DNA of 64,000 nucleotides from Bacteroidia bacterium (GTDB lineage Bacteria; Bacteroidota; Bacteroidia; SpSt-205), in contig JANXCX010000006.1 in assembly GCA_025059535.1 (NCBI GenBank), positions 74,913 through 138,912 on the forward strand, in the 5' to 3' direction. Under the pieces are notes generated by a model. The model was given only the letters and a program-made list of their open reading frames with translations, was not told where the DNA came from and searched no databases. This document shows, one piece after another, positions 1 to 64,000 of the stretch (the stretch's first letter is position 1; every line of letters starts with the position of its first letter). Made by a program: the position numbers and the translations under genes.

Positions 1-798
1 AGGAAAGAAAACCCACGCAGGCTGGCCTTTCATATCGCTTGAAGGGATTTTCTGAAGACCTTCAACAAACTTTTTCTTATCGGCTAAGACTATAAGCACG
101 TCGGACTTGTAATGCAGAGCCATTTGCAAGATAAGTCGGATGAGAAGTTCATCTTTCCAGATTACGGGGGTATATTTTTCGGGCTTACCGAGAAGGTTAT
201 GGAGCTTACGGTGGAGGAGGTGGAGAAGTTTTTCGTAACGCAGGAGGGGAAGCCCTATGAACTCAGCCCGACCGCGACGAGCCAAACGCTGCAAAAAGCG
301 CCGCCCCACCGGCGAGGCAAACTTACGGTCATATATAATCATAGGCCGCTGCCACGCAGGACGGCTTTCGGGAAAAGCTATAAGCACAGGTACAGGGGCT
401 TGAAAGATAAAGTGGCGGGCATGAAAGCCAAGGCTGCCCTCCGCCTCTGTATTTTCGTTTTGGCTACCAATTGCTAGCAGGCTGCAGTTTTCGGTAGCTA
501 AATAGCGGTAGATACCATCGGTAACGAAGTCCTGGTGGGTTATTAGCTTTATCCCGCGCCGGTCAGCTGGGTGTATTTCTTTTAATAAAAATTCTTTCAG
601 CTTTTGCTGAGCAGATTTGCGCGCTTCATTTTCCATAGCTTCAATTACGTGAGCAGAAAGGAACGGAAGACCCTTGGGAAGCTGGTAAGCGTGATAAAGT
701 ACAAGTGGATCGCGTAGAATCCGACGCAGCTCTAGTGCCGCATGCAGCGCCGCTACACAACCCGGACCGTAGTCAATACCCACTAAGATTTTACCCAT
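1..798 (-). CDS. Universal stress protein family protein (partial, C-terminus beyond window)
   Basis: UspA-like cytoplasmic nucleotide-binding-fold protein; 266 codons are visible and the frame is still open at base 1, so the C-terminus is missing. The N-terminus MGKILVGIDYG is the typical first beta strand. Around residues 130-165 it shows GSQNENTEAEGSLGFHAR followed by APVPVLIAFPE, the place where Usp proteins carry their GS-x-G-x-x-G loop and final strand of the first domain. A second, more divergent half follows, so a tandem Usp architecture is likely. The ATG at 798 lies 4 nt after a TACTTTTG promoter element, which fixes the start. Its role (stress survival) is inferred from the family only. 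Confidence 0.8.
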   Translation of the reverse strand, partial: MGKILVGIDYGPGCVAALHAALELRRILRDPLVLYHAYQLPKGLPFLSAHVIEAMENEARKSAQQKLKEFLLKEIHPADRRGIKLITHQDFVTDGIYRYLATENCSLLAIGSQNENTEAEGSLGFHARHFIFQAPVPVLIAFPESRPAWQRPMIIYDRKFASPVGRRFLQRLARRGRAEFIGLPLLRYEKLLHLLHRKLHNLLGKPEKYTPVIWKDELLIRLILQMALHYKSDVLIVLADKKKFVEGLQKIPSSDMKGQPAWVFFP

Positions 799-802
799 CG
801 TA

Positions 803-810
803 CAAAAGTA
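803..810 (-). promoter_or_regulatory. Bacteroidota -7 element TACTTTTG, leaderless type
   Basis: The element ends 4 nt before the ATG at 798, so transcription should begin at or next to the start codon of the universal stress protein gene. Confidence 0.65.
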
Positions 811-824
811 TGGGCTTTTTCTTG

Positions 825-832
825 TACCTTTG
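825..832 (+). promoter_or_regulatory. Bacteroidota -7 element TACCTTTG
   Basis: The element ends 9 nt before the ATG at 842 of the DUF349 gene. It overlaps an upstream in-frame TTG (830), which makes that TTG an unlikely start. Confidence 0.6.
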
Positions 833-841
833 TGCAGCCAT

Positions 842-2695
842 ATGGTGGAGGCCCAAAATCCCGAAGTGCCCCAAGGAGAGAGTGTTTTTCCCGACCAGCT
901 GCATCAAACTTTACAAGAACTGCTTCAGTACCGCTTTGAGGAGCTAAAACGTCTGTTGTACCAGGAAAAGCCCGATTTAGCCCAAATCGTGCTGCTTCTG
1001 GAATATCTCAATCGCTTCAACTATCGGCGCGACTTTAACTCTCTCGTACAAGCCTTTCGACACTATGTGAATTTCCATCTTCCTCAATGGCGGACGGAAA
1101 GCAAAACGAAAGAAGATCTTGCCCGGCTGGACGCCTTTCAGAAGCGGTACGAGGATGCGCTGGTACAGTTTGAAAATATGCGGCTGGCCTATGAGGAGCG
1201 CTGCAAGCAGAACGCCGAAAAGGCCCGTGCGTTACTTAAAGAGCTCCAGGCCATCGTAGTAGAAGAGCAGCTGGATAAGGTAGTGCGCGTACGCCAGATA
1301 AGCCGCCAATGGGCCGCCCTTCGCAAAGAATTGCTGGGCCCCGACCGAAAAGAGCTCTCTTACCCCTTCAAGGCCTCCCTCAAGGCCTTTCATGACCTCT
1401 ATCAGCGCTATAAGGACATCTTTCAGGCCGAGCAAGCCGCCCTTCTAGAAAGGCGAAAGCAAATCCTCCAAGAAATAGAACGGCTTTTTCCGCCGGAGAA
1501 TGTCCAAACTACCGCCGAGTTCTGGCAGCAGCAGCGCGACCGCCTCGCCGTACTCCAAGTAGAATGGGACTCCCTGCCGCGCCTAAGGACCCGGGAAGCC
1601 AAAGAACTCTATCAACAGTATTACCAGCTCCTCCGAAAGTTCCGCCAGGCTTACCTCCTCTTCCGCTCCCAAGCCTATCAGCGTGTCCAGAAAAATCCTA
1701 TTCTCCAAGAGACCTACCGGCGCAAAAAGCAAATAATAGAACTGCTTCAGCCGCTTGTGGAACGGGCCTATGCTTCCTTAGAAGAATGGAAGCAGGTAAA
1801 TCAAAAAGTACGCGAATTTATACGCGAGTGGCGCAGCCTCACCGAAAAGTCCCTAGCGCAGGATGACTCGCGCGAGGTACGCCGCTTCTACGCCCCCCTC
1901 AATCAGCAATTCAGCGAGCTTTTAGACCGATTCCACGAGAAATCCGAGGTATTTAGTCAGCAGTACAGGGAAAAGCAGCTCGCACGCCTCAAGGAAATAG
2001 GCCAGGAACTTCTCAAAAAAGCCGAAAAGCTGCTCAAGAAAGGCGATCCGGTGGAAGGGCTGCGCCTCTACCGCGCTCAGTTTCCTGTGTGGCGGCGACG
2101 CTTCCAGCGCTTTCAAAAAGAACCCGAAATAGCCGAACTGCATACAAGAATCTTAGCTTTAGGCGATCAGCTTAAAGAAGCTCACAAACTTCAGGCCCAG
2201 AAGCTTGCAGAAAACCTGGAGAAACGCAATAAGCTCTTAAATGAACTGGAGTCTCTAGCCTATAACGGAAGCCGAGACAAGCTGAATGAATTTGTAGCCA
2301 AGCTTTTAGAGTATGAAGGTTGTGGTGAGGTAGCCCCCTCGCATCGGGAAAGGCTCAAAACACGGCAGCGTCAGGCCGTCCAGCAATTCTTGGCTACTTC
2401 GGGCATTTCCCAATCCGATTTCCAAGAAGCCCTTCTTACCCATCAGCTAGCTACTCAGACCCCGCAGCAGATTCGCAAAACTATAGACTCTTTGAAGGCC
2501 CAAATCAAGCAGTACCGGCAAGAAATTCAGGGCTATCAGAATACGCTGGCCCTGCTTGCTCGCGGTAAAGGCAGCGAACCCCTCCGCCAAGAGCTGGAAC
2601 AAAAGATTAGCGATACCCAAGCCAACCTCCAACGTACGCAAGAACTGCTGCAGCGGCTTCAATCGGCGAGTGCCTCCTCTACCCCATCCGCCTAA
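842..2695 (+). CDS. DUF349 domain-containing coiled-coil protein
   Basis: A 617-residue, highly charged, almost entirely alpha-helical protein rich in Gln, Arg, Glu and Leu, without signal peptide or membrane segment. It contains several repeats of about 70-75 residues with conserved Trp, Phe and Tyr (for example around QWAALRKELLGP and EFIREWRSLTEKS), the pattern of DUF349 proteins common in Bacteroidota. Biochemical function is unknown. The final third (about 500-610) looks like a continuous coiled coil. The next gene begins inside its last 26 bases, so the two are probably co-translated. ATG 842 was preferred over TTG 830 because TTG 830 lies in the promoter element. Confidence 0.8.
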   Translation: MVEAQNPEVPQGESVFPDQLHQTLQELLQYRFEELKRLLYQEKPDLAQIVLLLEYLNRFNYRRDFNSLVQAFRHYVNFHLPQWRTESKTKEDLARLDAFQKRYEDALVQFENMRLAYEERCKQNAEKARALLKELQAIVVEEQLDKVVRVRQISRQWAALRKELLGPDRKELSYPFKASLKAFHDLYQRYKDIFQAEQAALLERRKQILQEIERLFPPENVQTTAEFWQQQRDRLAVLQVEWDSLPRLRTREAKELYQQYYQLLRKFRQAYLLFRSQAYQRVQKNPILQETYRRKKQIIELLQPLVERAYASLEEWKQVNQKVREFIREWRSLTEKSLAQDDSREVRRFYAPLNQQFSELLDRFHEKSEVFSQQYREKQLARLKEIGQELLKKAEKLLKKGDPVEGLRLYRAQFPVWRRRFQRFQKEPEIAELHTRILALGDQLKEAHKLQAQKLAENLEKRNKLLNELESLAYNGSRDKLNEFVAKLLEYEGCGEVAPSHRERLKTRQRQAVQQFLATSGISQSDFQEALLTHQLATQTPQQIRKTIDSLKAQIKQYRQEIQGYQNTLALLARGKGSEPLRQELEQKISDTQANLQRTQELLQRLQSASASSTPSA

Positions 2696-3443
2696 GTTCT
2701 ACCAAGCGCTCCACCAGGCCGCGCACCGTAAAGCTACGGGCTTATACCTAGCCTTGGGGTATAAGCTTCTTGCGGAGGCTTTGAAGAGCCTGCCGCCTCA
2801 GGCTTTTCACGCCATTCTGTACGATCAGGAAGGACCGCCGCCGGCAGTACCCTCTGCCCTTCAGGGGCTTCTTTATCCCCTACCCGCTTGGCAGATAGCC
2901 CGGATTGCGCAGCAAGAGACGCCTCAGGGGGTAATTACGGTGCTCTATCAGCCTGCGCCTTCTTGCTCTGAGCCTTTTCCTCCGGCTATTCTTGCCGAAC
3001 GGCTGCAAGACCCAGGCAATTTAGGCACACTCCTGCGCACTATGGAGTGGCTGGGCTATAGGTATCTCTGGCTTACGGAGGATAGTGTGGACCCTTTTCA
3101 TCCAAAAGCGGTGCGTGCCAGCATGGGCAGCCTCTTTCGCCTTCAGGCGACCCGCTGGAGGGAGTGGGAAGAGCTCCTGCGCCACTATGAGGACCGCACT
3201 GTTGTGGCAGACGTGCGAGGCAAGCCGGCTACCGAGGTAAGTTGGGCACGCTACGATAGCCTATACCTTGGCAGCGAAGCTGGCGGGGCCCAGCGCGCTC
3301 CCCAGCACTGGTTACGCGTAAGCATTCCCCCCTCCCCTACCGCTCAAGCCGAATCGCTCAACGTAAGCCTCGCCGCTGCCCTCCTGCTCTACACCCGACG
3401 TGAGATTATGTGCGGTAGGTTACGTACTTTATCGCCTCTATAA
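2670..3443 (+). CDS. TrmH/SpoU family RNA 2'-O-methyltransferase
   Basis: SPOUT-class S-adenosylmethionine-dependent 2'-O-ribose methyltransferase, 257 residues from the GTG at 2670. The three SpoU motifs are present: motif 1 LQDPGNLGTLLRTMEWLG with the catalytic Asn and Arg, motif 2 LYLGSEAGG, and motif 3 ESLNVSLAAALLLY, which form the trefoil knot. The N-terminal part (about 1-100) is the substrate-binding domain. The exact target (23S rRNA or tRNA) cannot be told. The gene starts inside the DUF349 gene, implying translational coupling, and its 3' end overlaps pdhB on the other strand by 38 bp. A longer reading frame exists upstream, but that part is a frame shadow of the DUF349 gene. Confidence 0.85.
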   Translation: MPPLPHPPKFYQALHQAAHRKATGLYLALGYKLLAEALKSLPPQAFHAILYDQEGPPPAVPSALQGLLYPLPAWQIARIAQQETPQGVITVLYQPAPSCSEPFPPAILAERLQDPGNLGTLLRTMEWLGYRYLWLTEDSVDPFHPKAVRASMGSLFRLQATRWREWEELLRHYEDRTVVADVRGKPATEVSWARYDSLYLGSEAGGAQRAPQHWLRVSIPPSPTAQAESLNVSLAAALLLYTRREIMCGRLRTLSPL

Positions 3444-4389
3444 GCCGCTTGGGATTAGGCAGGTAGGCTTCTACCAGGGTGGGGGCATAGGCCATAGGCG
3501 CATCTGCCCCCGTAAGACGTACTACAGGTGCATCCAAATAGTCAAAGGCCCACCGCTGCACCGCATACGCTATTTCCGCCGCTAGTCCCCCCAGCGGCCA
3601 AGACTCTTCTACTACTACCAGCCGATTGGTGCGTTTCACCGAGGCGATCACCGTCTCATAGTCTAGAGGGCGCAGGGTACGCAGGTCTATCACTTCTACC
3701 GAAATGCCTTCAGACTCAAGAATTTTAGCTGCTTCCAGCGCCACATGCACCATCTTGCCAAAACTTACCACCGTTACCTCCGTGCCTGGCCGCTTGACCT
3801 CAGCTACCCCAATCGGAATAAGGAAGTCCTCATCCTCAGGTACCTCGCCCTTGAGCCCATACATCAGCTCGGACTCCATTACGAGCACGGGGTCATCGTC
3901 TCGGATAGCGCTTTTAAGGAGGCCTTTCGCGTCGCGCGGCGTACTGGGCGAAACTACCTTAAGACCTGGCACATTCGCATACCAATTTTCAAATGACTGG
4001 GAGTGCTGCTGGGCCAGCTGACCTGCTGAACCGCTCGGTCCGCGAAATACGATCGGTACAGCGAACTGCCCGCCGCTCATGTGGCGCAGCTTCGCCGCAT
4101 GATTTACCACTTGGTCAATCGCCAGCAGAGCAAAATTGAAAGTCATGAATTCAATCACGGGGCGAAGACCTACCATAGCCGCCCCTACGCCAATCGCCGC
4201 AAAACCCAACTCTGAAATAGGTGTATCTATCACACGCTCGGGGCCGAATTCAGCCAAAAGCCCCTCACTTACTTTATAAGCCCCATTGTATTCCCCTACT
4301 TCTTCGCCCATTAGGAAGACGCGCCAGTCGCGCCGCATCTCTTCCCGCAGAGCGGCTCGTAAGGCCTCACGAAATTGCATGATAGCCAT
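3406..4389 (-). CDS. pdhB: Pyruvate dehydrogenase E1 component, beta subunit
   Basis: Beta subunit of the thiamine-diphosphate 2-oxoacid dehydrogenase E1, 327 residues, the normal length. Seen: FLMGEEVGEYNGAYKVSEGL with the conserved Glu of the ThDP site, RVIDTPISE, IEFMTFNFALLAIDQ, and a C-terminal transketolase-like domain with VIDLRTLRPLD and VVVEESWPLGG. It pairs with an E1 alpha subunit to decarboxylate pyruvate for acetyl-CoA synthesis. No pdhA, E2 or E3 gene lies next to it, so the complex is encoded at separate loci. It has its own promoter 4 nt upstream of the ATG, and its 3' end overlaps the methyltransferase gene on the opposite strand. A branched-chain 2-oxoacid substrate is possible but less likely. 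Confidence 0.92.
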   Translation of the reverse strand: MAIMQFREALRAALREEMRRDWRVFLMGEEVGEYNGAYKVSEGLLAEFGPERVIDTPISELGFAAIGVGAAMVGLRPVIEFMTFNFALLAIDQVVNHAAKLRHMSGGQFAVPIVFRGPSGSAGQLAQQHSQSFENWYANVPGLKVVSPSTPRDAKGLLKSAIRDDDPVLVMESELMYGLKGEVPEDEDFLIPIGVAEVKRPGTEVTVVSFGKMVHVALEAAKILESEGISVEVIDLRTLRPLDYETVIASVKRTNRLVVVEESWPLGGLAAEIAYAVQRWAFDYLDAPVVRLTGADAPMAYAPTLVEAYLPNPKRLIEAIKYVTYRT

Positions 4390-4393
4390 AAAG

Positions 4394-4401
4394 CAAAAGT
4401 A
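4394..4401 (-). promoter_or_regulatory. -7 element TACTTTTG of pdhB, leaderless type
   Basis: Four bases (CTTT) separate the element from the pdhB ATG at 4389. The element sits in the 15-bp gap after the murF stop codon. Confidence 0.65.
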
Positions 4402-4404
4402 TGA

Positions 4405-5739
4405 CTAGCTTTCCAAAATTTTCTCCACAGCTTGGGCGCGTGAGCCTTTGAGGTACCAAACTTCGGCCTCCTCTAACCAGGGCGGCGGCGCCGCACGCGC
4501 CTCCTCAACCCGGCTATACCAGCGATATGTAATTCCTCCGAGCCGCTCTAAGGCCGGCTCCCATAAGGGGCCTATTAGCACTACGCCGCGAATTTGCCTG
4601 CGGTAAGGCGAGAGGCTCTCTAAAGCCTTCTGATGCGCCTCTAGAGCCCATGCGCCCAATTCCTCCATTTGTCCCAAGATTAGCGCGACCTTCTGCGGAA
4701 AGCGCACAGTCTCCCAAAGGGCCTGAAGACTAGCCGCTAAGGAAGAAGGATTAGCATTATAGGCATCTAAAATGAGTATGCGCCCTCCCTTACGCAGTAT
4801 CTGGGACCGGTAGGCTTCTGGGGAGAAGGTTTTCAGTCTTTCGGCCATTTCCCTAAGGGAAAGCCCAAAGGCTTTTCCTACGGCCAGTGCGGCGAGTACA
4901 TTAAGCCGGTTGAAACTGCCCCATAGCGGGACGGCCAAACGGAAGCCCTCTCCCTCTATTTCGCCCTCTAGCTCGGCCCATTCCCAATCCAAAGTCCGCC
5001 ACTGCCCCCAGGCGCAACTGGCCGGATGATCCCCAAAATAGCGGACCTCTAGGCTACTTTTTACCGCTCTCTGCTGAAAAAACTCCTCCTCCCCATTTAG
5101 GAAAAGGCGCGTTCCGCCTTGGGTCTCCAGGTATTCTACCAGTTCCCATTTGGTGGCGCTATTTGTGGCTAAGTCGCCGTAGCCCTCTAAGTGATCGGCG
5201 CCGATGTTGGTAAGAAGGCCTTGGGTGGGACGGGCCAACTGGCATAAGGCGGCGATTTCTCCGGGGTGGTTATCACCCAGCTCTACTACGGCTATGGCAT
5301 GCGTAGGCCGAAGCCGCAACAGCGTAAGGGGAACGCCTAAGTGATTATTCCAGCTTCTCGGACTGACGAGCACGGCATAGCGGCTACTTAGGAGGTGGCC
5401 GATTAGGGCTTTGGTGGTAGTTTTGCCGTTGGAGCCGCCTATCGCAAGTAGAGGCAGGGTGAAGCGCTGGCGATAGGCTGCCGCTACCTCTTGAAGGAAG
5501 CTGAGCGGGTCCGGATGGTAGGCAATTCGGTCAGGGGGTACGTCAGCGGGAGGCGGATAGCCTTCGGGAAGCACGACCCACGCGGCCCCGCGCTGCCAGG
5601 CGGCTGCAGCAAACTCCCCTCCATGGTGGGTACGACCAGGTAGGGCGAAAAAAACCTCCCCTGGCCCTATAGCGCGGCTATCTATATGGGCGCCGGTGCC
5701 CTGAAGGAGAGCCGACCTAACCGCTTCAAGAGCGCTCAA
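4405..5739 (-). CDS. murF: UDP-N-acetylmuramoyl-tripeptide--D-alanyl-D-alanine ligase
   Basis: Cytoplasmic Mur ligase that adds D-Ala-D-Ala to UDP-MurNAc-tripeptide with ATP. 444 residues. N-terminal UDP-binding domain with DSRAIGPGEVFFALPG (about 20-35), the ATP-binding loop GGSNGKTTTK at 101-110, VELGDNHPGEI and NIGADHLEGYG in the central domain, and the C-terminal ligase domain with LDAYNANPSS. These DNNP-, NAH-type and DAYNANP motifs favour MurF over MurC/D/E. The start overlaps the end of gatC by 4 bp. It is the last gene of the nuoK-plsC-gatC-murF set. Confidence 0.93.
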   Translation of the reverse strand: MSALEAVRSALLQGTGAHIDSRAIGPGEVFFALPGRTHHGGEFAAAAWQRGAAWVVLPEGYPPPADVPPDRIAYHPDPLSFLQEVAAAYRQRFTLPLLAIGGSNGKTTTKALIGHLLSSRYAVLVSPRSWNNHLGVPLTLLRLRPTHAIAVVELGDNHPGEIAALCQLARPTQGLLTNIGADHLEGYGDLATNSATKWELVEYLETQGGTRLFLNGEEEFFQQRAVKSSLEVRYFGDHPASCAWGQWRTLDWEWAELEGEIEGEGFRLAVPLWGSFNRLNVLAALAVGKAFGLSLREMAERLKTFSPEAYRSQILRKGGRILILDAYNANPSSLAASLQALWETVRFPQKVALILGQMEELGAWALEAHQKALESLSPYRRQIRGVVLIGPLWEPALERLGGITYRWYSRVEEARAAPPPWLEEAEVWYLKGSRAQAVEKILES

Positions 5740-6032
5740 GAGCCTTTTGCGTGAAACTTAGGCACACGTAGATAAAGCCCATCCGTACGCGGGGCATTCG
5801 CAAAAAGCAGTGTGGTATCCACGGGCGGTTCGGGAATGTCCGAGCGCAACACTTCCGCCGGCTCACCCACAAATCGCATCGGCTCTACCTCCTCTAGAGG
5901 TAGCTCGTTTATTTTTTCTACAAAACTCACGATACGCTCTAAATCCTTTCGTAGAGCTGCACGCTCTTCCCCCTCTAAATGAAGGCGCGCCAGCTCACAC
6001 AGGTCGTCCAGCAGGGACTCGGTTATGTTCAT
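5736..6032 (-). CDS. gatC: Asp-tRNA(Asn)/Glu-tRNA(Gln) amidotransferase subunit C
   Basis: Small 98-residue subunit that stabilises the GatCAB amidotransferase, which converts Glu-tRNA(Gln) to Gln-tRNA(Gln) or Asp-tRNA(Asn) to Asn-tRNA(Asn). Family features: N-terminal helices LLDDLCELARLHLEGEER, then IVSFVEKINELPLEEVEP and the conserved R-x-D near LRSDIPEPP. gatA and gatB are not adjacent. The gene begins inside plsC (38-bp overlap) and ends in a 4-bp overlap with murF, so all three are likely translated from one mRNA. Confidence 0.88.
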   Translation of the reverse strand: MNITESLLDDLCELARLHLEGEERAALRKDLERIVSFVEKINELPLEEVEPMRFVGEPAEVLRSDIPEPPVDTTLLFANAPRTDGLYLRVPKFHAKGS

Positions 6033-6744
6033 AGGCTACCAGCGTTTCGTACATCCAATTATATACGGCTTCTTTGAGGGTTTGGACAGTGTGGCCAGCG
6101 GGATCTATAGGGGGATGAAAGTAGCAGCGTACCTCACCAGGCCGCATAAGAAAGCGCCCGTCAGCACTGAGACATAGGTCTGAACCTACAATCACAAATG
6201 GCACTAAGGGGACCCCTAACTCTACGGCTAGGGCAAAGGCCCCTTCGTGAAAAGGTCCGAGGGGTCGGACATGTCGGGTGGTACCTTCGGGGTAGATGAG
6301 GACATGGAAGCCTGCTTGGAGCTTGGTGCGTACAGCCCGCAGGGTATGCACACGCTCGCGCAAGCTATCCCGCCGCAACACAATATGCAGGCGCCGGTAC
6401 ATCCAGCCAAACAAGGGAATACGGGCTAGCTCCGCCTTCCCTACAAAGGCTACCCGTGGGGGAAGAATCACATAGCAGACGGGAATATCTAAGTAGCTGC
6501 GGTGATTCGCCACTAAGATGCAAGGCTGGCTAGGGAGAGCATAGCTAACTGGCACCCGAACCCGAATCCCCCCAAGGAAAAGAAGGAAGCGGCCCCACCA
6601 TTTGTTAAGCTGGTGGGCTAGGCGCGCACGAGCCGGGGTAACGCGCCACAGCACTAGGCCATACACGGGCAGAAGAACTAGAAAATAGCTTACCAGCCAA
6701 AACCCAAACCATAGGCTCCAGATTCGCTGAAAAAGTTCTTTCAT
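5995..6744 (-). CDS. plsC: 1-acyl-sn-glycerol-3-phosphate acyltransferase (PlsC family)
   Basis: Membrane-associated acyltransferase that makes phosphatidic acid from lysophosphatidic acid; 249 residues. The N-terminus has a long hydrophobic segment (about 8-32). The catalytic HX4D motif appears as NHRSYLD (His and Asp spaced as required), followed by a FVGKAEL motif and the substrate-binding YPEGTTR. It sits between nuoK (4-bp overlap) and gatC (38-bp overlap). The exact acyl acceptor cannot be determined by reading; another lysolipid is possible. Confidence 0.88.
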   Translation of the reverse strand: MKELFQRIWSLWFGFWLVSYFLVLLPVYGLVLWRVTPARARLAHQLNKWWGRFLLFLGGIRVRVPVSYALPSQPCILVANHRSYLDIPVCYVILPPRVAFVGKAELARIPLFGWMYRRLHIVLRRDSLRERVHTLRAVRTKLQAGFHVLIYPEGTTRHVRPLGPFHEGAFALAVELGVPLVPFVIVGSDLCLSADGRFLMRPGEVRCYFHPPIDPAGHTVQTLKEAVYNWMYETLVAYEHNRVPAGRPV

Positions 6745-7010
6745 GGAACGAGGAGGTTTTCCAAAGAAAATTGGCCGCTACTGCGCCAAAGGTGATAAAA
6801 GAGAAAAAGAGCAACCGCACCTTCCAAAAGTGCAAATAAAAGCATAAGTAGAAGGAGGCCGATAGCTTCGGGCGTGCCGCTAAGAAGTAGAAGAGGAGCG
6901 GCGGCGTTGAAGAGGAGTTCTAAGCCCACGAGAAGCCACAAGGGATGCGGCCGACTGATAACTAGGTAGATTCCCGCCGCAAAAAAAGCAAGGCTCAGCC
7001 AAACCGCCAT
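6741..7010 (-). CDS. nuoK: NADH-quinone oxidoreductase subunit K
   Basis: An 89-residue, three-helix membrane protein of the proton-pumping arm of complex I. The two helix glutamates of NuoK are present: LVGLELLFNA in the second helix and LLFALLEGAVALFL in the third, followed by the usual cytoplasmic HLWR...FSLENL tail. It is slightly shorter than the typical 100-residue NuoK. I chose ATG 7010; a GTG at 7034 would add 8 residues but lies inside the promoter element. No other nuo gene is adjacent (nuoD lies 6 kb away), and nuoK leads an unrelated plsC-gatC-murF set. Confidence 0.8.
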   Translation of the reverse strand: MAVWLSLAFFAAGIYLVISRPHPLWLLVGLELLFNAAAPLLLLSGTPEAIGLLLLMLLFALLEGAVALFLFYHLWRSSGQFSLENLLVP

Positions 7011-7022
7011 ACCAAATGTGCG

Positions 7023-7030
7023 TATATTTG
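7023..7030 (+). promoter_or_regulatory. -7 element TATATTTG of the ankyrin gene
   Basis: The element ends 17 nt before ATG 7048. It is interleaved with the oppositely oriented nuoK promoter. Confidence 0.5.
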
Positions 7031-7033
7031 CCA

Positions 7034-7041
7034 CAAAGGTA
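7034..7041 (-). promoter_or_regulatory. -7 element TACCTTTG of nuoK
   Basis: The element reads on the minus strand and ends 23 nt before the chosen nuoK ATG (7010). An in-frame GTG overlaps its last base and so should not be transcribed. Confidence 0.5.
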
Positions 7042-7047
7042 GGATTT

Positions 7048-7824
7048 ATGGATGCAGAAGTACAAGAATTGATTCAGGCGGGGAATATAGAGGGGCTACG
7101 CAAGCGCTTTCCCACGGCTATTGACCTTCAACTGCGCGACGCTCAGGAGGCTAGCCTTCTGCACTGGGCCGCCCGTTTAGGAAGCATTCCCGTAGCGGAG
7201 TGGCTCCTCAGCCAGGGCGTGTCTCCAAATGATACCGACCAGAATGGTGAGACGCCCCTCCATTATGCGGCGCGCGCAGCCAAAGAAGCCATGGTAGCCT
7301 TTCTCCTCGCTCGGGGCGCGGAGGTAAATGTAAAAAGTCTTACAGGGGCTACACCTCTCCACGTAGCCGCCTATGTAGGTGCCCTCCCCATAGTAGAGAA
7401 GCTCCTTGAAGCTGGCGCCCACATTGAGGCCCAAAATGAAAATGGCTCCACTCCACTTCATCTAGCCGTATATAATGGCCATCTAGAAGTAGTGAAGCTG
7501 CTTTTAGCCCGCGGCGCCTCCGTGAACTCCAGCACACATAAAGGCGTACAAGCTATCCACTGGGCAGCCATTAATGGAAATGTGGAACTTCTCCGCTTCC
7601 TCATAGAGAAAGGCGCTTCGGTAAATGCCTGCGATAAAGAGGGTCGTACTGCGCTGCATGAGGCGGCGGCGCGCGGGCACTTAGCCGCCGTGCAGTTCTT
7701 AGTAGCCCAAGGGGCTGATATCAATGCCGCAGATATACGCGGGCAGACGCCCCTTTACCTAGCCGAAAAGCGCTGGCATTCCGAAGTAGCCGAGTGGCTC
7801 CGAGCTAACGGCGCCGAAGAATAG
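7048..7824 (+). CDS. Ankyrin repeat protein
   Basis: A 258-residue soluble protein without signal peptide, made of about seven consecutive ankyrin repeats with the consensus G-x-T-P-L-H-x-A-A (GETPLHYAA, GATPLHVAA, GSTPLHLAV, GVQAIHWAA, GRTALHEAA, GQTPLYLAE). The stretch before the first full repeat is a degenerate capping repeat. It is a protein-protein interaction scaffold of unknown partner. The ATG at 7048 is preceded by an AGGA-like sequence; a longer upstream reading would start inside the promoter. metG follows after 3 nt, so the two are probably co-transcribed. Confidence 0.88.
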   Translation: MDAEVQELIQAGNIEGLRKRFPTAIDLQLRDAQEASLLHWAARLGSIPVAEWLLSQGVSPNDTDQNGETPLHYAARAAKEAMVAFLLARGAEVNVKSLTGATPLHVAAYVGALPIVEKLLEAGAHIEAQNENGSTPLHLAVYNGHLEVVKLLLARGASVNSSTHKGVQAIHWAAINGNVELLRFLIEKGASVNACDKEGRTALHEAAARGHLAAVQFLVAQGADINAADIRGQTPLYLAEKRWHSEVAEWLRANGAEE

Positions 7825-7827
7825 CGC

Positions 7828-9852
7828 ATGCGCTACCTCATCACGGCCGCCCTCCCTTACGCTAATGGGCCGCTTCACATCGGCCATTTAGCGGGGGCCT
7901 ACCTACCCGCTGATATCTACGCCCGCTACCTACGCCTATGCGGCCACGAAGTCCTCTTTATATGTGGCTCGGATGAGCATGGCGTAGCCATAACCCTGCG
8001 CGCCTGGCAAGAAAATACCTCACCTCAGGCTATCATAGACCATTACCATCCCCTACTGGAAGCCAGCCTTCGGGAAATGGGCATATCGGTGGATTTTTAC
8101 GGCCGCACCTCGGATCCTTTGCACCACCGCTTGGCCCAGCGCTTTTTCCTGCGCCTTTTAGAGCAAGGCTGGCTGGAAAAGCGCACCGTAGAGCAGTTTT
8201 GGGACGCGCAGGCGGGCGTTTTCCTACCTGACCGCTATATCGTAGGCACTTGTCCGCACTGTGGCTATACGGAAGCGTACGGCGACCAATGTGAAAAGTG
8301 CGGTGCTCTCCTCACGCCTACTGACCTCCTCAATCCCCGCTCCCGACTTACCCAAAGCCTCCCTCAGAAACGCCCTAGCACCCAGTACTATCTTCGCCTG
8401 GATGCCCTCCAGCCCCAACTAGAAGCCTATATCCAGGAGCGCCAGTGGAAACCAAATGTAGAACCGGTCATCCAGAATTGGCTACGGGCGGGCCTAGCCT
8501 CGCGCCCTATCACGCGCGACCTGAATTGGGGCATACCCGTGCCCCTTCCGGAAATGGCCGGTAAGGTGCTCTACGTTTGGTTTGAAGCGCCCTTAGGCTA
8601 CCTCTCTATCACCCAAAAGTGGGCCGAAGCCCAAGGCGATCCCAAAGCCTGGGAGCTTTTCTGGAAAGACCCCAGCACCGCCATCGTGCATTTCATAGGC
8701 AAGGACAATATTGTCTTTCATACCCTTATTTTCCCTGCGGTGCTGATAGCCGCTGCCGAGGGCTACACCTTACCTACGGCCGTACCCGCCCATGAATTCC
8801 TGACCCTAGAGGGCCAGAAAATCTCCACTTCTCGTCGCTGGACTATTGATGTGGATGCCTACCTGCGCCACGCCCCTCATAGAATAGATGAGCTGCGTTT
8901 TGTCCTTACCGCTCTGATGCCTCAAACGCGCGATCGCGATTTCACTTGGGAGGAGTACGCTACGCGTATAAACAACGAGCTTTTGGCGACGCTGAGCAAC
9001 CTGATTCATCGGGTGCTTACACTGCTTTGGCGCTTGGGGCCAGAGCATGCGGCCGTAACCTTTATGCCTCTGCTGGAAGCCCGAGTGGAAGCCGCCCGAA
9101 CGGTGGGCCGACGCTTAGAGGCCTATGACTTTAGCGGCGCCTTAGAAGCCCTACTGGCCTTGGCCCAAAAGGCTAATAAGCACCTTACCGAAGCTGCCCC
9201 CTGGCACCAGAAAGAGGCCGAGGCTCGGCTAACTCTAGCGGGCTTCATAGACCTTCTGGCCGCCTTAGGAACTCTTTTGGAGCCTTTTATGCCCGTGCGT
9301 ATAGCCCCGACGCTTCGGCGCTACCTAAACCTCTCGCTTTTCCCCTGGTCAGAGCTAGAGCGGCCAGAGCTCCTGATTAGGCAACTGCGCCTTTCGGGGC
9401 CGCCTCAACCCCTTGTACCTAAGCTCACCGCGACCGAGCTGGCCCAGCTAAGGGCCCAGCTTCTCCCCGCCGCCCCGTCCGAACCTACCGCCAAGGCGCC
9501 CTCTACCAAACCCCAAGAGTCCCTCCAAAAGCTCTCCATGGAAGACTTCCGAAAAGTCCAGCTTAAAGTCGTTACCATCCAGGCCGCCGAGCCGATAGCT
9601 GGCACGGATAGGCTTTTGCGCCTTCTTATTCAGGCGGAGGATGGGCTTCATACGGTCGTTTCGGGGATAGCTCAGCATTACAAGCCCGAAGAGCTTATCG
9701 GTAAGCAGGCCGTATGGGTGGCTAACCTCGCTCCCCGTGCGCTGCGGGGTGTTGTCAGCGAAGGCATGCTGCTTTTTGCCGAGACGCCCCAAGGTCAGCT
9801 TGTCCGGATTAGCCCCGACATACCCGTGCCGCCCGGCAGTCCCGTAAAATAG
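7828..9852 (+). CDS. metG: Methionyl-tRNA synthetase
   Basis: Class I aminoacyl-tRNA synthetase charging tRNA(Met); 674 residues. HIGH motif in PLHIGHLAG near residue 15, the CGSDEHG motif, a CxxC...CxxC zinc knuckle (CPHCGYTEAYGDQCEKC), and the KMSKS-loop variant KISTSR, which as I recall is normal for Bacteroidota MetG. The C-terminal about 110 residues form an EMAP/Trbp111-like tRNA-binding domain (DFRKVQLKV, NLAPRALRGVVSEGMLL), joined by a Pro/Ala-rich linker (about 535-565). It follows the ankyrin gene after 3 nt. Confidence 0.96.
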   Translation: MRYLITAALPYANGPLHIGHLAGAYLPADIYARYLRLCGHEVLFICGSDEHGVAITLRAWQENTSPQAIIDHYHPLLEASLREMGISVDFYGRTSDPLHHRLAQRFFLRLLEQGWLEKRTVEQFWDAQAGVFLPDRYIVGTCPHCGYTEAYGDQCEKCGALLTPTDLLNPRSRLTQSLPQKRPSTQYYLRLDALQPQLEAYIQERQWKPNVEPVIQNWLRAGLASRPITRDLNWGIPVPLPEMAGKVLYVWFEAPLGYLSITQKWAEAQGDPKAWELFWKDPSTAIVHFIGKDNIVFHTLIFPAVLIAAAEGYTLPTAVPAHEFLTLEGQKISTSRRWTIDVDAYLRHAPHRIDELRFVLTALMPQTRDRDFTWEEYATRINNELLATLSNLIHRVLTLLWRLGPEHAAVTFMPLLEARVEAARTVGRRLEAYDFSGALEALLALAQKANKHLTEAAPWHQKEAEARLTLAGFIDLLAALGTLLEPFMPVRIAPTLRRYLNLSLFPWSELERPELLIRQLRLSGPPQPLVPKLTATELAQLRAQLLPAAPSEPTAKAPSTKPQESLQKLSMEDFRKVQLKVVTIQAAEPIAGTDRLLRLLIQAEDGLHTVVSGIAQHYKPEELIGKQAVWVANLAPRALRGVVSEGMLLFAETPQGQLVRISPDIPVPPGSPVK

Positions 9853-9897
9853 CCCGCCTAATTTTTGTTACTTAGCCTTAGTCTAAATCCAAAACCT

Positions 9898-11349
9898 ATG
9901 GAACGCACCTCAGAAGAAATCCTCACCCAGCACCTTAGCCGGGAATACGAATGGGGCTTTGAAGTCGAACTGGACCAGGAATACGCGCCCAAAGGGCTAA
10001 ACGAAGAGATCATTGAATTCATCTGGCGCAAGAAGAAGGAGCCGCCCTTCATGTTGGATTTTCGCCTGCGGGCCTACCGAGCCTGGCGGGAGATGAAGGA
10101 GCCCCACTGGCTAAACGGCCACTACGATCCCATAGACTATCAGGATGCCTATTATTATGCCGCTCCGCGCAGCGTAGCTGAAGCACGCCCCACCTCCTTA
10201 GAGGAAATAGACCCCGAGATTCGGCGCATATTTGAACGCCTCGGCATACCCCTGCACGAACAGGAAATCCTGGCTGGCGTAGCCGTAGATGCGGTCCTGG
10301 ATAGCGTCTCCGTCGCCACCACCTATAAGGAAAAGCTGGCTAAAATGGGCATCATCTTCTGCTCCATTAGCGAAGCCTTGGAAAACTATCCTGACCTAGT
10401 CAAGAAATATTTGGGCACGGTAGTCCCCTATAATGATAACTTCTTCGCCGCACTCAACTCGGCCGTATTTAGTGATGGGAGCTTCGTTTATGTACCGAAG
10501 GGGGTGCGATGCCCTATTGAACTTTCCACCTACTTCCGTATCAATGCGCGCAAGACGGGCCAATTTGAACGCACGCTGATAATAGCCGATGAGGGCGCTT
10601 ATGTGAGTTATTTAGAGGGTTGCACGGCACCGCGTCGCTCCGAACACCAGCTTCACGCCGCCGTGGTAGAGCTTATCGCTCTGCCGGGTAGCTATATCAA
10701 GTACTCTACCGTGCAGAACTGGTACCCAGGCAGCAAGGAGGGTAAGGGCGGCGTACTCAATTTCGTAACTAAGCGCGGCCTGGCCCATGAAAACGCCAAA
10801 ATCTCCTGGACCCAAGTAGAGACAGGTTCAGCCATCACTTGGAAGTACCCCAGCGTCATTCTGAAAGGCGATAATGCCGTAGGTGAGTTTTATTCCGTAG
10901 CCGTTACGAATAATTACCAGCAAGCTGATACGGGGACCAAAATGATCCATATCGGCAAAAACACCCGCAGCCGTATTGTATCTAAGGGTATTTCCGCTGG
11001 TCGAAGCAATAACACCTACCGCGGCCTAGTCCAGGTGCTTCCCTCAGCCGAAAATGCGCGCAACTTCTCTCAGTGTGACTCGCTTCTGATTGGCGATAAG
11101 TGCGGCGCCCATACTTTCCCCTACATAGAAGTCAAAAATCCCACAGCCATCGTGGAGCATGAAGCCACGACCTCTAAGATTGGGGAGGACATTCTCTTCT
11201 ACTGCAATCAGCGCGGTATTCCTAGGCAGGAAGCCGTGGAGCTTATCATAAATGGCTATTGTCAGGAGGTTTTAGCCCATTTGCCTTTGGAATTTGCCGT
11301 AGAGGCGCGCAAGCTTTTAGCGATTAGCCTAGAAGGCAGCGTGGGCTAA
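9898..11349 (+). CDS. sufB: Fe-S cluster assembly scaffold SufB
   Basis: Component of the SUF iron-sulfur cluster assembly complex (SufBC2D); 483 residues. Seen: [18 protein letters not shown] near the N-terminus, the Y-x-x-A beta-helix core with [27 protein letters not shown], and the C-terminal [24 protein letters not shown] containing the conserved functional Cys and His, then [16 protein letters not shown]. sufC, sufD and sufS, usually adjacent, are not here. ATG 9898 is chosen because SufB proteins begin shortly before this acidic helix. Its stop codon overlaps the dnaB stop on the other strand. Confidence 0.94.
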
Positions 11350-12794
11350 AAGGGCGGTAGATCCTCCTCATCCGGTGAGGGGGGCAGGTCATTGGCCCGA
11401 GAGGAGAGCGTGTAACCCGAGGAGGTCGCCATGTTTTCTACGGAGTAGAAGCGCATATATTCGCTGAGGAAATGTAGGCGCACCTTACCAATGGGGCCGT
11501 TTCGCTGCTTGCTGAGGAGCACTTCGGTGATGCCATGGGTAGAGTTACCTTCTTCATCTTGAAGGATGCCATAGTACTCGGGGCGATAAAGAAAGAGCAC
11601 GGCGTCGGCGTCCTGCTCTAGGCTGCCACTTTCGCGCAGATCGGAGAGCTGGGGTCGGCGATCGCCCCCACGCGCCTCCACGGCTCGGCTGAGCTGAGAA
11701 AGGGCGATTACAGGTATCTCCAGCTCGCGCGCTAAAGCCTTAAGCGAGCGGGAAATAGCGGCTACCTCCTGCTCCCGATTCGCCGAGCGCTGCGTCGTAC
11801 CCATCAGCTGAAGGTAATCCAGAATAACCAGCTGAATATCCTTTTCCGCCTTTAGGCGCCGGCACTTGGCGCGCAGGTCATAGATCGTAATAGAGGGAGT
11901 GTCATCTATGTAGAGGGGGGCCCGAGCCAGCCGTTCCAGCTTCTGCGGCAGGGTAAGCCAAAGCTCTGGGCTAATCTGACCCGTGCGCAGCTTCTCCGAG
12001 CTTATCTCTACCTCAAGGCTTATGAAACGATACATAAGCTGGAGCGCCGACATTTCTAAGGAGAAGATCACCACGGGATAGCCGGCAAAGGCGGCATTGC
12101 GGGCGAGGTTGAGGGCAAAGGCGGTTTTGCCCATGCTGGGTCGCGCCGCGAGGATAATCAAGTCGGACTTTTGCCAGCCAGCCGTCATTCGATCCAACTC
12201 GGGGAAACCCGAAGGCACGCCCGTGAGAGGCTGATTTTTCTGGCGCAGCCGTTCCAGCACCATTAGAGTCTCTTGGAGCACCCGCTGGGCGGGCTGGACA
12301 CTGCGCCGTAGATGATGCTGGGAAAGCTCGTACAGCCGATTTTCCGCCGCATCTAGAAGTTCAAAAGCGTCCGTCTCCTCTTGAAAAGCTTTTTCCGTGA
12401 GCTCCCCCGCTAGGCTAATAAGCTGGCGAAGCAGGTATTTCTCTACAATGATGCGGGCATAGGTCTCGGCATTAGCGCTAGAGGCCACCCCTAGCGTCAG
12501 TTCAGCTAAGTAGTAAGGACCTATTTCTTTGAGGTGGCCTTGTCGGCGCAGCGCTTCCGTCGCACTTATAAGGTCTACAGGTAGCCCTTGGTCAAAAAGG
12601 CTCCGAATAGCGGCATAAATTTTCTGATGGCGGGGATCATAAAAGGCTTCGGCATGAAGAAGGTCCACCACCTTTGCGATGGCATCCTTCTCAATTAGAA
12701 GTGCCCCAAGCAAGGCGCGCTCTACCTCTAGGGCTTGCGGTACCAGACGCCCCTGTACCTCCGCCGTCGCGGCGGCCTTTACCTTCCGGGCCAC
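11346..12794 (-). CDS. dnaB: Replicative DNA helicase
   Basis: Hexameric 5'-3' helicase that unwinds DNA at the replication fork; 482 residues. N-terminal DnaG-interacting domain ([17 protein letters not shown], about 20-36), then the RecA-like ATPase with the P-loop [22 protein letters not shown], the Walker [11 protein letters not shown] and [21 protein letters not shown]. No intein. I chose GTG 12794, 6 nt after the TAACTTTG element, over TTG 12803, which lies within that element. It is expressed alone; the upstream lipoprotein gene is cut off by a terminator. Confidence 0.93.
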
Positions 12795-12800
12795 AGAAGC

Positions 12801-12808
12801 CAAAGTTA
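12801..12808 (-). promoter_or_regulatory. -7 element TAACTTTG of dnaB
   Basis: The element ends 6 nt before GTG 12794. It directly abuts the T-tract of the upstream terminator. Confidence 0.55.
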
Positions 12809-12838
12809 AAAAATAAGAGCCCCTTCGGCGGAAGGGGC
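12809..12838 (-). terminator. Intrinsic terminator downstream of the lipoprotein gene
   Basis: A perfect 8-bp stem (GCCCCTTC / GAAGGGGC, 819-826 with 831-838 in the 12.8-kb block) with a 4-nt loop is followed on the minus strand by TCTTATTTTTT. This is the only convincing rho-independent terminator I saw in the window. The T-run ends one base before the dnaB promoter element. Confidence 0.75.
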
Positions 12839-12862
12839 CCTTGGCTAGCGGAAGGAACGCGA

Positions 12863-13057
12863 TTACTTCTGCCCTTCGGCGGGCTGGGTTCCTGGCGCTG
12901 GCGCCGACTGAGATTGAGCCGCCGCCGTGTCGGGCGAAGTAGGTTGAACCTGTTCCGTAGCCTTTGGTTCACTCGGCTTTTGCTCTTGCTGCTGCCCACC
13001 GCAGCCAACCAGCAGGTACATACCTGCTGCAATTAGGGCTACCGCTAACGCTCGCAT
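12863..13057 (-). CDS. Small hypothetical lipoprotein
   Basis: A 64-residue predicted lipoprotein: hydrophobic signal MRALAVALIAAGMYLLVGC with a lipobox ending in Cys19, followed by a low-complexity tail rich in Gln, Pro, Ser, Ala and Glu and no folded domain. It probably serves as a disordered envelope tether; function unknown. ATG 13057 is preferred because it begins the signal peptide directly; a longer frame extends into the promoter. It faces nuoD divergently and is followed by a terminator. Confidence 0.7.
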   Translation of the reverse strand: MRALAVALIAAGMYLLVGCGGQQQEQKPSEPKATEQVQPTSPDTAAAQSQSAPAPGTQPAEGQK

Positions 13058-13075
13058 AGTGGTAGAATTTGCCCG

Positions 13076-13083
13076 CAAAGGTA
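13076..13083 (-). promoter_or_regulatory. -7 element TACCTTTG of the lipoprotein gene
   Basis: Ends 18 nt before ATG 13057, giving a short leader of roughly a dozen bases. Confidence 0.55.
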
Positions 13084-13110
13084 AGGAAAAAATCATCTTA
13101 TTTCACAAGT

Positions 13111-14235
13111 ATGGGATTCCTTCAGCTCCACATGGGCCCTCAACACCCCTCTACCCATGGGGTACTTCATCTCCTGCTTCAGCTAGAGGGAGAATGGGTA
13201 ACAGGCGTAGAGGTGGAGATTGGCTACATGCACCGCTGCTTTGAGAAACATGCTGAGCACCTTAGCTTTCTGCAAATTGTCCCCTATGTGGATAGGCTAG
13301 ATTACGTGGCACCTCTGCCCACGGAGCACGCCTACGCTTTAGCGGTAGAGCAGCTCGTAGGCTGGACCGAAAAGCTACCCAAGCGCGTGGAGTACCTGCG
13401 CGTGCTGGCCGTAGAACTCAGCCGCATAGCGTCGCACCTTCTGGCCATCGGCACCTATGCCATAGATTTAGGAGTGACCACAGGGTTTCTGTGGGCTTTC
13501 CGCGATCGGGAGTATATTCTAGAGCTGATAGAGGGATGGAGCGGCGCCCGCCTCCTACCTAATCTCATCTGGCCGGGCGGAATAGCTTTTGAGCCCCCTC
13601 CAGGCTTTTTAGAGCGCGTGCGGGAACTGGCGGCCTACCTCAGGCGAAGCCTTACCGAAATTGAGCGCCTTCTTCTAGATAATCGGATTTTTCGGATGCG
13701 TACGGAAGGTGTGGGGATTATCCCGCTTCCTTTGGCCTTAGAATACGGCGCCTCTGGGCCTGTGCTACGCGGCTGTGGTCTAGCATGGGACTTGCGCCGG
13801 ACCCGACCCTATAGCGTGTATCCCGAGCTGGAATTTGATATACCCACTGGCCGGCAGGGCGACTGCTGGGACCGAACCTACGTACGCTTTAGGGAAATTC
13901 ACGAGAGCCTGCGCCTTATTCAGCAGTGCGTGGCGTACTTGGAAAAAGACTATCCCCTTCCAGGCGATTACAACCCCCGTGGGTTAGCCGAAGAGAAAGC
14001 CCGTGCCCGAATGAGCGCCTCGCTCTACTTGGCCGTAGAAGGGGCCCGCGGCGAGATCGGCTTCGTCCTAGAAGCCGAAAAAAACAAGGACCGCCCGCTT
14101 CGCCTTAAGGCTCGCTCTCCTTCTTTTGCTCATTTGGCCATGCTACCAGCCCTGGTACGTTCGGGCTTGTGGCTGGCCGATTTTGTAGCCCTTCTGGGCT
14201 CACTGGATGTAGTAATGTGCGAAGTAGATCGCTAA
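13111..14235 (+). CDS. nuoD: NADH-quinone oxidoreductase subunit D
   Basis: The 49-kDa-type subunit of complex I that helps form the quinone site; 374 residues. Hallmarks: HMGPQHPSTHGVLHLLLQLEGE at the N-terminus, GYMHRCFEKHAE, LTRIASHLLAIGTYAIDLG-like helix (ELSRIASHLLAIG), PTGRQGDCWDRT, and the C-terminal LGSLDVVMCEVDR. ATG 13111 gives an N-terminus that begins just before the conserved GPQHP motif. It stands alone: no nuoC, nuoE or nuoH around it. The upstream neighbour is divergent and the downstream neighbour convergent (4-bp overlap). I see no clear -7 element for it. Confidence 0.93.
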   Translation: MGFLQLHMGPQHPSTHGVLHLLLQLEGEWVTGVEVEIGYMHRCFEKHAEHLSFLQIVPYVDRLDYVAPLPTEHAYALAVEQLVGWTEKLPKRVEYLRVLAVELSRIASHLLAIGTYAIDLGVTTGFLWAFRDREYILELIEGWSGARLLPNLIWPGGIAFEPPPGFLERVRELAAYLRRSLTEIERLLLDNRIFRMRTEGVGIIPLPLALEYGASGPVLRGCGLAWDLRRTRPYSVYPELEFDIPTGRQGDCWDRTYVRFREIHESLRLIQQCVAYLEKDYPLPGDYNPRGLAEEKARARMSASLYLAVEGARGEIGFVLEAEKNKDRPLRLKARSPSFAHLAMLPALVRSGLWLADFVALLGSLDVVMCEVDR

Positions 14236-15080
14236 TCCTTGCGATAAGTAGCCTCCTTCATACGCTGGAAAATGCCCTTGAGCACTTCTCTATCGTATTG
14301 CTGAAGGAGGAAGTTGAACATAGCCCCTTGAAGCCTTTCGGCGCCGTCTATAGGTATCACGGCTCCCGTGAGGTAAGGCGCTAAATCCGACAAGAGAAAG
14401 GCGGCTAGAGCCCCAAGTTCTTCCTTTCTACCGTAACGGTGGGTAGGCAGGCGGCGCAGGTATTCCTTTTCAAAATCCGGCCCTGGCATAAGGCGCGCCC
14501 ACGCTCCCTCTGTAGGAAAAGGACCTGGAGCGATCGCATTCACGCGAATCCCATACTCGGCCCACTCATAGGCTAAAGTCAGAGTAAGCGCCTGTACACC
14601 CGCCTTAGCCGCAGCCGAGGGCAGCACAAACGCACACCCCGTGTCGGTGTAAGTAGTTACGATATTCAGAATATTCCCTGGGAGCCGATTTTCTATCCAG
14701 TAGCCGCCCGCCCAGCGGCTTACATGAAAAGTCCCCATAAGCACAATCTCCACTACCGCCCGAAAGGCGTTTGGGGAGAGGGTCTCCGAAGCCGCCAGAA
14801 AATTACCTGCGGCGTTATTTACGACGGCGTCCAATCGGCCGAAGTCGGCCACTACCTGGCTAAGAAAAGCTGATACGCTTTCCCAACTGCGTACATCGCA
14901 TACATAGCCGCGGGCTGAGGGTCCGAGCGCTTGGGCAGCCTCCTCTACCACATTCTGGCGCCGGCCGCAAATAGCCACACGCGCCCCGCACTGAATGAAG
15001 GTTTCGGCCATGGACCGCCCAAGCCCTGTACCACCTCCCGTAACTACAATTACCTTGTCCTGCAAACTTATCGGAATCAT
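14232..15080 (-). CDS. SDR family oxidoreductase, 2,4-dienoyl-CoA reductase-like
   Basis: A 282-residue short-chain dehydrogenase. NAD(P)-binding TGGGTGLGRSMA near residue 15, CDVRSWESV, NNAAGNF, then PSAAAKAGVQALT where classical SDRs have YxxxK: the Tyr position is Ser but Lys is kept, as in mitochondrial/peroxisomal 2,4-dienoyl-CoA reductases, and the following PGPFPTEGAWARL also matches that group. It would reduce 2,4-dienoyl-CoA during oxidation of unsaturated fatty acids. Last gene of the ftcD-lpxD-lpxC/fabZ operon; starts 5 nt after the DUF1571-like gene. Confidence 0.82.
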   Translation of the reverse strand: MIPISLQDKVIVVTGGGTGLGRSMAETFIQCGARVAICGRRQNVVEEAAQALGPSARGYVCDVRSWESVSAFLSQVVADFGRLDAVVNNAAGNFLAASETLSPNAFRAVVEIVLMGTFHVSRWAGGYWIENRLPGNILNIVTTYTDTGCAFVLPSAAAKAGVQALTLTLAYEWAEYGIRVNAIAPGPFPTEGAWARLMPGPDFEKEYLRRLPTHRYGRKEELGALAAFLLSDLAPYLTGAVIPIDGAERLQGAMFNFLLQQYDREVLKGIFQRMKEATYRKD

Positions 15081-15085
15081 AGGCT

Positions 15086-15922
15086 TTAGAAATTGTACTC
15101 TGGATTATCGCGGGAGAAGTCTTTATCCGAAAAGGGGGGGTCTACCTCTACCTGATAGTACTCGTAGCGCTCATACACGCCTTGCTCATCCTCTACCTCT
15201 ACCATTAGGGGAATGTGGCGCTGCTCATCCACATACAGGCGTATTACCTTACCGTAGTCCGAGGGCACTTTGAGGGTTTGCCCACTTCGGAGGGTAGCCT
15301 TGGGGGAGCGCAGGCCATTAAGTTCCAGCAGCTTATACCAGCCCACATGAAGTTTCTCTGCTATTTGAAAGATATTTTCGGTATTGCTTTGAACGGTGTA
15401 AGAACTAAGGTGATAGTTCGGTGCGATGAGGAGAAGTTTATGGCACTTGCGCCCATCCCACGTCAGCATGCCCTCGTAGCGCACCAGCTCGCTAATTTGA
15501 GCCCGGTAGCGCTCACGGGCCGCCAAAAGGAGGGAGCGAATTTGGTCATACCCCACCGCGTAAATGGTCTGATGCTGATTCTCCAGTACGATATCGCCAT
15601 AAGGGTCCAAAGAAAGTGAAATATATGGAAAAGTATTGGGCTTTACGAGCATTTTTTTGCTATTAGGTTCGGAAGGGAAAAGAACCTCCACCCCTTTGCG
15701 GGGACTGATTTGGTAGCCGTATACGGCAAAAGGCTGCCGCCGCAGCTTAAAGCGCATGTGCTCCATAAGGAGCTTACCCTGGATGCGCTCGTACTTTTTC
15801 AACTCATACCGTAGGGTCTGAAGCGCACCCAAACGATCCAACATGGTATTTAGTATGACGAGCGGCTCAGGCGACTGCGCGGAAAGCAGACTCGCAAGAA
15901 GGGCTAAAACTCTAAGCCGCAT
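15086..15922 (-). CDS. Secreted DUF1571-like protein with embedded LysM domain
   Basis: A 278-residue exported protein: signal peptide MRLRVLALLASLLSA, then a beta-rich domain resembling DUF1571 / outer-membrane lipoprotein sorting folds (MLDRLGALQTLRYELKKYERIQG). A LysM-type peptidoglycan-binding motif lies inside it at about residues 175-225 (YTVQSNTENIFQIAEKLHV, LLELNGL, LRSGQTLKVP). It is expected in the periplasm or outer envelope, bound to peptidoglycan. Function unknown. The gene overlaps the ABC ATPase gene by 11 bp but also has a promoter element 7 nt upstream of its ATG, so it may be transcribed both ways. Confidence 0.75.
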   Translation of the reverse strand: MRLRVLALLASLLSAQSPEPLVILNTMLDRLGALQTLRYELKKYERIQGKLLMEHMRFKLRRQPFAVYGYQISPRKGVEVLFPSEPNSKKMLVKPNTFPYISLSLDPYGDIVLENQHQTIYAVGYDQIRSLLLAARERYRAQISELVRYEGMLTWDGRKCHKLLLIAPNYHLSSYTVQSNTENIFQIAEKLHVGWYKLLELNGLRSPKATLRSGQTLKVPSDYGKVIRLYVDEQRHIPLMVEVEDEQGVYERYEYYQVEVDPPFSDKDFSRDNPEYNF

Positions 15923-16499
15923 AAGTAGGCAAATGTAAGACTTTGGCAGCTATAGGTACTTCGGCCGGTTCATTTGTAGCGTATATTAGGAGAAAATTGC
16001 CTGAGGCTAGTTTGGGGCGCAGCAAGTCCCAAAATAGTGTGCGAAAGGAGGCATCTAAGAAGGTCAGAGGCTCGTCTAAGAGGTAGAGGCCTGCGGGCAG
16101 GGTCAGCGCAAGGGCCAGCAGGAGACGCTGACGCATGCCCGAGGAAAGCCTACCAAAGGGGACCTCAGGGGGAAGCTGCCACTGCTGGTAAAAACTCGGA
16201 GGAATGCTAAGCCGGCGCGCCTGGGCCCAGTCGCGTACGATAGCGCTTACGGGGAGGCTGGGCGGCGGCTGTACATGGGGTGACACCCAAGCCCGTGCCG
16301 TAAACCCCCAGCCACAGCGAACCTGCCCCGCAGTAGGCGCCAAGTACCCTCCTAGAAGCGCTAGAAAGCTGCTTTTGCCGCTCCCATTTGGGCCCGTGAC
16401 CAGCCAGGTTTCTCCCCCTTGCATCGCTAAGGACAAGCCCCGAAAGAGCCAGCGGTGGCCGTACCGTAGGCCTACCGCCTCAAGAAGGATTTGGGACAC
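15912..16499 (-). CDS. ABC transporter ATP-binding protein
   Basis: A short 195-residue ATPase subunit. Walker A GPNGSGKSS, signature LSSGMRQR (LSGGQ variant), Walker B LYLLDEP, with a short spacing typical of small CcmA-like or single-domain ABC ATPases. No permease gene is adjacent, so the substrate cannot be given; a heme- or lipid-export role is only a guess. GTG 16499 is chosen because the fold begins right after it (VSQILLEAVGL), overlapping the lpxC-fabZ stop by 20 bp. An ATG at 16556 would add 19 residues in a region already coding for FabZ. Confidence 0.8.
   Translation of the reverse strand: MSQILLEAVGLRYGHRWLFRGLSLAMQGGETWLVTGPNGSGKSSFLALLGGYLAPTAGQVRCGWGFTARAWVSPHVQPPPSLPVSAIVRDWAQARRLSIPPSFYQQWQLPPEVPFGRLSSGMRQRLLLALALTLPAGLYLLDEPLTFLDASFRTLFWDLLRPKLASGNFLLIYATNEPAEVPIAAKVLHLPTYAA
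15930..15937 (-). promoter_or_regulatory. -7 element TACATTTG inside the ABC gene
   Basis: Ends 7 nt before ATG 15922 of the DUF1571/LysM gene; a possible internal operon promoter. Confidence 0.4.
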
Positions 16500-17907
16500 T
16501 CCCCCGGCTTTTGAGGGTGCTCTTAGGCACAAGGCTCGCCGTAAGCTCCGCTTCACACACCAGCTTGTCCTCCACGAAGGCCTTCCCCGCCATCTTACAA
16601 ATCCCCCGCCGCAGCTGAAGCATATCTAACCGAAATACCAGCTGATCTCCTGGTACCACCGGCTTCTTAAAGCGGGCCTTGTCTATGGCCAAAAAGTAGA
16701 CCCAGTAGTCTTGCGGATTTTCTACAATATTGAGGAAGAGAATTCCCCCCACTTGGGCCATGGCTTCCAGGATCAGCACGCCAGGCATAATGGGATTGTC
16801 CTCAAAATGACCTACGAAGAAGGGCTCGTTGATAGTGACATTTTTTATGCCAACGATGCTATCCTCGCTAAAGTAGGTAATGCGATCCACCAGCAGGAAG
16901 GGGTAACGATGCGGGAGTATCCGCCGAATGGCATGAATGTCAAATACTACGCCGCCTTGCGCGGGCGTTTTTTGGAAGCGCTGGATGATTTGCTTTTTCT
17001 GGATAAGCTTATGTAGAGTGCGAACAAACTCTATATTAGCGGCATGGCCGGGGCGCATGGCTACGATTTGCCCCCGCAAAGGCGCTCCTAAAAGCGTAAG
17101 GTCCCCAATCAGGTCTAAAAGCTTGTGCCGCGCCGGCTCATTCTCAAAGCGCAGCGGCGCATTTCCCAAAATTCCCTGCTCTACCACTTGAACGTCTGGA
17201 TAGCCAAAAAGCGCTCCGATGCGTTTGAGCTCCTCGGGCGTATATTCTCTATCTACGATAACTATGGCATTTTTGAGGGTACCGCCCCGAATAAGCCCGA
17301 GCCGGTGCAGCTCCTCTAGCTCGTATAGGAGGCAGAAGGTACGGGCTGGGGCCACTTCGGTAGGGAAATCTTCCCATTTTACCAGCGTAGCGGGCTGAAT
17401 GCCTAAAACCTGTGAGTTATAATCCACAATCACGGTTACACGGAAGCCCTCAAAAGGAAAGGCCGCAATATCTACGCCCCGCTCTTTATTCTGGTAATGC
17501 ACCGGTTCTTCTATGGCGTACAGATGTTGAGGTTCTTTTTGGGAGAGCAGGCCTACGCGCTGAATAGCTTCTACGAAGGGGAGGGCACTGCCATCCAGAA
17601 TCGGTATTTCGGGGCCCCAGACTTCAATTCGGGCGTTGGTTACGCCGGTCCCTGCCAAAGCCGCCAGAAGGTGCTCCACCGTATGCACCCGAACCCCCTC
17701 GCGTCCCAGGGTAGTGGAGCGCATGAAATTTACCACGTACTCCACACGCGCCGGAATCTCCACGGGCTGAGGCTGATCCATCCGCACAAATACATAGCCC
17801 GTATTCTCTGGGGCTGGCGAGACTACTACACGTACCGCTTCGCCAGTATGGAGACCTACCCCCTCAAATTCTATAGGCTCACGAAGGGTTTGCTGCTTCT
17901 GAAACAT
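16480..17907 (-). CDS. lpxC: Bifunctional UDP-3-O-acyl-GlcNAc deacetylase / 3-hydroxyacyl-ACP dehydratase
   Basis: LpxC-FabZ fusion characteristic of Bacteroidota, 475 residues. The LpxC half (1 to about 300) commits UDP-acyl-GlcNAc to lipid A synthesis and shows the zinc motif HTVEHLLAAL (His75, His79), the PILDGSALPF motif and HKLLDLIGDL. The FabZ half (about 315-465) dehydrates 3-hydroxyacyl-ACP and shows LPHRYPFLLVDRI and GHFEDNPIMPGVLILEAMAQ with the catalytic His and Glu. It follows lpxD after 3 nt. lpxA, commonly next in Bacteroidota, is absent; an ABC ATPase gene overlaps its 3' end instead. Confidence 0.96.
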   Translation of the reverse strand: MFQKQQTLREPIEFEGVGLHTGEAVRVVVSPAPENTGYVFVRMDQPQPVEIPARVEYVVNFMRSTTLGREGVRVHTVEHLLAALAGTGVTNARIEVWGPEIPILDGSALPFVEAIQRVGLLSQKEPQHLYAIEEPVHYQNKERGVDIAAFPFEGFRVTVIVDYNSQVLGIQPATLVKWEDFPTEVAPARTFCLLYELEELHRLGLIRGGTLKNAIVIVDREYTPEELKRIGALFGYPDVQVVEQGILGNAPLRFENEPARHKLLDLIGDLTLLGAPLRGQIVAMRPGHAANIEFVRTLHKLIQKKQIIQRFQKTPAQGGVVFDIHAIRRILPHRYPFLLVDRITYFSEDSIVGIKNVTINEPFFVGHFEDNPIMPGVLILEAMAQVGGILFLNIVENPQDYWVYFLAIDKARFKKPVVPGDQLVFRLDMLQLRRGICKMAGKAFVEDKLVCEAELTASLVPKSTLKSRGSVPNPS

Positions 17908-17910
17908 GGC

Positions 17911-18945
17911 CTAAGCCTTCTTTTCATTGAGAAGTTCTAGTATTTTCGGGTATAGTTCGGTAAGTTTGCGCATGACAGCTTCCATGAGCAGCTGCTGGCG
18001 AACCTCCTGAGCCGGTGCGCCGCGCCAGCCTTTGCCTGGGGTAGAGATAGACTTGGAGACCCCAGCCTGGGCGGTAATAGAGCTGCGGTCAGCCACATAT
18101 AAATGGTCCGCTATGCCGACTTGACCGCCGATTCGGCAGAAGGCCCCTATGGTAGAGCTGCCTGCGATACCCGACTGGGCCGCAATAGCTGTATGCGGCC
18201 CAATCCGAACATTATGACCGACTTGAATGAGATTATCCAGCTTCACACCCTGCTCTAAGCGGGTCTGACCCAGCGTAGCCCGATCAATGCAGGTATTTGC
18301 GCCCACTTCCACGTCATCCTCTATGACGACATGCCCGATTTGAGGTATGCGTTCATAAGGCCGACTCTCTCCCTTATAAAAGCCAAACCCATCCGCCCCC
18401 ACGACTGCCCCTGGATGAATGATACAATTCCGCCCTATTTTAGTCCCAGCCATAATTACGGCGTGGGGATACACAATCGTGCCTTCCCCAATTTCTACAT
18501 CGGCGCCAATGTAGGCAAAGGGGTAGATCCACACACGCTCCGCCAGACGTACATTTTGAGCGATATAGGCAAAGGCGCCTATATAGGTGGCTGAAGGTAC
18601 GACGGCAGTGGGATGGATAACTGCGTACGGCTCTCGGCCCCAACCTGGCAGAGGCGGCACTTTGTATCGCTGAACCAGTGAATAAAAGGCTTGCTCCGGC
18701 CGGCCTACATAGATCCAAGCCACATGGGAAGGCAAAGGCTTTTTCGGCGTAAAATCCTTAGAGAGGATGACCGCGCCTGCGCGCGTGGCGTACAGAAGGT
18801 TCTCGTACCGGCTATCCGAAAAAAAGGAAAGATCTTGCGGGCCCGCTTCTGCTAGGCTTGCAAACCCTGTAAGGATAATATCGCCGTTGCCCACTAGCTT
18901 CTCCGCACCTATTTCTTGGGCTATGGCTTTAGGTGTGAGATTCAT
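17911..18945 (-). CDS. lpxD: UDP-3-O-(3-hydroxyacyl)glucosamine N-acyltransferase
   Basis: Lipid A pathway acyltransferase acting after LpxC; 344 residues. N-terminal uridine-binding domain (LTPKAIAQEIGAEKLVGNGD), a central left-handed beta-helix of hexapeptide repeats (about 105-320, for example AYIGADVEIGEGTIVYPHAVI), and the catalytic His region GADGFGFY and DNLIQVGHNVRIG. The C-terminal helix (KLTELYPKILELLNEK) matches the ACP-binding end. It starts in a 4-bp overlap with the ftcD stop and is followed by lpxC-fabZ. Confidence 0.95.
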   Translation of the reverse strand: MNLTPKAIAQEIGAEKLVGNGDIILTGFASLAEAGPQDLSFFSDSRYENLLYATRAGAVILSKDFTPKKPLPSHVAWIYVGRPEQAFYSLVQRYKVPPLPGWGREPYAVIHPTAVVPSATYIGAFAYIAQNVRLAERVWIYPFAYIGADVEIGEGTIVYPHAVIMAGTKIGRNCIIHPGAVVGADGFGFYKGESRPYERIPQIGHVVIEDDVEVGANTCIDRATLGQTRLEQGVKLDNLIQVGHNVRIGPHTAIAAQSGIAGSSTIGAFCRIGGQVGIADHLYVADRSSITAQAGVSKSISTPGKGWRGAPAQEVRQQLLMEAVMRKLTELYPKILELLNEKKA

Positions 18946-20399
18946 AGACGCAGTTTTTGAAGGATTTCTTCTCGGAAGAAACGCCCTTGGAGCTCAATAT
19001 CGTGCCGCTCTTGGGCCAGCTCAGGCCACTGGCTTTGGTAGGCGAAGAGCGCCGCCCCTATGGTTTCCACCGTGCCATGCAGGAGATTGCTAAGAAGCAG
19101 TAGATGCTCTTTCTGGTCAGCGGATAGGGTTTCACTGATCTGACGCAGAAGGGCAAAGCCGCGCAGCACCTTTTTGCTGAGGGTGCGCAGGGCATCCAAG
19201 GCCAGATTAGGCTGCTGGAGCGCAAGGAGCACATCCTGCAATAGCTGGACGAATTCGCCGTGGGTGAAGGCATGCCGCGCCGGCAGCCCTGCGGCTAGGC
19301 GCGCCGCTAAGCTTAGGCCTAAGGCCGCCTGAACCCCCACCGCTACTGCCTCCGACAGCCCCCCATGCCGCTCGGCCAGCTGCCAAACAAGCTCCCGTAC
19401 CGAAAGCTCCCCCACATCCCATTTAGCCTCTGCGGCCCCAAACACCCATTCCGGCAGACGCTCCTCGGGACGAAAATCTTTGAGCATCAAAGAATGCACC
19501 GCCAGCTTGAGGAGCTCTTCCTTGCTCATGCCCTCCGACTTTTCCCCAGCCTTCTGGAGAAAATACGAGGCCGCTTCCAATAAGGCCCATTCAGGCAGAA
19601 GGCCTATTACTTCCACCTCTGTGACCCGTACGCCCAAGCCGCGTGCCAGCTCATCTATCCGCTCAAATACCTGATGGATGGGCATCTCGCGCAGATTGAC
19701 GATATTGACGCTTACTTGGGCAAAGCCTACTTCGGGTAAGAACCAGCCGAGGGCTTGCACATGCGGCAAGCCCCCGCCTGAGGCACGCACTTGCCGAGCG
19801 ATCTTGCGAGCTAGAGCCTCTGACTTGGTATTCAGGGTAAAATTGAGTGCCGCAATAAAGTCGCGCAGGCCTATAGCTGTAGCGCCTAGACGGGGATTGA
19901 AGACTACGGGCCCAAAGTCAGGTGCCCATTGAGGGTCTTTGAGGCGCTCAGCCAGTTTTTCGTAGCCGCCTTTCCGTAGATTCGGCAGCCAGCGGCGTTC
20001 GGGAAATTGCGCCGACTCGGCATACAGATAGACGGGCAGCCGAAATACATCCGCAATCACCTGGGCAAACTGCCGCACGCGCTCCCCAAGCCAATTTTTC
20101 TCTATCCCCCTATACGGCGTGAAGGGGCACACATCTACCGCACCTATGCGCGGGTGGAGGCCCTTATGCTGCCGCATGTCAATGTGCTTAGCGGCTAACT
20201 CATACCCTCGGCGCGCAGCTTCAAATACCGCCTCTGGCTCACCCCCAAAGGCCAAAACCGTTCTATTTACGGAAGCCCCCTGATCTACCGTTAAAATCTT
20301 TACCCCCTTTACGCCTCCTAGGTGTTCTACTAAGGCTTTGGCAAACTCGGGATTCTGCCCCTCGCTAAAATTAGGCGTACAAAGGAGCACAGGCTCCAT
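18942..20399 (-). CDS. ftcD: Glutamate formimidoyltransferase with divergent cyclodeaminase domain
   Basis: A 485-residue two-domain protein. The N-terminal formiminotransferase part (1 to about 300) is well conserved: CTPNFSEGQNPEF, HPRIGAVDVCPFTP, RKGGYEKLAERLKDP, and GATAIGLRDFIAALNFTL. It would move a formimino group to tetrahydrofolate. The C-terminal about 150 residues are all-helical and placed like the cyclodeaminase domain, but the Pro-Gly-Gly-Gly-Ser loop of active cyclodeaminases is not seen (region ERHGGLSEAVAVG). No other histidine degradation gene is nearby; it heads the lpxD-lpxC/fabZ operon behind a TAAGTTTG promoter element 5 nt upstream. Confidence 0.85.
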   Translation of the reverse strand: MEPVLLCTPNFSEGQNPEFAKALVEHLGGVKGVKILTVDQGASVNRTVLAFGGEPEAVFEAARRGYELAAKHIDMRQHKGLHPRIGAVDVCPFTPYRGIEKNWLGERVRQFAQVIADVFRLPVYLYAESAQFPERRWLPNLRKGGYEKLAERLKDPQWAPDFGPVVFNPRLGATAIGLRDFIAALNFTLNTKSEALARKIARQVRASGGGLPHVQALGWFLPEVGFAQVSVNIVNLREMPIHQVFERIDELARGLGVRVTEVEVIGLLPEWALLEAASYFLQKAGEKSEGMSKEELLKLAVHSLMLKDFRPEERLPEWVFGAAEAKWDVGELSVRELVWQLAERHGGLSEAVAVGVQAALGLSLAARLAAGLPARHAFTHGEFVQLLQDVLLALQQPNLALDALRTLSKKVLRGFALLRQISETLSADQKEHLLLLSNLLHGTVETIGAALFAYQSQWPELAQERHDIELQGRFFREEILQKLRL

Positions 20400-20404
20400 G
20401 CGGG

Positions 20405-20412
20405 CAAACTTA
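20405..20412 (-). promoter_or_regulatory. -7 element TAAGTTTG of the ftcD-lpx operon
   Basis: Ends 5 nt before ATG 20399, implying a leaderless or nearly leaderless mRNA for a six-gene operon. Confidence 0.6.
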
Positions 20413-20417
20413 CAAAA

Positions 20418-21953
20418 TCACAAGCGTATGCCACCTACAATAATATCGTCGGTTTGAGGCAGATTACCCTGCCAGCTCAGCAGCTCCGCTTCAAGGGCCT
20501 TAGCCTGTCCCTCCGCCGAAAGTGAAGACAGCCTAAGAAGAAGCTGCTTGAAGCGCTTACTCATATATTTTTTCCCCTGTGGCCCGCCAAATTGGTCAAT
20601 AAACCCATCTGAACTCATATAGAACCAGCTGCCGGGCGTAGGATCAATTACATGCAGGGTAAATACCTGTTCGGGCGAGGCCGAAGCGCCCCCTATACCT
20701 TTTCGATCGGCGGCGTACTCCTCTACCTCGCTCGCATCGGGGCGCGCTACCCAGAGGGGGCGATTAGCGCCGGCATAGAGCACCTGACGCGTAGCCAAAT
20801 CCACGCATATAAGCGCTATGTCCATCCCATCCTGAGATTTAGCGCCCGGGACATCCTGCCGCAAAGCGCGTCGCAAAAGCTTATGGGCCCGGCTCAGAAT
20901 TTCATCTGGTGAGCGCAATCCCTCCCCTAAAACCGCCTGGGTAAGCACCGAGGAGGAAATCATGGTCATGAGCGCGCCAGGTACCCCATGGCCAGTACAA
21001 TCCGCCACCCCCAAATAGCACTTCTCCTCTAAGGCCAAAAACCAGTAAAAGTCTCCACTCACCACATCCCGCGGGCGCCAAAAGATGAAACTCTCTGGAA
21101 AGTACTGACGAATAACCTCTATGGAAGCCGCCATCCCGCTTTGAATCCGAGCGGCATACTGGAGGCTCTCCTCAATTTCATGATTTTTACTTTCTATTAT
21201 TTTGTAGGCTTCTTCCAGCTTACGCCGGCTCTGCTCTACAAGGCTTTTCTCGTATTCGGCGCGTTCACGTTCTATGGCTAGGCGGAGCGCTGCGGCCTCC
21301 CGCTCCCGACGCTGCTCTTCTTCCCTTTTGCGGTCGGTTACATCGCGCAGGGTCAATAAATAGCCTTGGATGATAGGGTCTGTAAAAAGCGGCTGTCCGA
21401 TCCCTTCAAAAAATCGCCAATAGCCCTCCCGGTGCTGCAGGCGAACCGTAAAGAAAGCGGAGCTTTGCCGGCTGAATGCCCCTTCTACCAAAGGTTGGTC
21501 CTCCGGATGAAGGAGTTCCCGCAGCCTAAAGCCAGCCACTTGCGCCGAAGAGTATCCCAAGGTGCGCTGAATAGAAGGACTAGCGTAAAGGATTTGACCC
21601 GTGGGGCTTAAAATCAAGAACACGTCGGACGCATACTGGACAAGCGCCTTATAGCGGCCTTCTACTCGTAGGATTTCCTCCCGAGCCTGAAGCTCTACGA
21701 CTTCCTTATAGCGTACGACTTTTTGCCAAAGCTGCCACCCCCAGAAGATACCCCCTGCCCCTACGCTTAGCCAAAGGAAACCCAGTATGTACCCTGGAAG
21801 GTATGGCAGCCAGAAAAGCGTGCCCAGAAACCCCAGAAGCGCGACTAGCCCTATAGCGGCTATAAAAATCAGGAGCCCTCGTTTGAAGGAGAGGGGGCCT
21901 GCGCGGCGCTCAGGCCGCATGGCCGCTAAAACTACCTCCATCGCCCGCGCCAT
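20418..21953 (-). CDS. PAS domain SpoIIE-family serine phosphatase
   Basis: A 511-residue membrane-anchored PP2C-type phosphatase. Two transmembrane helices (about 25-48 and 52-72), a PAS sensor domain (about 105-210, with YASDVFLILSPTGQILYASP and LLHPEDQPL), a coiled coil (about 215-285), then a SpoIIE/PP2C domain (about 290-510) with GDFYWF, GVADCTGHGVPGALMTMI and YMSSDGFIDQFGG, holding the metal-binding aspartates. It likely dephosphorylates an anti-sigma-factor-antagonist-like partner in response to a signal. It follows the PorP/SprF-like gene after 1 nt, so it belongs to the surface-protein operon. Confidence 0.9.
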   Translation of the reverse strand: MARAMEVVLAAMRPERRAGPLSFKRGLLIFIAAIGLVALLGFLGTLFWLPYLPGYILGFLWLSVGAGGIFWGWQLWQKVVRYKEVVELQAREEILRVEGRYKALVQYASDVFLILSPTGQILYASPSIQRTLGYSSAQVAGFRLRELLHPEDQPLVEGAFSRQSSAFFTVRLQHREGYWRFFEGIGQPLFTDPIIQGYLLTLRDVTDRKREEEQRREREAAALRLAIERERAEYEKSLVEQSRRKLEEAYKIIESKNHEIEESLQYAARIQSGMAASIEVIRQYFPESFIFWRPRDVVSGDFYWFLALEEKCYLGVADCTGHGVPGALMTMISSSVLTQAVLGEGLRSPDEILSRAHKLLRRALRQDVPGAKSQDGMDIALICVDLATRQVLYAGANRPLWVARPDASEVEEYAADRKGIGGASASPEQVFTLHVIDPTPGSWFYMSSDGFIDQFGGPQGKKYMSKRFKQLLLRLSSLSAEGQAKALEAELLSWQGNLPQTDDIIVGGIRL

Positions 21954-21954
21954 A

Positions 21955-22974
21955 TCAGAAGGGCGGGAAAGGATACACCGTACCCCGCTCGCGGTAGCTA
22001 TAGCCTAATTGGTACTGGAGCATCACTTGGATACCGCCAAAAGCGGTAGGCGTTATGGTGCGCTGGGTAAGGAGCCCATAGGCTAGGCCTACGGTTAGGC
22101 CTTTGTGGAGGCTGAAGCCCGCTACCAGCGCATATTGATCGCGTGCGCGCAGAACCGCTCCCGCCAGTATGGAACCCAGCGGACGCGTAAACCAGTAGCC
22201 GCCTTCATAGAGCACAAATTCGGCCAGCAGAGAACCACCCAGCCATTCGCTTTGATTGGCGCGCGCGTAGAGTAGGCTTGCGGCGATTTGGAAAGGGGTC
22301 CGGGTAAAAAGGCGAGCTCCCCCCTGCACACACCAGAAAACCGAAAGACGCTCCGAACGGCGAACCAAAAGGCCTACCGCTGGCCGATTTATACGATTGA
22401 CCGAAAAGCCCAGAAAGGGCACCAGCTCCGTATTGCCGGGAATTTTCTGCGTCCGGAAGTATATAGCACCTATACCTATATCCGGGTGCCACTGGCTGAG
22501 GCTACCGAAAGCTTCCTGGGTAGGCTGACCGAATCCTCGTCCGTCGAATTGGTCTTCAAAGTAGAGGTCGGATGGCTCCACGCGCCGATTTACGGTGGCT
22601 ACACTAATTCCGGCACGCAGGTGGTCATATCGCACGCGCGCCCCCAAGGGGGCCTCATACGCCAGGCTAGCCCCTAACTTATAGGTACTCCAGCCAGCAG
22701 CTCGGTCTATCAAGACATACGTGCCTCCGCCTGCTGGCAACTCGCGCAGACGAAAAGGAAAATCTGCGCTAGCCCAGGTGGAACTCAGGTCGGCAAAACC
22801 GGTAGCGGGCCGAAAATGGTGAGTAGCCAAAAACCGAAAGCGTCCTTCCATTACGCCTGTCAGCGCGGGATTGAGGAGTTGGGGCTGCGCCCAGAACCCC
22901 AGTGGGAGCAGCTCCTGCCCCAAACCCTCAGTACACCAGATGCACCACGCCAGTGTACGTAACCAGACCTTCAT
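21955..22974 (-). CDS. PorP/SprF family type IX secretion system membrane protein
   Basis: A 339-residue outer-membrane beta-barrel-like protein. After the signal peptide comes the family N-terminus FWAQPQLLNPALTGVMEGRFRFLATHHFRP, followed by amphipathic beta strands with aromatic ends and a final strand IQVMLQYQLGYSY. PorP/SprF proteins work with the T9SS, and SprF homologues are needed for secretion of a particular SprB-like type B adhesin. Its 5' end overlaps the type B cargo gene just upstream by 47 bp, which fits a cargo-partner pair. Confidence 0.88.
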   Translation of the reverse strand: MKVWLRTLAWCIWCTEGLGQELLPLGFWAQPQLLNPALTGVMEGRFRFLATHHFRPATGFADLSSTWASADFPFRLRELPAGGGTYVLIDRAAGWSTYKLGASLAYEAPLGARVRYDHLRAGISVATVNRRVEPSDLYFEDQFDGRGFGQPTQEAFGSLSQWHPDIGIGAIYFRTQKIPGNTELVPFLGFSVNRINRPAVGLLVRRSERLSVFWCVQGGARLFTRTPFQIAASLLYARANQSEWLGGSLLAEFVLYEGGYWFTRPLGSILAGAVLRARDQYALVAGFSLHKGLTVGLAYGLLTQRTITPTAFGGIQVMLQYQLGYSYRERGTVYPFPPF

Positions 22975-25642
22975 ACGGCATTAAAATCACGGCACGATAG
23001 GAGTAGGTGCCTGGCTCTAGCGGCGTGCCATCTTTACCTTGACCTCGCCACTCCGAAAGGTTCTCACCTTCAAAAACCGCCTGCCCCCACCGGTCAAAAA
23101 TCTCCAGCCGACGGAACACAAAGCCCTCTTCCAACGGTAGAGGGCGGAATACGTCATTCTTACCATCTCCATTGGGCGAGAAGGCATTCGGCAGATAGAC
23201 CTGACGCGGTAGCACTTTGATGCAGTCTGTACAAATGTAAAAGTCTGAGCAGCCTACCTCGTTTTGCACAAAAAGGGCTATGGAATAGGTACCAGGGTTA
23301 CGATACTGGTAGGTAGGGGTAGCGGTACCACCTACAGGCTCACGCCCGGCCTCACCGAAGTTCCACACATAGCTCACCGCACCTTGCCCCGTATAAGCCA
23401 GCCGAATCTCAGGCTTATTCATCGTAAGCACGCAGGGAAACTGCGTACAAGGCTCGGTGATAGTAAAGGTAGCCGTGGGTGCCGCTAAAACTTCTACAGG
23501 CAATTGACTAAAGCTTTCGCACCCTTCCTTACGGGCATAGAGCGTAAAGGTATCGCGACCAACTGGCTGCTGGCCAGGATTGTAGGTAGGCCCGCTTTGG
23601 CGAAAGTAGGGGTTCGTAGGCGCTAATGGACCAGCCGCTTCCACCTGCGCAAGGCTACCTTCAAACCACCACAGCGTATCAATGCCTTCAGCTGGGACCG
23701 CCTGAAGCTGAAGGGCTACATTTTCGCAGGCCCTATTCGGTCCTACAATAGCCGGCGAAATGCCTGTAAGCACGAAGACCGAATCGGTATAAACCTGTCG
23801 GCCGCAATTTCCCACTACATTCCATCTAAAGCGTACCCAGCGGCCAGCATCCCCTGAAGTAGAGACGTAGTAGGTGCGCTGCTGATTAGGATCCGGGCTG
23901 AAAAAGCCCTGCCCATCGGTAGTCCAGTAGCCGCGTGTACCTACTGTGATGGTCCCCTGCAAGGGAACGCGACCACCCGGGCAGATTTGTGGCAGGCCTA
24001 CCTCTACCCGCCCTGCCGCATCACTGGCTTGAATGCCCAAAGTAAGGCAGAGGGTATCTTTTTCCCGCTCTCGGCAGGCCGAAAGATCCTCTTCGCGCAC
24101 TACCCAGCATATCTCTACATTCGGTGGATCGGCGGGGTCACTCACGTACGCGGAATTAGGCGCAGAGGGATCTATGAAGAAGCCGCGTCCATTGCGCGTA
24201 ATCCAGCGGCCACGCCCCTCGGCAGAAAGGTAAGACGTATCCCCCGCACAGATAGGGCTAGTAAGTCCGCGAAAATCCCGGCGCAGAAATTCACCCGAAA
24301 TCCTTACCTCCTCTGGCTCGCTATAAACCGTACAGCCGCCATAATGCACCCGAGCCCGAAGAGTTACTGAGCCGGGCTCTCTAAAAACTAGCACACATAT
24401 CGGCAGAGTAGCCCCTGTAACCTCATCCCCTAAATCCACCCAATTATTTCCTTGAAGGATTTGCCATCGCAGGCTATCAGGTGTAGCGGGCAGGTCCCTC
24501 AGGATAAAACTGACACTTTGGCCTATGCAAGCATTCCTTGGGATGGCTTGGGCCCGCCCTCCACTCGGGCAAGGGATTATGCGTATGGATTTTTGCGTCT
24601 GACCCCTACACGGGTTGCCCGGCACCTCATAAGTGGCCGTCAGCCACTCCGTGCGCGGCACAGGCCGATTGGAAGAAGGAGTGATCAAAATAGAATTGCC
24701 CGCATAGAAATTTCCCTCAAAAACCCAGCTCACATTACTGCCTGACGGCGTAAGGATATAGCTGTAACTACCTTGGGCATATATGGTATCCCGCCCAGCT
24801 ATGTAGTGCGGTCCCGAGGGTGCTATTACCTCACCCCCAAGGGCACCGTAAAGCTCCATACACCTACACTTTCTATAGCCACCCAGCACCTGAAGGGAAT
24901 AAATCCCTGGATGGTCAAACCTCACTTCCACAAGCGGACTCGGAGGAGAGTTGCAAAAAGTAGCTGCCCCGCCAAAACTGTACACAACCCGTGCGCAAAG
25001 GGTATCTAATAAACCTCCAATAACTTGGGTAACCTGTAGCGTACAGCGAGTGCCTTGGCAAATATTAGGCTGGCAGTCAAAATTATATTCAATTCCATTT
25101 GGTGGGGGCGGACATAAGGAAGCGAGGGTATCATGGCGCCAGGTTAGGCGGGGCTTCATGTCTTGCAGCGCTGAGTTCAGGACAGCGGCCGGCCCTGGCT
25201 CCCAAAGTAAGAGGCTGCGACGCTCAGACCCACAGGCTAAAAGAGGTACGCGAAAACCAATTAGGGTATCGCGCGCTTCAAGTATATCGCCCGGGGGTTG
25301 GAAGTTTGGCCGGCGTCGGATGGTAACATTTACGCGCGCGTGAGCGACCGCATAGGTAATAGGATCATAGTAGGAATCATCGTGAAACTTACGCACATGA
25401 ATCACGCGCGCTGCGGTGAAGTTGAGTACATCAGGATTGTAGAGGAAAGGGAAGTTAGAGCTGGCCAGTTCGTCTGGCACTATGCCATTCTCCGTGCGCT
25501 CAATTATAAGGTATATATCCAGAGAGTCAGGGGCAGCTGTATTGGGGTAAGCCTGATACTGCTGGAGGAAGCTAACCTGGTAGCGGGGCTCCTGCGCCAG
25601 AAGGAGTCCGAATAGAATGGGCCAAAAACGCCTAGGGCACAT
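22928..25642 (-). CDS. Large secreted adhesin-like protein with T9SS type B (CHU_C) sorting domain
   Basis: A 904-residue exported protein: short signal peptide (MCPRRFWPILFGLLLAQ), then many Cys-containing beta-sandwich modules with Ig/PKD-like character, including a PKD-type module near 735-810 (AVSYVWNFGEAG, YRNPGTYSIALFVQN). The C-terminal about 90 residues are a gliding-motility-type type B signal: VYLPNAFSPNGDGKNDVF, IFDRWGQAVFEG, PLEPGTYSYRAVI. It is expected to be secreted by T9SS and displayed at or released from the cell surface. ATG 25642 is chosen over TTG 25648. It overlaps the genes on both sides. Confidence 0.88.
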   Translation of the reverse strand: MCPRRFWPILFGLLLAQEPRYQVSFLQQYQAYPNTAAPDSLDIYLIIERTENGIVPDELASSNFPFLYNPDVLNFTAARVIHVRKFHDDSYYDPITYAVAHARVNVTIRRRPNFQPPGDILEARDTLIGFRVPLLACGSERRSLLLWEPGPAAVLNSALQDMKPRLTWRHDTLASLCPPPPNGIEYNFDCQPNICQGTRCTLQVTQVIGGLLDTLCARVVYSFGGAATFCNSPPSPLVEVRFDHPGIYSLQVLGGYRKCRCMELYGALGGEVIAPSGPHYIAGRDTIYAQGSYSYILTPSGSNVSWVFEGNFYAGNSILITPSSNRPVPRTEWLTATYEVPGNPCRGQTQKSIRIIPCPSGGRAQAIPRNACIGQSVSFILRDLPATPDSLRWQILQGNNWVDLGDEVTGATLPICVLVFREPGSVTLRARVHYGGCTVYSEPEEVRISGEFLRRDFRGLTSPICAGDTSYLSAEGRGRWITRNGRGFFIDPSAPNSAYVSDPADPPNVEICWVVREEDLSACREREKDTLCLTLGIQASDAAGRVEVGLPQICPGGRVPLQGTITVGTRGYWTTDGQGFFSPDPNQQRTYYVSTSGDAGRWVRFRWNVVGNCGRQVYTDSVFVLTGISPAIVGPNRACENVALQLQAVPAEGIDTLWWFEGSLAQVEAAGPLAPTNPYFRQSGPTYNPGQQPVGRDTFTLYARKEGCESFSQLPVEVLAAPTATFTITEPCTQFPCVLTMNKPEIRLAYTGQGAVSYVWNFGEAGREPVGGTATPTYQYRNPGTYSIALFVQNEVGCSDFYICTDCIKVLPRQVYLPNAFSPNGDGKNDVFRPLPLEEGFVFRRLEIFDRWGQAVFEGENLSEWRGQGKDGTPLEPGTYSYRAVILMPYEGLVTYTGVVHLVY

Positions 25643-26633
25643 ACGCAATTAGGGTAGAAGTAACTCCAGCGGAGCTACGAAGGTAGGCTGTATATAGGCC
25701 CGCCGGCAGGAGAGGAAGGCGCAGGGCGTAGGGGTACTGAGCCTGAGCCTCCCAGGTAGTTCGCCAAACCTCGCGGCCGCTGGCTTCACACAGCACCAGC
25801 TCTACAGGGCCCGTGGAGGGCGCTTCCACCCAGAGGATACCATTAGTAGGCTGGGGGTAGAGGCGCCATCCGCCCCGCTTTTGGCTTGATAGGGAGGCCG
25901 AACGCCACAGGAGTGTATCGGAGTGGGCTATGCGGCCGCAGCGATGCCGCACTACGGCATAATACCCTCCCTCGCCTATCAGGGGACAATAAGGCCCTTC
26001 CGCCACGCGGCGATCCTCCCAATACCAATGTATTTCTAAGTTCTCTGGGCGGAAGTAAGCCAGCTCGGGCGAGTCTAGGGTAATATGATCGTCGTGGACC
26101 CTGATACGCAAAGGCGCATGAAAAGAAGGACACAGCGGCAGCGGCGGAATAGCGGCAAATACGAAGCGGTGACGGGCTCGGCCCAGCCCCGCTAGGACAA
26201 TCTCACCGGTTTCCATTCCCCAAGCGAGGCGCAGGGTATCCTGGAAGCGCCGTATGGGCAGGTGATAGATGCCTACGCTCTCCCACTGCCCTGAGAAAGG
26301 CAGGCCCGTGTTAGCCGACTTAGCTAGGAGGTTGAGGCTTAGACGGAAAGCCCCCGGCCCATCTAAGCGATGGGTAAAGTACAGGGGGAAGTAGAGAGGA
26401 GAGATAGCCCCGTCGCGCGGCCCGCGCTGCACCAGCTGCGGCTCGGTCCAGCCTACAGCCTCTTCTGGGGTGCCAGTAAGCACGAAGTTGGCGCCTACGG
26501 GCACCTGGCCTGGCGTGCCCCGCCATTCCACCGCAAGTTCCACATAGTCTCCCCAAAGCCGAGGCAAGACCCGTACGGTGTCCTGAGCCCACCCAAGAAG
26601 CAGCCCCAAAAAGCTCCAAAAACCCCTATTCAT
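25632..26633 (-). CDS. Secreted protein with T9SS type A sorting domain
   Basis: A 333-residue exported protein of unknown function: signal peptide MNRGFWSFLGLLLGWAQ, a beta-rich middle part (EIHWYWEDRRVAEGPYCPLIG resembles an Ig-like module at about 200-235), and a C-terminal type A sorting domain (YPQPTNGILWVEAP, VELVLCEASGREVWR, LPAGLYTAYLRS). The type A domain would direct T9SS secretion and attachment to lipopolysaccharide. It overlaps the dockerin-like gene upstream by 8 bp and the type B gene downstream by 11 bp. Confidence 0.82.
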   Translation of the reverse strand: MNRGFWSFLGLLLGWAQDTVRVLPRLWGDYVELAVEWRGTPGQVPVGANFVLTGTPEEAVGWTEPQLVQRGPRDGAISPLYFPLYFTHRLDGPGAFRLSLNLLAKSANTGLPFSGQWESVGIYHLPIRRFQDTLRLAWGMETGEIVLAGLGRARHRFVFAAIPPLPLCPSFHAPLRIRVHDDHITLDSPELAYFRPENLEIHWYWEDRRVAEGPYCPLIGEGGYYAVVRHRCGRIAHSDTLLWRSASLSSQKRGGWRLYPQPTNGILWVEAPSTGPVELVLCEASGREVWRTTWEAQAQYPYALRLPLLPAGLYTAYLRSSAGVTSTLIAYVP

Positions 26634-27156
26634 ACCGCGTAGAAAGTAAGCGGGCTTGATTTTTCAGAAGAAGCTGATAGTCTTTCTCATCTACTCGGCC
26701 GCTATTGTCAAAGTCAGCCAAAAGGTCTTGCTGGCGGAGTGCTTCCAGGAAGCGTTCTATGTCGTAAGCGTTGATGACCGGATAGGCTTCGGAGGGTAGG
26801 CGCCCCAGCTCACCCGCCGCAAGGTAGGCTTTTCCATCTTTTTCCACAAAACCGCTGTACGGATGCAAGGCCGCCGGGTCGGTAAAATCCCACACATTTT
26901 TTTGAAGAAGGGAAACCGGCTGGCCGTGCCGCAGCGGGAGATAACCCGGCGCACTTAGTATAACCTCCTGAAGCCCAGTCAAAACAGGCAAGTGAAAGCG
27001 GGCGCACCCTTTCTGCAAGTGGCTCTGGAGCGTGAAAGTCCCAGCCGCTGTGCGAAGCTCTAGGAAAACGACCCCCTCTTCCTTACCCTCTAAGAAAGCT
27101 CTTACCTCTATCCCCTGTGCCCACAAGACCGCAAGCCCCCAAAGCAAGCGAACCAT
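26626..27156 (-). CDS. Secreted dockerin-like protein
   Basis: A 176-residue exported protein with signal peptide MVRLLWGLAVLWAQG, a beta-rich domain (about 18-100), and a C-terminal dockerin-like pair: helix INAYDIERFLEALRQQ, then the calcium loop DFDNSGRVDEKDYQLLLKN (about 148-166) with Asp, Asp, Ser, Val and Asp at EF-hand positions. Only the second half has a complete calcium loop. First gene of the surface-protein operon; its role is unknown. Such motifs in Bacteroidota are often found in cell-surface proteins outside true cellulosomes. Confidence 0.78.
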   Translation of the reverse strand: MVRLLWGLAVLWAQGIEVRAFLEGKEEGVVFLELRTAAGTFTLQSHLQKGCARFHLPVLTGLQEVILSAPGYLPLRHGQPVSLLQKNVWDFTDPAALHPYSGFVEKDGKAYLAAGELGRLPSEAYPVINAYDIERFLEALRQQDLLADFDNSGRVDEKDYQLLLKNQARLLSTRYE

Positions 27157-27173
27157 AATACACCTAATTTAGG

Positions 27174-27181
27174 CAAAGGTA
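27174..27181 (-). promoter_or_regulatory. -7 element TACCTTTG of the surface-protein operon
   Basis: Ends 17 nt before ATG 27156, giving a short leader upstream of five overlapping genes. Confidence 0.55.
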
Positions 27182-27217
27182 GCGGGTTTTTCCAAATCCC
27201 ATAAAGGAAAAATTGTG

Positions 27218-27225
27218 CATATTTG
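27218..27225 (+). promoter_or_regulatory. -7-like element CATATTTG, leaderless type
   Basis: One mismatch to TAnnTTTG; ends exactly 4 nt before ATG 27230 of the esterase-like gene. Confidence 0.45.
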
Positions 27226-27229
27226 TGCC

Positions 27230-28660
27230 ATGCGATTTCCTCTCCTACTTCTGGGCGGTATCCTCCTTGGGCAAACCCAGGGGGTACGCTTCTTAGACCC
27301 GGTATTCAGCCGCATAGGCGTGACGAAGAACATCCGATATGGCTCAAACCTCAGTTTTACTCAGGCGCCGACCGACCTCTACATGGATGTGTATGAGCCG
27401 CTGGGCGATACAATGGCGCGCCGGCCAGTGATTATTCTGATTCACGCTGGGAGCTTTCTACCTCCTACCATAGCGGGTAGTGCCTTTGGACGTTCGCCTA
27501 TAGGTACCCGAGAGGATTCGGGCATCGTAGCCCTCTGCATAGAGTTTGCCCGCCGGGGGTACTTGGCGATTTCAGCTACCCACCGTTTAGGCTGGAATCC
27601 CAACGCCACTACGCAGGAAGAGCGGGCTAGGAGTATCATTCAAGCCGTGTGGCGGGCTACCCAAGATGGGCGCGCGCTAGTGCGTTTCCTTCGCAAAGAT
27701 GCGGCTACCGAGAACCGCTATCGCATAGACCCCAACCGCATTGTGATGGGGGGTTCCTCTTCAGGCGGGTATGTGGGCGTACATGTGGCTTATCTAAACC
27801 GGCCTGAGGAATTCAATCTAGCGAAATTCAGGGACCAAAACAATCGACCTTTCATAGACACTACTTCGCCGGATATGGGGCGAGGTATCGGGCCGGAGGC
27901 AGGCCCCGATGCTTTTGAGGGAGGCAGTGGCAATCCAGGCTATTCCTCCCGCATCCAAGCCGTTCTAAGTTTGGGCGGTGCCATAGGGGATACCGGTTTT
28001 ATCCAAAATGAAGGCATCCCTGTCATCGCCATCCATGGACGGAATGACCCTTCCACGCCGTGGGACAGCGGCATAGTAGTTACCGCCGTAGGACAGTACC
28101 CTATCATCTATGTCTATGGCAGCGCTGGCATAGGTCGTCACCTGTATGAAAGAGGCAACCAGCAAGCGCTGCTGCCCGATTTTGCCAACGACCAGCCTTA
28201 TCCGGGAGTACTGATATTCCAAAGCGCGGGATTTGAGCCATTTGGTTGGTACGCTAATTCCTCAGCCGCCGATAAAGCGCGCGCCCGTGTCTATTTGGAT
28301 AGCGTCGTGTGGTTTGCCGCCCCACGTCTTTTCAAGGTCCTAAATCTTCCCCAAATTACCATGCCCCTCGCCTCAGGTGTAGAGGTGGTAAGCCTGGCTC
28401 AAGCCGAGCTGGAAAAAGGTACAATTAGCCTTTACCCTTCTCCCGCCTCTGTGCCGGTGGTGCATCTGCGAGCCAGCCAGCCGATTGCTGCGCTAGAGCT
28501 TTTCCGACTTACAGGCGAAAAAGTAGGGGAATTTCGGCTGCCTACACCTTTGCCCAGCTACAGTTGGGAGATTGGGGGCCTTACGGCAGGCGTGTATTTG
28601 GTCCGAGTAGGCTTAGTGAATGGCGAGCAGGTGGCTAAATTGTGGAGCTATCAGCCTTAG
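27230..28660 (+). CDS. Secreted alpha/beta hydrolase (esterase-like) with T9SS type A sorting domain
   Basis: A 476-residue exported protein with signal peptide MRFPLLLLGGILLGQTQG. The hydrolase domain (about 40-380) shows DLYMDVYEP, PVIILIHAGSF (oxyanion HG-type region), the nucleophile elbow GGSSSGG, and IAIHGRNDPSTPWDSG carrying the acid residue, like carboxylesterases and feruloyl-esterase-like enzymes. The C-terminal about 80 residues (LYPSPASVPVVHLRA, AALELFRLTGEKVGEF, LTAGVYLVRVG) form a type A sorting signal. The substrate is unknown. Its 3' end overlaps nadK on the other strand by 26 bp. Confidence 0.85.
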   Translation: MRFPLLLLGGILLGQTQGVRFLDPVFSRIGVTKNIRYGSNLSFTQAPTDLYMDVYEPLGDTMARRPVIILIHAGSFLPPTIAGSAFGRSPIGTREDSGIVALCIEFARRGYLAISATHRLGWNPNATTQEERARSIIQAVWRATQDGRALVRFLRKDAATENRYRIDPNRIVMGGSSSGGYVGVHVAYLNRPEEFNLAKFRDQNNRPFIDTTSPDMGRGIGPEAGPDAFEGGSGNPGYSSRIQAVLSLGGAIGDTGFIQNEGIPVIAIHGRNDPSTPWDSGIVVTAVGQYPIIYVYGSAGIGRHLYERGNQQALLPDFANDQPYPGVLIFQSAGFEPFGWYANSSAADKARARVYLDSVVWFAAPRLFKVLNLPQITMPLASGVEVVSLAQAELEKGTISLYPSPASVPVVHLRASQPIAALELFRLTGEKVGEFRLPTPLPSYSWEIGGLTAGVYLVRVGLVNGEQVAKLWSYQP

Positions 28661-29567
28661 GGGGTGAAGGGGTACGACGGCGGAGCGGCTCCCGCCGATC
28701 TATGCCCCAAGCGAGCCTATCCCGTAGCGTGCGGAAGTAGCTCGTGCCGGGAAGCTTGAGCAGCTTGAGGGTTATGGGTGCGCGCCGCAAAGCTACCGCC
28801 ACCTCCTCCGAAAGTGTATAACTGCGTCCATCCAAGGCCATTTGAACCTCCCCCGTACGGGATTGAAAAGTTACAGTCAGCACGCCACTGTCCGGAATCA
28901 CAAGGCTGCGGACGGTGAGCGCATGGGGCGCCATCGGCGTAAGGACGAAGTTCGTACAGGTAGGGGTAAGAATAGGCCCCCCACACGCCAAAGAATACGC
29001 CGTAGAACCCGTAGGCGTGGCCACAATCAGCCCATCCGCCCAATAGGTATTGATAAGCTCGCCATTGAGATACACATCTATGAGAATCATCTCGCCGCTA
29101 AGCGCCTTGGAAAAGACCACCTCGTTGAGGGCGAAGGCCTCGGCGGGTTGGAGGAGTTCAGGTTCAGTAGTAACGCTGAGGAGGCTGCGCTGCTCTAAGG
29201 CATAGCGGCCAGCTAAGAGGGCTTGAGTGGCGGAAAGCAATTTTTCTTGGGGTATATCGGTGAGGAAGCCAAGCCGGCCCGCATGCACGCCTACCAAGGG
29301 AATACCTGAGGGGGCTATGATTCGGGCAGCTTCCAAGAAAGCGCCATCCCCGCCTATGACAAAGGCCATTTCTACCCCTTCCAGCTCCTCCCGGCGCTGG
29401 AAGCGCAGAAGACGGTTACTGGCCGCGCTCACCGCCCCCCAAGCCTGCGCAAATCGCTCCTCCACGCATACTTCTACGCCCTGACTTTCCAGAAGCGCTT
29501 GCCACTGCGCCAAAATATCTACCTGAATCCGTCCAGTCCATCGGCCAAAAAGGGCGATACGCCTCAT
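28635..29567 (-). CDS. nadK: NAD kinase
   Basis: ATP-dependent NAD kinase that makes NADP; 310 residues. N-terminal Rossmann-like part (IALFGRWTG), the GGDGAFLEAAR motif around residue 74 with the catalytic Asp, FALNEVVFSK, and TPTGSTAYSLACGGPIL in the C-terminal beta domain. About 10-15 residues at the C-terminus are an extra basic tail. It starts in a 4-bp overlap with the preceding unknown gene, so it is the last gene of a three-gene operon. Confidence 0.94.
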   Translation of the reverse strand: MRRIALFGRWTGRIQVDILAQWQALLESQGVEVCVEERFAQAWGAVSAASNRLLRFQRREELEGVEMAFVIGGDGAFLEAARIIAPSGIPLVGVHAGRLGFLTDIPQEKLLSATQALLAGRYALEQRSLLSVTTEPELLQPAEAFALNEVVFSKALSGEMILIDVYLNGELINTYWADGLIVATPTGSTAYSLACGGPILTPTCTNFVLTPMAPHALTVRSLVIPDSGVLTVTFQSRTGEVQMALDGRSYTLSEEVAVALRRAPITLKLLKLPGTSYFRTLRDRLAWGIDRREPLRRRTPSPPKADSSTI

Positions 29568-30031
29568 CGCCGGTTATACTCGTAGTAGAGGTCTTCCTCC
29601 AATTTCCGCTGAAGCACAAGGCTTTCTAGGCGCACCTCGGTATTTTGGGTGAGGATATTCTGGTCATACAGGAGGACGGCTTTCTGGCCTATCCAGCGAT
29701 AGCGCGGGGCATACCCCTCCTGTTTCCCTTTGCCGAAAAGCGTTTCCAAGAGCACGAGCATCGCCGCACTGGCTTCCTTCCCCTGTACCCGAAGCTGGAT
29801 AGTATGGAGCCTATTCTGGTAAAAGGCGTATCTCACATCGGCCAGGGGTATGCCTTCCCACATAGTATCTTGGGGGCTGCGGTACCACTGCTTGCGTTGA
29901 AAAGTGCCCTTAGGAATAAGGCCCGAGAACTCGGTAATAGGCGATTCCAGCTTGCGACCTAAAAGCCCGTACAGCGTATCTAGGGGAAGTTGGAGCCAGA
30001 GGAGGGCCAGCGCCCAGCTGAGAAGGGTCAT
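29564..30031 (-). CDS. Hypothetical exported protein
   Basis: A 155-residue protein not recognised. It begins with a hydrophobic segment (MTLLSWALALLWLQLPLDT), a signal peptide or N-terminal anchor, then a soluble alpha/beta part with KGTFQRKQWYRSP and a repeating Tyr/Arg pattern near the C-terminus. ATG 30031 is chosen because it forms an ATGA overlap with the DUF2851 stop; a longer frame from 30070 would lie inside that gene. It sits between DUF2851 and nadK. Confidence 0.7.
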   Translation of the reverse strand: MTLLSWALALLWLQLPLDTLYGLLGRKLESPITEFSGLIPKGTFQRKQWYRSPQDTMWEGIPLADVRYAFYQNRLHTIQLRVQGKEASAAMLVLLETLFGKGKQEGYAPRYRWIGQKAVLLYDQNILTQNTEVRLESLVLQRKLEEDLYYEYNRR

Positions 30032-31293
30032 AGGCGGAGAAGGGCTTTTCCTATCTTGCAATTTAGGCATTGTTGAGCGCTGCAGGCTGCGCGCCAGAGG
30101 GCGATTTGGCCTTGGGTCTGCCAGGCACTGCGCGCCGGGTAGCTATGGCGAGCATAAAGCCGAGCGTACCAGTGATTTTCTGGGGCCAGCTGCCGAAAAG
30201 CGGCGGTGATTTCAACGGCTTTTTCTAGATTTCCCTTTGTGCGCCAGTAGTAGATGGCAAAGGGGTAAAGGGCATTGAGGTAGGCGTTACGCTCAAGGAG
30301 GGGCGGGAGGCGCCGCTGAGCCCGTTTGAAGGGGCGCTGCCAGGCCCAATGCGCCTGCCAGTAGGAGGAAGGGGGCGGCAGGGAGGTCGGAAAGCTCTCC
30401 AGCAAGGCAAAGAGCGTAGGATAGCTCTGCAGGAGATTAGCTAAGGCGCTGAGACGCACCCACGGCGAAACCGCTGGCCGGCTGGCCTTCCAGCGCAGCG
30501 GCAGGGGTACCCAGCCAAACTTGCGGCGCTGAGCCTCCCAAGCCGCTAAAAGCTCTCGCTCATAGGCCTCTTCAGGCGATGGCCTACCTTCTAACAGGCC
30601 AGCGGTGCCGAGAAGCGCCGCTTCCTTTTCCAGAAGGGTTTCAGCCCGCCGCACCAGCATAGGCCAAGGAAGCGCCTGCGCAATTCGGCGGAAAGAAGCC
30701 CCATAATAGGGCACGCCATAGCTATAGCCGAGCGCCTCCCAAAACCCCTGGAGAAACTCAGGCTGCGTTCGATACAGCTGGTGCCGCTGACGCAGGCGAT
30801 ATTCGCCCCACTGGTCATAAACCTCCGCCCAAAGGCTTTGGGGCACTAAACGGGCTATGGGCGCGCAGGGAAACGCCCGTTGCTCTTTCCACTGGGTCCA
30901 AAGGGAAGGGCTTACCCGCCCCTCCAGGCAAAATACGGGTATTTGGCGCCCATCTACATCAACGGGTAGGGTTTGGCCCCGCAGACGCCAAACTACATAA
31001 AGGATTACGCTCCGATAGGCGGGATTTTCATGATGCCGGTGCGCATACCATAGGTCCGAGGTGATATCAATTTCCACCGCACCGTGCCAGCGCAGGCCAT
31101 TTAGGACGATTTCGGCCTGGGTGAAATCCGGCCCTTGATGATCGGGTAGGCCAGGCCGAATGACCTTCAACGGCTGCCCCTGCACCGTAAAAAGCTCTTC
31201 GCGCGGATAGAGCTGCTTCTTCCACACCCAATGCAGAAAAAGCTCGGACACATTACGCGCCAAACGCCCTAATTCTTTCTTTTTTGGAGGCAC
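30028..31293 (-). CDS. DUF2851 family protein
   Basis: A 421-residue soluble protein of the DUF2851 family, widespread in Bacteroidota and of unknown function. The N-terminal third has the family signature ELFLHWVWKKQLYP, VIRPGLPDHQGPDFTQAEI, and WHGAVEIDITSDLWYAHRHH, which includes Asp/Glu/His residues reminiscent of a metal-dependent nuclease-like core (inference). The start is uncertain: TTG 31329 lies in the promoter-like element GACCTTTG, so I used GTG 31293, which has AGGA just upstream. First gene of the operon that ends in nadK. Confidence 0.8.
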   Translation of the reverse strand: MPPKKKELGRLARNVSELFLHWVWKKQLYPREELFTVQGQPLKVIRPGLPDHQGPDFTQAEIVLNGLRWHGAVEIDITSDLWYAHRHHENPAYRSVILYVVWRLRGQTLPVDVDGRQIPVFCLEGRVSPSLWTQWKEQRAFPCAPIARLVPQSLWAEVYDQWGEYRLRQRHQLYRTQPEFLQGFWEALGYSYGVPYYGASFRRIAQALPWPMLVRRAETLLEKEAALLGTAGLLEGRPSPEEAYERELLAAWEAQRRKFGWVPLPLRWKASRPAVSPWVRLSALANLLQSYPTLFALLESFPTSLPPPSSYWQAHWAWQRPFKRAQRRLPPLLERNAYLNALYPFAIYYWRTKGNLEKAVEITAAFRQLAPENHWYARLYARHSYPARSAWQTQGQIALWRAACSAQQCLNCKIGKALLRL

Positions 31294-31326
31294 TTCCTGC
31301 CCATTTTTTGAAGGGCGGCCGCCCAG

Positions 31327-31334
31327 CAAAGGTC
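31327..31334 (-). promoter_or_regulatory. -7-like element GACCTTTG upstream of DUF2851
   Basis: One mismatch to TAnnTTTG; ends 33 nt before the chosen GTG 31293. It overlaps TTG 31329. Confidence 0.35.
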
Positions 31335-31524
31335 CCCCTCTTCAGCGGTATCTTAGGTATGTCCCCCTCCAGGGTGCCGAGGTGAGTGGTTTGCGCCAGG
31401 CGTCCTAGCCCTGTCCAGCAGGGACGGAATGAAGGAGGCCCAAACCCAAGAAACAACCCCAAGCCTAACTGGTTTTTCCCGCCTACCCTTTTCGTATGGC
31501 GCATAGTGTCTCAGAGCCAAGCTA
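31335..31524. other. Unassigned intergenic stretch (190 bp)
   Basis: Lies between the enoyl-CoA hydratase stop and the DUF2851 promoter. I see no convincing gene: the frames through it have no family resemblance and run into DUF2851. It holds a small inverted repeat, CCCTG (31409-31413) and CAGGG (31419-31423) with a 5-nt loop, not followed by a T-run. It is one of the longest non-coding stretches in the window. Confidence 0.5.
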
Positions 31525-32325
31525 TTACCATTCAATTTTCTCCTTGCGCAGAAAGGCGGCAATCCCGCGCCGAAAGTCCTCCGTGGCGCGCGCATGCGCA
31601 TTCATCTTGGCCGCAAACTCTAAGCCCGCCTGTAGCGGCATATCCTGAATATCTGCTATGAGCTTGCGTATAAATTCCAGCGAGGTAGGGGAGTTTTGCT
31701 TAGCCAGGCGTACGGCTAGATCGTGCACGAAATCCCGTATTTCTTCGGGGGGCACAATGTAATTGAAGAGCCCTATCTGGTGGGCTTTTTCAGCGGGCAT
31801 AGGCTCTGCCGTGAGGAGAAGCTCGCGCGCCCACCCTTCGCCCACACGCCGAAGCAGAAAATAGGACACCATCGCTGGCAGAAAGCCTATGCGCGCCTCT
31901 GGATAGCCTAAGGAGGCGTTAGGCGTAGCTACCACAAGGTCGCACACCGTAACTAAGCCCGCCCCACCCGCCAGCGCCGGCCCTTCCACTTGCGCAATAA
32001 TCGGCTTAGGATAGCGGTACATAAGGAGGTAAAGTTCCATGAGGTTGAGGGAGTCGGTAAGATTTTCCTGAAAAGTATAGTCCTGAAGTTTCTGAAGGTA
32101 TTCAATGTCGGCGCCAGAGCAGAATACCGGCCCGCGTGCCCGCAGCACAATAACCCTTACGCTGGCTTCCTGCTGGAAACTGGTGAAAGCCTGCTTGAGC
32201 TGGGTTACGAGCGCATAGCTAAGGGCATTGCGGCGCTCAGGTCGGTTCATCGTAATGTACCCTACCCGCTCGCGCACCTCCGTCTCTACCAGCGAAGCTA
32301 CCCGTGTGGAATCTTCTCCAGCCAT
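31525..32325 (-). CDS. Enoyl-CoA hydratase/isomerase family protein
   Basis: Crotonase-fold enzyme of 266 residues. Seen: ITMNRPERRNALSYALV near residue 20, the oxyanion-hole motifs PVFCSGADIEYLQ and GPALAGGAGLVTVCDLVV, and the catalytic region SLGYPEARIGFLPAMVS with the Glu used by hydratases. The C-terminal trimerisation helices follow. It probably hydrates enoyl-CoA in fatty-acid or branched-chain amino-acid degradation; methylglutaconyl-CoA hydratase is an alternative. It stands alone behind a leaderless-type TAAGTTTG promoter. Confidence 0.9.
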   Translation of the reverse strand: MAGEDSTRVASLVETEVRERVGYITMNRPERRNALSYALVTQLKQAFTSFQQEASVRVIVLRARGPVFCSGADIEYLQKLQDYTFQENLTDSLNLMELYLLMYRYPKPIIAQVEGPALAGGAGLVTVCDLVVATPNASLGYPEARIGFLPAMVSYFLLRRVGEGWARELLLTAEPMPAEKAHQIGLFNYIVPPEEIRDFVHDLAVRLAKQNSPTSLEFIRKLIADIQDMPLQAGLEFAAKMNAHARATEDFRRGIAAFLRKEKIEW

Positions 32326-32329
32326 GCTG

Positions 32330-32337
32330 CAAACTTA
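32330..32337 (-). promoter_or_regulatory. -7 element TAAGTTTG, leaderless type
   Basis: Ends 4 nt before ATG 32325 of the enoyl-CoA hydratase gene. Confidence 0.65.
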
Positions 32338-32433
32338 TGCCTTTCTTTTTGACAAAGCGGCAAAGCGCGGCCTCTCCTTCTTCTCGCTGGGGAATTGGCC
32401 CAGATCTACTTTTTTTTAGCTTACTCAGGCCCC

Positions 32434-32772
32434 TTAGAGCTTAGCCTGGCCTGTATAATCCACGCCTTTGTAAGTGATGCGATAGGTATAGGTACCGCTG
32501 AGCTTTTTTGGGATGGGAAGGCGGCGCTCTCTTTTGCCCTGAGCGCTGGGCCACTGGTTGAAATATACGACGCTATCTCCAGGGGTAAGTAAGCGGAACT
32601 CCACCACGCCATCAAAGGGGATTTCATAACGCACCCGTATGGCCTCCTCGCTTTCCCGCGTAATGGATTCCAGAATAAAGGTATTTTGTTTCTTTAGGGG
32701 TAGCTGGGCCTGACCAAGCGCCATCAGACTCAACGCAGCTTGGAAAGCAAGAGATAATCGCAATCGGTCCAT
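32434..32772 (-). CDS. Hypothetical exported beta-rich protein
   Basis: A 112-residue protein with a signal peptide (MDRLRLSLAFQAALSLMALGQAQ) and a single compact beta-sandwich-like domain (VRYEIPFDGVVEFRLLTPGDSVVYF, KLSGTYTYRITYKGVDYTGQ), similar in feel to carbohydrate-binding or filamin-like folds used in Bacteroidota surface proteins. Function unknown. It overlaps the preceding gene by 43 bp and is the last gene of the DUF3467 operon. Confidence 0.75.
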   Translation of the reverse strand: MDRLRLSLAFQAALSLMALGQAQLPLKKQNTFILESITRESEEAIRVRYEIPFDGVVEFRLLTPGDSVVYFNQWPSAQGKRERRLPIPKKLSGTYTYRITYKGVDYTGQAKL

Positions 32773-33266
32773 ATATCGGCTATTTTTTTGCTCAGCTGTA
32801 CCATTCGGTCCAGATAGCGGCGGTAGGCGCTCAGCGTCTCGCGCACCGAGGGCGTGACGCGTCCCACAATCTTAAGCTCGCCATAGCGAGTATATACCGC
32901 CATGAGGAGGTAATGCTGAGGTAGCCATTCGTAGTGGATGTCTTTGAGGCGGGCTAAGAGGCGCTCGCTTGTGGCCCGTACCCGCCCCGCTACGGTTCGG
33001 AAGGAATCCACATAAAAGGGCAAACGTTTGGGATAGCGCGCAATTTCCATCATTTGATTAAGGGTGTCACGCAGGCGCCCCAGCACCGCTTCTATCGTAT
33101 CCAGCTCGGTTTGGTGGTAGGCAAGCAGTCGAAGGATAGTCTGCTGATGGGCCTCAAAGGGCGTTATCTCCCGCTCCAGAGGTACCAACGAGTCGGGGGA
33201 AAGGGATTGCGCGCGGCTACTAAGCCAACCCAGGACCACCCAAACCCACCAGCGGCAGCCATTCAT
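32730..33266 (-). CDS. Hypothetical exported helical protein
   Basis: A 178-residue protein starting with a signal peptide (MNGCRWWVWVVLGWLSSRAQS), followed by a helix-rich domain (IEAVLGRLRDTLNQMMEIARY, RVRATSERLLARLKDIHYEW) and another helical hairpin near the C-terminus. No known family recognised. ATG 33266 is chosen because it starts the signal peptide; the frame is open up to 33299. It overlaps the DUF3467 gene by 47 bp. Confidence 0.72.
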   Translation of the reverse strand: MNGCRWWVWVVLGWLSSRAQSLSPDSLVPLEREITPFEAHQQTILRLLAYHQTELDTIEAVLGRLRDTLNQMMEIARYPKRLPFYVDSFRTVAGRVRATSERLLARLKDIHYEWLPQHYLLMAVYTRYGELKIVGRVTPSVRETLSAYRRYLDRMVQLSKKIADIWTDCDYLLLSKLR

Positions 33267-33534
33267 CACGCGCCACAATCTCCCCAAAACGGCCCTCATA
33301 TTTAGCCAAATTGTCCTGCATGGCCAGAAGTAAGCGCTTATAGTGGTAGGGCGACAGCACTATACGGGCTCGCACGCGCGCCTTTGGCAAACCCGGTAGC
33401 ACTTGCAAAAAGTCTATCACAAATTCACCAGGCGTGTGGGAAATTATAGCTAAGTTTGAATAAATGCCGCTGGCTACTTCTTCAGCCATCTCCACATTGA
33501 GCACATTAGGCTCGGGAGGGGTTTCAGACGTCAT
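33220..33534 (-). CDS. DUF3467 domain-containing protein
   Basis: A 104-residue cytoplasmic protein of the DUF3467 family, common in Bacteroidota. Family features: NVEMAEEVASGIYSNLAIISHTPGEFVIDF, GLPKARVRARIVLSPYHYKRLLLAMQDNLAKYE. Function is not established. It is first in a three-gene operon and its ATG lies 4 nt after a perfect TACCTTTG element. Only 18 nt separate its start codon from the divergent AsmA-like gene. Confidence 0.88.
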   Translation of the reverse strand: MTSETPPEPNVLNVEMAEEVASGIYSNLAIISHTPGEFVIDFLQVLPGLPKARVRARIVLSPYHYKRLLLAMQDNLAKYEGRFGEIVARDEWLPLVGLGGPGLA

Positions 33535-33538
33535 GAGA

Positions 33539-33546
33539 CAAAGGTA
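33539..33546 (-). promoter_or_regulatory. -7 element TACCTTTG of the DUF3467 operon, leaderless type
   Basis: Ends 4 nt before ATG 33534; it lies almost entirely within the 18-nt gap to the divergent gene. Confidence 0.7.
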
Positions 33547-33552
33547 GAAATT

Positions 33553-36447
33553 ATGAAGAAGGTTGGGCTCAGTGTGCTGGCACTAGGGGTGCTCAGCGGT
33601 CTATTAGAGCGGTCAAAGGCCCGCTTAGCTGAGCACCTCTTGGGCTATTGGGTAGGCACACGCGTGGAAGTAGCGGAAGCGGCTATTTGCCATGTGGATT
33701 GGCAGGGGAATTGGCGGGTGCGTCTGAAAGGCGTGCGCCTCCAAAGTACCCTGCCTAAGGACACCACCTGGGCCGCCTGGAGTGAAGAGGTGCGTATTGA
33801 AGGCCGAGGGCGGCGTCCCCACACCATCCGACTGCGTAAGGCCGTGATCCACCTCCTGCGCCTCAGCCGCACGGCTAAGAACTACCACTTTTTTCCCAAA
33901 CGCGGAAAAGGCGCCCACGCCCATACACTCACTCTCCTGAGCGACTCCTTAGCCTTTGCTTTTTGGAACCTCCCCAGCCAAGCCGAGATTCAAGCCTACT
34001 TCACAAAAGCAGAGGCTACTTTGACTATATACCCCACCAGTATAGCGCTCAATTCGCTCAAGGCTAATATAGCAAAAAGCGAAATTTGCTTCAAGGATTA
34101 CCTTCTCTGCCTACCTAATAGGTTAGAACTTCTGGCAAAAGGGCTCTATAGGAAAGCCGAGGATAGCTGGGATACCCTCCATCTCACGCTCCAAAGCTCT
34201 GGGAGCTGGCTTGCCTTCTTTGGCTGCTGGGAGAGATGGACTTATCCATTTGGCCGATTTGCGGCGGCCTTAGACCCTCGCCTTCTTGAAGGTCAAGCCA
34301 GCTTCCTGAAGTATGTAACCTCCAATCCTCTCTCTCTCGCTGGGCAGTGGCAGGGTAAGCGTTATGTCCTGTACAGCCGAGGGAATTGGACCGAAGGGAC
34401 CTACCACTTTCAAGTACGAGGCCACTTAGAGGGTAAGCCCTACCTGCGGGGCGCTATCTCTTGGGGTCCTTGGCTGCGGGGACGCCTTTGGGGTACGCCC
34501 GCACGGCTTTACCTTAGCGGGTCCCTACGCTACCCCCCCTTACAGGGCGCGCTCCATAGTATCCTGTACCCTGCACAGGCCCGAGGCCAGCTATTTTTAG
34601 CCGATCCTGCCCTTAGTCTGGAAGCCGAAGGCAGCCTTACCCACGCCACCCTAAAGGGTCTCTGGGAAGGTATCGCCTTCACGGGCCGCCTAACCTCAGC
34701 CAAAGGCCTTGAGCTTACCCTACCCGCTCTGGCTTGGGACACCTTGCAACCCAAACTGGCCGCCTACCAATCCCTTTTTAGCCTGCGTCAGACAAAGTGG
34801 AGCCTCCCCTTTTCCCTTTTTCTGACGCGCTTGGAGTTTCCTTTCATGGGCACCTTGGAGTCGCTTTGCCTACGGTTCAGCGGGGGCCGAGGTGAGGCTG
34901 AAGCCAACCTCTGCGCCACCGAAACCCTCGTGACAGGCAAGCTACGCGCCATTTTTACCCTTAGGCCTCTGCAGGGCTCGGCCAGCCTCTTAGGGGAGCA
35001 CCTGCAAGCGGCGCTATGCTGGCACAGCGACACCCTGCGTCTAACTGCTAAAGGCGTCTGGCGTGAGATAAGCGGCCTCCTCATCGGCCGGGCTACCCTC
35101 TCCGAAAAATACCTCTACTTAGACTCCCTTTGCCTCACGGCACCAGACAGCAGCCTCCTTACGGCCCAAGGTAAGCTTAGCCTGACCCAAGCCGATCTAA
35201 ACCTCCAAGCCGAAGTAGCCCTTCCTTGGGTACTCGGCCACCTTCCTATCCCCGGCGTGAAAGTAGAAAAAGGTCGCCTAGCGATGAATTTCTGCGCGTT
35301 GGGCGCTTGGGCTGACCTGCTGCGCCTTTCCAACCCTACCGAAGGCTCGGCCCACCTATGGGATGCAGGCGGCCTTTTTCCCGGGCTAGGCCTACCCTTT
35401 GATCACCTTAGCGCCTACCTAACCTATACGCCGGATTCCACCTACCTCCATCGGCTTACGGGGCAAGTAGGGAGTCTGCGCCTTACCAGCACTGCTAAAA
35501 TCAACGGCGCCCTAGCCTACCTCTACACAAACTGGCACCAGCTGCAAGGAAAGCTTTACTTGGAGGGGGATACCTTTCGCCTAACGGAATTTTGGCGGCG
35601 CGTGGAGAATGGCCGCACGCGGCGTCAGGTACGCCTACCCACCCAAATGGCCGTGGAGGTGCAGGCTCAGCTGCGCCACGCCGATATTTTCGGGCTTACT
35701 TTAGATACGATCCACCTGCATGGCCGACTGGATAACCTCTGGGCCGTCATAGATAGCGTGCGCCTGCATTACCACGGGGGTAGCACCTGGGGGCAGGGAT
35801 GGGCTGACCTCCAAGATAGCACCTGCTACCTCCTCACCGCCCGTATAGAGGGGCGCGACCTACCTATTCACCACCTGTTAGAGGAAACGGGGTTAGGCCG
35901 CCTTAGAGCCGTGAAGCGATTGGGCCTGTACCACAGCGACTTCTCCGGCACCCTGCAGCTTAGCCTACGCTTCACGCCAGAGGTCTCCTGGCACAAGCAA
36001 AGTTCCCTTTGGGGTCGCGGCACCATAGAAAATGGTAGCCTACGCACCCCTCGCTTCCTGCGCTGGCTACGCCCCTATTACCTGCGCGCCTACAAGGATA
36101 CCCTGCGATTTTTAGCCGAAGTGCCAAAGCTAAACTACACCGACGGCTTTCTCCACCTGCACGACCTACTCCTAATCACCCCCATAGGGGCCCTACAGGT
36201 AGAAGGGTACCATCACTTGCCCAGAGACCGCTTCCTTTATCGTATTCAAGGGGTTCGCTTTCCCCGAGAAATCCAGCGCCATCCCCTTACCCTATACCAC
36301 TTTCGCCATTACCTTATGGATTTCTTAGACCATAGCCTCCTGCTCCTCTACCTAGAGCGAACCTCCGAGCAAACCCGCTGGCATTATCCACTCAAGTATG
36401 TTTTACGTCAGCTTATCTGGCCTAAAAAATCCGTTCGGACGCAATAG
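33553..36447 (+). CDS. AsmA/TamB-like envelope protein
   Basis: A 964-residue protein with an N-terminal membrane anchor (KVGLSVLALGVLSGLLE) and a long chain of beta strands of alternating polarity, as in AsmA-like proteins that bridge the periplasm and move lipids. N-terminal region: YWVGTRVEVAEAAICHVDWQGNWRVRLKGVRLQ, typical of AsmA/DUF748-type N-termini. The C-terminal part (from about 600) has LSLTQADLNLQAEV, VKVEKGRLAMNFCALGAW and TPIGALQVEGYHHLPRDRFLYRIQGV, matching the AsmA-2-like C-terminal region. Role in outer-membrane lipid homeostasis is inferred from the fold. Confidence 0.78.
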   Translation: MKKVGLSVLALGVLSGLLERSKARLAEHLLGYWVGTRVEVAEAAICHVDWQGNWRVRLKGVRLQSTLPKDTTWAAWSEEVRIEGRGRRPHTIRLRKAVIHLLRLSRTAKNYHFFPKRGKGAHAHTLTLLSDSLAFAFWNLPSQAEIQAYFTKAEATLTIYPTSIALNSLKANIAKSEICFKDYLLCLPNRLELLAKGLYRKAEDSWDTLHLTLQSSGSWLAFFGCWERWTYPFGRFAAALDPRLLEGQASFLKYVTSNPLSLAGQWQGKRYVLYSRGNWTEGTYHFQVRGHLEGKPYLRGAISWGPWLRGRLWGTPARLYLSGSLRYPPLQGALHSILYPAQARGQLFLADPALSLEAEGSLTHATLKGLWEGIAFTGRLTSAKGLELTLPALAWDTLQPKLAAYQSLFSLRQTKWSLPFSLFLTRLEFPFMGTLESLCLRFSGGRGEAEANLCATETLVTGKLRAIFTLRPLQGSASLLGEHLQAALCWHSDTLRLTAKGVWREISGLLIGRATLSEKYLYLDSLCLTAPDSSLLTAQGKLSLTQADLNLQAEVALPWVLGHLPIPGVKVEKGRLAMNFCALGAWADLLRLSNPTEGSAHLWDAGGLFPGLGLPFDHLSAYLTYTPDSTYLHRLTGQVGSLRLTSTAKINGALAYLYTNWHQLQGKLYLEGDTFRLTEFWRRVENGRTRRQVRLPTQMAVEVQAQLRHADIFGLTLDTIHLHGRLDNLWAVIDSVRLHYHGGSTWGQGWADLQDSTCYLLTARIEGRDLPIHHLLEETGLGRLRAVKRLGLYHSDFSGTLQLSLRFTPEVSWHKQSSLWGRGTIENGSLRTPRFLRWLRPYYLRAYKDTLRFLAEVPKLNYTDGFLHLHDLLLITPIGALQVEGYHHLPRDRFLYRIQGVRFPREIQRHPLTLYHFRHYLMDFLDHSLLLLYLERTSEQTRWHYPLKYVLRQLIWPKKSVRTQ

Positions 36448-36473
36448 GGTTGAAAGCTGCCCTTTGCGCGCTG

Positions 36474-36481
36474 TATATTTG
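36474..36481 (+). promoter_or_regulatory. -7 element TATATTTG, leaderless type
   Basis: Ends 4 nt before ATG 36486; a TTG lies 21 nt upstream of the element, a possible -33 box. Confidence 0.65.
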
Positions 36482-36485
36482 CTGC

Positions 36486-39400
36486 ATGAAGGCCTTTCGG
36501 TGGGCCCTTTTAGGGAGTGGGCTTTTCGTATGGGCCCAAGAATGTGAAGTTATATTCGTTGCGCCGAATGGAAGCGCTACGCCAGGCAGTGGCACGCGCG
36601 CCAACCCAGCCGAACTCAACTACGCCATAGCCCACTTGCTTACACCTACCATACGCCGAATTTATTTAGCCTATGGTATCTATGTGCTGAATCGTACCCT
36701 CCCTTTGCACAACAACCTCCAAATAGAAGGGGGCTTTGACCCCGCGCGCGGCTGGCTCAAAACTAACCTCTATCCCACTATCCTCCTGCGCACGGCGCAA
36801 AATCCTACGCCTAACCCTAATCGTCTCGTTGGCATAGAGGGCATAAACGCAAGCGGCTTTCGGATTCAGGACATAGAGGTGTATGTAGAGGATGCCACGA
36901 ATCTGGGTCATAGTACCACGACTTATGCCCTTTACCTCAATGGCTGCAGCAACTACGTAGTCAATCGCTGCCGGTTTATCGCTGGGGCTGGTGGAAACGG
37001 CGAGCGCGGGGCAGATGGGGCTAATGGACGGAATGGCGCCGCGGGGGCTAATGGCGGCGAAGGTGAGGAAAATGGTGGCTGCTGCCGAGCTGGGGGTGCA
37101 GGCGGCAACGGTTGGTCGGGCGGCCTCGTCCGAGGGGGAAGAGGGGGGGACGGGGGTCAGCAGGGCACAGCCGGCTTCTTTTGCGCTAGCCCCAGAGGCT
37201 ACAATGGGGCCCCCGGCGAGAAAGGCGCGCCTAATACGGCCCAGGCCTACGCGCCCGAAGGAGGCATAGGAGGAGCACAGGGAGTAGGCCACAGTGCAGC
37301 CATTAGTACCTGTGGCAACCGTCCCGCCTCTATGGACGGTCAAGATGGCCAAGATGGCCGAAATGGCGCAAATGGGACTAACGGAGGCCCAGGCACACCG
37401 GCGCACATCGGCGGGTTCTTTCAACCCGGCCATGGGGCAGATGGCACCGATGGCCAGCACGGATCAGGCGGTGGGGGTGGCGGCGGAGGAGGGAGTTTAG
37501 CCGCCTTCTTCGGTGGAAGCCTCTGCCGACAGTCTACGGGTGCTGGGGGCGGCGGCGGCGGGGAAGGCGGCGAAGGGGGTAAAGGCGGCAAAGGCGGAGG
37601 AGGAGGCGGCGGCTCCTTCGGCATCTACCTCTGGCAAAATGGCGCCGATGGCCGCTTTATTGACGTCATCGCCCAGTCCAGCACACCCGGTACAGGAGCT
37701 GTAGGCGGACAAGGGGGCGCCGGCGGCTTAGGGGGAGCGGGTGGCTGCGGGGGCGGCCGAGGATGTGGCGGCGGCTCACTCGCCTGCTTCCGCGGCGCAG
37801 GCGGCGATGGCGGCCGCGGTGGCAACGGCGGCAACGGCGGCAACGGCGGCAACGGCGCCAATGGCCTAGCCGCAGACTTCTACATCCACCCCGGCAGCAT
37901 AAACCCTACCATCAGTACCTTCCGTCAGCCCGACGAACCCGTCATCTACGCCGAATACACAGGCTGCACGGACCGCCAAGTGCGCGTCTGGACCGAAGCC
38001 ACGGGCAGCCTCGTATGGTTCTTCGGCCCAGGCAGCACGCCACCCACGGCCAATGGCGATACGGTGCGAACCCGCTACACCACCCTCGGCCGTAAAAATC
38101 TCACCCTCGTAGCTAATGGCCAAACCTTTGTGTATTACGACTTTCTAGATCTGCGCGACGACGGCACGGGGGGCAATCCTACTTTTACCCTTCCCCGCGA
38201 TACCTTCTGCTTAGGTATGTCTCTTACGCTACAAAGTAGCCTAGCGGGTCAAGCAAGCTACGCCTGGGATTTCGGTGGGGGCGCCCCCCCTATCAGCGGA
38301 CCCGCCCACCAGACCGTAAATATCTCACTAAATACGCCTGGTACTTTCCCTATCACCCACCGCACCTACACGCCCTGCTGCGGCTGGTCGGATGCCTATC
38401 GGGACACGATTGTCGTCCTACCGATCCCTGGACCCCGTATAACCATCCGCACCGCTACAGGCAGCTTAGAAACCTGCGCGGATAGCCCCGTACTTTTTGT
38501 GGCCGATTTAGAAAACTTCGGTCCTAATCCTTCCATCACTTGGCAGGTGAATGGCGTGCCGCAAGGGAGCGGCCGCACTTTCCTCTGGAGCACACCCCAA
38601 AATGGGGCTACAATTCAGGCTATAGCTATAGGGAATGTGGCGTGTGCGCGCGGCGTACCCATACCCTCTAATACGCTGAGTCTTACCGTTCATCCGCGGC
38701 CACAGATTCAGGCTGGTCCAAATGGCTGCTTCACTATTGCAGGCAACCTCGTACCGGGTGAGCTTATTACGCTGAGTGCTACGGCAGTGGGGGGCCAGCC
38801 ACCTTACACCTTTTACTGGGATTTAGGGGATGGGCGTGGCGCCGTGGGCAATCCCGCTACCGTCCTTTTCCCCACTGCGGGTACCTTCCGCATAAGGCTC
38901 ACCGTAGTAGATGCGAATGGCTGCAGTAGTAGCAATACAGACCAGTGCGAGGCTACCGTGGAGATAGCCTATCAGCCCATAGCGGACTTTACCGCTGACC
39001 CGGCCCAGGGCTGCCCGCCGCTCCAGGTCCGCTTTACCAACCAGAGCGCGCACGCCAGCGCCTATGTATGGGACTTCGGCGATGGCTCTCCCCGAAGCAC
39101 TGACCCTAACCCCACCCACCTTTATCAGGCTTCGGGCGAATACACGGTCTCACTCTATGCCATAGCCGCCAATGGTACCGACACCGCCCGCTTCCAAAGC
39201 CGCGTAGTAGTGTACCCCAAGCCCGTAGCAGACTTTTCGGTATTTCCTCCTGTCCTGTATCAGCCGGATACAGCTTACTTTGTCTCTCAGGCCCAGGGGG
39301 CTACACGCTGGGAATGGCACTTTGGCGATCCACTCAATCCCACCGCTACCTCTAACCTGCCCAATCCCTCTTACTTCTATGCCCGCCCTGGCGAATATAC

Positions 39401-39722
39401 CGTTCGTCTCATCGTGGAGAATGCCTATGGCTGTCGTGATACTTTAGTGAAGTCGCGTGCGGTTATCAAGTTGGCTGAATCGCCCGCGGCTTTAGCGGAA
39501 TTTCCACGCGAGGCTTTAGCGGTATGGCCTAATCCTTTCAGTGAAATCCTTTTCGTGCGCCTTCCTAAAGAAGCCCCTCTGAGCCTGTACGATAGCCGAG
39601 GTGTCCTTCTCTGGGAAGCCCGATTAGGGGCAGGCCAACATCCACTTCACCTCGGCGACTTAGCCTCAGGGCTTTACTTCCTACGGGTAGGCCCTTGGAC
39701 CTTGCGTCTGCACAAAGTATAA
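36486..39722 (+). CDS. Giant glycine-rich PKD surface protein with T9SS type A sorting domain
   Basis: A 1078-residue exported protein. Order: signal peptide (about 1-18), a right-handed beta-helix-like region (about 20-165) with IEGGFDPARGW and ALYLNGCSNYVVNRCRFIAG, a 290-residue glycine-rich domain (about 168-460) of Gly-X-X triplets and poly-Gly (GADGANGRNGAAG, GGNGGNGGNGANG) punctuated by Cys, then PKD modules (about 738-818, 830-910, 910-996; WDFGDGSP, GEYTVSLYAI), and a C-terminal type A sorting signal (VWPNPFSEILFVRL, LASGLYFLRVG). Probably surface-displayed. Start set at ATG 36486 because of the promoter spacing and the signal peptide. Confidence 0.88.
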   Translation: MKAFRWALLGSGLFVWAQECEVIFVAPNGSATPGSGTRANPAELNYAIAHLLTPTIRRIYLAYGIYVLNRTLPLHNNLQIEGGFDPARGWLKTNLYPTILLRTAQNPTPNPNRLVGIEGINASGFRIQDIEVYVEDATNLGHSTTTYALYLNGCSNYVVNRCRFIAGAGGNGERGADGANGRNGAAGANGGEGEENGGCCRAGGAGGNGWSGGLVRGGRGGDGGQQGTAGFFCASPRGYNGAPGEKGAPNTAQAYAPEGGIGGAQGVGHSAAISTCGNRPASMDGQDGQDGRNGANGTNGGPGTPAHIGGFFQPGHGADGTDGQHGSGGGGGGGGGSLAAFFGGSLCRQSTGAGGGGGGEGGEGGKGGKGGGGGGGSFGIYLWQNGADGRFIDVIAQSSTPGTGAVGGQGGAGGLGGAGGCGGGRGCGGGSLACFRGAGGDGGRGGNGGNGGNGGNGANGLAADFYIHPGSINPTISTFRQPDEPVIYAEYTGCTDRQVRVWTEATGSLVWFFGPGSTPPTANGDTVRTRYTTLGRKNLTLVANGQTFVYYDFLDLRDDGTGGNPTFTLPRDTFCLGMSLTLQSSLAGQASYAWDFGGGAPPISGPAHQTVNISLNTPGTFPITHRTYTPCCGWSDAYRDTIVVLPIPGPRITIRTATGSLETCADSPVLFVADLENFGPNPSITWQVNGVPQGSGRTFLWSTPQNGATIQAIAIGNVACARGVPIPSNTLSLTVHPRPQIQAGPNGCFTIAGNLVPGELITLSATAVGGQPPYTFYWDLGDGRGAVGNPATVLFPTAGTFRIRLTVVDANGCSSSNTDQCEATVEIAYQPIADFTADPAQGCPPLQVRFTNQSAHASAYVWDFGDGSPRSTDPNPTHLYQASGEYTVSLYAIAANGTDTARFQSRVVVYPKPVADFSVFPPVLYQPDTAYFVSQAQGATRWEWHFGDPLNPTATSNLPNPSYFYARPGEYTVRLIVENAYGCRDTLVKSRAVIKLAESPAALAEFPREALAVWPNPFSEILFVRLPKEAPLSLYDSRGVLLWEARLGAGQHPLHLGDLASGLYFLRVGPWTLRLHKV
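37821..37856 (+). repeat. Tandem 9-bp repeat in the glycine-rich domain
   Basis: Four exact copies of GGCAACGGC followed by a diverged fifth copy (37857-37865), encoding GNG-type repeats in frame. Confidence 0.85.
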
Positions 39723-39733
39723 TATAATTAGCT

Positions 39734-42700
39734 ATGCGCCTACGCTATCTGTCGCTCGGAGCCCTTAGTCTGCTAGGCTATGCCCAAGAGGTGCGCTGCG
39801 ATTATGCGAATATCCGTGCGGGGGATGTGAATGGGCTTCGAGCAGCCATAGCCAATGCCGCTGCTGGCGGACCGCGCCTTATCCGGCTGGAGATAGGCGA
39901 ATACCTCCTCACCGCGCCCCTCTCGCTGGAAAATAATGTGATTATAGAAGGCGGCTTTGACTTTAGCGATCCAAACAATCCCGTAAAGCGCAGTGGTGGC
40001 ATCTCGCGCCTCAAGCGCCTAAGCGGCACCCCCGAGGCTAACCCCTGCCGGCTAGTAGCGATACAGGCTATAAATAAATCCGGCTTTGAGCTCCATGACC
40101 TTTACATAGAGGTGGAGAATGCCCGCTACAACGAGGATGGGCCCGGCTGCTCCACCTATGGCTTGTACCTAAATGGCTGCGCGAATTACCAAATTGTGCG
40201 CTGCCGCATCCATGCAGGCAGTGCTACGGATGGACGGCCTGGGGATCCCGTACGGAATGGACGCGATGGAGCGGATGGCGCAAAAGGGGAAGATGGCTGC
40301 CGCCGCTGCGACCCTATAAACGACGACCCCAACAATGAGGGCGGCGCAGGAGGAAGCAGTTGGTCTGGCGGGGCCCAGGCAGGCGGCAGGGGCGGAAATG
40401 GCGGCCCCATAGGCAGCGGACGTAGCGGGTGTTTCTTTCCAGATGTAGATCAGTTCTGTCAGCCGCCCGCAGGAGCACAGCCCGGCCAAAGCGGCCAAAA
40501 TGGTAATACGGCGGTAGGCGGTCAAGCCCCAGCCCTGGGCGGACGCGGCGGACGCCAACTAAACGTATGCCGACAGTTAGATGCGGCTTTTGACTTTATC
40601 TCCTTTCTCAGCGGCTGTCCGGCAGGAGGGTTCGCTTATGGCGGCGAGGATGGGGAAAATGGCCGCAATGGGCGAGATGGCGCCGATGGAAGCCCAGGGA
40701 TTTACTCCTTCTCGCCGGCGGGATGGTTTCTGCCTGGCGATGGGCAGGACGGTCAGCCAGGCGAACACGGCGGCGGCGGCGGGGGGGGTGGCGGCGGCGG
40801 CGCCCTGGGGGGCATTCCCGAACGGCTCTGTTTCATCAATATCGGCCGTGCTAATAGCTCAGGGGGTGGGGGCGGCGGAGGTGGGGAAGGCGGCGAAGGC
40901 GGACCCGGCGGAAAAGGCGGTGGCGGCGGCGGCGGCGCCTTCGCCGTCTTCCTCTGGAATAATGGGCCGAATGCCTTTCTGCGAGACTGCCCTCTTACCG
41001 TGGGGCAGCCAGGGCGGGGGGCTCCTGGGTCCTCAGGGGGCCAAGGCGGACGCGGCGGCAAAGGCGGCTGCGGCGGAGGCTTCTCGGGCGACCCTTGCCA
41101 GCGCTTCTGTGGGCCTACCCCGCCCCAGAACGAGTGCGCTGCTGGCTGTGAAGGCGGCTACGGCGGACGCGGCGGCGACGGCGGTAATGGCGGCAATGGT
41201 GGACGCGGCGGAAACGGCGCCAACGGCCTCGCCCAAACCCTATACCAAAACCTCGCCGGCCAGCCCATCACCGTCACCAATAGCTTCGTCCCTACCGAAC
41301 CGCCTATTGAGCTTCAAAACCCCATTTGTACCCATTCCGCCATAACCTTTAGAGTAGAAAATGCAGACCCTCTTACGCGCTATGAGTGGGGCTTTGGAGC
41401 AAATGCTACGCCTACCTTCGCCAGGGGTCCCACCGCTACTGCCTTCTTCACTACGGCAGAATTCCATACGATTCTCCTGCGCGTGAATGATGTACCCTAC
41501 CGCTACACCCTCTTTGCCTCGCCGCTCCAGCCTGGCGTCGTGCCAGATATTCAACCGGTAGGCAACCTTCCCGTTTGCGAGGGGGCCTCAGCTACTTTCC
41601 AGGCTAACCTCACCAATCCTGCTAATCGCGTAATTCAGAACTACGAATGGCGTCTCACGGGGCCAGGGGGATTTTCACACACCCAAAGCGGTCCTGCGGC
41701 AAATGCCTACACAACCCCTCCCCTTACCGTCCTTGGCAGTTATAAGGTCTATCTGCGCGTGCGCTCGGAATGCTGCGGCCTTTCCATCTGGGACTCACTG
41801 GAATTTGAAGTGGTACCCTTGCGCCTTATGACGGCTCAGCTTATCGCCACCCCCCCTGAAGTATGCGAAGGCCAGCCTGTTACCCTGACCGTTGTAGGGG
41901 GTAATTTAGGGCCTACGCCTACCTACACCTGGTATCGCCGGCGGGGCGGTGCGCGTGCGGTCATACCTGGAGCCACAGCCTCTACTTACACAGACCCTGC
42001 CCCCCAAAACGGCGACCAGTACGAAGTTGAGGTAACCTCCAGTTTAGCCTGCATAAGCAATAGCCCGCTCACTACTAATACCGCCACCGTTACGGTGCAC
42101 CCGCGGCCCCAGCTTAGCTGTCCTTCGCCGCTTAGGGCCTACTTGGGGCTCCCTGTGAGCTTTACGATTAATGCCTCTAATGCTGGTCAGCTTCAGCCCC
42201 CTTTTAGCTACCAGATTGATTTAGGGAATGGCTTTACGGTCAGCGGTCAGAGCAATACTTTTCCTATCAGGGCTTCGGCTAATTATGGGGGCGCTGGTAC
42301 CTATCGGGCACTTATCACCGTTACGGATGCGCGCGGCTGCCAAAGTAGCTGCGAGGTGGAGGTTCAGCTCGTAGCCGAGCCACCCCCGCAGGTAGATTTC
42401 TCTGGCGCGCCGCAAGAGGGGTGCGAAGAGCTCACCACGACCTTTACCGTTACGCCAGCGGCAGACGAGTATCGCTGGAACTTTGGCGATGGCAGTCCGC
42501 CCCAAACTACCCTCCAAAATCCCATCCAGCATACCTACAATCAGCCCGGCTTCTACACGGTAAGGTTAGAGGCGCGATTCGGGGGCACGTGGATCGCGGT
42601 AGAAAAGGTGCATTATATTCGGATTTACCATCGGCCTAATCCGCAGATTGCGGTTATTAGCCCGCCTTGTGCCAATCAGCCCATTCAATTTTCCGATGTT

Positions 42701-43645
42701 GGTACGGATGGATACAGTTGGGAGTGGGATTTTGGTGATGGGGGGCGTAGCACAGCTGCTGGCCCGCAGCATACGTATGCCGCTTCGGGCACTTATACGG
42801 TTACGCTTACGGCGTGGAGCCACAATAGAGTATGCTCGGCTACAACCCAGCGGCAAATAACCGTGCAGCGACGGCCTACCGCCAGCCTGAATGTGGATCC
42901 TACCTCGGGGTGCGCGCCTTTTACGGTACGACCTAGCAACACCTCAGATCCCGCCGGCGCGGCAGGGGTAATCTACATCTGGGTATGGGGTGATGGTAGC
43001 CGGGATACGCTGCGCACTTCGGATAGTCCTACGCATACCTACTCCACTCCAGGCACTTACACATTGCAGCTGATAGCGCTGAGTCAAGACGGCTGTAGCG
43101 ATACGGCGCGCGTCCCACTGCGCGTACTCCCTACGCCCCAGGCGGGCTTTTCCCCAACCAACGTACAGCGTCGCATCCCCGACACGCAAGTAGAATTCAC
43201 TAATCAATCCCAAGGCGCCGTGCGGTACGAATGGGACTTCGGCAATGGCCAAACTTCCACCGCTGTCAACCCTGCTCCCGTGAATTTCCCGCGCGAAGGC
43301 ACCTACAATGTTACCCTAATCGCCTACTCGGCTGAGGGCTGCGCCGACACCGCACGCGGGGTGGTGGTAATTGAGCCAGGGCTGGAAATCTTCATCCCAA
43401 ATGTCTTCACTCCAAACGGCGATGGCATAAATGATCTCTGGCTTATACGCGCCACCGTACCTTATGAGGTATGGGTGTATGACCGCTGGGGCCTTCAGGT
43501 CTTTTATGGAAATAATACGCAGTTATGGGATGGGAGATGTGGGGGCGCGCCATGCCCAGAGGGGGTCTATACCTACCGCCTGCTGGCGCGCGTAGGAGGT
43601 ACTCATGAATTCACGCGGGCCGGCACCGTAACGCTCCTGCGCTAG
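39734..43645 (+). CDS. Giant glycine-rich PKD surface protein with T9SS type B (CHU_C) sorting domain
   Basis: A 1303-residue exported paralogue of the preceding protein. Order: signal peptide (MRLRYLSLGALSLLGYAQE), a beta-helix-like region with IEGGFDFSDPNNP and GLYLNGCANYQIVRCRIHAG, a glycine-rich domain (about 160-505) with collagen-like triplets and poly-Gly, then Ig/PKD modules (WNFGDGSPPQT, WEWDFGDGGRS, WVWGDGSRDT, WDFGNGQTST), and a type B signal at the end (IFIPNVFTPNGDGINDLW, VYDRWGLQVFYGN, CPEGVYTYRLLARVG). It starts 11 nt after its paralogue. It carries more PKD modules than the first copy and a different sorting domain. Confidence 0.9.
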   Translation: MRLRYLSLGALSLLGYAQEVRCDYANIRAGDVNGLRAAIANAAAGGPRLIRLEIGEYLLTAPLSLENNVIIEGGFDFSDPNNPVKRSGGISRLKRLSGTPEANPCRLVAIQAINKSGFELHDLYIEVENARYNEDGPGCSTYGLYLNGCANYQIVRCRIHAGSATDGRPGDPVRNGRDGADGAKGEDGCRRCDPINDDPNNEGGAGGSSWSGGAQAGGRGGNGGPIGSGRSGCFFPDVDQFCQPPAGAQPGQSGQNGNTAVGGQAPALGGRGGRQLNVCRQLDAAFDFISFLSGCPAGGFAYGGEDGENGRNGRDGADGSPGIYSFSPAGWFLPGDGQDGQPGEHGGGGGGGGGGGALGGIPERLCFINIGRANSSGGGGGGGGEGGEGGPGGKGGGGGGGAFAVFLWNNGPNAFLRDCPLTVGQPGRGAPGSSGGQGGRGGKGGCGGGFSGDPCQRFCGPTPPQNECAAGCEGGYGGRGGDGGNGGNGGRGGNGANGLAQTLYQNLAGQPITVTNSFVPTEPPIELQNPICTHSAITFRVENADPLTRYEWGFGANATPTFARGPTATAFFTTAEFHTILLRVNDVPYRYTLFASPLQPGVVPDIQPVGNLPVCEGASATFQANLTNPANRVIQNYEWRLTGPGGFSHTQSGPAANAYTTPPLTVLGSYKVYLRVRSECCGLSIWDSLEFEVVPLRLMTAQLIATPPEVCEGQPVTLTVVGGNLGPTPTYTWYRRRGGARAVIPGATASTYTDPAPQNGDQYEVEVTSSLACISNSPLTTNTATVTVHPRPQLSCPSPLRAYLGLPVSFTINASNAGQLQPPFSYQIDLGNGFTVSGQSNTFPIRASANYGGAGTYRALITVTDARGCQSSCEVEVQLVAEPPPQVDFSGAPQEGCEELTTTFTVTPAADEYRWNFGDGSPPQTTLQNPIQHTYNQPGFYTVRLEARFGGTWIAVEKVHYIRIYHRPNPQIAVISPPCANQPIQFSDVGTDGYSWEWDFGDGGRSTAAGPQHTYAASGTYTVTLTAWSHNRVCSATTQRQITVQRRPTASLNVDPTSGCAPFTVRPSNTSDPAGAAGVIYIWVWGDGSRDTLRTSDSPTHTYSTPGTYTLQLIALSQDGCSDTARVPLRVLPTPQAGFSPTNVQRRIPDTQVEFTNQSQGAVRYEWDFGNGQTSTAVNPAPVNFPREGTYNVTLIAYSAEGCADTARGVVVIEPGLEIFIPNVFTPNGDGINDLWLIRATVPYEVWVYDRWGLQVFYGNNTQLWDGRCGGAPCPEGVYTYRLLARVGGTHEFTRAGTVTLLR

Positions 43646-43666
43646 GCGGCCTTAGCCGCTATGCCC

Positions 43667-43674
43667 TACCTTTG
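43667..43674 (+). promoter_or_regulatory. -7 element TACCTTTG of the glycosyltransferase gene
   Basis: Ends 5 nt before GTG 43680. An in-frame GTG at 43674 overlaps the element and so is unlikely to be used. Confidence 0.55.
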
Positions 43675-43679
43675 TGGAA

Positions 43680-44639
43680 GTGGAGCTTTCCGTAGTCATA
43701 CCCGTCTATAACGAAGCGCCTGCCCTCCCTGAGCTCGTGGAACGGCTGGAAGCCGTTCTAAGGGGAAATTATGAGGTGATCTTTGTAGATGATGGCTCGT
43801 CTGATAGCTCGGCGGAAGTTTTGAAAGAGCTGGCTAAGGAACGGCCATGGCTGCGGCTTATACGCCTGCGCCGCAACTACGGCCAAACTTCCGCTATCCA
43901 GACAGGAATCCAGCATGCGCAGGGGGAAGTAATTGTGCTCATGGATTCCGATTTAGAGAATGACCCGGCGGATATTCCCCGCCTCTTGGCCAAACTAGCG
44001 GAAGGCTACGACGTGGTGAGCGGCTGGCGCCAAAACCGCTGGCGCGGTCAATTTTTCACACGCCGCCTGCCCTCCCTGCTGGCTAATGCCCTGATTAGCT
44101 CTATCTCGGGCGTCCCTCTCCACGACTACGGTTGCACGCTCAAAGCTTACCGGCGCGAAATCCTCTCCCCCATACGCCTATATGGTAAAATGCACCGTTT
44201 CATCCCCATTTACGCCAAGTGGGAAGGTGGCAAAATCACTGAAATACCTGTTAGCTACCAGCCTCGCAAATACGGCAAAAGCCATTACAGCCTCGCCCGC
44301 GTGATCTCCGTGCTGCTAGATCTTATCCTAATCATCTTCTTGGACCGCTATCTTCAGCGGCCTATGCATTTTTTCGGCGGTATAGGGCTTCTGGCCATAT
44401 TAGGGGGGATAGGCTCTTTCTTCCTTGCCCTGTATTACAAGCTAACCCATCAAAAAGATTTCGTTCAGACGCCCTTACCTATTTTTACGGCGCTCTTCAT
44501 TAGCATTGGGGTAGTCCTGCTTCTTATAGGGATACTTGGGGAGCTGCTCATGCGGATTTACTATGAAGCCACTGGAAGGCCCGTGGTGCAAATTCGCGAG
44601 CGAGTCAACTTTTCCGATAGTATGCCTGTCTCCGTGTAA
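43680..44639 (+). CDS. Family 2 glycosyltransferase, polyprenyl-phosphate type
   Basis: A 319-residue glycosyltransferase like dolichol/undecaprenyl-phosphate sugar transferases. GT-A catalytic domain (about 1-230): LSVVIPVYNEAPALPELVERL, FVDDGSSDSS, MDSDLENDPADIP (metal-binding aspartates), SGWRQNRWRGQFF, then the acceptor region KYGKSHYS. Two C-terminal transmembrane helices (about 238-262 and 275-300) anchor it. It would transfer a sugar to a lipid carrier for surface glycans; the sugar is not known. The asparagine synthase gene follows after 3 nt. Start set at GTG 43680. Confidence 0.88.
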   Translation: MELSVVIPVYNEAPALPELVERLEAVLRGNYEVIFVDDGSSDSSAEVLKELAKERPWLRLIRLRRNYGQTSAIQTGIQHAQGEVIVLMDSDLENDPADIPRLLAKLAEGYDVVSGWRQNRWRGQFFTRRLPSLLANALISSISGVPLHDYGCTLKAYRREILSPIRLYGKMHRFIPIYAKWEGGKITEIPVSYQPRKYGKSHYSLARVISVLLDLILIIFLDRYLQRPMHFFGGIGLLAILGGIGSFFLALYYKLTHQKDFVQTPLPIFTALFISIGVVLLLIGILGELLMRIYYEATGRPVVQIRERVNFSDSMPVSV

Positions 44640-44642
44640 AGC

Positions 44643-46511
44643 ATGTGCGGCCTAGCGGGCTTCTGGGGGGAAGGCGGCGAAAGCGTAGGCTGGAAGATGA
44701 TTCAGACCCTCCGCCACCGTGGACCCGACTATCAGGGCGTTTGGCAAGAAGGGAAAGCTGTCCTGGCCCATGCCCGCCTGAGCATCTTAGATTTAGACCC
44801 GCGCAGCCACCAGCCCTTCTTCTCGGCTGATGGACGCTATGCCATAGTCTTCAATGGTGAGATTTATAACTTCCAAGAACTCCGAGCCAATTTGGAAAAA
44901 ATCGGCTATACCTTCCGAACAACCTCCGATACCGAAGTACTTCTTTATGCATACATAGCTTGGGGTGAAGGCTGTCTGAGCGTCCTGCGGGGCATGTTTG
45001 CCTTTGCGATTTATGATCGGCTTACCAAGCGCTTCTTTCTGGCTCGGGATCGCATGGGCAAAAAGCCCCTCTACTACACGCTCCAGCCGGGGCTTTTCGC
45101 CTTTGCCTCTGAACTCAAAGCCCTTTGGGCACATCCTACTATTCCGCGGCGGCTCTCGCCTACTGCGCTGCACGCCTACCTTGTGCTGGATTATGTACCC
45201 TCGCCGCTTTCAATTAGTGAGGGGATTTACAAGCTAGAAGGTGGCCATTACCTTATCGTAGAAGGTGATCGGCTTATAGCCCATCAGCGCTATTGGGAGC
45301 CGCCTTTCCCTCAGCCTACCGCTCCTCCCTTACCGGAGGCCCTGAAGCACTTGGATGAACTCTTAGCGGAAGCTACCCGCTTGCGTCTAATCGCCGATGT
45401 GCCCGTGGGCATTTTCCTCAGCGGAGGCATAGATAGCTCTACCGTAGCTTGGTATGCTCAGCAGCACAGCGAGACGCCTATTCTTAGCTTCTCCATAAGC
45501 TTTGCCGAAGACTCCTACGATGAAAGCCCCTACGCCGAAAAGGTAGCACGCTGGCTAGGCACCGATCACCATACGGCGCAGCTCTCAGCCCAAAAAGCCT
45601 TAGAACTAGTGGAAGAGGTTTTTCCTCAGTTAGATGAGCCCTTTGCGGATGCTTCTATCTTGCCTACCTATTTTCTTTCGCAATTTGCCCGGCAGCGCGT
45701 CATCGTGGCTTTAGGGGGTGATGGCGGCGATGAACTTCAGGCGGGCTATCCTACCTTTTTCGCCGACCGGTATACGCCACTCTTTGCCTGGCTACCTCGT
45801 CCCTTCCTTCAAGCTGGGCTATGGTTAGCCGAGCGTCTCCTCCCCTCCCGCGATGAGAATATGGCCTTAGACTTCAAGGTACGCCAATTTCTGCGCGGCT
45901 TTACTGGTCCGGCCATAGAGCGCCATACACGCTGGATGGCTTCCTTCTTACCGGAGGAGCTTCCGAAGCTGCTTCAACCCGAGGTAGCCCATCAGGCCGA
46001 AAAAATCTTGGAGCACTGCCTAAAGCCTTACATAGCTCGCTTTCCTACCGACGCCAGCCTCTTTGGTCAAATCACCTACCTCTACTATAAGACCTACCTG
46101 CAGGACGACATCTTGGTAAAAGTGGATCGCGCCAGCATGTACAACGCCTTGGAGGTGCGGGCGCCGCTTCTAGATGTAAAGGTAGTAGAATTTCTCGCCA
46201 GCTTACCGCCTGCCTACCGCTTGCAGGGCCGCGAGGGTAAATTTCTTCTCAAAAAGCTTATGCAGGGAAGGCTTCCACCCGAGATTCTACGCCGGCCAAA
46301 GAAAGGCTTCGGCGTGCCGCTGCCGCGCTGGCTACGCGAAGAGCTGCGCCGTCCTATTGAGGCTGAACTCTTAAGCCCTGATCCCTGGTTTCAGCCGCAT
46401 CAGCTTAGGCGACTCTGGGAAGCCCACCAGAGCCGCAAGGTAAACTACCGGAAGCTCCTCTGGAATCTCTACACCTTCAAGCGGTTTGCGCGCACGTGGC
46501 GGCTGGATTAG
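44643..46511 (+). CDS. asnB: Asparagine synthase (glutamine-hydrolysing)
   Basis: A 622-residue enzyme making asparagine, or amidating a surface sugar or peptide in related variants. N-terminal class II glutaminase domain: Cys2 after Met (MCGLAGFW), TLRHRGPDYQGVW, LSILDLDPRSHQPF, VFNGEIYNFQEL. C-terminal synthetase domain: the PP-loop FLSGGIDSSTVAW, DEPFADASILPTYFLSQFA, and LGGDGGDELQAGYPTF. The start is certain because Cys must follow the initiator Met. It is next to a lipid-carrier glycosyltransferase, so a surface-polysaccharide role is possible. The 3' end overlaps dapF on the other strand by 35 bp. Confidence 0.93.
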   Translation: MCGLAGFWGEGGESVGWKMIQTLRHRGPDYQGVWQEGKAVLAHARLSILDLDPRSHQPFFSADGRYAIVFNGEIYNFQELRANLEKIGYTFRTTSDTEVLLYAYIAWGEGCLSVLRGMFAFAIYDRLTKRFFLARDRMGKKPLYYTLQPGLFAFASELKALWAHPTIPRRLSPTALHAYLVLDYVPSPLSISEGIYKLEGGHYLIVEGDRLIAHQRYWEPPFPQPTAPPLPEALKHLDELLAEATRLRLIADVPVGIFLSGGIDSSTVAWYAQQHSETPILSFSISFAEDSYDESPYAEKVARWLGTDHHTAQLSAQKALELVEEVFPQLDEPFADASILPTYFLSQFARQRVIVALGGDGGDELQAGYPTFFADRYTPLFAWLPRPFLQAGLWLAERLLPSRDENMALDFKVRQFLRGFTGPAIERHTRWMASFLPEELPKLLQPEVAHQAEKILEHCLKPYIARFPTDASLFGQITYLYYKTYLQDDILVKVDRASMYNALEVRAPLLDVKVVEFLASLPPAYRLQGREGKFLLKKLMQGRLPPEILRRPKKGFGVPLPRWLREELRRPIEAELLSPDPWFQPHQLRRLWEAHQSRKVNYRKLLWNLYTFKRFARTWRLD

Positions 46512-47262
46512 GGGACAAAGGGGCTATCCATTCACCCCAAAAAACCTCGCACACCTCCCCGATAAGCCAGAACTTGGACCCCTCCTTTTCTACGCGTAGG
46601 GTACCGCCAGCAGTGCAAATTTCTAAGGTTGGCGCCCCTATGAGGGCACTTAGGGCGACGCAGGCGGTACCGCAGCTAAGGGTTTCTGCCTCTACACCCC
46701 GTTCGTAGGTGCGCAGGTGCCAGCGCCCCTCCACCTGCTGAAAGAAGCTCACATTTACGCCCTTAGGGTCATAGCGCGTATCCCAACGAAGGGGCGGGGC
46801 TTTTTCGGCCACGGGAAAAGCCGCCAAATCCTCCTCCACCTCTATGAGCAGGTGAGGGGAACCTGTATCTACAAACCACTGGTTTTTGGCTACGGCTTGG
46901 GGGCTGCGGCGCAAGCTTAGCGAAATGGCTACGAGGGGCGGCTCTATCCCTAAAATATGCCCTTCGTGAAGCCCATCGGCAGCCTCAAGGTGGGCGTGCT
47001 CATAGCCCCACTGGGTATAGCCCAGCCAGAGAGCGGCCCGCGCACCATTTCCGCAGAAGCTACCCACTGCGCCATCGGCGTTCCAGTAATCCAGACGTAG
47101 CTTACCTTCGCCTTCTGGGCGTACCGCTATAATACCGTCTGCCCCTATACCCGTGCGCCGCTGACACAGGATACGCCGCTGACCCACCGTAAGCGCCTCC
47201 GCCTGCCCCGCCTCTAAAGCAATAAAATCATTGCCCGTAGCGTGTAGTTTCCTGAATCGCAT
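46477..47262 (-). CDS. dapF: Diaminopimelate epimerase
   Basis: Converts LL- to meso-diaminopimelate for peptidoglycan and lysine; 261 residues. Seen: [14 protein letters not shown] at the N-terminus, the first active-site Cys in SFCGNGARAALWLG, and the second in ETLSCGTACVALSA, with VNVSFFQ between them. Both catalytic cysteines are present. It starts inside mscS (35-bp overlap) and is last in tsf-pyrH-mscS-dapF. The C-terminal end overlaps asnB convergently. Confidence 0.94.
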   Translation of the reverse strand: MRFRKLHATGNDFIALEAGQAEALTVGQRRILCQRRTGIGADGIIAVRPEGEGKLRLDYWNADGAVGSFCGNGARAALWLGYTQWGYEHAHLEAADGLHEGHILGIEPPLVAISLSLRRSPQAVAKNQWFVDTGSPHLLIEVEEDLAAFPVAEKAPPLRWDTRYDPKGVNVSFFQQVEGRWHLRTYERGVEAETLSCGTACVALSALIGAPTLEICTAGGTLRVEKEGSKFWLIGEVCEVFWGEWIAPLSPNPAATCAQTA

Positions 47263-48385
47263 GGCCGATGCGCGGAAAGCTTTCTATATGCAGCGTGCGG
47301 GTCGGAAAGGCAAACCCCGTATAAGGCTCATGGGCTCGCACCGTACGTAAAATCACCCAGGCCACCCGCTCTTGCAATTGGAGCACCGTAAGAGGCAAAT
47401 CAGCCCCAGCCTCCTTGTAGTCCAGCTGCACAAAAACGATCACCGTAACCTCTAAAGCCGAATCTTGAAAGTTTGTAAATAAAACCGTCGGAGGCCGGCT
47501 GAGAAAAGGAAGCTTTTCTAAGTTAAGGCGCAACTCCTGTATAAGCCGCTCCAGAACGTCGGTAGGAGTACTGTAGAGCAAACCTAGCCGAAACATGAGG
47601 CGGCGCTCAGAAGCTTGGGAGAGATTTTCTAGCGGGCTATCGGCCAGCTTTTTATTTGGGATGACAAGCAGCAGGTTATCCAGAGTTCGGATGTGCGTAG
47701 AGCGCAGCCCAATCTTTTCCACGGTGCCCGTGGTATTGGCATCCAGGCGTATAAGGTCGCCTAGCTTGAAGGGGCGGTCTGAGAAGATAACTATGGCACT
47801 GATAAAGTGCTGGAGCGTTTCTTGGGCCGCTAAAGCCACGGCAAGTCCCCCTAAGCCCAAAGTCGTAAAAAAGGGCGCTACATTGAGCTTGAGGGTGTGC
47901 TCAAGTATGAGAAAGCCCACCAGCAGAAAAAGGATAATACGGCCTATGGTGAAGAGCGGGTGGACCAGCTGGAGTTTGTAGGGCTCGCCACTTTGGCGGT
48001 ATTGGGCGGCAAGGATCGTTTGGGCTACCGCCAATAGGCGGCTACCCACTAGCGCTAAGGCTAGCAGCGTAAGCGCTTGGAAGACCTGCTGAATCCATTG
48101 AACAACTTTGGGGGAGAGATTGAGAAAGTGCAGGATGTGGGCACTCCCATATGCTGCCAGAAGGAAAAGAGGGAAGAGCCAGGCGGGCCGCATAAGGCGG
48201 TGAAGATCTTCGGCGCTGATGTTGGCTTGTGCTTTGCCCAAGGCTAAGTGGAGCAGGTGGCTGAGAAAGCGGGCTACGAGCCGAGCCACCGCGTAGCCTG
48301 CCGTGAAGATAAGAATTACTATTACCCACCGCCCTACGGGAATGCCGTGCCAGTGGGTCTCCCACAGCCATTCCCACCACCTCAT
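47228..48385 (-). CDS. Small-conductance mechanosensitive channel family protein
   Basis: A 385-residue MscS-type channel that releases solutes at hypo-osmotic shock. Several N-terminal transmembrane helices (about 20-45, 67-88, 100-130, 155-180), then the pore-lining helix and beta domain signature: [42 protein letters not shown], followed by a soluble domain with [25 protein letters not shown]. It sits between pyrH (4-bp overlap) and dapF (35-bp overlap). Confidence 0.93.
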
Positions 48386-49098
48386 ACCTCACTACTTACC
48401 AAAGTGCCTACCGGCTCCCCAGATAGGATTCGGTAGAGGGCGCCAGGCTGATTGATGTTGAATACCACTACGGGCAGGCGATGCTCCTGAGACAGCGTAA
48501 ATGCCGTAAGGTCCATCACCTCCAGCCGTCTTTCTAAGGCTTCCTTATAGGAAATATGCGTGAGACGCTGAGCCTGCGTGTTTTTTTCTGGGTCAGAGGT
48601 GTAAATCCCATCTACGCGCGTACCTTTAAGAAGGACTTCGGCGCCAATCTCAATTGCCCGCAGCGTAGCCGCCGTATCCGTGGTAAAGAAAGGATTTCCT
48701 GTACCCGCCGCAAAGATTACTACGCGCCCCTTTTCCAGATGCCGAATGGCCCGCCGCCGTATAAAAGGCTCACAAATGCGCTGCATCTCTATAGCCGACT
48801 GCACGCGCGTAGGAATCCCCACCTGCTCTAGCGCATTCTGAAGCGCTAAGGCGTTAATCACCGTAGCCAGCATGCCCATATAATGGGCTTGCGCCTCGTC
48901 AAGCCCCTGCTCCTTGCCCTCTATGCCGCGGAAAATATTCCCGCCTCCGATTACTATAGCCATTTGCACCCCTGCCTGCACTACAGCGGCAATTTCTTCT
49001 GCATAATATCGCAGCTGCTGGGCATCTATGCCGTAGCCTTTTCGGCCTAGGAGGGCCTCCCCACTTAGCTTGAGCAGAACTCGCCGATAGCGCATCAT
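48382..49098 (-). CDS. pyrH: Uridylate kinase
   Basis: Bacterial UMP kinase of the amino-acid kinase fold; 238 residues. Seen: [77 protein letters not shown] and the C-terminal [22 protein letters not shown]. It starts in a 4-bp overlap with tsf. In many bacteria it is followed by frr; here mscS follows. Confidence 0.95.
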
Positions 49099-49937
49099 TT
49101 GCCCCCTACCTGAAAGCGCACAAAGCCGGCTATGCCCAGCTTAGGTGAAACCGACTTCAGATATTGCTCAACCGTCTTCTGCGAGTCCTGAAAGTACTCC
49201 TGCTCCAGGAGCACGACCTCTTTGAAGAACTTTTCCAGCTTACCCGTAGCAATCTTTTCTAGTACGGCCTCGGGCTTACCTTCCGCACGAGCCTGCGCAC
49301 GGGCAATCTCTTTTTCTTTCTCTATCAGTTCTATAGGAACTGAGAGGCGGTCTATGCTGACTGGCCGCAGGGCGGCGATCTGCATGGCGATATTCTGTCC
49401 TACTTCGTGAAGCTTTTCGGGCGGGACTTCGGCAGTACCCTTGAGGGCCACTAATACCCCAATCCGTCCACCCAAATGGATGTAAGCCGTTACATACTCA
49501 CCCTCCAGCCGAGCCCAGCGGGCGATTTCTATTTTTTCGCCTATGCGGCTTACCAGCTGGGCGAGGTGCTCCGAGACCGGAAAGCCATCCCAGGTAAGTC
49601 CAAGTAGCTCCTCTAAGGCTTTCACCCGCTGAGCCAGCGCAAGCTCCACAAGGGTCTTTCCAAAAGTCCGAAAGGCCTCATTTTTCGCTACGAAATCGGT
49701 TTCACAGGCCAGCAGCAGGAGATGGCCTTCGGTAGGGGAGGTAGCGGCGAATACAGCGCCTTCGTTCGCGTCGCGCGCCTGGCGCGCCGCAACCATCTTA
49801 TGGCCCTTCTTACGAAGGATTTCTATGGCCTTGTCAAAATCGCCCTCCGCTTCCTCTAAGGCTTTTTTGCAGTCCATGATACCTGCGCCGGTAGTTTCGC
49901 GCAGTTTTTTCACCTGTTCGGCCGTAACGGGCGGCAT
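49095..49937 (-). CDS. tsf: Translation elongation factor Ts
   Basis: Guanine-nucleotide exchange factor of EF-Tu; 280 residues. N-terminal UBA-like module with the signature [31 protein letters not shown], the GTHIGG-like [10 protein letters not shown] region, MQIAALRP, and a C-terminal [19 protein letters not shown]. rpsB, which usually precedes tsf, is not adjacent; instead thiE ends just upstream. tsf has its own leaderless-type promoter. Confidence 0.94.
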
Positions 49938-49941
49938 GCGG

Positions 49942-49949
49942 CAAAGTTA
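49942..49949 (-). promoter_or_regulatory. -7 element TAACTTTG of tsf, leaderless type
   Basis: Ends 4 nt before ATG 49937. It lies in the 32-nt gap after thiE. Confidence 0.65.
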
Positions 49950-49969
49950 GCCTTTTAGGGCCGCTTTAC

Positions 49970-50608
49970 TTACCGCTCGCCTTCTGGCAGTAGGGCTAAG
50001 AGCGCTCGCGCCACCTCCATAGGCTGAGCCGCCGCACAAAAAGCCGAAAGTACAGCTACCCCATGCAGCTTCGGTATATTTTCCCAAAGCAGCTTTGCCC
50101 GTTCTGGTGTGATGCCCCCTATCGCAATCACCGGATGATTAATGGCTTCCACGAATCGCCGCAGCCCCTCTAGGCCCAGCGGCTCGTAAGGAAGAGACTT
50201 GGAATTTGTAGGAAAGACCGGCCCAACCCCTACGTAAGCTAAGGGAAGGTGCCGAATGGTCTGGTAATACTCCAAAGTATGGACCGTAGCTCCTATCAGC
50301 GTAAAGGCCGGAAGCTGGCGCATCGCCTCTGCAATCGGCATATCCGTCTCCCCCAAATGAACCCCCGTAGCGCCTACTTCAGCGGCTAAAGCCACATGGT
50401 CATTTATGATAAGCTGAACCTGATGCTTGCGCGCAAGGGCAGCTATCGCCTGCAGTTCGGCGAAATGCTTCTCCCGCACAAACTCCTTTTGGCGGTACTG
50501 AAGCGTAACGATACCCGCCTCTATGGCCATTCGGGCCAGCTCTAAATGGGAATGCCGCTCTTGTATCGTTGTATCGGTAATAATATGAATTCGTCCTATC
50601 CGCAGCAT
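49970..50608 (-). CDS. thiE: Thiamine phosphate synthase
   Basis: Couples the hydroxymethylpyrimidine and thiazole halves of thiamine; 212 residues, TIM barrel. Seen: IHIITDTT, TLQYRQKEF, LIINDHVALAAEVGATGVHLGETDMP, YVGVGPVFPTNSK and VIAIGGITPE, all on the phosphate/pyrophosphate-binding side. A TenI-like paralogue is a possible alternative, but the GxHLGxxD motif supports ThiE. It follows the CBS-domain gene after 3 nt as last gene of its operon; no other thi gene is nearby. Confidence 0.85.
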   Translation of the reverse strand: MLRIGRIHIITDTTIQERHSHLELARMAIEAGIVTLQYRQKEFVREKHFAELQAIAALARKHQVQLIINDHVALAAEVGATGVHLGETDMPIAEAMRQLPAFTLIGATVHTLEYYQTIRHLPLAYVGVGPVFPTNSKSLPYEPLGLEGLRRFVEAINHPVIAIGGITPERAKLLWENIPKLHGVAVLSAFCAAAQPMEVARALLALLPEGER

Positions 50609-50611
50609 AGC

Positions 50612-51292
50612 TCAGAGATTGAGGTAGCGTAGAAGGGCCTGCAGCTGGTCGCGCGCATGCTTCTCCATTAGAAGGTCGCCATGTATCGCTACTACCTTAT
50701 AGCCGCGGCGCTCCAAAAGCTCCAAGGCTCGCGTGAGGTAAATCGTATTCACCTTAAGGACGATAAAGATTTTTTGATAATCACCCGTAGGCGAAAGGAG
50801 ATAGGCTGAAAGAATGCGAATCTCTTCTCCTTCTAATATGCGCGCAATTTCCGCCAGACTGTAGTCGCGCAGATAGGTCTCTAAAATCAGCACGGTGCCG
50901 GGTTCCCGCACCGCCGCGATACGGCTCCACCACTGCACCAGCCCCCCAGCGGTAATAAGCCCTAAGTACCTTCCCTCCTCATCCTGTATCGGAATAGCAA
51001 GGGTCTTGTAGCTTTCCATATATTGGAGAGCATCGTAAATGGTAGCATAAGGCAGCAGAGGGGGCACAGAGGCCAGCGGAAGGTCTCCTACGGAAGTATC
51101 AGGGGAAGCCCCGCCTAAGGCCTTTCTAGAGAGCAGGCCAAGGTATTTGCCCTCCGCCGAAACCACGGGTAGGTGACTTAAGTGCGGGTAGCGCCGAAAA
51201 AGCTGACGGGCCGAGCGGACAGAAGCCTGCGACGACACGAACGCCTGCGGATAGCGCCGAAGCGGCAGCACCGCAAGGGAAGGCCGCTTCAT
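50612..51292 (-). CDS. CBS domain-containing protein
   Basis: A 226-residue soluble protein with a CBS pair (about 12-125: HLPVVSAEGKYLGLLSRKAL, AIPIQDEEGRYLGLITAGGL) and an ACT-like C-terminal part (about 130-200; TVLILETYLRDYSLAEIARILEGEEIRIL). Such AcuB-like proteins are usually ligand sensors binding adenosyl nucleotides; the regulated partner is not known. It overlaps the hydrolase gene by 4 bp and precedes thiE by 3 nt. Confidence 0.85.
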   Translation of the reverse strand: MKRPSLAVLPLRRYPQAFVSSQASVRSARQLFRRYPHLSHLPVVSAEGKYLGLLSRKALGGASPDTSVGDLPLASVPPLLPYATIYDALQYMESYKTLAIPIQDEEGRYLGLITAGGLVQWWSRIAAVREPGTVLILETYLRDYSLAEIARILEGEEIRILSAYLLSPTGDYQKIFIVLKVNTIYLTRALELLERRGYKVVAIHGDLLMEKHARDQLQALLRYLNL

Positions 51293-52092
51293 AAACCATG
51301 CTTTTTTAGAAAGTCCTGAAGGTAGGCATGGAATATTTCAGGCTGCTCCATCATGGGCGCATGACCGCACTCATCAATAAAGTAAAGCTCACTTTTAGGC
51401 AAGAGGTGGAGGAAGCCATAGGCTACGGCCGCAGGCGTAATACTATCGTTCGCCCCCCAAATCAGACAGGTAGGTACGGTGATTTCTTTGAGCCATGTCC
51501 CTACAAAGTCCCGCTGCGCATCGCGGGCGATTTTGAGGATACGCAGGGCTTTGTAGTTATCATTTACCAGCGTATAGACCTCATCTACCAGCTCGGGGGT
51601 GGCCTGGCGGGGGTCATAGAAGGTGTAAGCCACTTTTTCCGCCACATAGGCCCGACTGCTGCGCCGAGGGAAAGTACTCCCCATGCTGTCCTCAAAAAGA
51701 CCTGAGCTGCCCGTGAGCACGAGGGCCCGCACAGCCTGCGGATAGCGTCGCGCTATAAGTAAAGCGAGATGCCCACCTAAGGAATTACCTATCCAGACAG
51801 CGGGAGGAAGCCCCTCCCCTTGATAGAAATCCCACAAATAGTGCGTAAGCCCAGCCAAAGAAGGCTCTACGGGTGAATATTCATAAATCGGCAAAAGCGG
51901 GACAAAAATGGAATAGCGGTGGCCTAAGGCTTGGAGGGTGGTGTTCCAATTGCTGAGTGCCCCAAAAAGTCCATGCACAAGGATAATAGGAGAGCCTTCT
52001 GCCAGCCCGCCCCAAGCATATTTGTAGCGCTCACGTTCCACCTTCTGCCAAGTGAGCGCCGATTGAGTCAGGGTGGAGAGGGGCGAGGTCAT
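51289..52092 (-). CDS. Alpha/beta fold hydrolase
   Basis: A 267-residue serine hydrolase. The oxyanion motif ILVHGLFGALSNW (about 35-47), nucleophile elbow GNSLGG (about 105), acid in IWGANDSITP (about 210), and the catalytic His in DECGHAPMMEQPE (about 240) form a complete Ser-Asp-His triad. The substrate cannot be told. It lies between a pabA-like amidotransferase and the CBS gene in one operon. Confidence 0.88.
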   Translation of the reverse strand: MTSPLSTLTQSALTWQKVERERYKYAWGGLAEGSPIILVHGLFGALSNWNTTLQALGHRYSIFVPLLPIYEYSPVEPSLAGLTHYLWDFYQGEGLPPAVWIGNSLGGHLALLIARRYPQAVRALVLTGSSGLFEDSMGSTFPRRSSRAYVAEKVAYTFYDPRQATPELVDEVYTLVNDNYKALRILKIARDAQRDFVGTWLKEITVPTCLIWGANDSITPAAVAYGFLHLLPKSELYFIDECGHAPMMEQPEIFHAYLQDFLKKHGL

Positions 52093-52098
52093 AAGAGC

Positions 52099-52704
52099 TC
52101 AAACATTTTTAGCCGATAAAGAGGCTACCAAATGCACCCAAGCCTGCATGAGCAGAGGCCCATGAGGTGTAAGAATAGAGTCGGGATGAAACTGAAGGCC
52201 CCAGATGGGATATTCCACATGGCGTACAGCCATACAGTGTCCCTCCTTGTCGCGCGCCACTACCTCCAAACAAGAAGGCACAACGCTTGCATGAAGCGCA
52301 TGATATACCCCTACGGGCAAGGGATTAGGCACATAGCGAAAAATACCTGCCCCATTGTGCAGGATGCGCTTCTGTAGGCCAAAGTAGGGGCGTTCCATAG
52401 GTTCTATCCGACCGCCAAAAACTTGCACAATGTACTGATGCCCTAGACAAATGCCCAAAAGCGGCACCGAGAGCGCCGGCGGGATAAGCGGCGGCAGTAC
52501 CTCTACCAAGTAGGACGGATGGCCCGGCCCCGAACCTATCACTATGCCCGCCCAAGGATAGCGATATACCTCAGCCGCCAAAATATTTTCCGCCTGCTCC
52601 ACCGTCACCTCACATCCCGCCAGCGTAAGAAGCGCCACAATATTGTAGGTAAAAGAGTCGTGATTGTCTATAAGCAGTATGTGGGGGCGTCCGAAAGAGC
52701 TCAT
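52099..52704 (-). CDS. Class I glutamine amidotransferase, PabA/TrpG-like
   Basis: A 201-residue glutaminase subunit of aminodeoxychorismate or anthranilate synthase. Seen: ILLIDNHDSFTYNIV, the nucleophile motif GICLGHQYI, FGGRIEPMERP and the C-terminal FHPDSILTPHGP. The usual catalytic Glu in HPES is Asp here (HPDS), a conservative but unusual change. The synthase partner is not in the window. It overlaps the upstream redoxin gene by 4 bp. Confidence 0.85.
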   Translation of the reverse strand: MSSFGRPHILLIDNHDSFTYNIVALLTLAGCEVTVEQAENILAAEVYRYPWAGIVIGSGPGHPSYLVEVLPPLIPPALSVPLLGICLGHQYIVQVFGGRIEPMERPYFGLQKRILHNGAGIFRYVPNPLPVGVYHALHASVVPSCLEVVARDKEGHCMAVRHVEYPIWGLQFHPDSILTPHGPLLMQAWVHLVASLSAKNV

Positions 52705-53171
52705 AACCCTTTGAGCAGGGTAGCTACTGGTACCTCCTCGCGATGGATGTGTCGCAGCTTCCCGCTTTTGTCGTACACGTAGATGGTCGGAGCTACGCTA
52801 TAACCGAAGAAGTTATCAAATTTGAAGTCTCTATCCCGCAGGAAGTAAGAATTGGGCACGCCACTGAAGTACTTTTCCTGAAAGTTGCGTATCGCTTCAG
52901 CGGTCTCCGTAGAAACCCATATAATCTGGATGCCCCGAAGCTGGGAAAGGCCGGCTTTGAGGAGTTCGGCCTGTTTCTGGCAGTGATCGCAGTAAGGATC
53001 AAAGAAGATGACTATGCGGCCGCGCTCGGCCGGCGCAAGCTCAGCATCCGTAAAGGGTTTGCCATCAAGCGTATAAAGAAGGAACCGCGGAAACTGCTGG
53101 GCCGGCGGATACCGATCCGGCTGGGCATAAACCGCCAAACAAAAGCCCAAAGGAAGGGTTAGGCTACGCAT
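52701..53171 (-). CDS. Thioredoxin-like exported redoxin
   Basis: A 156-residue protein with a signal peptide (MRSLTLPLGFCLAVYAQ) and a thioredoxin-fold domain of the TlpA/AhpC type: FDPYCDHCQKQAELL with a CxxC (Cys-Asp-His-Cys) active site, then IQIIWVSTETAEAI and VAPTIYVYDKSGKLRHIH with the cis-Pro of the fold. It probably acts in periplasmic disulfide chemistry. It heads the five-gene operon that ends with thiE. Confidence 0.86.
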   Translation of the reverse strand: MRSLTLPLGFCLAVYAQPDRYPPAQQFPRFLLYTLDGKPFTDAELAPAERGRIVIFFDPYCDHCQKQAELLKAGLSQLRGIQIIWVSTETAEAIRNFQEKYFSGVPNSYFLRDRDFKFDNFFGYSVAPTIYVYDKSGKLRHIHREEVPVATLLKGL

Positions 53172-53175
53172 ATTC

Positions 53176-53183
53176 CAAATGTA
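53176..53183 (-). promoter_or_regulatory. -7 element TACATTTG, leaderless type
   Basis: Ends 4 nt before ATG 53171 of the redoxin operon. Confidence 0.65.
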
Positions 53184-53201
53184 AGCAAAAATTGGGCTGC
53201 T

Positions 53202-53209
53202 TACTTTTG
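53202..53209 (+). promoter_or_regulatory. -7 element TACTTTTG, leaderless type
   Basis: Ends 4 nt before GTG 53214 of the transporter gene. This supports GTG as the start. Only 42 nt separate the two divergent start codons here. Confidence 0.65.
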
Positions 53210-53213
53210 TGCG

Positions 53214-54707
53214 GTGGAACGCTGGAGTAGCCGCTGGGGAGCGCTATGGGCTCTAATCGGCGGGGCGGTGGGCTTGGGAAATTTTTTGCGGTTTCCGTTT
53301 CAGGCGGCACGCTGGGGGGGAGGGGCTTTCTTAGTACCCTATCTGGTGGCCCTTCTGGTAGTGGGGCTGCCCATGGTATGGATAGAGATGCGCCTGGGGC
53401 AAGCAGGGGCGCAGAGCGGCGCACGCAGCGCACCCTTTCTTCTGCGTACGCTGGCTGGAAAATCTGGCTGGTTCATAGGCCTTCTCGCCGTGTACGTAAG
53501 CCTCGCTGTGGCCTCGTACTACGCCTATCTTACTGGCTGGACCCTGGGTTATACCTACCATGCGCTCCTAGGCACCTTCAGCGGTAAGGACTTAGAGACG
53601 TTAAAGGGCTTCTATTCTGAGTTTATTCGTAAGCAGAGCTGGATTTTTTGGCTTCTTACTTGGCTACTGACAGGGGCTATTCTGCGTGGCGGCCTGCAGC
53701 ACGGCGTGGAGCGACTCAACCGCTATGGCATGCCGCTTCTTTTTCTTTTAGGGATTGGTCTAGCGAGCGGGGCCCTCTTTTTGGGGCCTACAGGGTACTG
53801 CCCTACCTGCGACCCCAAAGAAGGCCTGCTGTATTTGTATCTTCCCCGCTGGACCGCCCTCCGAGAGCCGGCGGTGTGGCTAGCGGCCGCTGGGCAGGTC
53901 TTTTTCTCCATAGGGGTGGGGTTTGCGATGTATCCCGTGTATGCGGCTTATAGTGGATCAGCGCCCCTACTGACTCAAGGCACCTACACCGTGGCCGCTA
54001 ATACCTTCGCCGAAGTGGTATTGGGCGGGCTTATCGTAATACCTCTCACTACGGCTTTCTTGGGGCTTCCTTATGTGCAGCAGCAGGCAGGTTTTGGGAT
54101 GGGCTTTGAGGTAATGCCGTATGTATTGGAGGCTTGGGGCGGGCGGCTACTCACGGCAGCCTGGTATGTGCTCCTGTTTTTGGCGGGCCTAAGCTCACTG
54201 CTGGCAATGGGATGGGTAGTAGTTACGTGGTTGGCAGAGATTTTTGGCGGCCCACCCCAGCGCTGGACAACCCCCTTCCTCGGCGTAAGCCTACTGCTGG
54301 GGCTTCCACCGCTTTTAGGCTATGCCGAAGATACCCTCAATCTTTACGACTACTGGGCAGGTACTTTCCTGCTGGTACTCGCCGCTTTAGGGCACTGGTG
54401 GCTTTTCCAACGAGCCGCCCGCCAAGGACTGGTAAGCCTTGAAGTAGCGAGCCCTTTTCGCTGGATTATACGCTGGCTGACACCCCTTTTCTTAGGGCTG
54501 ATTCTTTTGGGAAGCTGCTTCCAGCCTGCGGCCGGAGACTGGATAGGGGCTTGGAAGAGCCTGTGGAATACAGGGCACTGGCCTTGGGCGGAAGAAGCCC
54601 TGCCCATATGGCTGGCTCACCACACCTTCCGCTCTCCTTGGAACACCCTAGGTCTAGCGCTTCTCCTTAGCACCTTAGGCCTAGTTTTTACGCTGCGTCG
54701 CCGATGA
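53214..54707 (+). CDS. Sodium-dependent transporter, SNF (neurotransmitter:sodium symporter) family
   Basis: A 497-residue LeuT-fold membrane protein that imports amino acids or related solutes with sodium. The first helix holds the sodium/substrate site: ALIGGAVGLGNFLRFPFQAARWGGGAF, followed by LVVGLPMVWIEMRLGQ, and about 11-12 hydrophobic segments, including SIGVGFAMYPVYAAYSG in the sixth-helix region (SxGxG-type motif). The substrate cannot be told. GTG start fixed by the promoter. The TPR gene starts in a 4-bp overlap at its end. Confidence 0.93.
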   Translation: MERWSSRWGALWALIGGAVGLGNFLRFPFQAARWGGGAFLVPYLVALLVVGLPMVWIEMRLGQAGAQSGARSAPFLLRTLAGKSGWFIGLLAVYVSLAVASYYAYLTGWTLGYTYHALLGTFSGKDLETLKGFYSEFIRKQSWIFWLLTWLLTGAILRGGLQHGVERLNRYGMPLLFLLGIGLASGALFLGPTGYCPTCDPKEGLLYLYLPRWTALREPAVWLAAAGQVFFSIGVGFAMYPVYAAYSGSAPLLTQGTYTVAANTFAEVVLGGLIVIPLTTAFLGLPYVQQQAGFGMGFEVMPYVLEAWGGRLLTAAWYVLLFLAGLSSLLAMGWVVVTWLAEIFGGPPQRWTTPFLGVSLLLGLPPLLGYAEDTLNLYDYWAGTFLLVLAALGHWWLFQRAARQGLVSLEVASPFRWIIRWLTPLFLGLILLGSCFQPAAGDWIGAWKSLWNTGHWPWAEEALPIWLAHHTFRSPWNTLGLALLLSTLGLVFTLRRR

Positions 54708-57532
54708 CCACCCCAACTTGGGATTGGCGCGGCATATGGCCTATCCTGCCCAAGACAGAAAAACATACGGCGCGCCTCTTTTTTGTCTTCCTTCTTGTAA
54801 GCTGGGGCGCTTTACTTAGGGCCTGGCTTGAGCGCTACAGCTTCAAAGAGGCCTTTGTCCCTTTCTACTATTACGAAGAGGAGATAGCCCCTATTGACCT
54901 TCGTCGCATCCAGTACCGCAGCTACCTGGTGGAATTGCCCGTACGGCGGGTATATGAGCTTACAGCTACCCAGCTTCTAGCCCCAGAAAAAAGCGCCATA
55001 CTCTTAGGGTGGATAGGGATTGTTTTGGGGTGGGCTGCGCTCCTTGCAGCGGCCACTCGCATGCAGGGCTTTTTACCCTACCTAGTGTATTTCGGCTGGG
55101 TAGTTTGGGTCCATTCAAGTAAAACCGCTTTGGCTTGGGCAGGTGTCGATCCGTTTTACGTTGTTTCGCTGGGGCTTTCGCTAGTCGTACTTCTGCCCAC
55201 TTTATTCATTCAAATGGGCCTCTGGCGGCTGGAAATGCGCTATACTGTCCTTCTTCTAACGGCGGGGGTCGCCAGCGTTTTAGGCCTACCGGCGATTTGG
55301 AAGGGTCTTGGCGTGCTCCATGATGCGCTGGTTTTCCCAGGCCTTTTAGGATTAGTAGCGGCAGGGATAGGGGCTCTTTTAGGACCTCTGGCCCTTTTGG
55401 CTGTAGGAGTATATGTCCTGACCCGTAGGCGTGCGAACCTGCTGGGCTATGGCCTCCTTGCAGGCTTGAGCTTGGGGCTCAGCGCAGGGATAGCCTTCTT
55501 GCCCCAAGATCTCAGTCATTCGCTTACCTTGGCCTTAGGCCTACTTGGACTTATAGCAGGCTTTATAGGGCTTCAACCCTATTACCCCCTATGGACCGAC
55601 GGCTTCCGCCACCCCATAGCCCTTCTGTGGAGCTGGGCCGGCATAAATTTTCTAACTACGGCGCCACTGGCTTATCACCTCAACGCCTACCAGTACTTTT
55701 ATTTCTACTCCACTATTCGCCTCTGGCAGACTTTTTTAGGAGTAGGGCTTTTGGGCGGCACGCTCTACTTGGGCCTGAATTTTTGGGCCCTCTGGCAAAC
55801 GCGCCAGATGAAATATTGGGACCTTCCCAAAAGCCCGCGCCTCCCTCTAGCCCTAGTTTTCTTTCTCCAGATTATGGTAGGGGCTGGGCTTGAAGTACAG
55901 GAGAATTGGCCGATTACGCGTTTTCCCGCCCGGTGGCAGGCGCTAGCTGCGGCCGAAAGTAGCCTACTCACGGAAAATTGGGAGGCCGCCGAAAAAGCCC
56001 ATCAGAAAGCGCTCCTCTTTTTGCCCTTTGAGTCGCGTTTAGCCTACAATTTGGCCCATATCCAGTTTCAGCTGGGGAAAGAGCTGGAGAAAGTGGCCCT
56101 TCGCTGTGAGGAGGCCCTTTTGACGCGTCCTTTTCTTCCAGCTGCCCTTCAAGCCGCGCTCTTGTGGCTTCAATTAGAACGGCCCGTACGCGCCACCCAA
56201 CTCCTTCAGCGTTATACTAATCGCTTCGGTCCGAATGCGCGCGCTTTCAATCAGCTCGCCTTTCTCTTCTATAAGCTAAACACGCCCGATTCTGCCGCTT
56301 TTTACTGGAAGGAAGCTATTCGCCTAGCGCCGGCTAATCCTACCTATTATGCGCATTTGGCGCTACTTTACCTGCGCTATGAGCGCCGTCAGTGGGCTGC
56401 GCGCGTGGCCAGTAGTATCCCTTCCCCTTTCCCGCCGGCGGTAGCGGAGAATCTTGCCTATTTCCACCTTATGAGAGTGCTACCGAAGCCGCCGCCTAAC
56501 CCTACAGGCCAAAATGCCCAGTGGCTCGGCCTAGCGCAAGACACAACCCCCCTCGGTCGGTGGAGTGCGGCCCTTCATGCCCGCAAACTCGGACAGGTAA
56601 CCTCTTTTCTGCCTTACTTCTACCAGCACGACCGTGAGCTCTATCCTTATGCGGTACGCTATACGGCTCTCCACTTCTTAGAAGCAGGTTTAGCGCGGAA
56701 GGCGGCCGACCTTTTTCTCCAGGCGGGCACCCCGCGCGATTCCCTTTATGCGGCGTATGCCTTAGCGGAAGGGGGTTGCTGGGAGGCGGCCTACACCTTA
56801 GCCAGCCGCCTAATGGCCTCCTATCCCGAGGTGGAAGAAGAGGCCCGCCGCGAAGTGAGCGTCCTCTTAGCCGCTTCGGGAAATTTTTTGGAGGCTAACC
56901 TCGTTGAGCCGCTCGCTAATTGGACGGACCAGGACTACTTGCGCTTTGGTTTATACACCTTTCTTCGCGGTGATCTTCAGACGGCGGTCCAAGGGTTACG
57001 CCCGTGGGTAGATAGAGGAGCTACCTACGAGGCCCCCTATGAGTGGGTTGCGCGCCTTTTCCTGCTTCAAAAGGACACGGCAGCGGCGCTAGAAAATCTC
57101 TCCGCTGGCCTTCAGCGTATGCCTACCTCTTTTCGGCTTCATGCCCTCCAAGCCGAAATTTATCTAAGCTTACCCGGTAAAAGGGAGATATCCGATAGGC
57201 TTTTAGATAGCCTGAGTAAGCGTCTCAGTGGGCTTGAGGATACGGTGCGGTTTTATACGCTTCGGCTGAGGCGATGGGGCCCAAAATGGCTTACCGATTC
57301 TCTCCTTCAAAGGCTGCCAGGTTGGAAGGAGGGTTTAGCGGCGTATGCCCAAGCGCTTCTCCAGCAGGGGCAAAGCGCCCAGGCCTACGAGTTTCTTGCT
57401 AAGTACTTAGAGTTAGACCCCTACGACCGAGTGGCCTGGCGCCTGTATGGCGAAGCGGCGCGTCAACTCAACCTGCCCGATGAGGCGGCCTTTGCCGAGC
57501 GCAAGCCCGATCCATGCCCCGCTGCGCTATAG
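54704..57532 (+). CDS. Polytopic membrane protein with TPR domain
   Basis: A 942-residue protein. The N-terminal 380 residues carry about 9-10 hydrophobic helices (for example GWIGIVLGWAALLAAAT, LTLALGLLGLIAGFIGL). The soluble C-terminal 550 residues hold tetratricopeptide repeats (LAYNLAHIQFQLGKELEKVALRCEEAL, FNQLAFLFYKLNTPDSAAFYWKEAIRL, APTNPTYYAHLALLYLRY-type). Function unknown; TPRs suggest a scaffold. It is the middle gene between a sodium symporter and purN, with overlaps on both sides. Confidence 0.8.
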   Translation: MTTPTWDWRGIWPILPKTEKHTARLFFVFLLVSWGALLRAWLERYSFKEAFVPFYYYEEEIAPIDLRRIQYRSYLVELPVRRVYELTATQLLAPEKSAILLGWIGIVLGWAALLAAATRMQGFLPYLVYFGWVVWVHSSKTALAWAGVDPFYVVSLGLSLVVLLPTLFIQMGLWRLEMRYTVLLLTAGVASVLGLPAIWKGLGVLHDALVFPGLLGLVAAGIGALLGPLALLAVGVYVLTRRRANLLGYGLLAGLSLGLSAGIAFLPQDLSHSLTLALGLLGLIAGFIGLQPYYPLWTDGFRHPIALLWSWAGINFLTTAPLAYHLNAYQYFYFYSTIRLWQTFLGVGLLGGTLYLGLNFWALWQTRQMKYWDLPKSPRLPLALVFFLQIMVGAGLEVQENWPITRFPARWQALAAAESSLLTENWEAAEKAHQKALLFLPFESRLAYNLAHIQFQLGKELEKVALRCEEALLTRPFLPAALQAALLWLQLERPVRATQLLQRYTNRFGPNARAFNQLAFLFYKLNTPDSAAFYWKEAIRLAPANPTYYAHLALLYLRYERRQWAARVASSIPSPFPPAVAENLAYFHLMRVLPKPPPNPTGQNAQWLGLAQDTTPLGRWSAALHARKLGQVTSFLPYFYQHDRELYPYAVRYTALHFLEAGLARKAADLFLQAGTPRDSLYAAYALAEGGCWEAAYTLASRLMASYPEVEEEARREVSVLLAASGNFLEANLVEPLANWTDQDYLRFGLYTFLRGDLQTAVQGLRPWVDRGATYEAPYEWVARLFLLQKDTAAALENLSAGLQRMPTSFRLHALQAEIYLSLPGKREISDRLLDSLSKRLSGLEDTVRFYTLRLRRWGPKWLTDSLLQRLPGWKEGLAAYAQALLQQGQSAQAYEFLAKYLELDPYDRVAWRLYGEAARQLNLPDEAAFAERKPDPCPAAL

Positions 57533-58107
57533 CCTACTCAGGTCGCGGCCGGCTGGCCGCCGCCATAGCAGAGTTTTTTCTAGCCCGTCAGGGCAGGGTA
57601 ATCGGCTTTGTCGATCGACCCAATGCCAATCGGCAGGCGCTGGAAGCCCTAGGCGTGCCCGTATATACTATTCGCAATACGGCCGAGGATTGGCTACACG
57701 TATGTGAGCGGGAAGGTATAGAATGTATCGCTTTAGCTGGGTATCTCCGCCTTGTTCCCGCTGAGGTGGTGCGGCGCTACGCTGGCCGCCTGCTCAATAG
57801 CCACCCAGCCCTTCTGCCCGCTTTCGGAGGTAAAGGTATGTATGGGCGCCACGTACATGCCGCCGTAGTAGCAGCCGGCTGCGCCGAAAGCGGCCTAACG
57901 ATTCACCTAGTAGAGGAAAATTACGACACAGGGCCTATACTTTATCAGGTGCGTCTGCCTATCGCTGGCCTTTCGGTAGAGGAGGTAGAGGCTTTCATTC
58001 AGGCAGTTGAACGGGTGGTGTATCCGGCCTTTGTTTGGCGCTTCTGCCAGAGCCTAAGGCTTACAAGGAGCCAAAACGCCCCAAATAACCAGGCCATAAG
58101 CCCCTGA
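57514..58107 (+). CDS. purN: Phosphoribosylglycinamide formyltransferase
   Basis: Transfers a formyl group to GAR in purine synthesis; 197 residues. Catalytic core present: LNSHPALLPAFGGKGMYGRHVH with the active-site Asn and His, and VEENYDTGPILYQ with the conserved Asp. At the N-terminus the phosphate loop is SGRGRL where PurN normally has SGxGxN, so the usual loop Asn is missing. ATG 57514 overlaps the TPR gene by 19 bp. The 3' end overlaps the PHP gene on the other strand by 109 bp, the longest overlap in the window. Confidence 0.87.
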   Translation: MPRCAIAYSGRGRLAAAIAEFFLARQGRVIGFVDRPNANRQALEALGVPVYTIRNTAEDWLHVCEREGIECIALAGYLRLVPAEVVRRYAGRLLNSHPALLPAFGGKGMYGRHVHAAVVAAGCAESGLTIHLVEENYDTGPILYQVRLPIAGLSVEEVEAFIQAVERVVYPAFVWRFCQSLRLTRSQNAPNNQAISP

Positions 58108-59156
58108 ATTGAAGGCAGAGGGCGTCTGGGAGGGATTCCTCGGCGCTTCGGCCCACCTCGCACAAGCGGCGAAGCATACAGCTCCACCTGAGCGGTATAG
58201 GCTTCAAACCGCAGGTAGGTATCGTCAGGCCGAATGGCATACGTCAAGCTGTCCGTCCGATAAACTACCCGCCGTATTCTCCCTTCTTGCCCAATCAGCC
58301 GCAGAGAGTCCGCTACGAGGGTGAGCCTAACGCGCAGAAGCGTTTCACCTACTATCTCTACCTGCTGAAGGCGCGGATAAGGTCCTTGAATGGGAAAAGG
58401 CGTGCGATTCTTGTACCCTACCGTTCGCCCTTCAACTAAGGCAGCCCGCAGGCTCTCTACTGGGGCTTCCTCAGGCAGTAGCACTTCGGTCCAGCGGCTC
58501 ATGAGCTGGTGGGGATTTTCCACATCATGCACATTGTCGTGGGCTAAAATAGGCGCAAAGTGCCCTGAGGACAAAGCGCTGTCCCACTCTGCCACAGAGT
58601 CCCCAAAACGGTTCAGCACTTCTATCGCCTCGTAGCCGCCCAGCTGGGCTAAGTGGGAGCCCGTATAGCTCCGCATAAAGCGAGGATGAGCCAGAACGAG
58701 GAATCCCGTAACGGGCCGTAGCCGTTCAAGGACGAATTGCCGCATGGCTAAGGTTTGGCTCAAGGGAAAGTCCCACCACACGACTCGGCGGGGCCAGAAG
58801 CAGAGCTGATGAACTTTACCCAAATTCCAGCCATGCTCATAGAGCGGGAGAGGGCTAGCGGGATTTATCCGCTGATAGTCCGAAAGGCCGATCCACGCGT
58901 AGCCTAACCGCCTATAGGCGCGCTGGATAGTTGGGGCTTCTTGGTAACCCTTGGTAAGTCCCCCCCAAGTGCGCGTATGGATATGAAAGTTAGCGCGCGT
59001 CCATACAAGCGGTGCATGCGCAAAGGGGTTATACCAGCAATGGCCGGTAAAAGGCTGACGCGGGGCCCATTCATACACTGGGACCAGGCTATACCACAGG
59101 CTAAGGAGGCCCAATCCCGAAGTACCTACGAGAAGAAGAGGGTTAGACCAGCGCAC
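57999..59156 (-). CDS. PHP-domain-like membrane-associated hydrolase
   Basis: A 385-residue protein with an N-terminal transmembrane helix (about 7-25) and another at the C-terminus (MAWLFGAFWLLVSLRLW). The middle has PHP-fold features: ANFHIHTRTWGG with the HxH motif, GYAWIGLSDYQ, LVLAHPRF, EVLNRFG, and ILAHDNVHDVEN, all candidate metal ligands. A metal-dependent phosphoesterase is likely; the substrate is unknown. It starts with GTG in a 14-bp overlap with the aminotransferase gene and is the last gene of the tetR operon. Confidence 0.75.
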   Translation of the reverse strand: MRWSNPLLLVGTSGLGLLSLWYSLVPVYEWAPRQPFTGHCWYNPFAHAPLVWTRANFHIHTRTWGGLTKGYQEAPTIQRAYRRLGYAWIGLSDYQRINPASPLPLYEHGWNLGKVHQLCFWPRRVVWWDFPLSQTLAMRQFVLERLRPVTGFLVLAHPRFMRSYTGSHLAQLGGYEAIEVLNRFGDSVAEWDSALSSGHFAPILAHDNVHDVENPHQLMSRWTEVLLPEEAPVESLRAALVEGRTVGYKNRTPFPIQGPYPRLQQVEIVGETLLRVRLTLVADSLRLIGQEGRIRRVVYRTDSLTYAIRPDDTYLRFEAYTAQVELYASPLVRGGPKRRGIPPRRPLPSIQGLMAWLFGAFWLLVSLRLWQKRQTKAGYTTRSTA

Positions 59157-60342
59157 GTAACGCTTCTACCATCCGAGGCAAGCCAGCCTTAATTTCGTTC
59201 AGACTTACGGCGTAGCTAAGCCGCAGGTGCTGAGGCGCCCCGAAGGCGGTTCCTGAGACTAAAGCAACCCCATGAATTAAAAGGTATTCTGTAAGGACGT
59301 CGGCATCAGCGATAATCTCGCCGGTAGGCGTTACTTTGCCCAAAAAGCTTGAAACATTGAGCAGAAAGTAGAAGGCGCCTTCGGGGAGATAGGGCTCGGT
59401 CTGGGGCAAGTAGGCTTTTAGGTAGGTATATATGTAATCGCGCCGTTCGCGAAAGGCTTGGAGCATTGGGGCTAGGAGCTGAGTGAGATCACTTTGCAGG
59501 CCAGCTAATGCGGCTTTCTGGGCAATCAGATTAGCGCCGGAGCTGGTCTGGCCTTGCACTTTGGCCATAGCGGCGGCCAGCTTCGGCGGCGCCAGGGCAT
59601 ACCCCAATCGCCAGCCTGGCATCGCAAAGGCCTTGGAAAAACCATTGCATATTACCGTCCGCTCCGCCAGGGAAGGTATCTGCGCTGGGGATACATGCTG
59701 CCCCTCATACCGAATCAGCTCATAAATCTCATCCGAAATAACCCATACTTGGGGATAAGCTGAGAGAACTTCGGCTAAGGCCTCTAGCTCGGGCCGGGTA
59801 TAGCAGCTTCCTGTTGGATTGGAAGGGCTACACAGGATAAGCGCTTTAGTGCGGGGGCTAAGGTAACGCGCCAATTTCTCCGGCGTAAGCTTGTAGCCTT
59901 CTGCCTGGGTAGTAGGTACTATAATCGGCTTTCCTTGGGCTAAATGCACCAGCGGCAGGTACGATACCCAATACGGAGCCGGTACAATTACCTCCTCCCC
60001 AGGCTCTATGAGTGAAAAGAGCGCATTGAAGATAGCCTGTTTGGAACCATTAGAGACTACAACCCATTCCACTGAGCAGGGCACACCATAAGTGCGGTGA
60101 TAATAGCTTGCTATAGCCTCGCGCAGCGGGGCGATACCTGGCACGGGGGGATAAGGGGCATGGCCCTCTTGAATAGCGGCGATAGCTGCAGCCCGAATAG
60201 GTTCAGGTACAGGAAAATCAGGCTCGCCTAAGAGAAGGGAAAGTATAGGCTTGCCCGCGGCGCGTAGCTCACGTACCCGCTGGGCCATCCCCAGCGTCTG
60301 AGCCTCGCTAAGCTCCGCTACGCGCTGGGCTACCCCCGTCAA
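59143..60342 (-). CDS. PLP-dependent aminotransferase, aspartate aminotransferase type
   Basis: A 399-residue class I/II aminotransferase. Seen: LLLGEPDFPVPEPI, PYPPVPGIAPLREAIASYY, VSNGSKQAIFNALFSL, CSPSNPTGSCYT (with the Asn), VISDEIYELIRY, and the PLP lysine in NGFSKAFAMPGWRLGYALA. The C-terminal HLRLSYAVS has the substrate-binding Arg. This AspC-like subgroup makes aspartate/glutamate, but other substrates are possible. It overlaps the TetR gene by 4 bp. Confidence 0.92.
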   Translation of the reverse strand: MTGVAQRVAELSEAQTLGMAQRVRELRAAGKPILSLLLGEPDFPVPEPIRAAAIAAIQEGHAPYPPVPGIAPLREAIASYYHRTYGVPCSVEWVVVSNGSKQAIFNALFSLIEPGEEVIVPAPYWVSYLPLVHLAQGKPIIVPTTQAEGYKLTPEKLARYLSPRTKALILCSPSNPTGSCYTRPELEALAEVLSAYPQVWVISDEIYELIRYEGQHVSPAQIPSLAERTVICNGFSKAFAMPGWRLGYALAPPKLAAAMAKVQGQTSSGANLIAQKAALAGLQSDLTQLLAPMLQAFRERRDYIYTYLKAYLPQTEPYLPEGAFYFLLNVSSFLGKVTPTGEIIADADVLTEYLLIHGVALVSGTAFGAPQHLRLSYAVSLNEIKAGLPRMVEALRALV

Positions 60343-60992
60343 GACAGGACAGTTAGGCGCGGTAGTTTTAGCCTACCCAGCGCAAAGCGTAAAACTTCGT
60401 AAGCGCTGTCCAAAATGTTTTGTCCCATCAGCTCAAGCGGCAGACGCAAGTACGTCTCTATCGCTTTCTCCGTATCCTCAAAGCCTTCGGACTCATCATT
60501 CAGCCAAAAGCGAATGAGCGCCCAATGAACCCCCCACAGAACATCCAGGTATAAATTCTCTAAGTGGCGCGACCGAATCTCCTCCGCAATCACCCCTTCC
60601 TGAATCACCTCCGCCATGTGGGAGCGAAACTTACGCTGATAGCCCCTCAAGAGGGTAAATTGCGTATAGGTTTTAGCAATAAAGCTGCGATCCTTGATAA
60701 CATTATCAAAGAAGGTGAAGAAGTAGGCCAATATCTTCTCGCGGGCTGAGTAGTTAGTATAGCTTTCTGAATTTTTGAGGATATTTATCACCTCATCCGC
60801 ATAAGCCGTCCATATCTTTCGCCCGATCGCATCCAGTGAAGCAAAATGCTTATAAAAATCGGCCTCTGAGATATCTAGCATCTTACAGAAGGAAAATACA
60901 TTCATGCGTTGAATTTTGTCCTCCACAACGAGCTGCTTGTAGAGGTCTACGATGCGATTCTCCAGAGAGACTTCTTTGGTTTTTGTGGCCAT
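60339..60992 (-). CDS. TetR family transcriptional regulator
   Basis: A 217-residue regulator. N-terminal helix-turn-helix (about 28-60: NVFSFCKMLDISEADFYKHFASLDAIG) with the TetR-type recognition helix ending DFYKHF, and a helical ligand/dimer domain (about 75-210). It probably controls its own operon or a distant target; ligand unknown. It heads the aminotransferase-PHP operon, behind a leaderless-type promoter that faces the divergent kinase gene only 26 nt away. Confidence 0.85.
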   Translation of the reverse strand: MATKTKEVSLENRIVDLYKQLVVEDKIQRMNVFSFCKMLDISEADFYKHFASLDAIGRKIWTAYADEVINILKNSESYTNYSAREKILAYFFTFFDNVIKDRSFIAKTYTQFTLLRGYQRKFRSHMAEVIQEGVIAEEIRSRHLENLYLDVLWGVHWALIRFWLNDESEGFEDTEKAIETYLRLPLELMGQNILDSAYEVLRFALGRLKLPRLTVLS

Positions 60993-60996
60993 GGCA

Positions 60997-61004
60997 CAAA
61001 GGTA
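60997..61004 (-). promoter_or_regulatory. -7 element TACCTTTG of the tetR operon, leaderless type
   Basis: Ends 4 nt before ATG 60992; overlaps the divergent kinase promoter region. Confidence 0.7.
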
Positions 61005-61005
61005 A

Positions 61006-61013
61006 GAAATTTG
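61006..61013 (+). promoter_or_regulatory. -7-like element GAAATTTG upstream of the BadF/BadG kinase gene
   Basis: One mismatch to TAnnTTTG; ends 5 nt before ATG 61019. The two promoters share the 26-nt gap. Confidence 0.4.
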
Positions 61014-61018
61014 GTAGG

Positions 61019-61888
61019 ATGTGGCTACTGGAGGTAGGCGCTACGAAGACGGACTGGCTTATTGGCGCGCCTCAGGGGCTAGTGCGCCACACCCTCCAAG
61101 GGCTGAATACGGAAGCGGAAGGCTGGAAGGCCGCCGAAGCGTATGTGGAAAGGCTTCAACAGGTACAGAAGCTCCAGGGGTTGGCCACGCCTCGGCATAT
61201 ATGGTATTATGGGCCTGCACTCCACGAGGCCGAAGCGCGCCAGCGGCTCCAAAGCCTCTTGGCAGAGGCATTTGGGGTGCCCTTAGAAGCCGTGGAAGTG
61301 GCGCATGATCTTTTAGGCGCCGCTCGGGCCGCTTGGGGCGAAGCCACGGGAATAGTCGGGATTTTAGGCACGGGCTCTAACTGCGCCCTGTGGGATGGTC
61401 AGGCGCTTATCCAGCAGGCAGGCGGCCACGGTTATCTTCTCGGCGACGAAGGTAGTGGCGCCGACCTAGGCCGGCATTTTCTTAGCGCGCTCCTTTATGC
61501 GGAGGTACCGGCGGAGTTGGAGGCGGCTTTCTGGGCCGAGAACCCTTATCCTGAGGCTTCAGCGCCGCTACACCTACGGCAGAAAGCTTACACCAGCGCA
61601 CGTCCTTCCGCTTTCCTAGCAGGTTTTGCGCCTTTCCTTGCGCGCCATCAGAGGCACCCCTGGGTAAAGGCGCTGGTAAGCGAGCGTTTCACACACTTTC
61701 ACCGGCGCACCTGGCGGCGATGGGGTATAAGGAAGCCTATTCGCTACGTCGGTGGTGTGGCACGGGCCTTTGCCGAACTTCTAGAGGCCACCACTCGCGC
61801 CGAGGGTGGGGAGTGGGGCGGCATAGTCGCCGATACCGCTGAAGCCCTATGGGCCTATCACCAGCGGAAAGAAGGCACGCGCGCCTGA
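61019..61888 (+). CDS. BadF/BadG/BcrA/BcrD ATPase family protein, N-acetylglucosamine kinase-like
   Basis: A 289-residue actin-fold ATPase. Phosphate-1 loop LEVGATKTDW, a hinge AAWGEATGIVGILGTGSNCALWD and HGYLLGDEGSGADLGRHFL; the C-terminal part has VGGVARAFAELL (adenosine loop). These features match the N-acetylglucosamine kinase-like subgroup of the family. Substrate not certain. ATG 61019 was chosen from the promoter; the frame is open much further upstream but has no signal there. Its 3' end overlaps trpS on the other strand by 31 bp. Confidence 0.86.
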   Translation: MWLLEVGATKTDWLIGAPQGLVRHTLQGLNTEAEGWKAAEAYVERLQQVQKLQGLATPRHIWYYGPALHEAEARQRLQSLLAEAFGVPLEAVEVAHDLLGAARAAWGEATGIVGILGTGSNCALWDGQALIQQAGGHGYLLGDEGSGADLGRHFLSALLYAEVPAELEAAFWAENPYPEASAPLHLRQKAYTSARPSAFLAGFAPFLARHQRHPWVKALVSERFTHFHRRTWRRWGIRKPIRYVGGVARAFAELLEATTRAEGGEWGGIVADTAEALWAYHQRKEGTRA

Positions 61889-62853
61889 AAGCCAATAGCC
61901 TCCCGCACGCGCCCAAGTACTTTAGCGGCTTCGGCGCGCGCCCGCTCTGCCCCCTTCTGAAGGATAGCTTCTAAAGCCGCCTTATCCCGCATCCACTGCT
62001 GATAAGCCGCACGCTGAGGCGCAAAGCGCTCCCGCAAAACCCGAAAAAGCTCCGCCTTGGCCTGGCCATAGCCATAGCCACCTTCCACATAGCGTCTGCG
62101 CATTTCCTCTACCTCCTCTGGCGAGGCTACCGCGGCATACAGTTGAAATACAATACACCGACCGGGATCCTTAGGCGCTTCAACGGGCGTGGAATCCGTA
62201 ACAATGCGCCGCACGCGCCGCTCCAACTCCACCTCATCGCCTAGAACATCTAGCGTGTTTCCATAGCTTTTGCTCATTTTGCGCCCATCTATCCCTGGCA
62301 AAAGCATCACCTCTTCCTGAAAAAATCCTGTAGGCAGTTTGAAGATTTCTCCGTAGCGCCGATTGAAAGCCCCAGCGATATCCCGCGCAATTTCCAAATG
62401 CTGCTTCTGATCCTTTCCAACGGGCACGATATCGGTATCGTACAGCAGGATATCCGCCGCCATGAGGACGGGATAGGTAAAAAGCCCAGCCGAAACTTCG
62501 GCTAAATTGCCGGCTTTTTCTTTAAAGGCATGGGCGTTAGCCAGCATGGGATAGGGCGTTACGCAGCCCAGATACCAGCTTAGCTCACATACCTCAGGTA
62601 CATCGGACTGCCGAAAGAATACATGCCGCTCGGTATCCAGGCCCATAGCCAGCCAGGCCGCCGCTACCGCATAGGTATTTTCTTGAAGCTGGACTGGGTT
62701 ATGGACAGTGGTGAGCGCATGCAGGTCCGCAATAAAGAAAAAAGCCGGTTCGTTCTGCTGGCTAGCCAGCTCAAGGGCCGGACGAATAGCCCCCAAGAGG
62801 TTACCCAGATGGGGCTTACCTGAGCTCTGAATACCTGTAAGTATGCGGCTCAT
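61858..62853 (-). CDS. trpS: Tryptophanyl-tRNA synthetase
   Basis: Class I synthetase charging tRNA(Trp); 331 residues. HIGH-type motif [12 protein letters not shown] (PxxxHLGN) near residue 9, [28 protein letters not shown], and the KMSKS motif [14 protein letters not shown] near 191. Normal length. The start overlaps the THX stop (TGA/ATG), so the two genes are translationally coupled. The C-terminus overlaps the divergent-strand kinase gene by 31 bp. Confidence 0.96.
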
Positions 62854-62984
62854 GCCGCCGAAGAAGCCGTTTTAGGCGCCTCGCCCGGAAGGGGATGTTT
62901 GTTTTTGGGCTTGCGTGGGCGATATTTACCATACGTACCCCGCCAAATTTTTCCCCGCCGCGTGCGCCGATCCCCTTTTCCCAT
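62850..62984 (-). CDS. 30S ribosomal protein THX
   Basis: A 44-residue highly basic protein beginning [20 protein letters not shown], the signature of the THX (bacterial Thx) family that sits in the 30S head, first seen in Thermus and common in Bacteroidota. About 35% of its residues are Arg or Lys. Its C-terminal extension ([14 protein letters not shown]) is longer than in Thermus. The ATG at 62984 lies 4 nt after TACCTTTG, and its stop codon overlaps the trpS ATG. Confidence 0.88.
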
Positions 62985-62988
62985 GCTA

Positions 62989-62996
62989 CAAAGGTA
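62989..62996 (-). promoter_or_regulatory. -7 element TACCTTTG of THX-trpS, leaderless type
   Basis: Ends 4 nt before ATG 62984, in the 27-nt gap after the acyl-CoA synthetase stop. Confidence 0.7.
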
Positions 62997-63011
62997 AGGA
63001 AAGAGGGCGTT

Positions 63012-64000
63012 TCAACCAGTTTGCTGACGCTCTAAGTAGGCGCGACGCAGAAGGCGCCGCATAATCTTATTGGAGGCGGTGCGTGGCAGCTCAGGTACGA
63101 CCACCACGGCATGGAGGTGGAAAAGTGGGCTGAGACGCTCCCGAATCACTTGCGCCAAAAGGGGTTTCCAATAGGAGGGGTCAGTAGGGGCCTCGGCTTG
63201 CGGGACTACATACACTACAAGCTGCTCGGGACCACCTTCAGGAGGGGGCACAGCTACGGCAGCGGCTTCCCCTACGCCAGGTACCTGGGCCACTACACGT
63301 TCAATCTCTACCGAGGCTATTTTTATTCCTCCTAGGTTCATAGCGTCGTCGGCTCGCCCGCCCGAGACCCAGTACCCTGTAGGTAAGCGCCGAAGGAAGT
63401 CCCCATGACGCCGTAGCCGCACCGTGCAGCCCTCTAGGACAGAGGCAATCGGCTCATGCGTAGCCCCCACCCACCCAGCCTGAAGGGCCGGCGTACCCTC
63501 ATAATACACCTGCGTATGATCGGCATTGAGAAGCTTTTGCGAAAGCCCGATGGAAGGCCCTATAAGAAAGATTTCGCCCTCCTCGGCCGGCTGACCGCTC
63601 TCATCCAGCAGAACGAAATCCAACCCCAGCGCTGGTGCGCTAAATTGAGAGGGGGCATTTGGGTGTAAAAGCGTACTGGTGATATAGCCACCCCCGATTT
63701 CCGTGCCACCGCAGTACTCTATGATAGGCTTGTAGCCCGCTTTGGCCATTAGGGCCCACATGTGCCAGGGGTTGGAGGCTTCGCCCGTAGAGCTAAATAG
63801 CCGAATAGCCGACCAGTCGGCGCCCTGCCAGGCTTGACTCTCTATCCAGCGGCGCACTAAGGAGGGCACTACACCCAGAATCGTAACGCGCTGCTGGGCT
63901 ACAAACTGGCAGAAGCCGGCCCCCGTGGGTGCCCCCTCGTAAAGGGCCACCGTAGCCCCATGCGCCAGACCCGCAAAAAGCAGCCACGGCCCCATCATCC
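63012..64000 (-). CDS. AMP-dependent acyl-CoA synthetase family protein (partial, N-terminus beyond window)
   Basis: C-terminal 328 or so residues of an ANL-superfamily enzyme that activates a carboxylate as acyl-AMP. Seen: the end of the substrate/adenylation domain with STGEASNPWHMW, EYCGGTEIGGGYI (A5-type motif), then GDFLRR and SGGRADDAMNLGGIKIASVEIE (hinge and A8 region), and the conserved lysine in PRTASNKIMRRLL. The GEASN/CGGTEIGG combination resembles acetyl-CoA-synthetase-like and plant AAE17/18-like enzymes. The first part lies beyond base 64000, so substrate and start cannot be given. Confidence 0.88.
   Translation of the reverse strand, partial: MMGPWLLFAGLAHGATVALYEGAPTGAGFCQFVAQQRVTILGVVPSLVRRWIESQAWQGADWSAIRLFSSTGEASNPWHMWALMAKAGYKPIIEYCGGTEIGGGYITSTLLHPNAPSQFSAPALGLDFVLLDESGQPAEEGEIFLIGPSIGLSQKLLNADHTQVYYEGTPALQAGWVGATHEPIASVLEGCTVRLRRHGDFLRRLPTGYWVSGGRADDAMNLGGIKIASVEIERVVAQVPGVGEAAAVAVPPPEGGPEQLVVYVVPQAEAPTDPSYWKPLLAQVIRERLSPLFHLHAVVVVPELPRTASNKIMRRLLRRAYLERQQTG

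Follow-up and report, generated by a model that had tools for sequence, protein, structure and literature searches.

A tandem pair of T9SS substrates with related glycine-rich heads and type A then type B sorting tails recurs in at least ten families of Bacteroidia

Experimental tail swaps in Flavobacterium johnsoniae established that the T9SS sorting tail alone sets the destination of a protein, the type A tail giving a static or released protein via PorV, and the type B tail needing PorP/SprF shuttles to give a protein that is sometimes mobile with gliding and sometimes static (PMC12618676). The type B tail of SprB carries other cargo along the gliding track in the same organism, and type B genes are often linked to a PorP/SprF gene (PMC12618676). 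PorP-like barrels bind type B proteins, of which those studied are probably uncleaved, and PG1035 is without A-LPS modification (PMC9143113, PMC10202324). That the T9SS retains sorting tails of two kinds raises the question of why, on which a natural pair of neighbouring genes with related heads and different tails bears; the head contains a large glycine-rich domain. Phage gp38 adhesins, a possible structural parallel for this domain, carry polyglycine-II sandwich domains. The PGRS domains of mycobacteria have been modelled by AlphaFold2 (AF2) as a polyglycine-II fold (PMC9436101).

The pair lies in a 64,000-nucleotide stretch of DNA (the window) from a 1.9-Mb Bacteroidia genome in 25 contigs, 98% complete, and consists of two adjacent ORFs (genes 1 and 2, Table 1). 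Both show the same module order, i.e. a signal-peptide-like start, judged by eye, a region marked by IEGGFD and LYLNGC motifs, a glycine-rich domain (~295 residues in gene 1, ~337 in gene 2), PKD modules (Pfam PKD_4, 1e-40 and 4e-62, respectively) and a sorting tail. The 157 non-glycine residues of the head are 41% identical between the two proteins, and BLAST with low-complexity masking aligns the heads at 44% over 112 aa (E 6e-19) and the parts following the glycine-rich domain at 30% over 579 aa (E 5e-45). Glycine composition as the sole source of the similarity is ruled out by the masked BLAST. On these alignments gene 1 and gene 2 are full-length paralogues, homologous also across the glycine-rich and PKD parts. 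The earlier note, made from the sequence of the window, had called them tandem paralogues of shared module order and proposed alignment of their N-terminal regions; ORFs, profiles and masked alignments agree with it. The scan for promoters and terminators returned no more sites than shuffled sequence. Directly upstream of the pair (33553-36447, + strand) is a gene for a 964-aa protein that has no Pfam match and is possibly AsmA-like, and three related genomes (G005, G007 and G008) have genes alike in size and start ahead of the pair as well.

Table 1. Layout of the tandem pair, in window positions
Feature	Position	Strand	Basis
Gene 1 (1078 aa), pair-A member, type A substrate of the T9SS	36486..39722	+	ORF and tail profile matches
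Gene 1 signal-peptide-like N-terminus, residues 1-18	36486..36539	+	judged by eye
Gene 1 beta-helix head ahead of glycine-rich part, residues 19-166	36540..36983	+	AF2 strands; PDB beta-helix matches
Gene 1 glycine-rich domain, residues 167-461, period-3 glycines, proposed polyglycine-II between beta-helix strands	36984..37868	+	alignment, glycine autocorrelation, AF2
Gene 1 PKD/Ig-like stalk	37869..39500	+	profile matches
Gene 1 type A sorting domain core, residues 1013-1068	39522..39689	+	profile matches
Intergenic gap, 11 bp stop to start	39723..39733		no + strand terminator-like site called inside
Gene 2 (1303 aa), pair-B member, type B substrate of the T9SS	39734..43645	+	ORF and tail profile matches
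Gene 2 beta-helix head ahead of glycine-rich part, residues 18-161	39785..40216	+	head alignment; AF2
Gene 2 glycine-rich domain, residues 162-498	40217..41227	+	AF2 layout
Gene 2 PKD/Ig-like stalk, longer than that of gene 1	41228..43390	+	profile matches
Gene 2 type B (CHU_C) sorting domain core, residues 1220-1286	43391..43591	+	profile matches

The tail of gene 2 is of type B above cut-off, matching PF13585 at 51.8 bits and TIGR04131 at 42.1 bits, in a range of 42-47, against a cut-off of 35. Scanned as a whole protein gene 1 falls slightly below the type A cut-offs (TIGR04183 22.8 against 23, PF18962 20.3 against 27), and its last 100 residues scanned alone exceed the first of these (25.5 against 23); its orthologues all match type A. 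The reading of the first gene as type A and the second as type B, also made in the earlier note, is thus borne out by the profiles. The genome encodes the corresponding machinery, with profile matches to SprA (2221 bits), PorU (927 bits) and the PorV family (355 bits), and at E<=0.001 the Pfam tail models find 11 tails of type B and 19 of type A genome-wide, 12 of the 19 over cut-off, alongside three PorP/SprF genes.

The head is not confined to this genome. A head profile search found it in 72 of 395 sampled Bacteroidia genomes and in 33 of 197 genera, and we fetched 40 head-bearing loci, picked by head adjacency or score and never by tail, and typed their tails. Where two successive members of the head family share a strand and both tails can be read, the order is A-B in 19 cases, A-A in five and never B-A or B-B, the A-B pairs being drawn from ten families. 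All 19 adjacent pairs that end in a B gene consist of an A gene of ~1,090 aa and, immediately after it, a B gene of ~1,250 aa. Every scanned pair-A tail (19/19) matches TIGR04183 at E<=0.01 and every scanned pair-B tail (18/18) matches TIGR04131. In most pairs the A and B genes touch or overlap while the flanking genes vary between lineages, and it is therefore the pair itself that is the stable unit; no common PorP/SprF gene was recognised among the flanking genes, read by eye. Given the constant A-then-B order and the constant tail type of each member, the pair looks, on this comparison of loci, like an old and conserved cassette, a functioning pair instead of something that arose lately and by chance in the source genome. 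Family f15 (G068, G104, G025) is an exception, in which B comes ahead of A and small genes separate the two; strict adjacency is thus not needed. As far as sizes tell, the five A-A neighbours are a third type A paralogue followed by pair-A. This paralogue of ~1,165 aa is often found ahead of the pair, or sits elsewhere, and in several families its place in front makes the pair a trio (L156, L157, L162, L167, and L148, where the frame is broken by masked bases); judging by such loci, the unit may be a trio instead of a pair. A literature search via annotation terms found no work on the pair.

We infer that the two genes are co-expressed and that their products take two exit routes, co-operate through their heads and serve adhesion. 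Both proteins would be exported by Sec and then by the T9SS, each as a right-handed beta-helix head, a polyglycine-II-like bundle of glycine loops and a PKD stalk. The gene 1 product would exit via PorV, lose its tail to PorU and end LPS-bound or released, and the gene 2 product would keep its tail and stay on a PorP/SprF barrel, with the B protein most likely as the anchor bound to the outer membrane, while the A protein would serve as a coat, a matrix or a partner that is released. That the cassette is an old one whose like heads co-operate at the surface on two outer-membrane anchors, in an adhesive or protective layer, is a reading to which we give an even chance. The heads could instead belong to independent adhesins with unrelated jobs at two destinations, which are neighbours only through ancient tandem duplication, as might be thought from the many solitary members of the head family (in family f1, 11 of the 12 genomes carry 2-7 copies each) and from divergence of the paired heads to 41% identity. 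We consider this unlikely, though the best of the alternatives: tandem order and tail types have been held in ten families while the flanks change, where unrelated neighbours ought to have dispersed like the remaining copies. Surface co-operation is favoured over it because the pair is kept together and the heads are matched.

The two tails might also make a fixed and a mobile partner, the gene 2 product being moved by the gliding machinery so that the same head is both static and moving. The behaviour of the SprB tail and the static or released fate of type A proteins in F. johnsoniae (PMC12618676) are in keeping with this, as are the PorP/SprF genes of the genome and a match to GldB. However, both gliding models searched against the genome stay below cut-off (GldB 126.6 against 190 bits, GldJ 133.5 against 458.2 bits), and the GldJ matches, which adjoin two strong PorP genes, are probably PorK/GldK. 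Furthermore there are three PorP/SprF genes (on contigs C1 and C9, and at 21955-22974 in the window) for the 11 type B tails, none of the three lies next to the pair, and static type B proteins exist (PMC12618676). A mobile gene 2 product is possible, but the reading as a fixed and a mobile partner is on balance improbable. In the same window a type B (CHU_C) gene (22928-25648, - strand) lies directly beside the PorP/SprF gene, together spanning 21955-25648, which is the usual cognate arrangement and unlike that of the pair.

The glycine-rich domain shows a conserved register. Across 49 aligned heads the autocorrelation of glycine has its maxima at 3, 6 and 9 residues, and ~80 positions of the domain hold glycine in at least 90% of the proteins. 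AF2 given the 49-head alignment models the gene 1 head (536 residues) at mean pLDDT 93.7, the glycine-rich blocks, which have neither helix nor strand, lying mostly at 94-98 and being preceded, separated and followed by beta strands; the gene 2 head has the same layout at mean pLDDT 89.9. Period-3 glycines and the AF2 secondary structure together suggest a modelled head in which glycine-rich stretches connect the turns of a beta-helix and pack against one another as polyglycine II. The glycine-rich part is, on these models, probably a conserved folded domain and not low-complexity filler. Silk-like disorder is disfavoured by the conserved glycine register and AF2, and the 'fibre' of the earlier note, if meant in the silk sense, becomes unlikely.

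Searches of structure and family libraries give the head few relatives. Pfam has no family for the glycine-rich domain and assigns the head no enzyme family, a PDB profile search gave four weak matches only, to unrelated or linker-containing chains, and a viral fold library gave only partial beta-helix matches. The head domain is absent from the libraries searched, and is widespread and conserved in Bacteroidia. The best PDB fold matches are to beta-helix polysaccharide lyases, which would fit a polysaccharide-active pair whose beta-helix binds or cuts glycan, with the PKD and glycine-rich parts as spacers. These matches cover only ~180 columns, at a query TM of ~0.2 and 13-18% identity, and with no Pfam enzyme family to accompany them such an activity is quite improbable.

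Tail type is likewise ordered within family f1. A tree of 47 heads resolves orthologue groups with fixed sorting type: type A is constant among gene 1 orthologues and in a third group (~1,160 aa), and type B among gene 2 orthologues and in a fourth group. Two other groups mix A and B. One of these two includes a further copy in the source genome (L037 1633-7005, G000:C16), whose residues 1-600 resemble a type A relative (51-82%) and whose remainder, from ~600 onwards, resembles type B relatives (mostly 48-81%). By this pattern of identity the copy is a mosaic, a sorting-tail switch that apparently arose from a recombination event close to where the glycine-rich domain begins, and tail switching is, on the same comparison, real in the head family, though not at the gene 1/gene 2 locus. 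Two more observations belong to this family. In G007, a single-contig relative (L044 8475-15651), both pair genes are split by frameshifts, which could be long-read errors or pseudogenes, but the frames beyond the breaks retain their A and B endings. Giant members of ~3,250 residues (L060 5530-15369, L062 3414-13178) combine this head with a tail of type B.

The earlier note had proposed a duplication followed by a swap of the sorting domain, sending the same kind of protein to two destinations. The second part is supported in so far as the paralogues differ in sorting type and the tail sets destination in F. johnsoniae (PMC12618676); a duplication and swap at this locus is not, with the A-then-B pair present in ten families, constant type in each paralogue and neither B-B nor B-A neighbours. 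One fixed sorting type throughout the lineage, the pattern that the note itself had set against its proposal, is what is found for each paralogue taken separately. Local duplication and tail swap in the source genome or genus, for which the paralogy of the genes and the switch in the mosaic copy might speak, is therefore very improbable, the family f1 orthologues being all A for gene 1 and all B for gene 2 and the pair occurring in nine other families.

The age of the pair can be approached from the trees. The pair-A, pair-B and third-paralogue labels cluster far more than shuffled labels. When glycine columns are left out, the pair-A rows lie on one side of a branch (support 61/86), as do those of the third paralogue (59/78), and monophyly of pair-B is not rejected (p 0.19); with glycine columns monophyly is rejected for pair-B (p 2e-6) and for the third paralogue (p 3e-4). 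The type B tail tree (108 columns) is poorly resolved and does not recover a single origin of the pair-B tails. The conflict between glycine and other columns may come from gene conversion or compositional pull, and the trees are compatible with an old trio whose glycine-rich domains were homogenised inside lineages, or with pairs formed repeatedly.

A naturally occurring pair with matched heads and different tails in ten families is the evolutionary counterpart of the F. johnsoniae tail-swap experiments, and makes a clean system in which to ask the purpose of each T9SS exit. Its head is in addition a widespread domain outside Pfam with an apparently folded glycine-rich structure. Surface co-operation of the two products may, more tentatively, be extended to a class-wide two-component system, in which one operon would send sister heads through the two T9SS exits, and a barrel-held and an LPS-held or released partner would build one surface structure; we hold this broader proposal to be possible but somewhat doubtful.

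Compared with known systems, the head shares beta-helix strands with the parallel beta-helix lyases (rhamnogalacturonan lyase, Pel9A), but differs in its low TM, partial cover and want of a catalytic family match. With the polyglycine-II sandwich domains of mycobacterial PGRS proteins and phage gp38 it has in common in-register glycine triplets and a confident AF2 fold without helix or strand (for PGRS, PMC9436101). Here, however, the glycine-rich stretches exit from and re-enter a beta-helix, the head is carried by T9SS proteins, and it has no meaningful sequence relation to a solved structure. Among T9SS type B substrates (TIGR04131/PF13585; SprB, PG1035, Fjoh_3952) gene 2 is conventional in its type B domain following PKD modules, but is without an adjoining PorP/SprF gene, being one of 11 type B tails to three such genes. 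Gene 1 in turn is like the type A substrates (TIGR04183/PF18962; RemA, gingipains) in its tail, in a genome with SprA, PorU and a PorV-family protein, and differs from them in its unannotated beta-helix/glycine-rich head and in its coupling to a type B sister.
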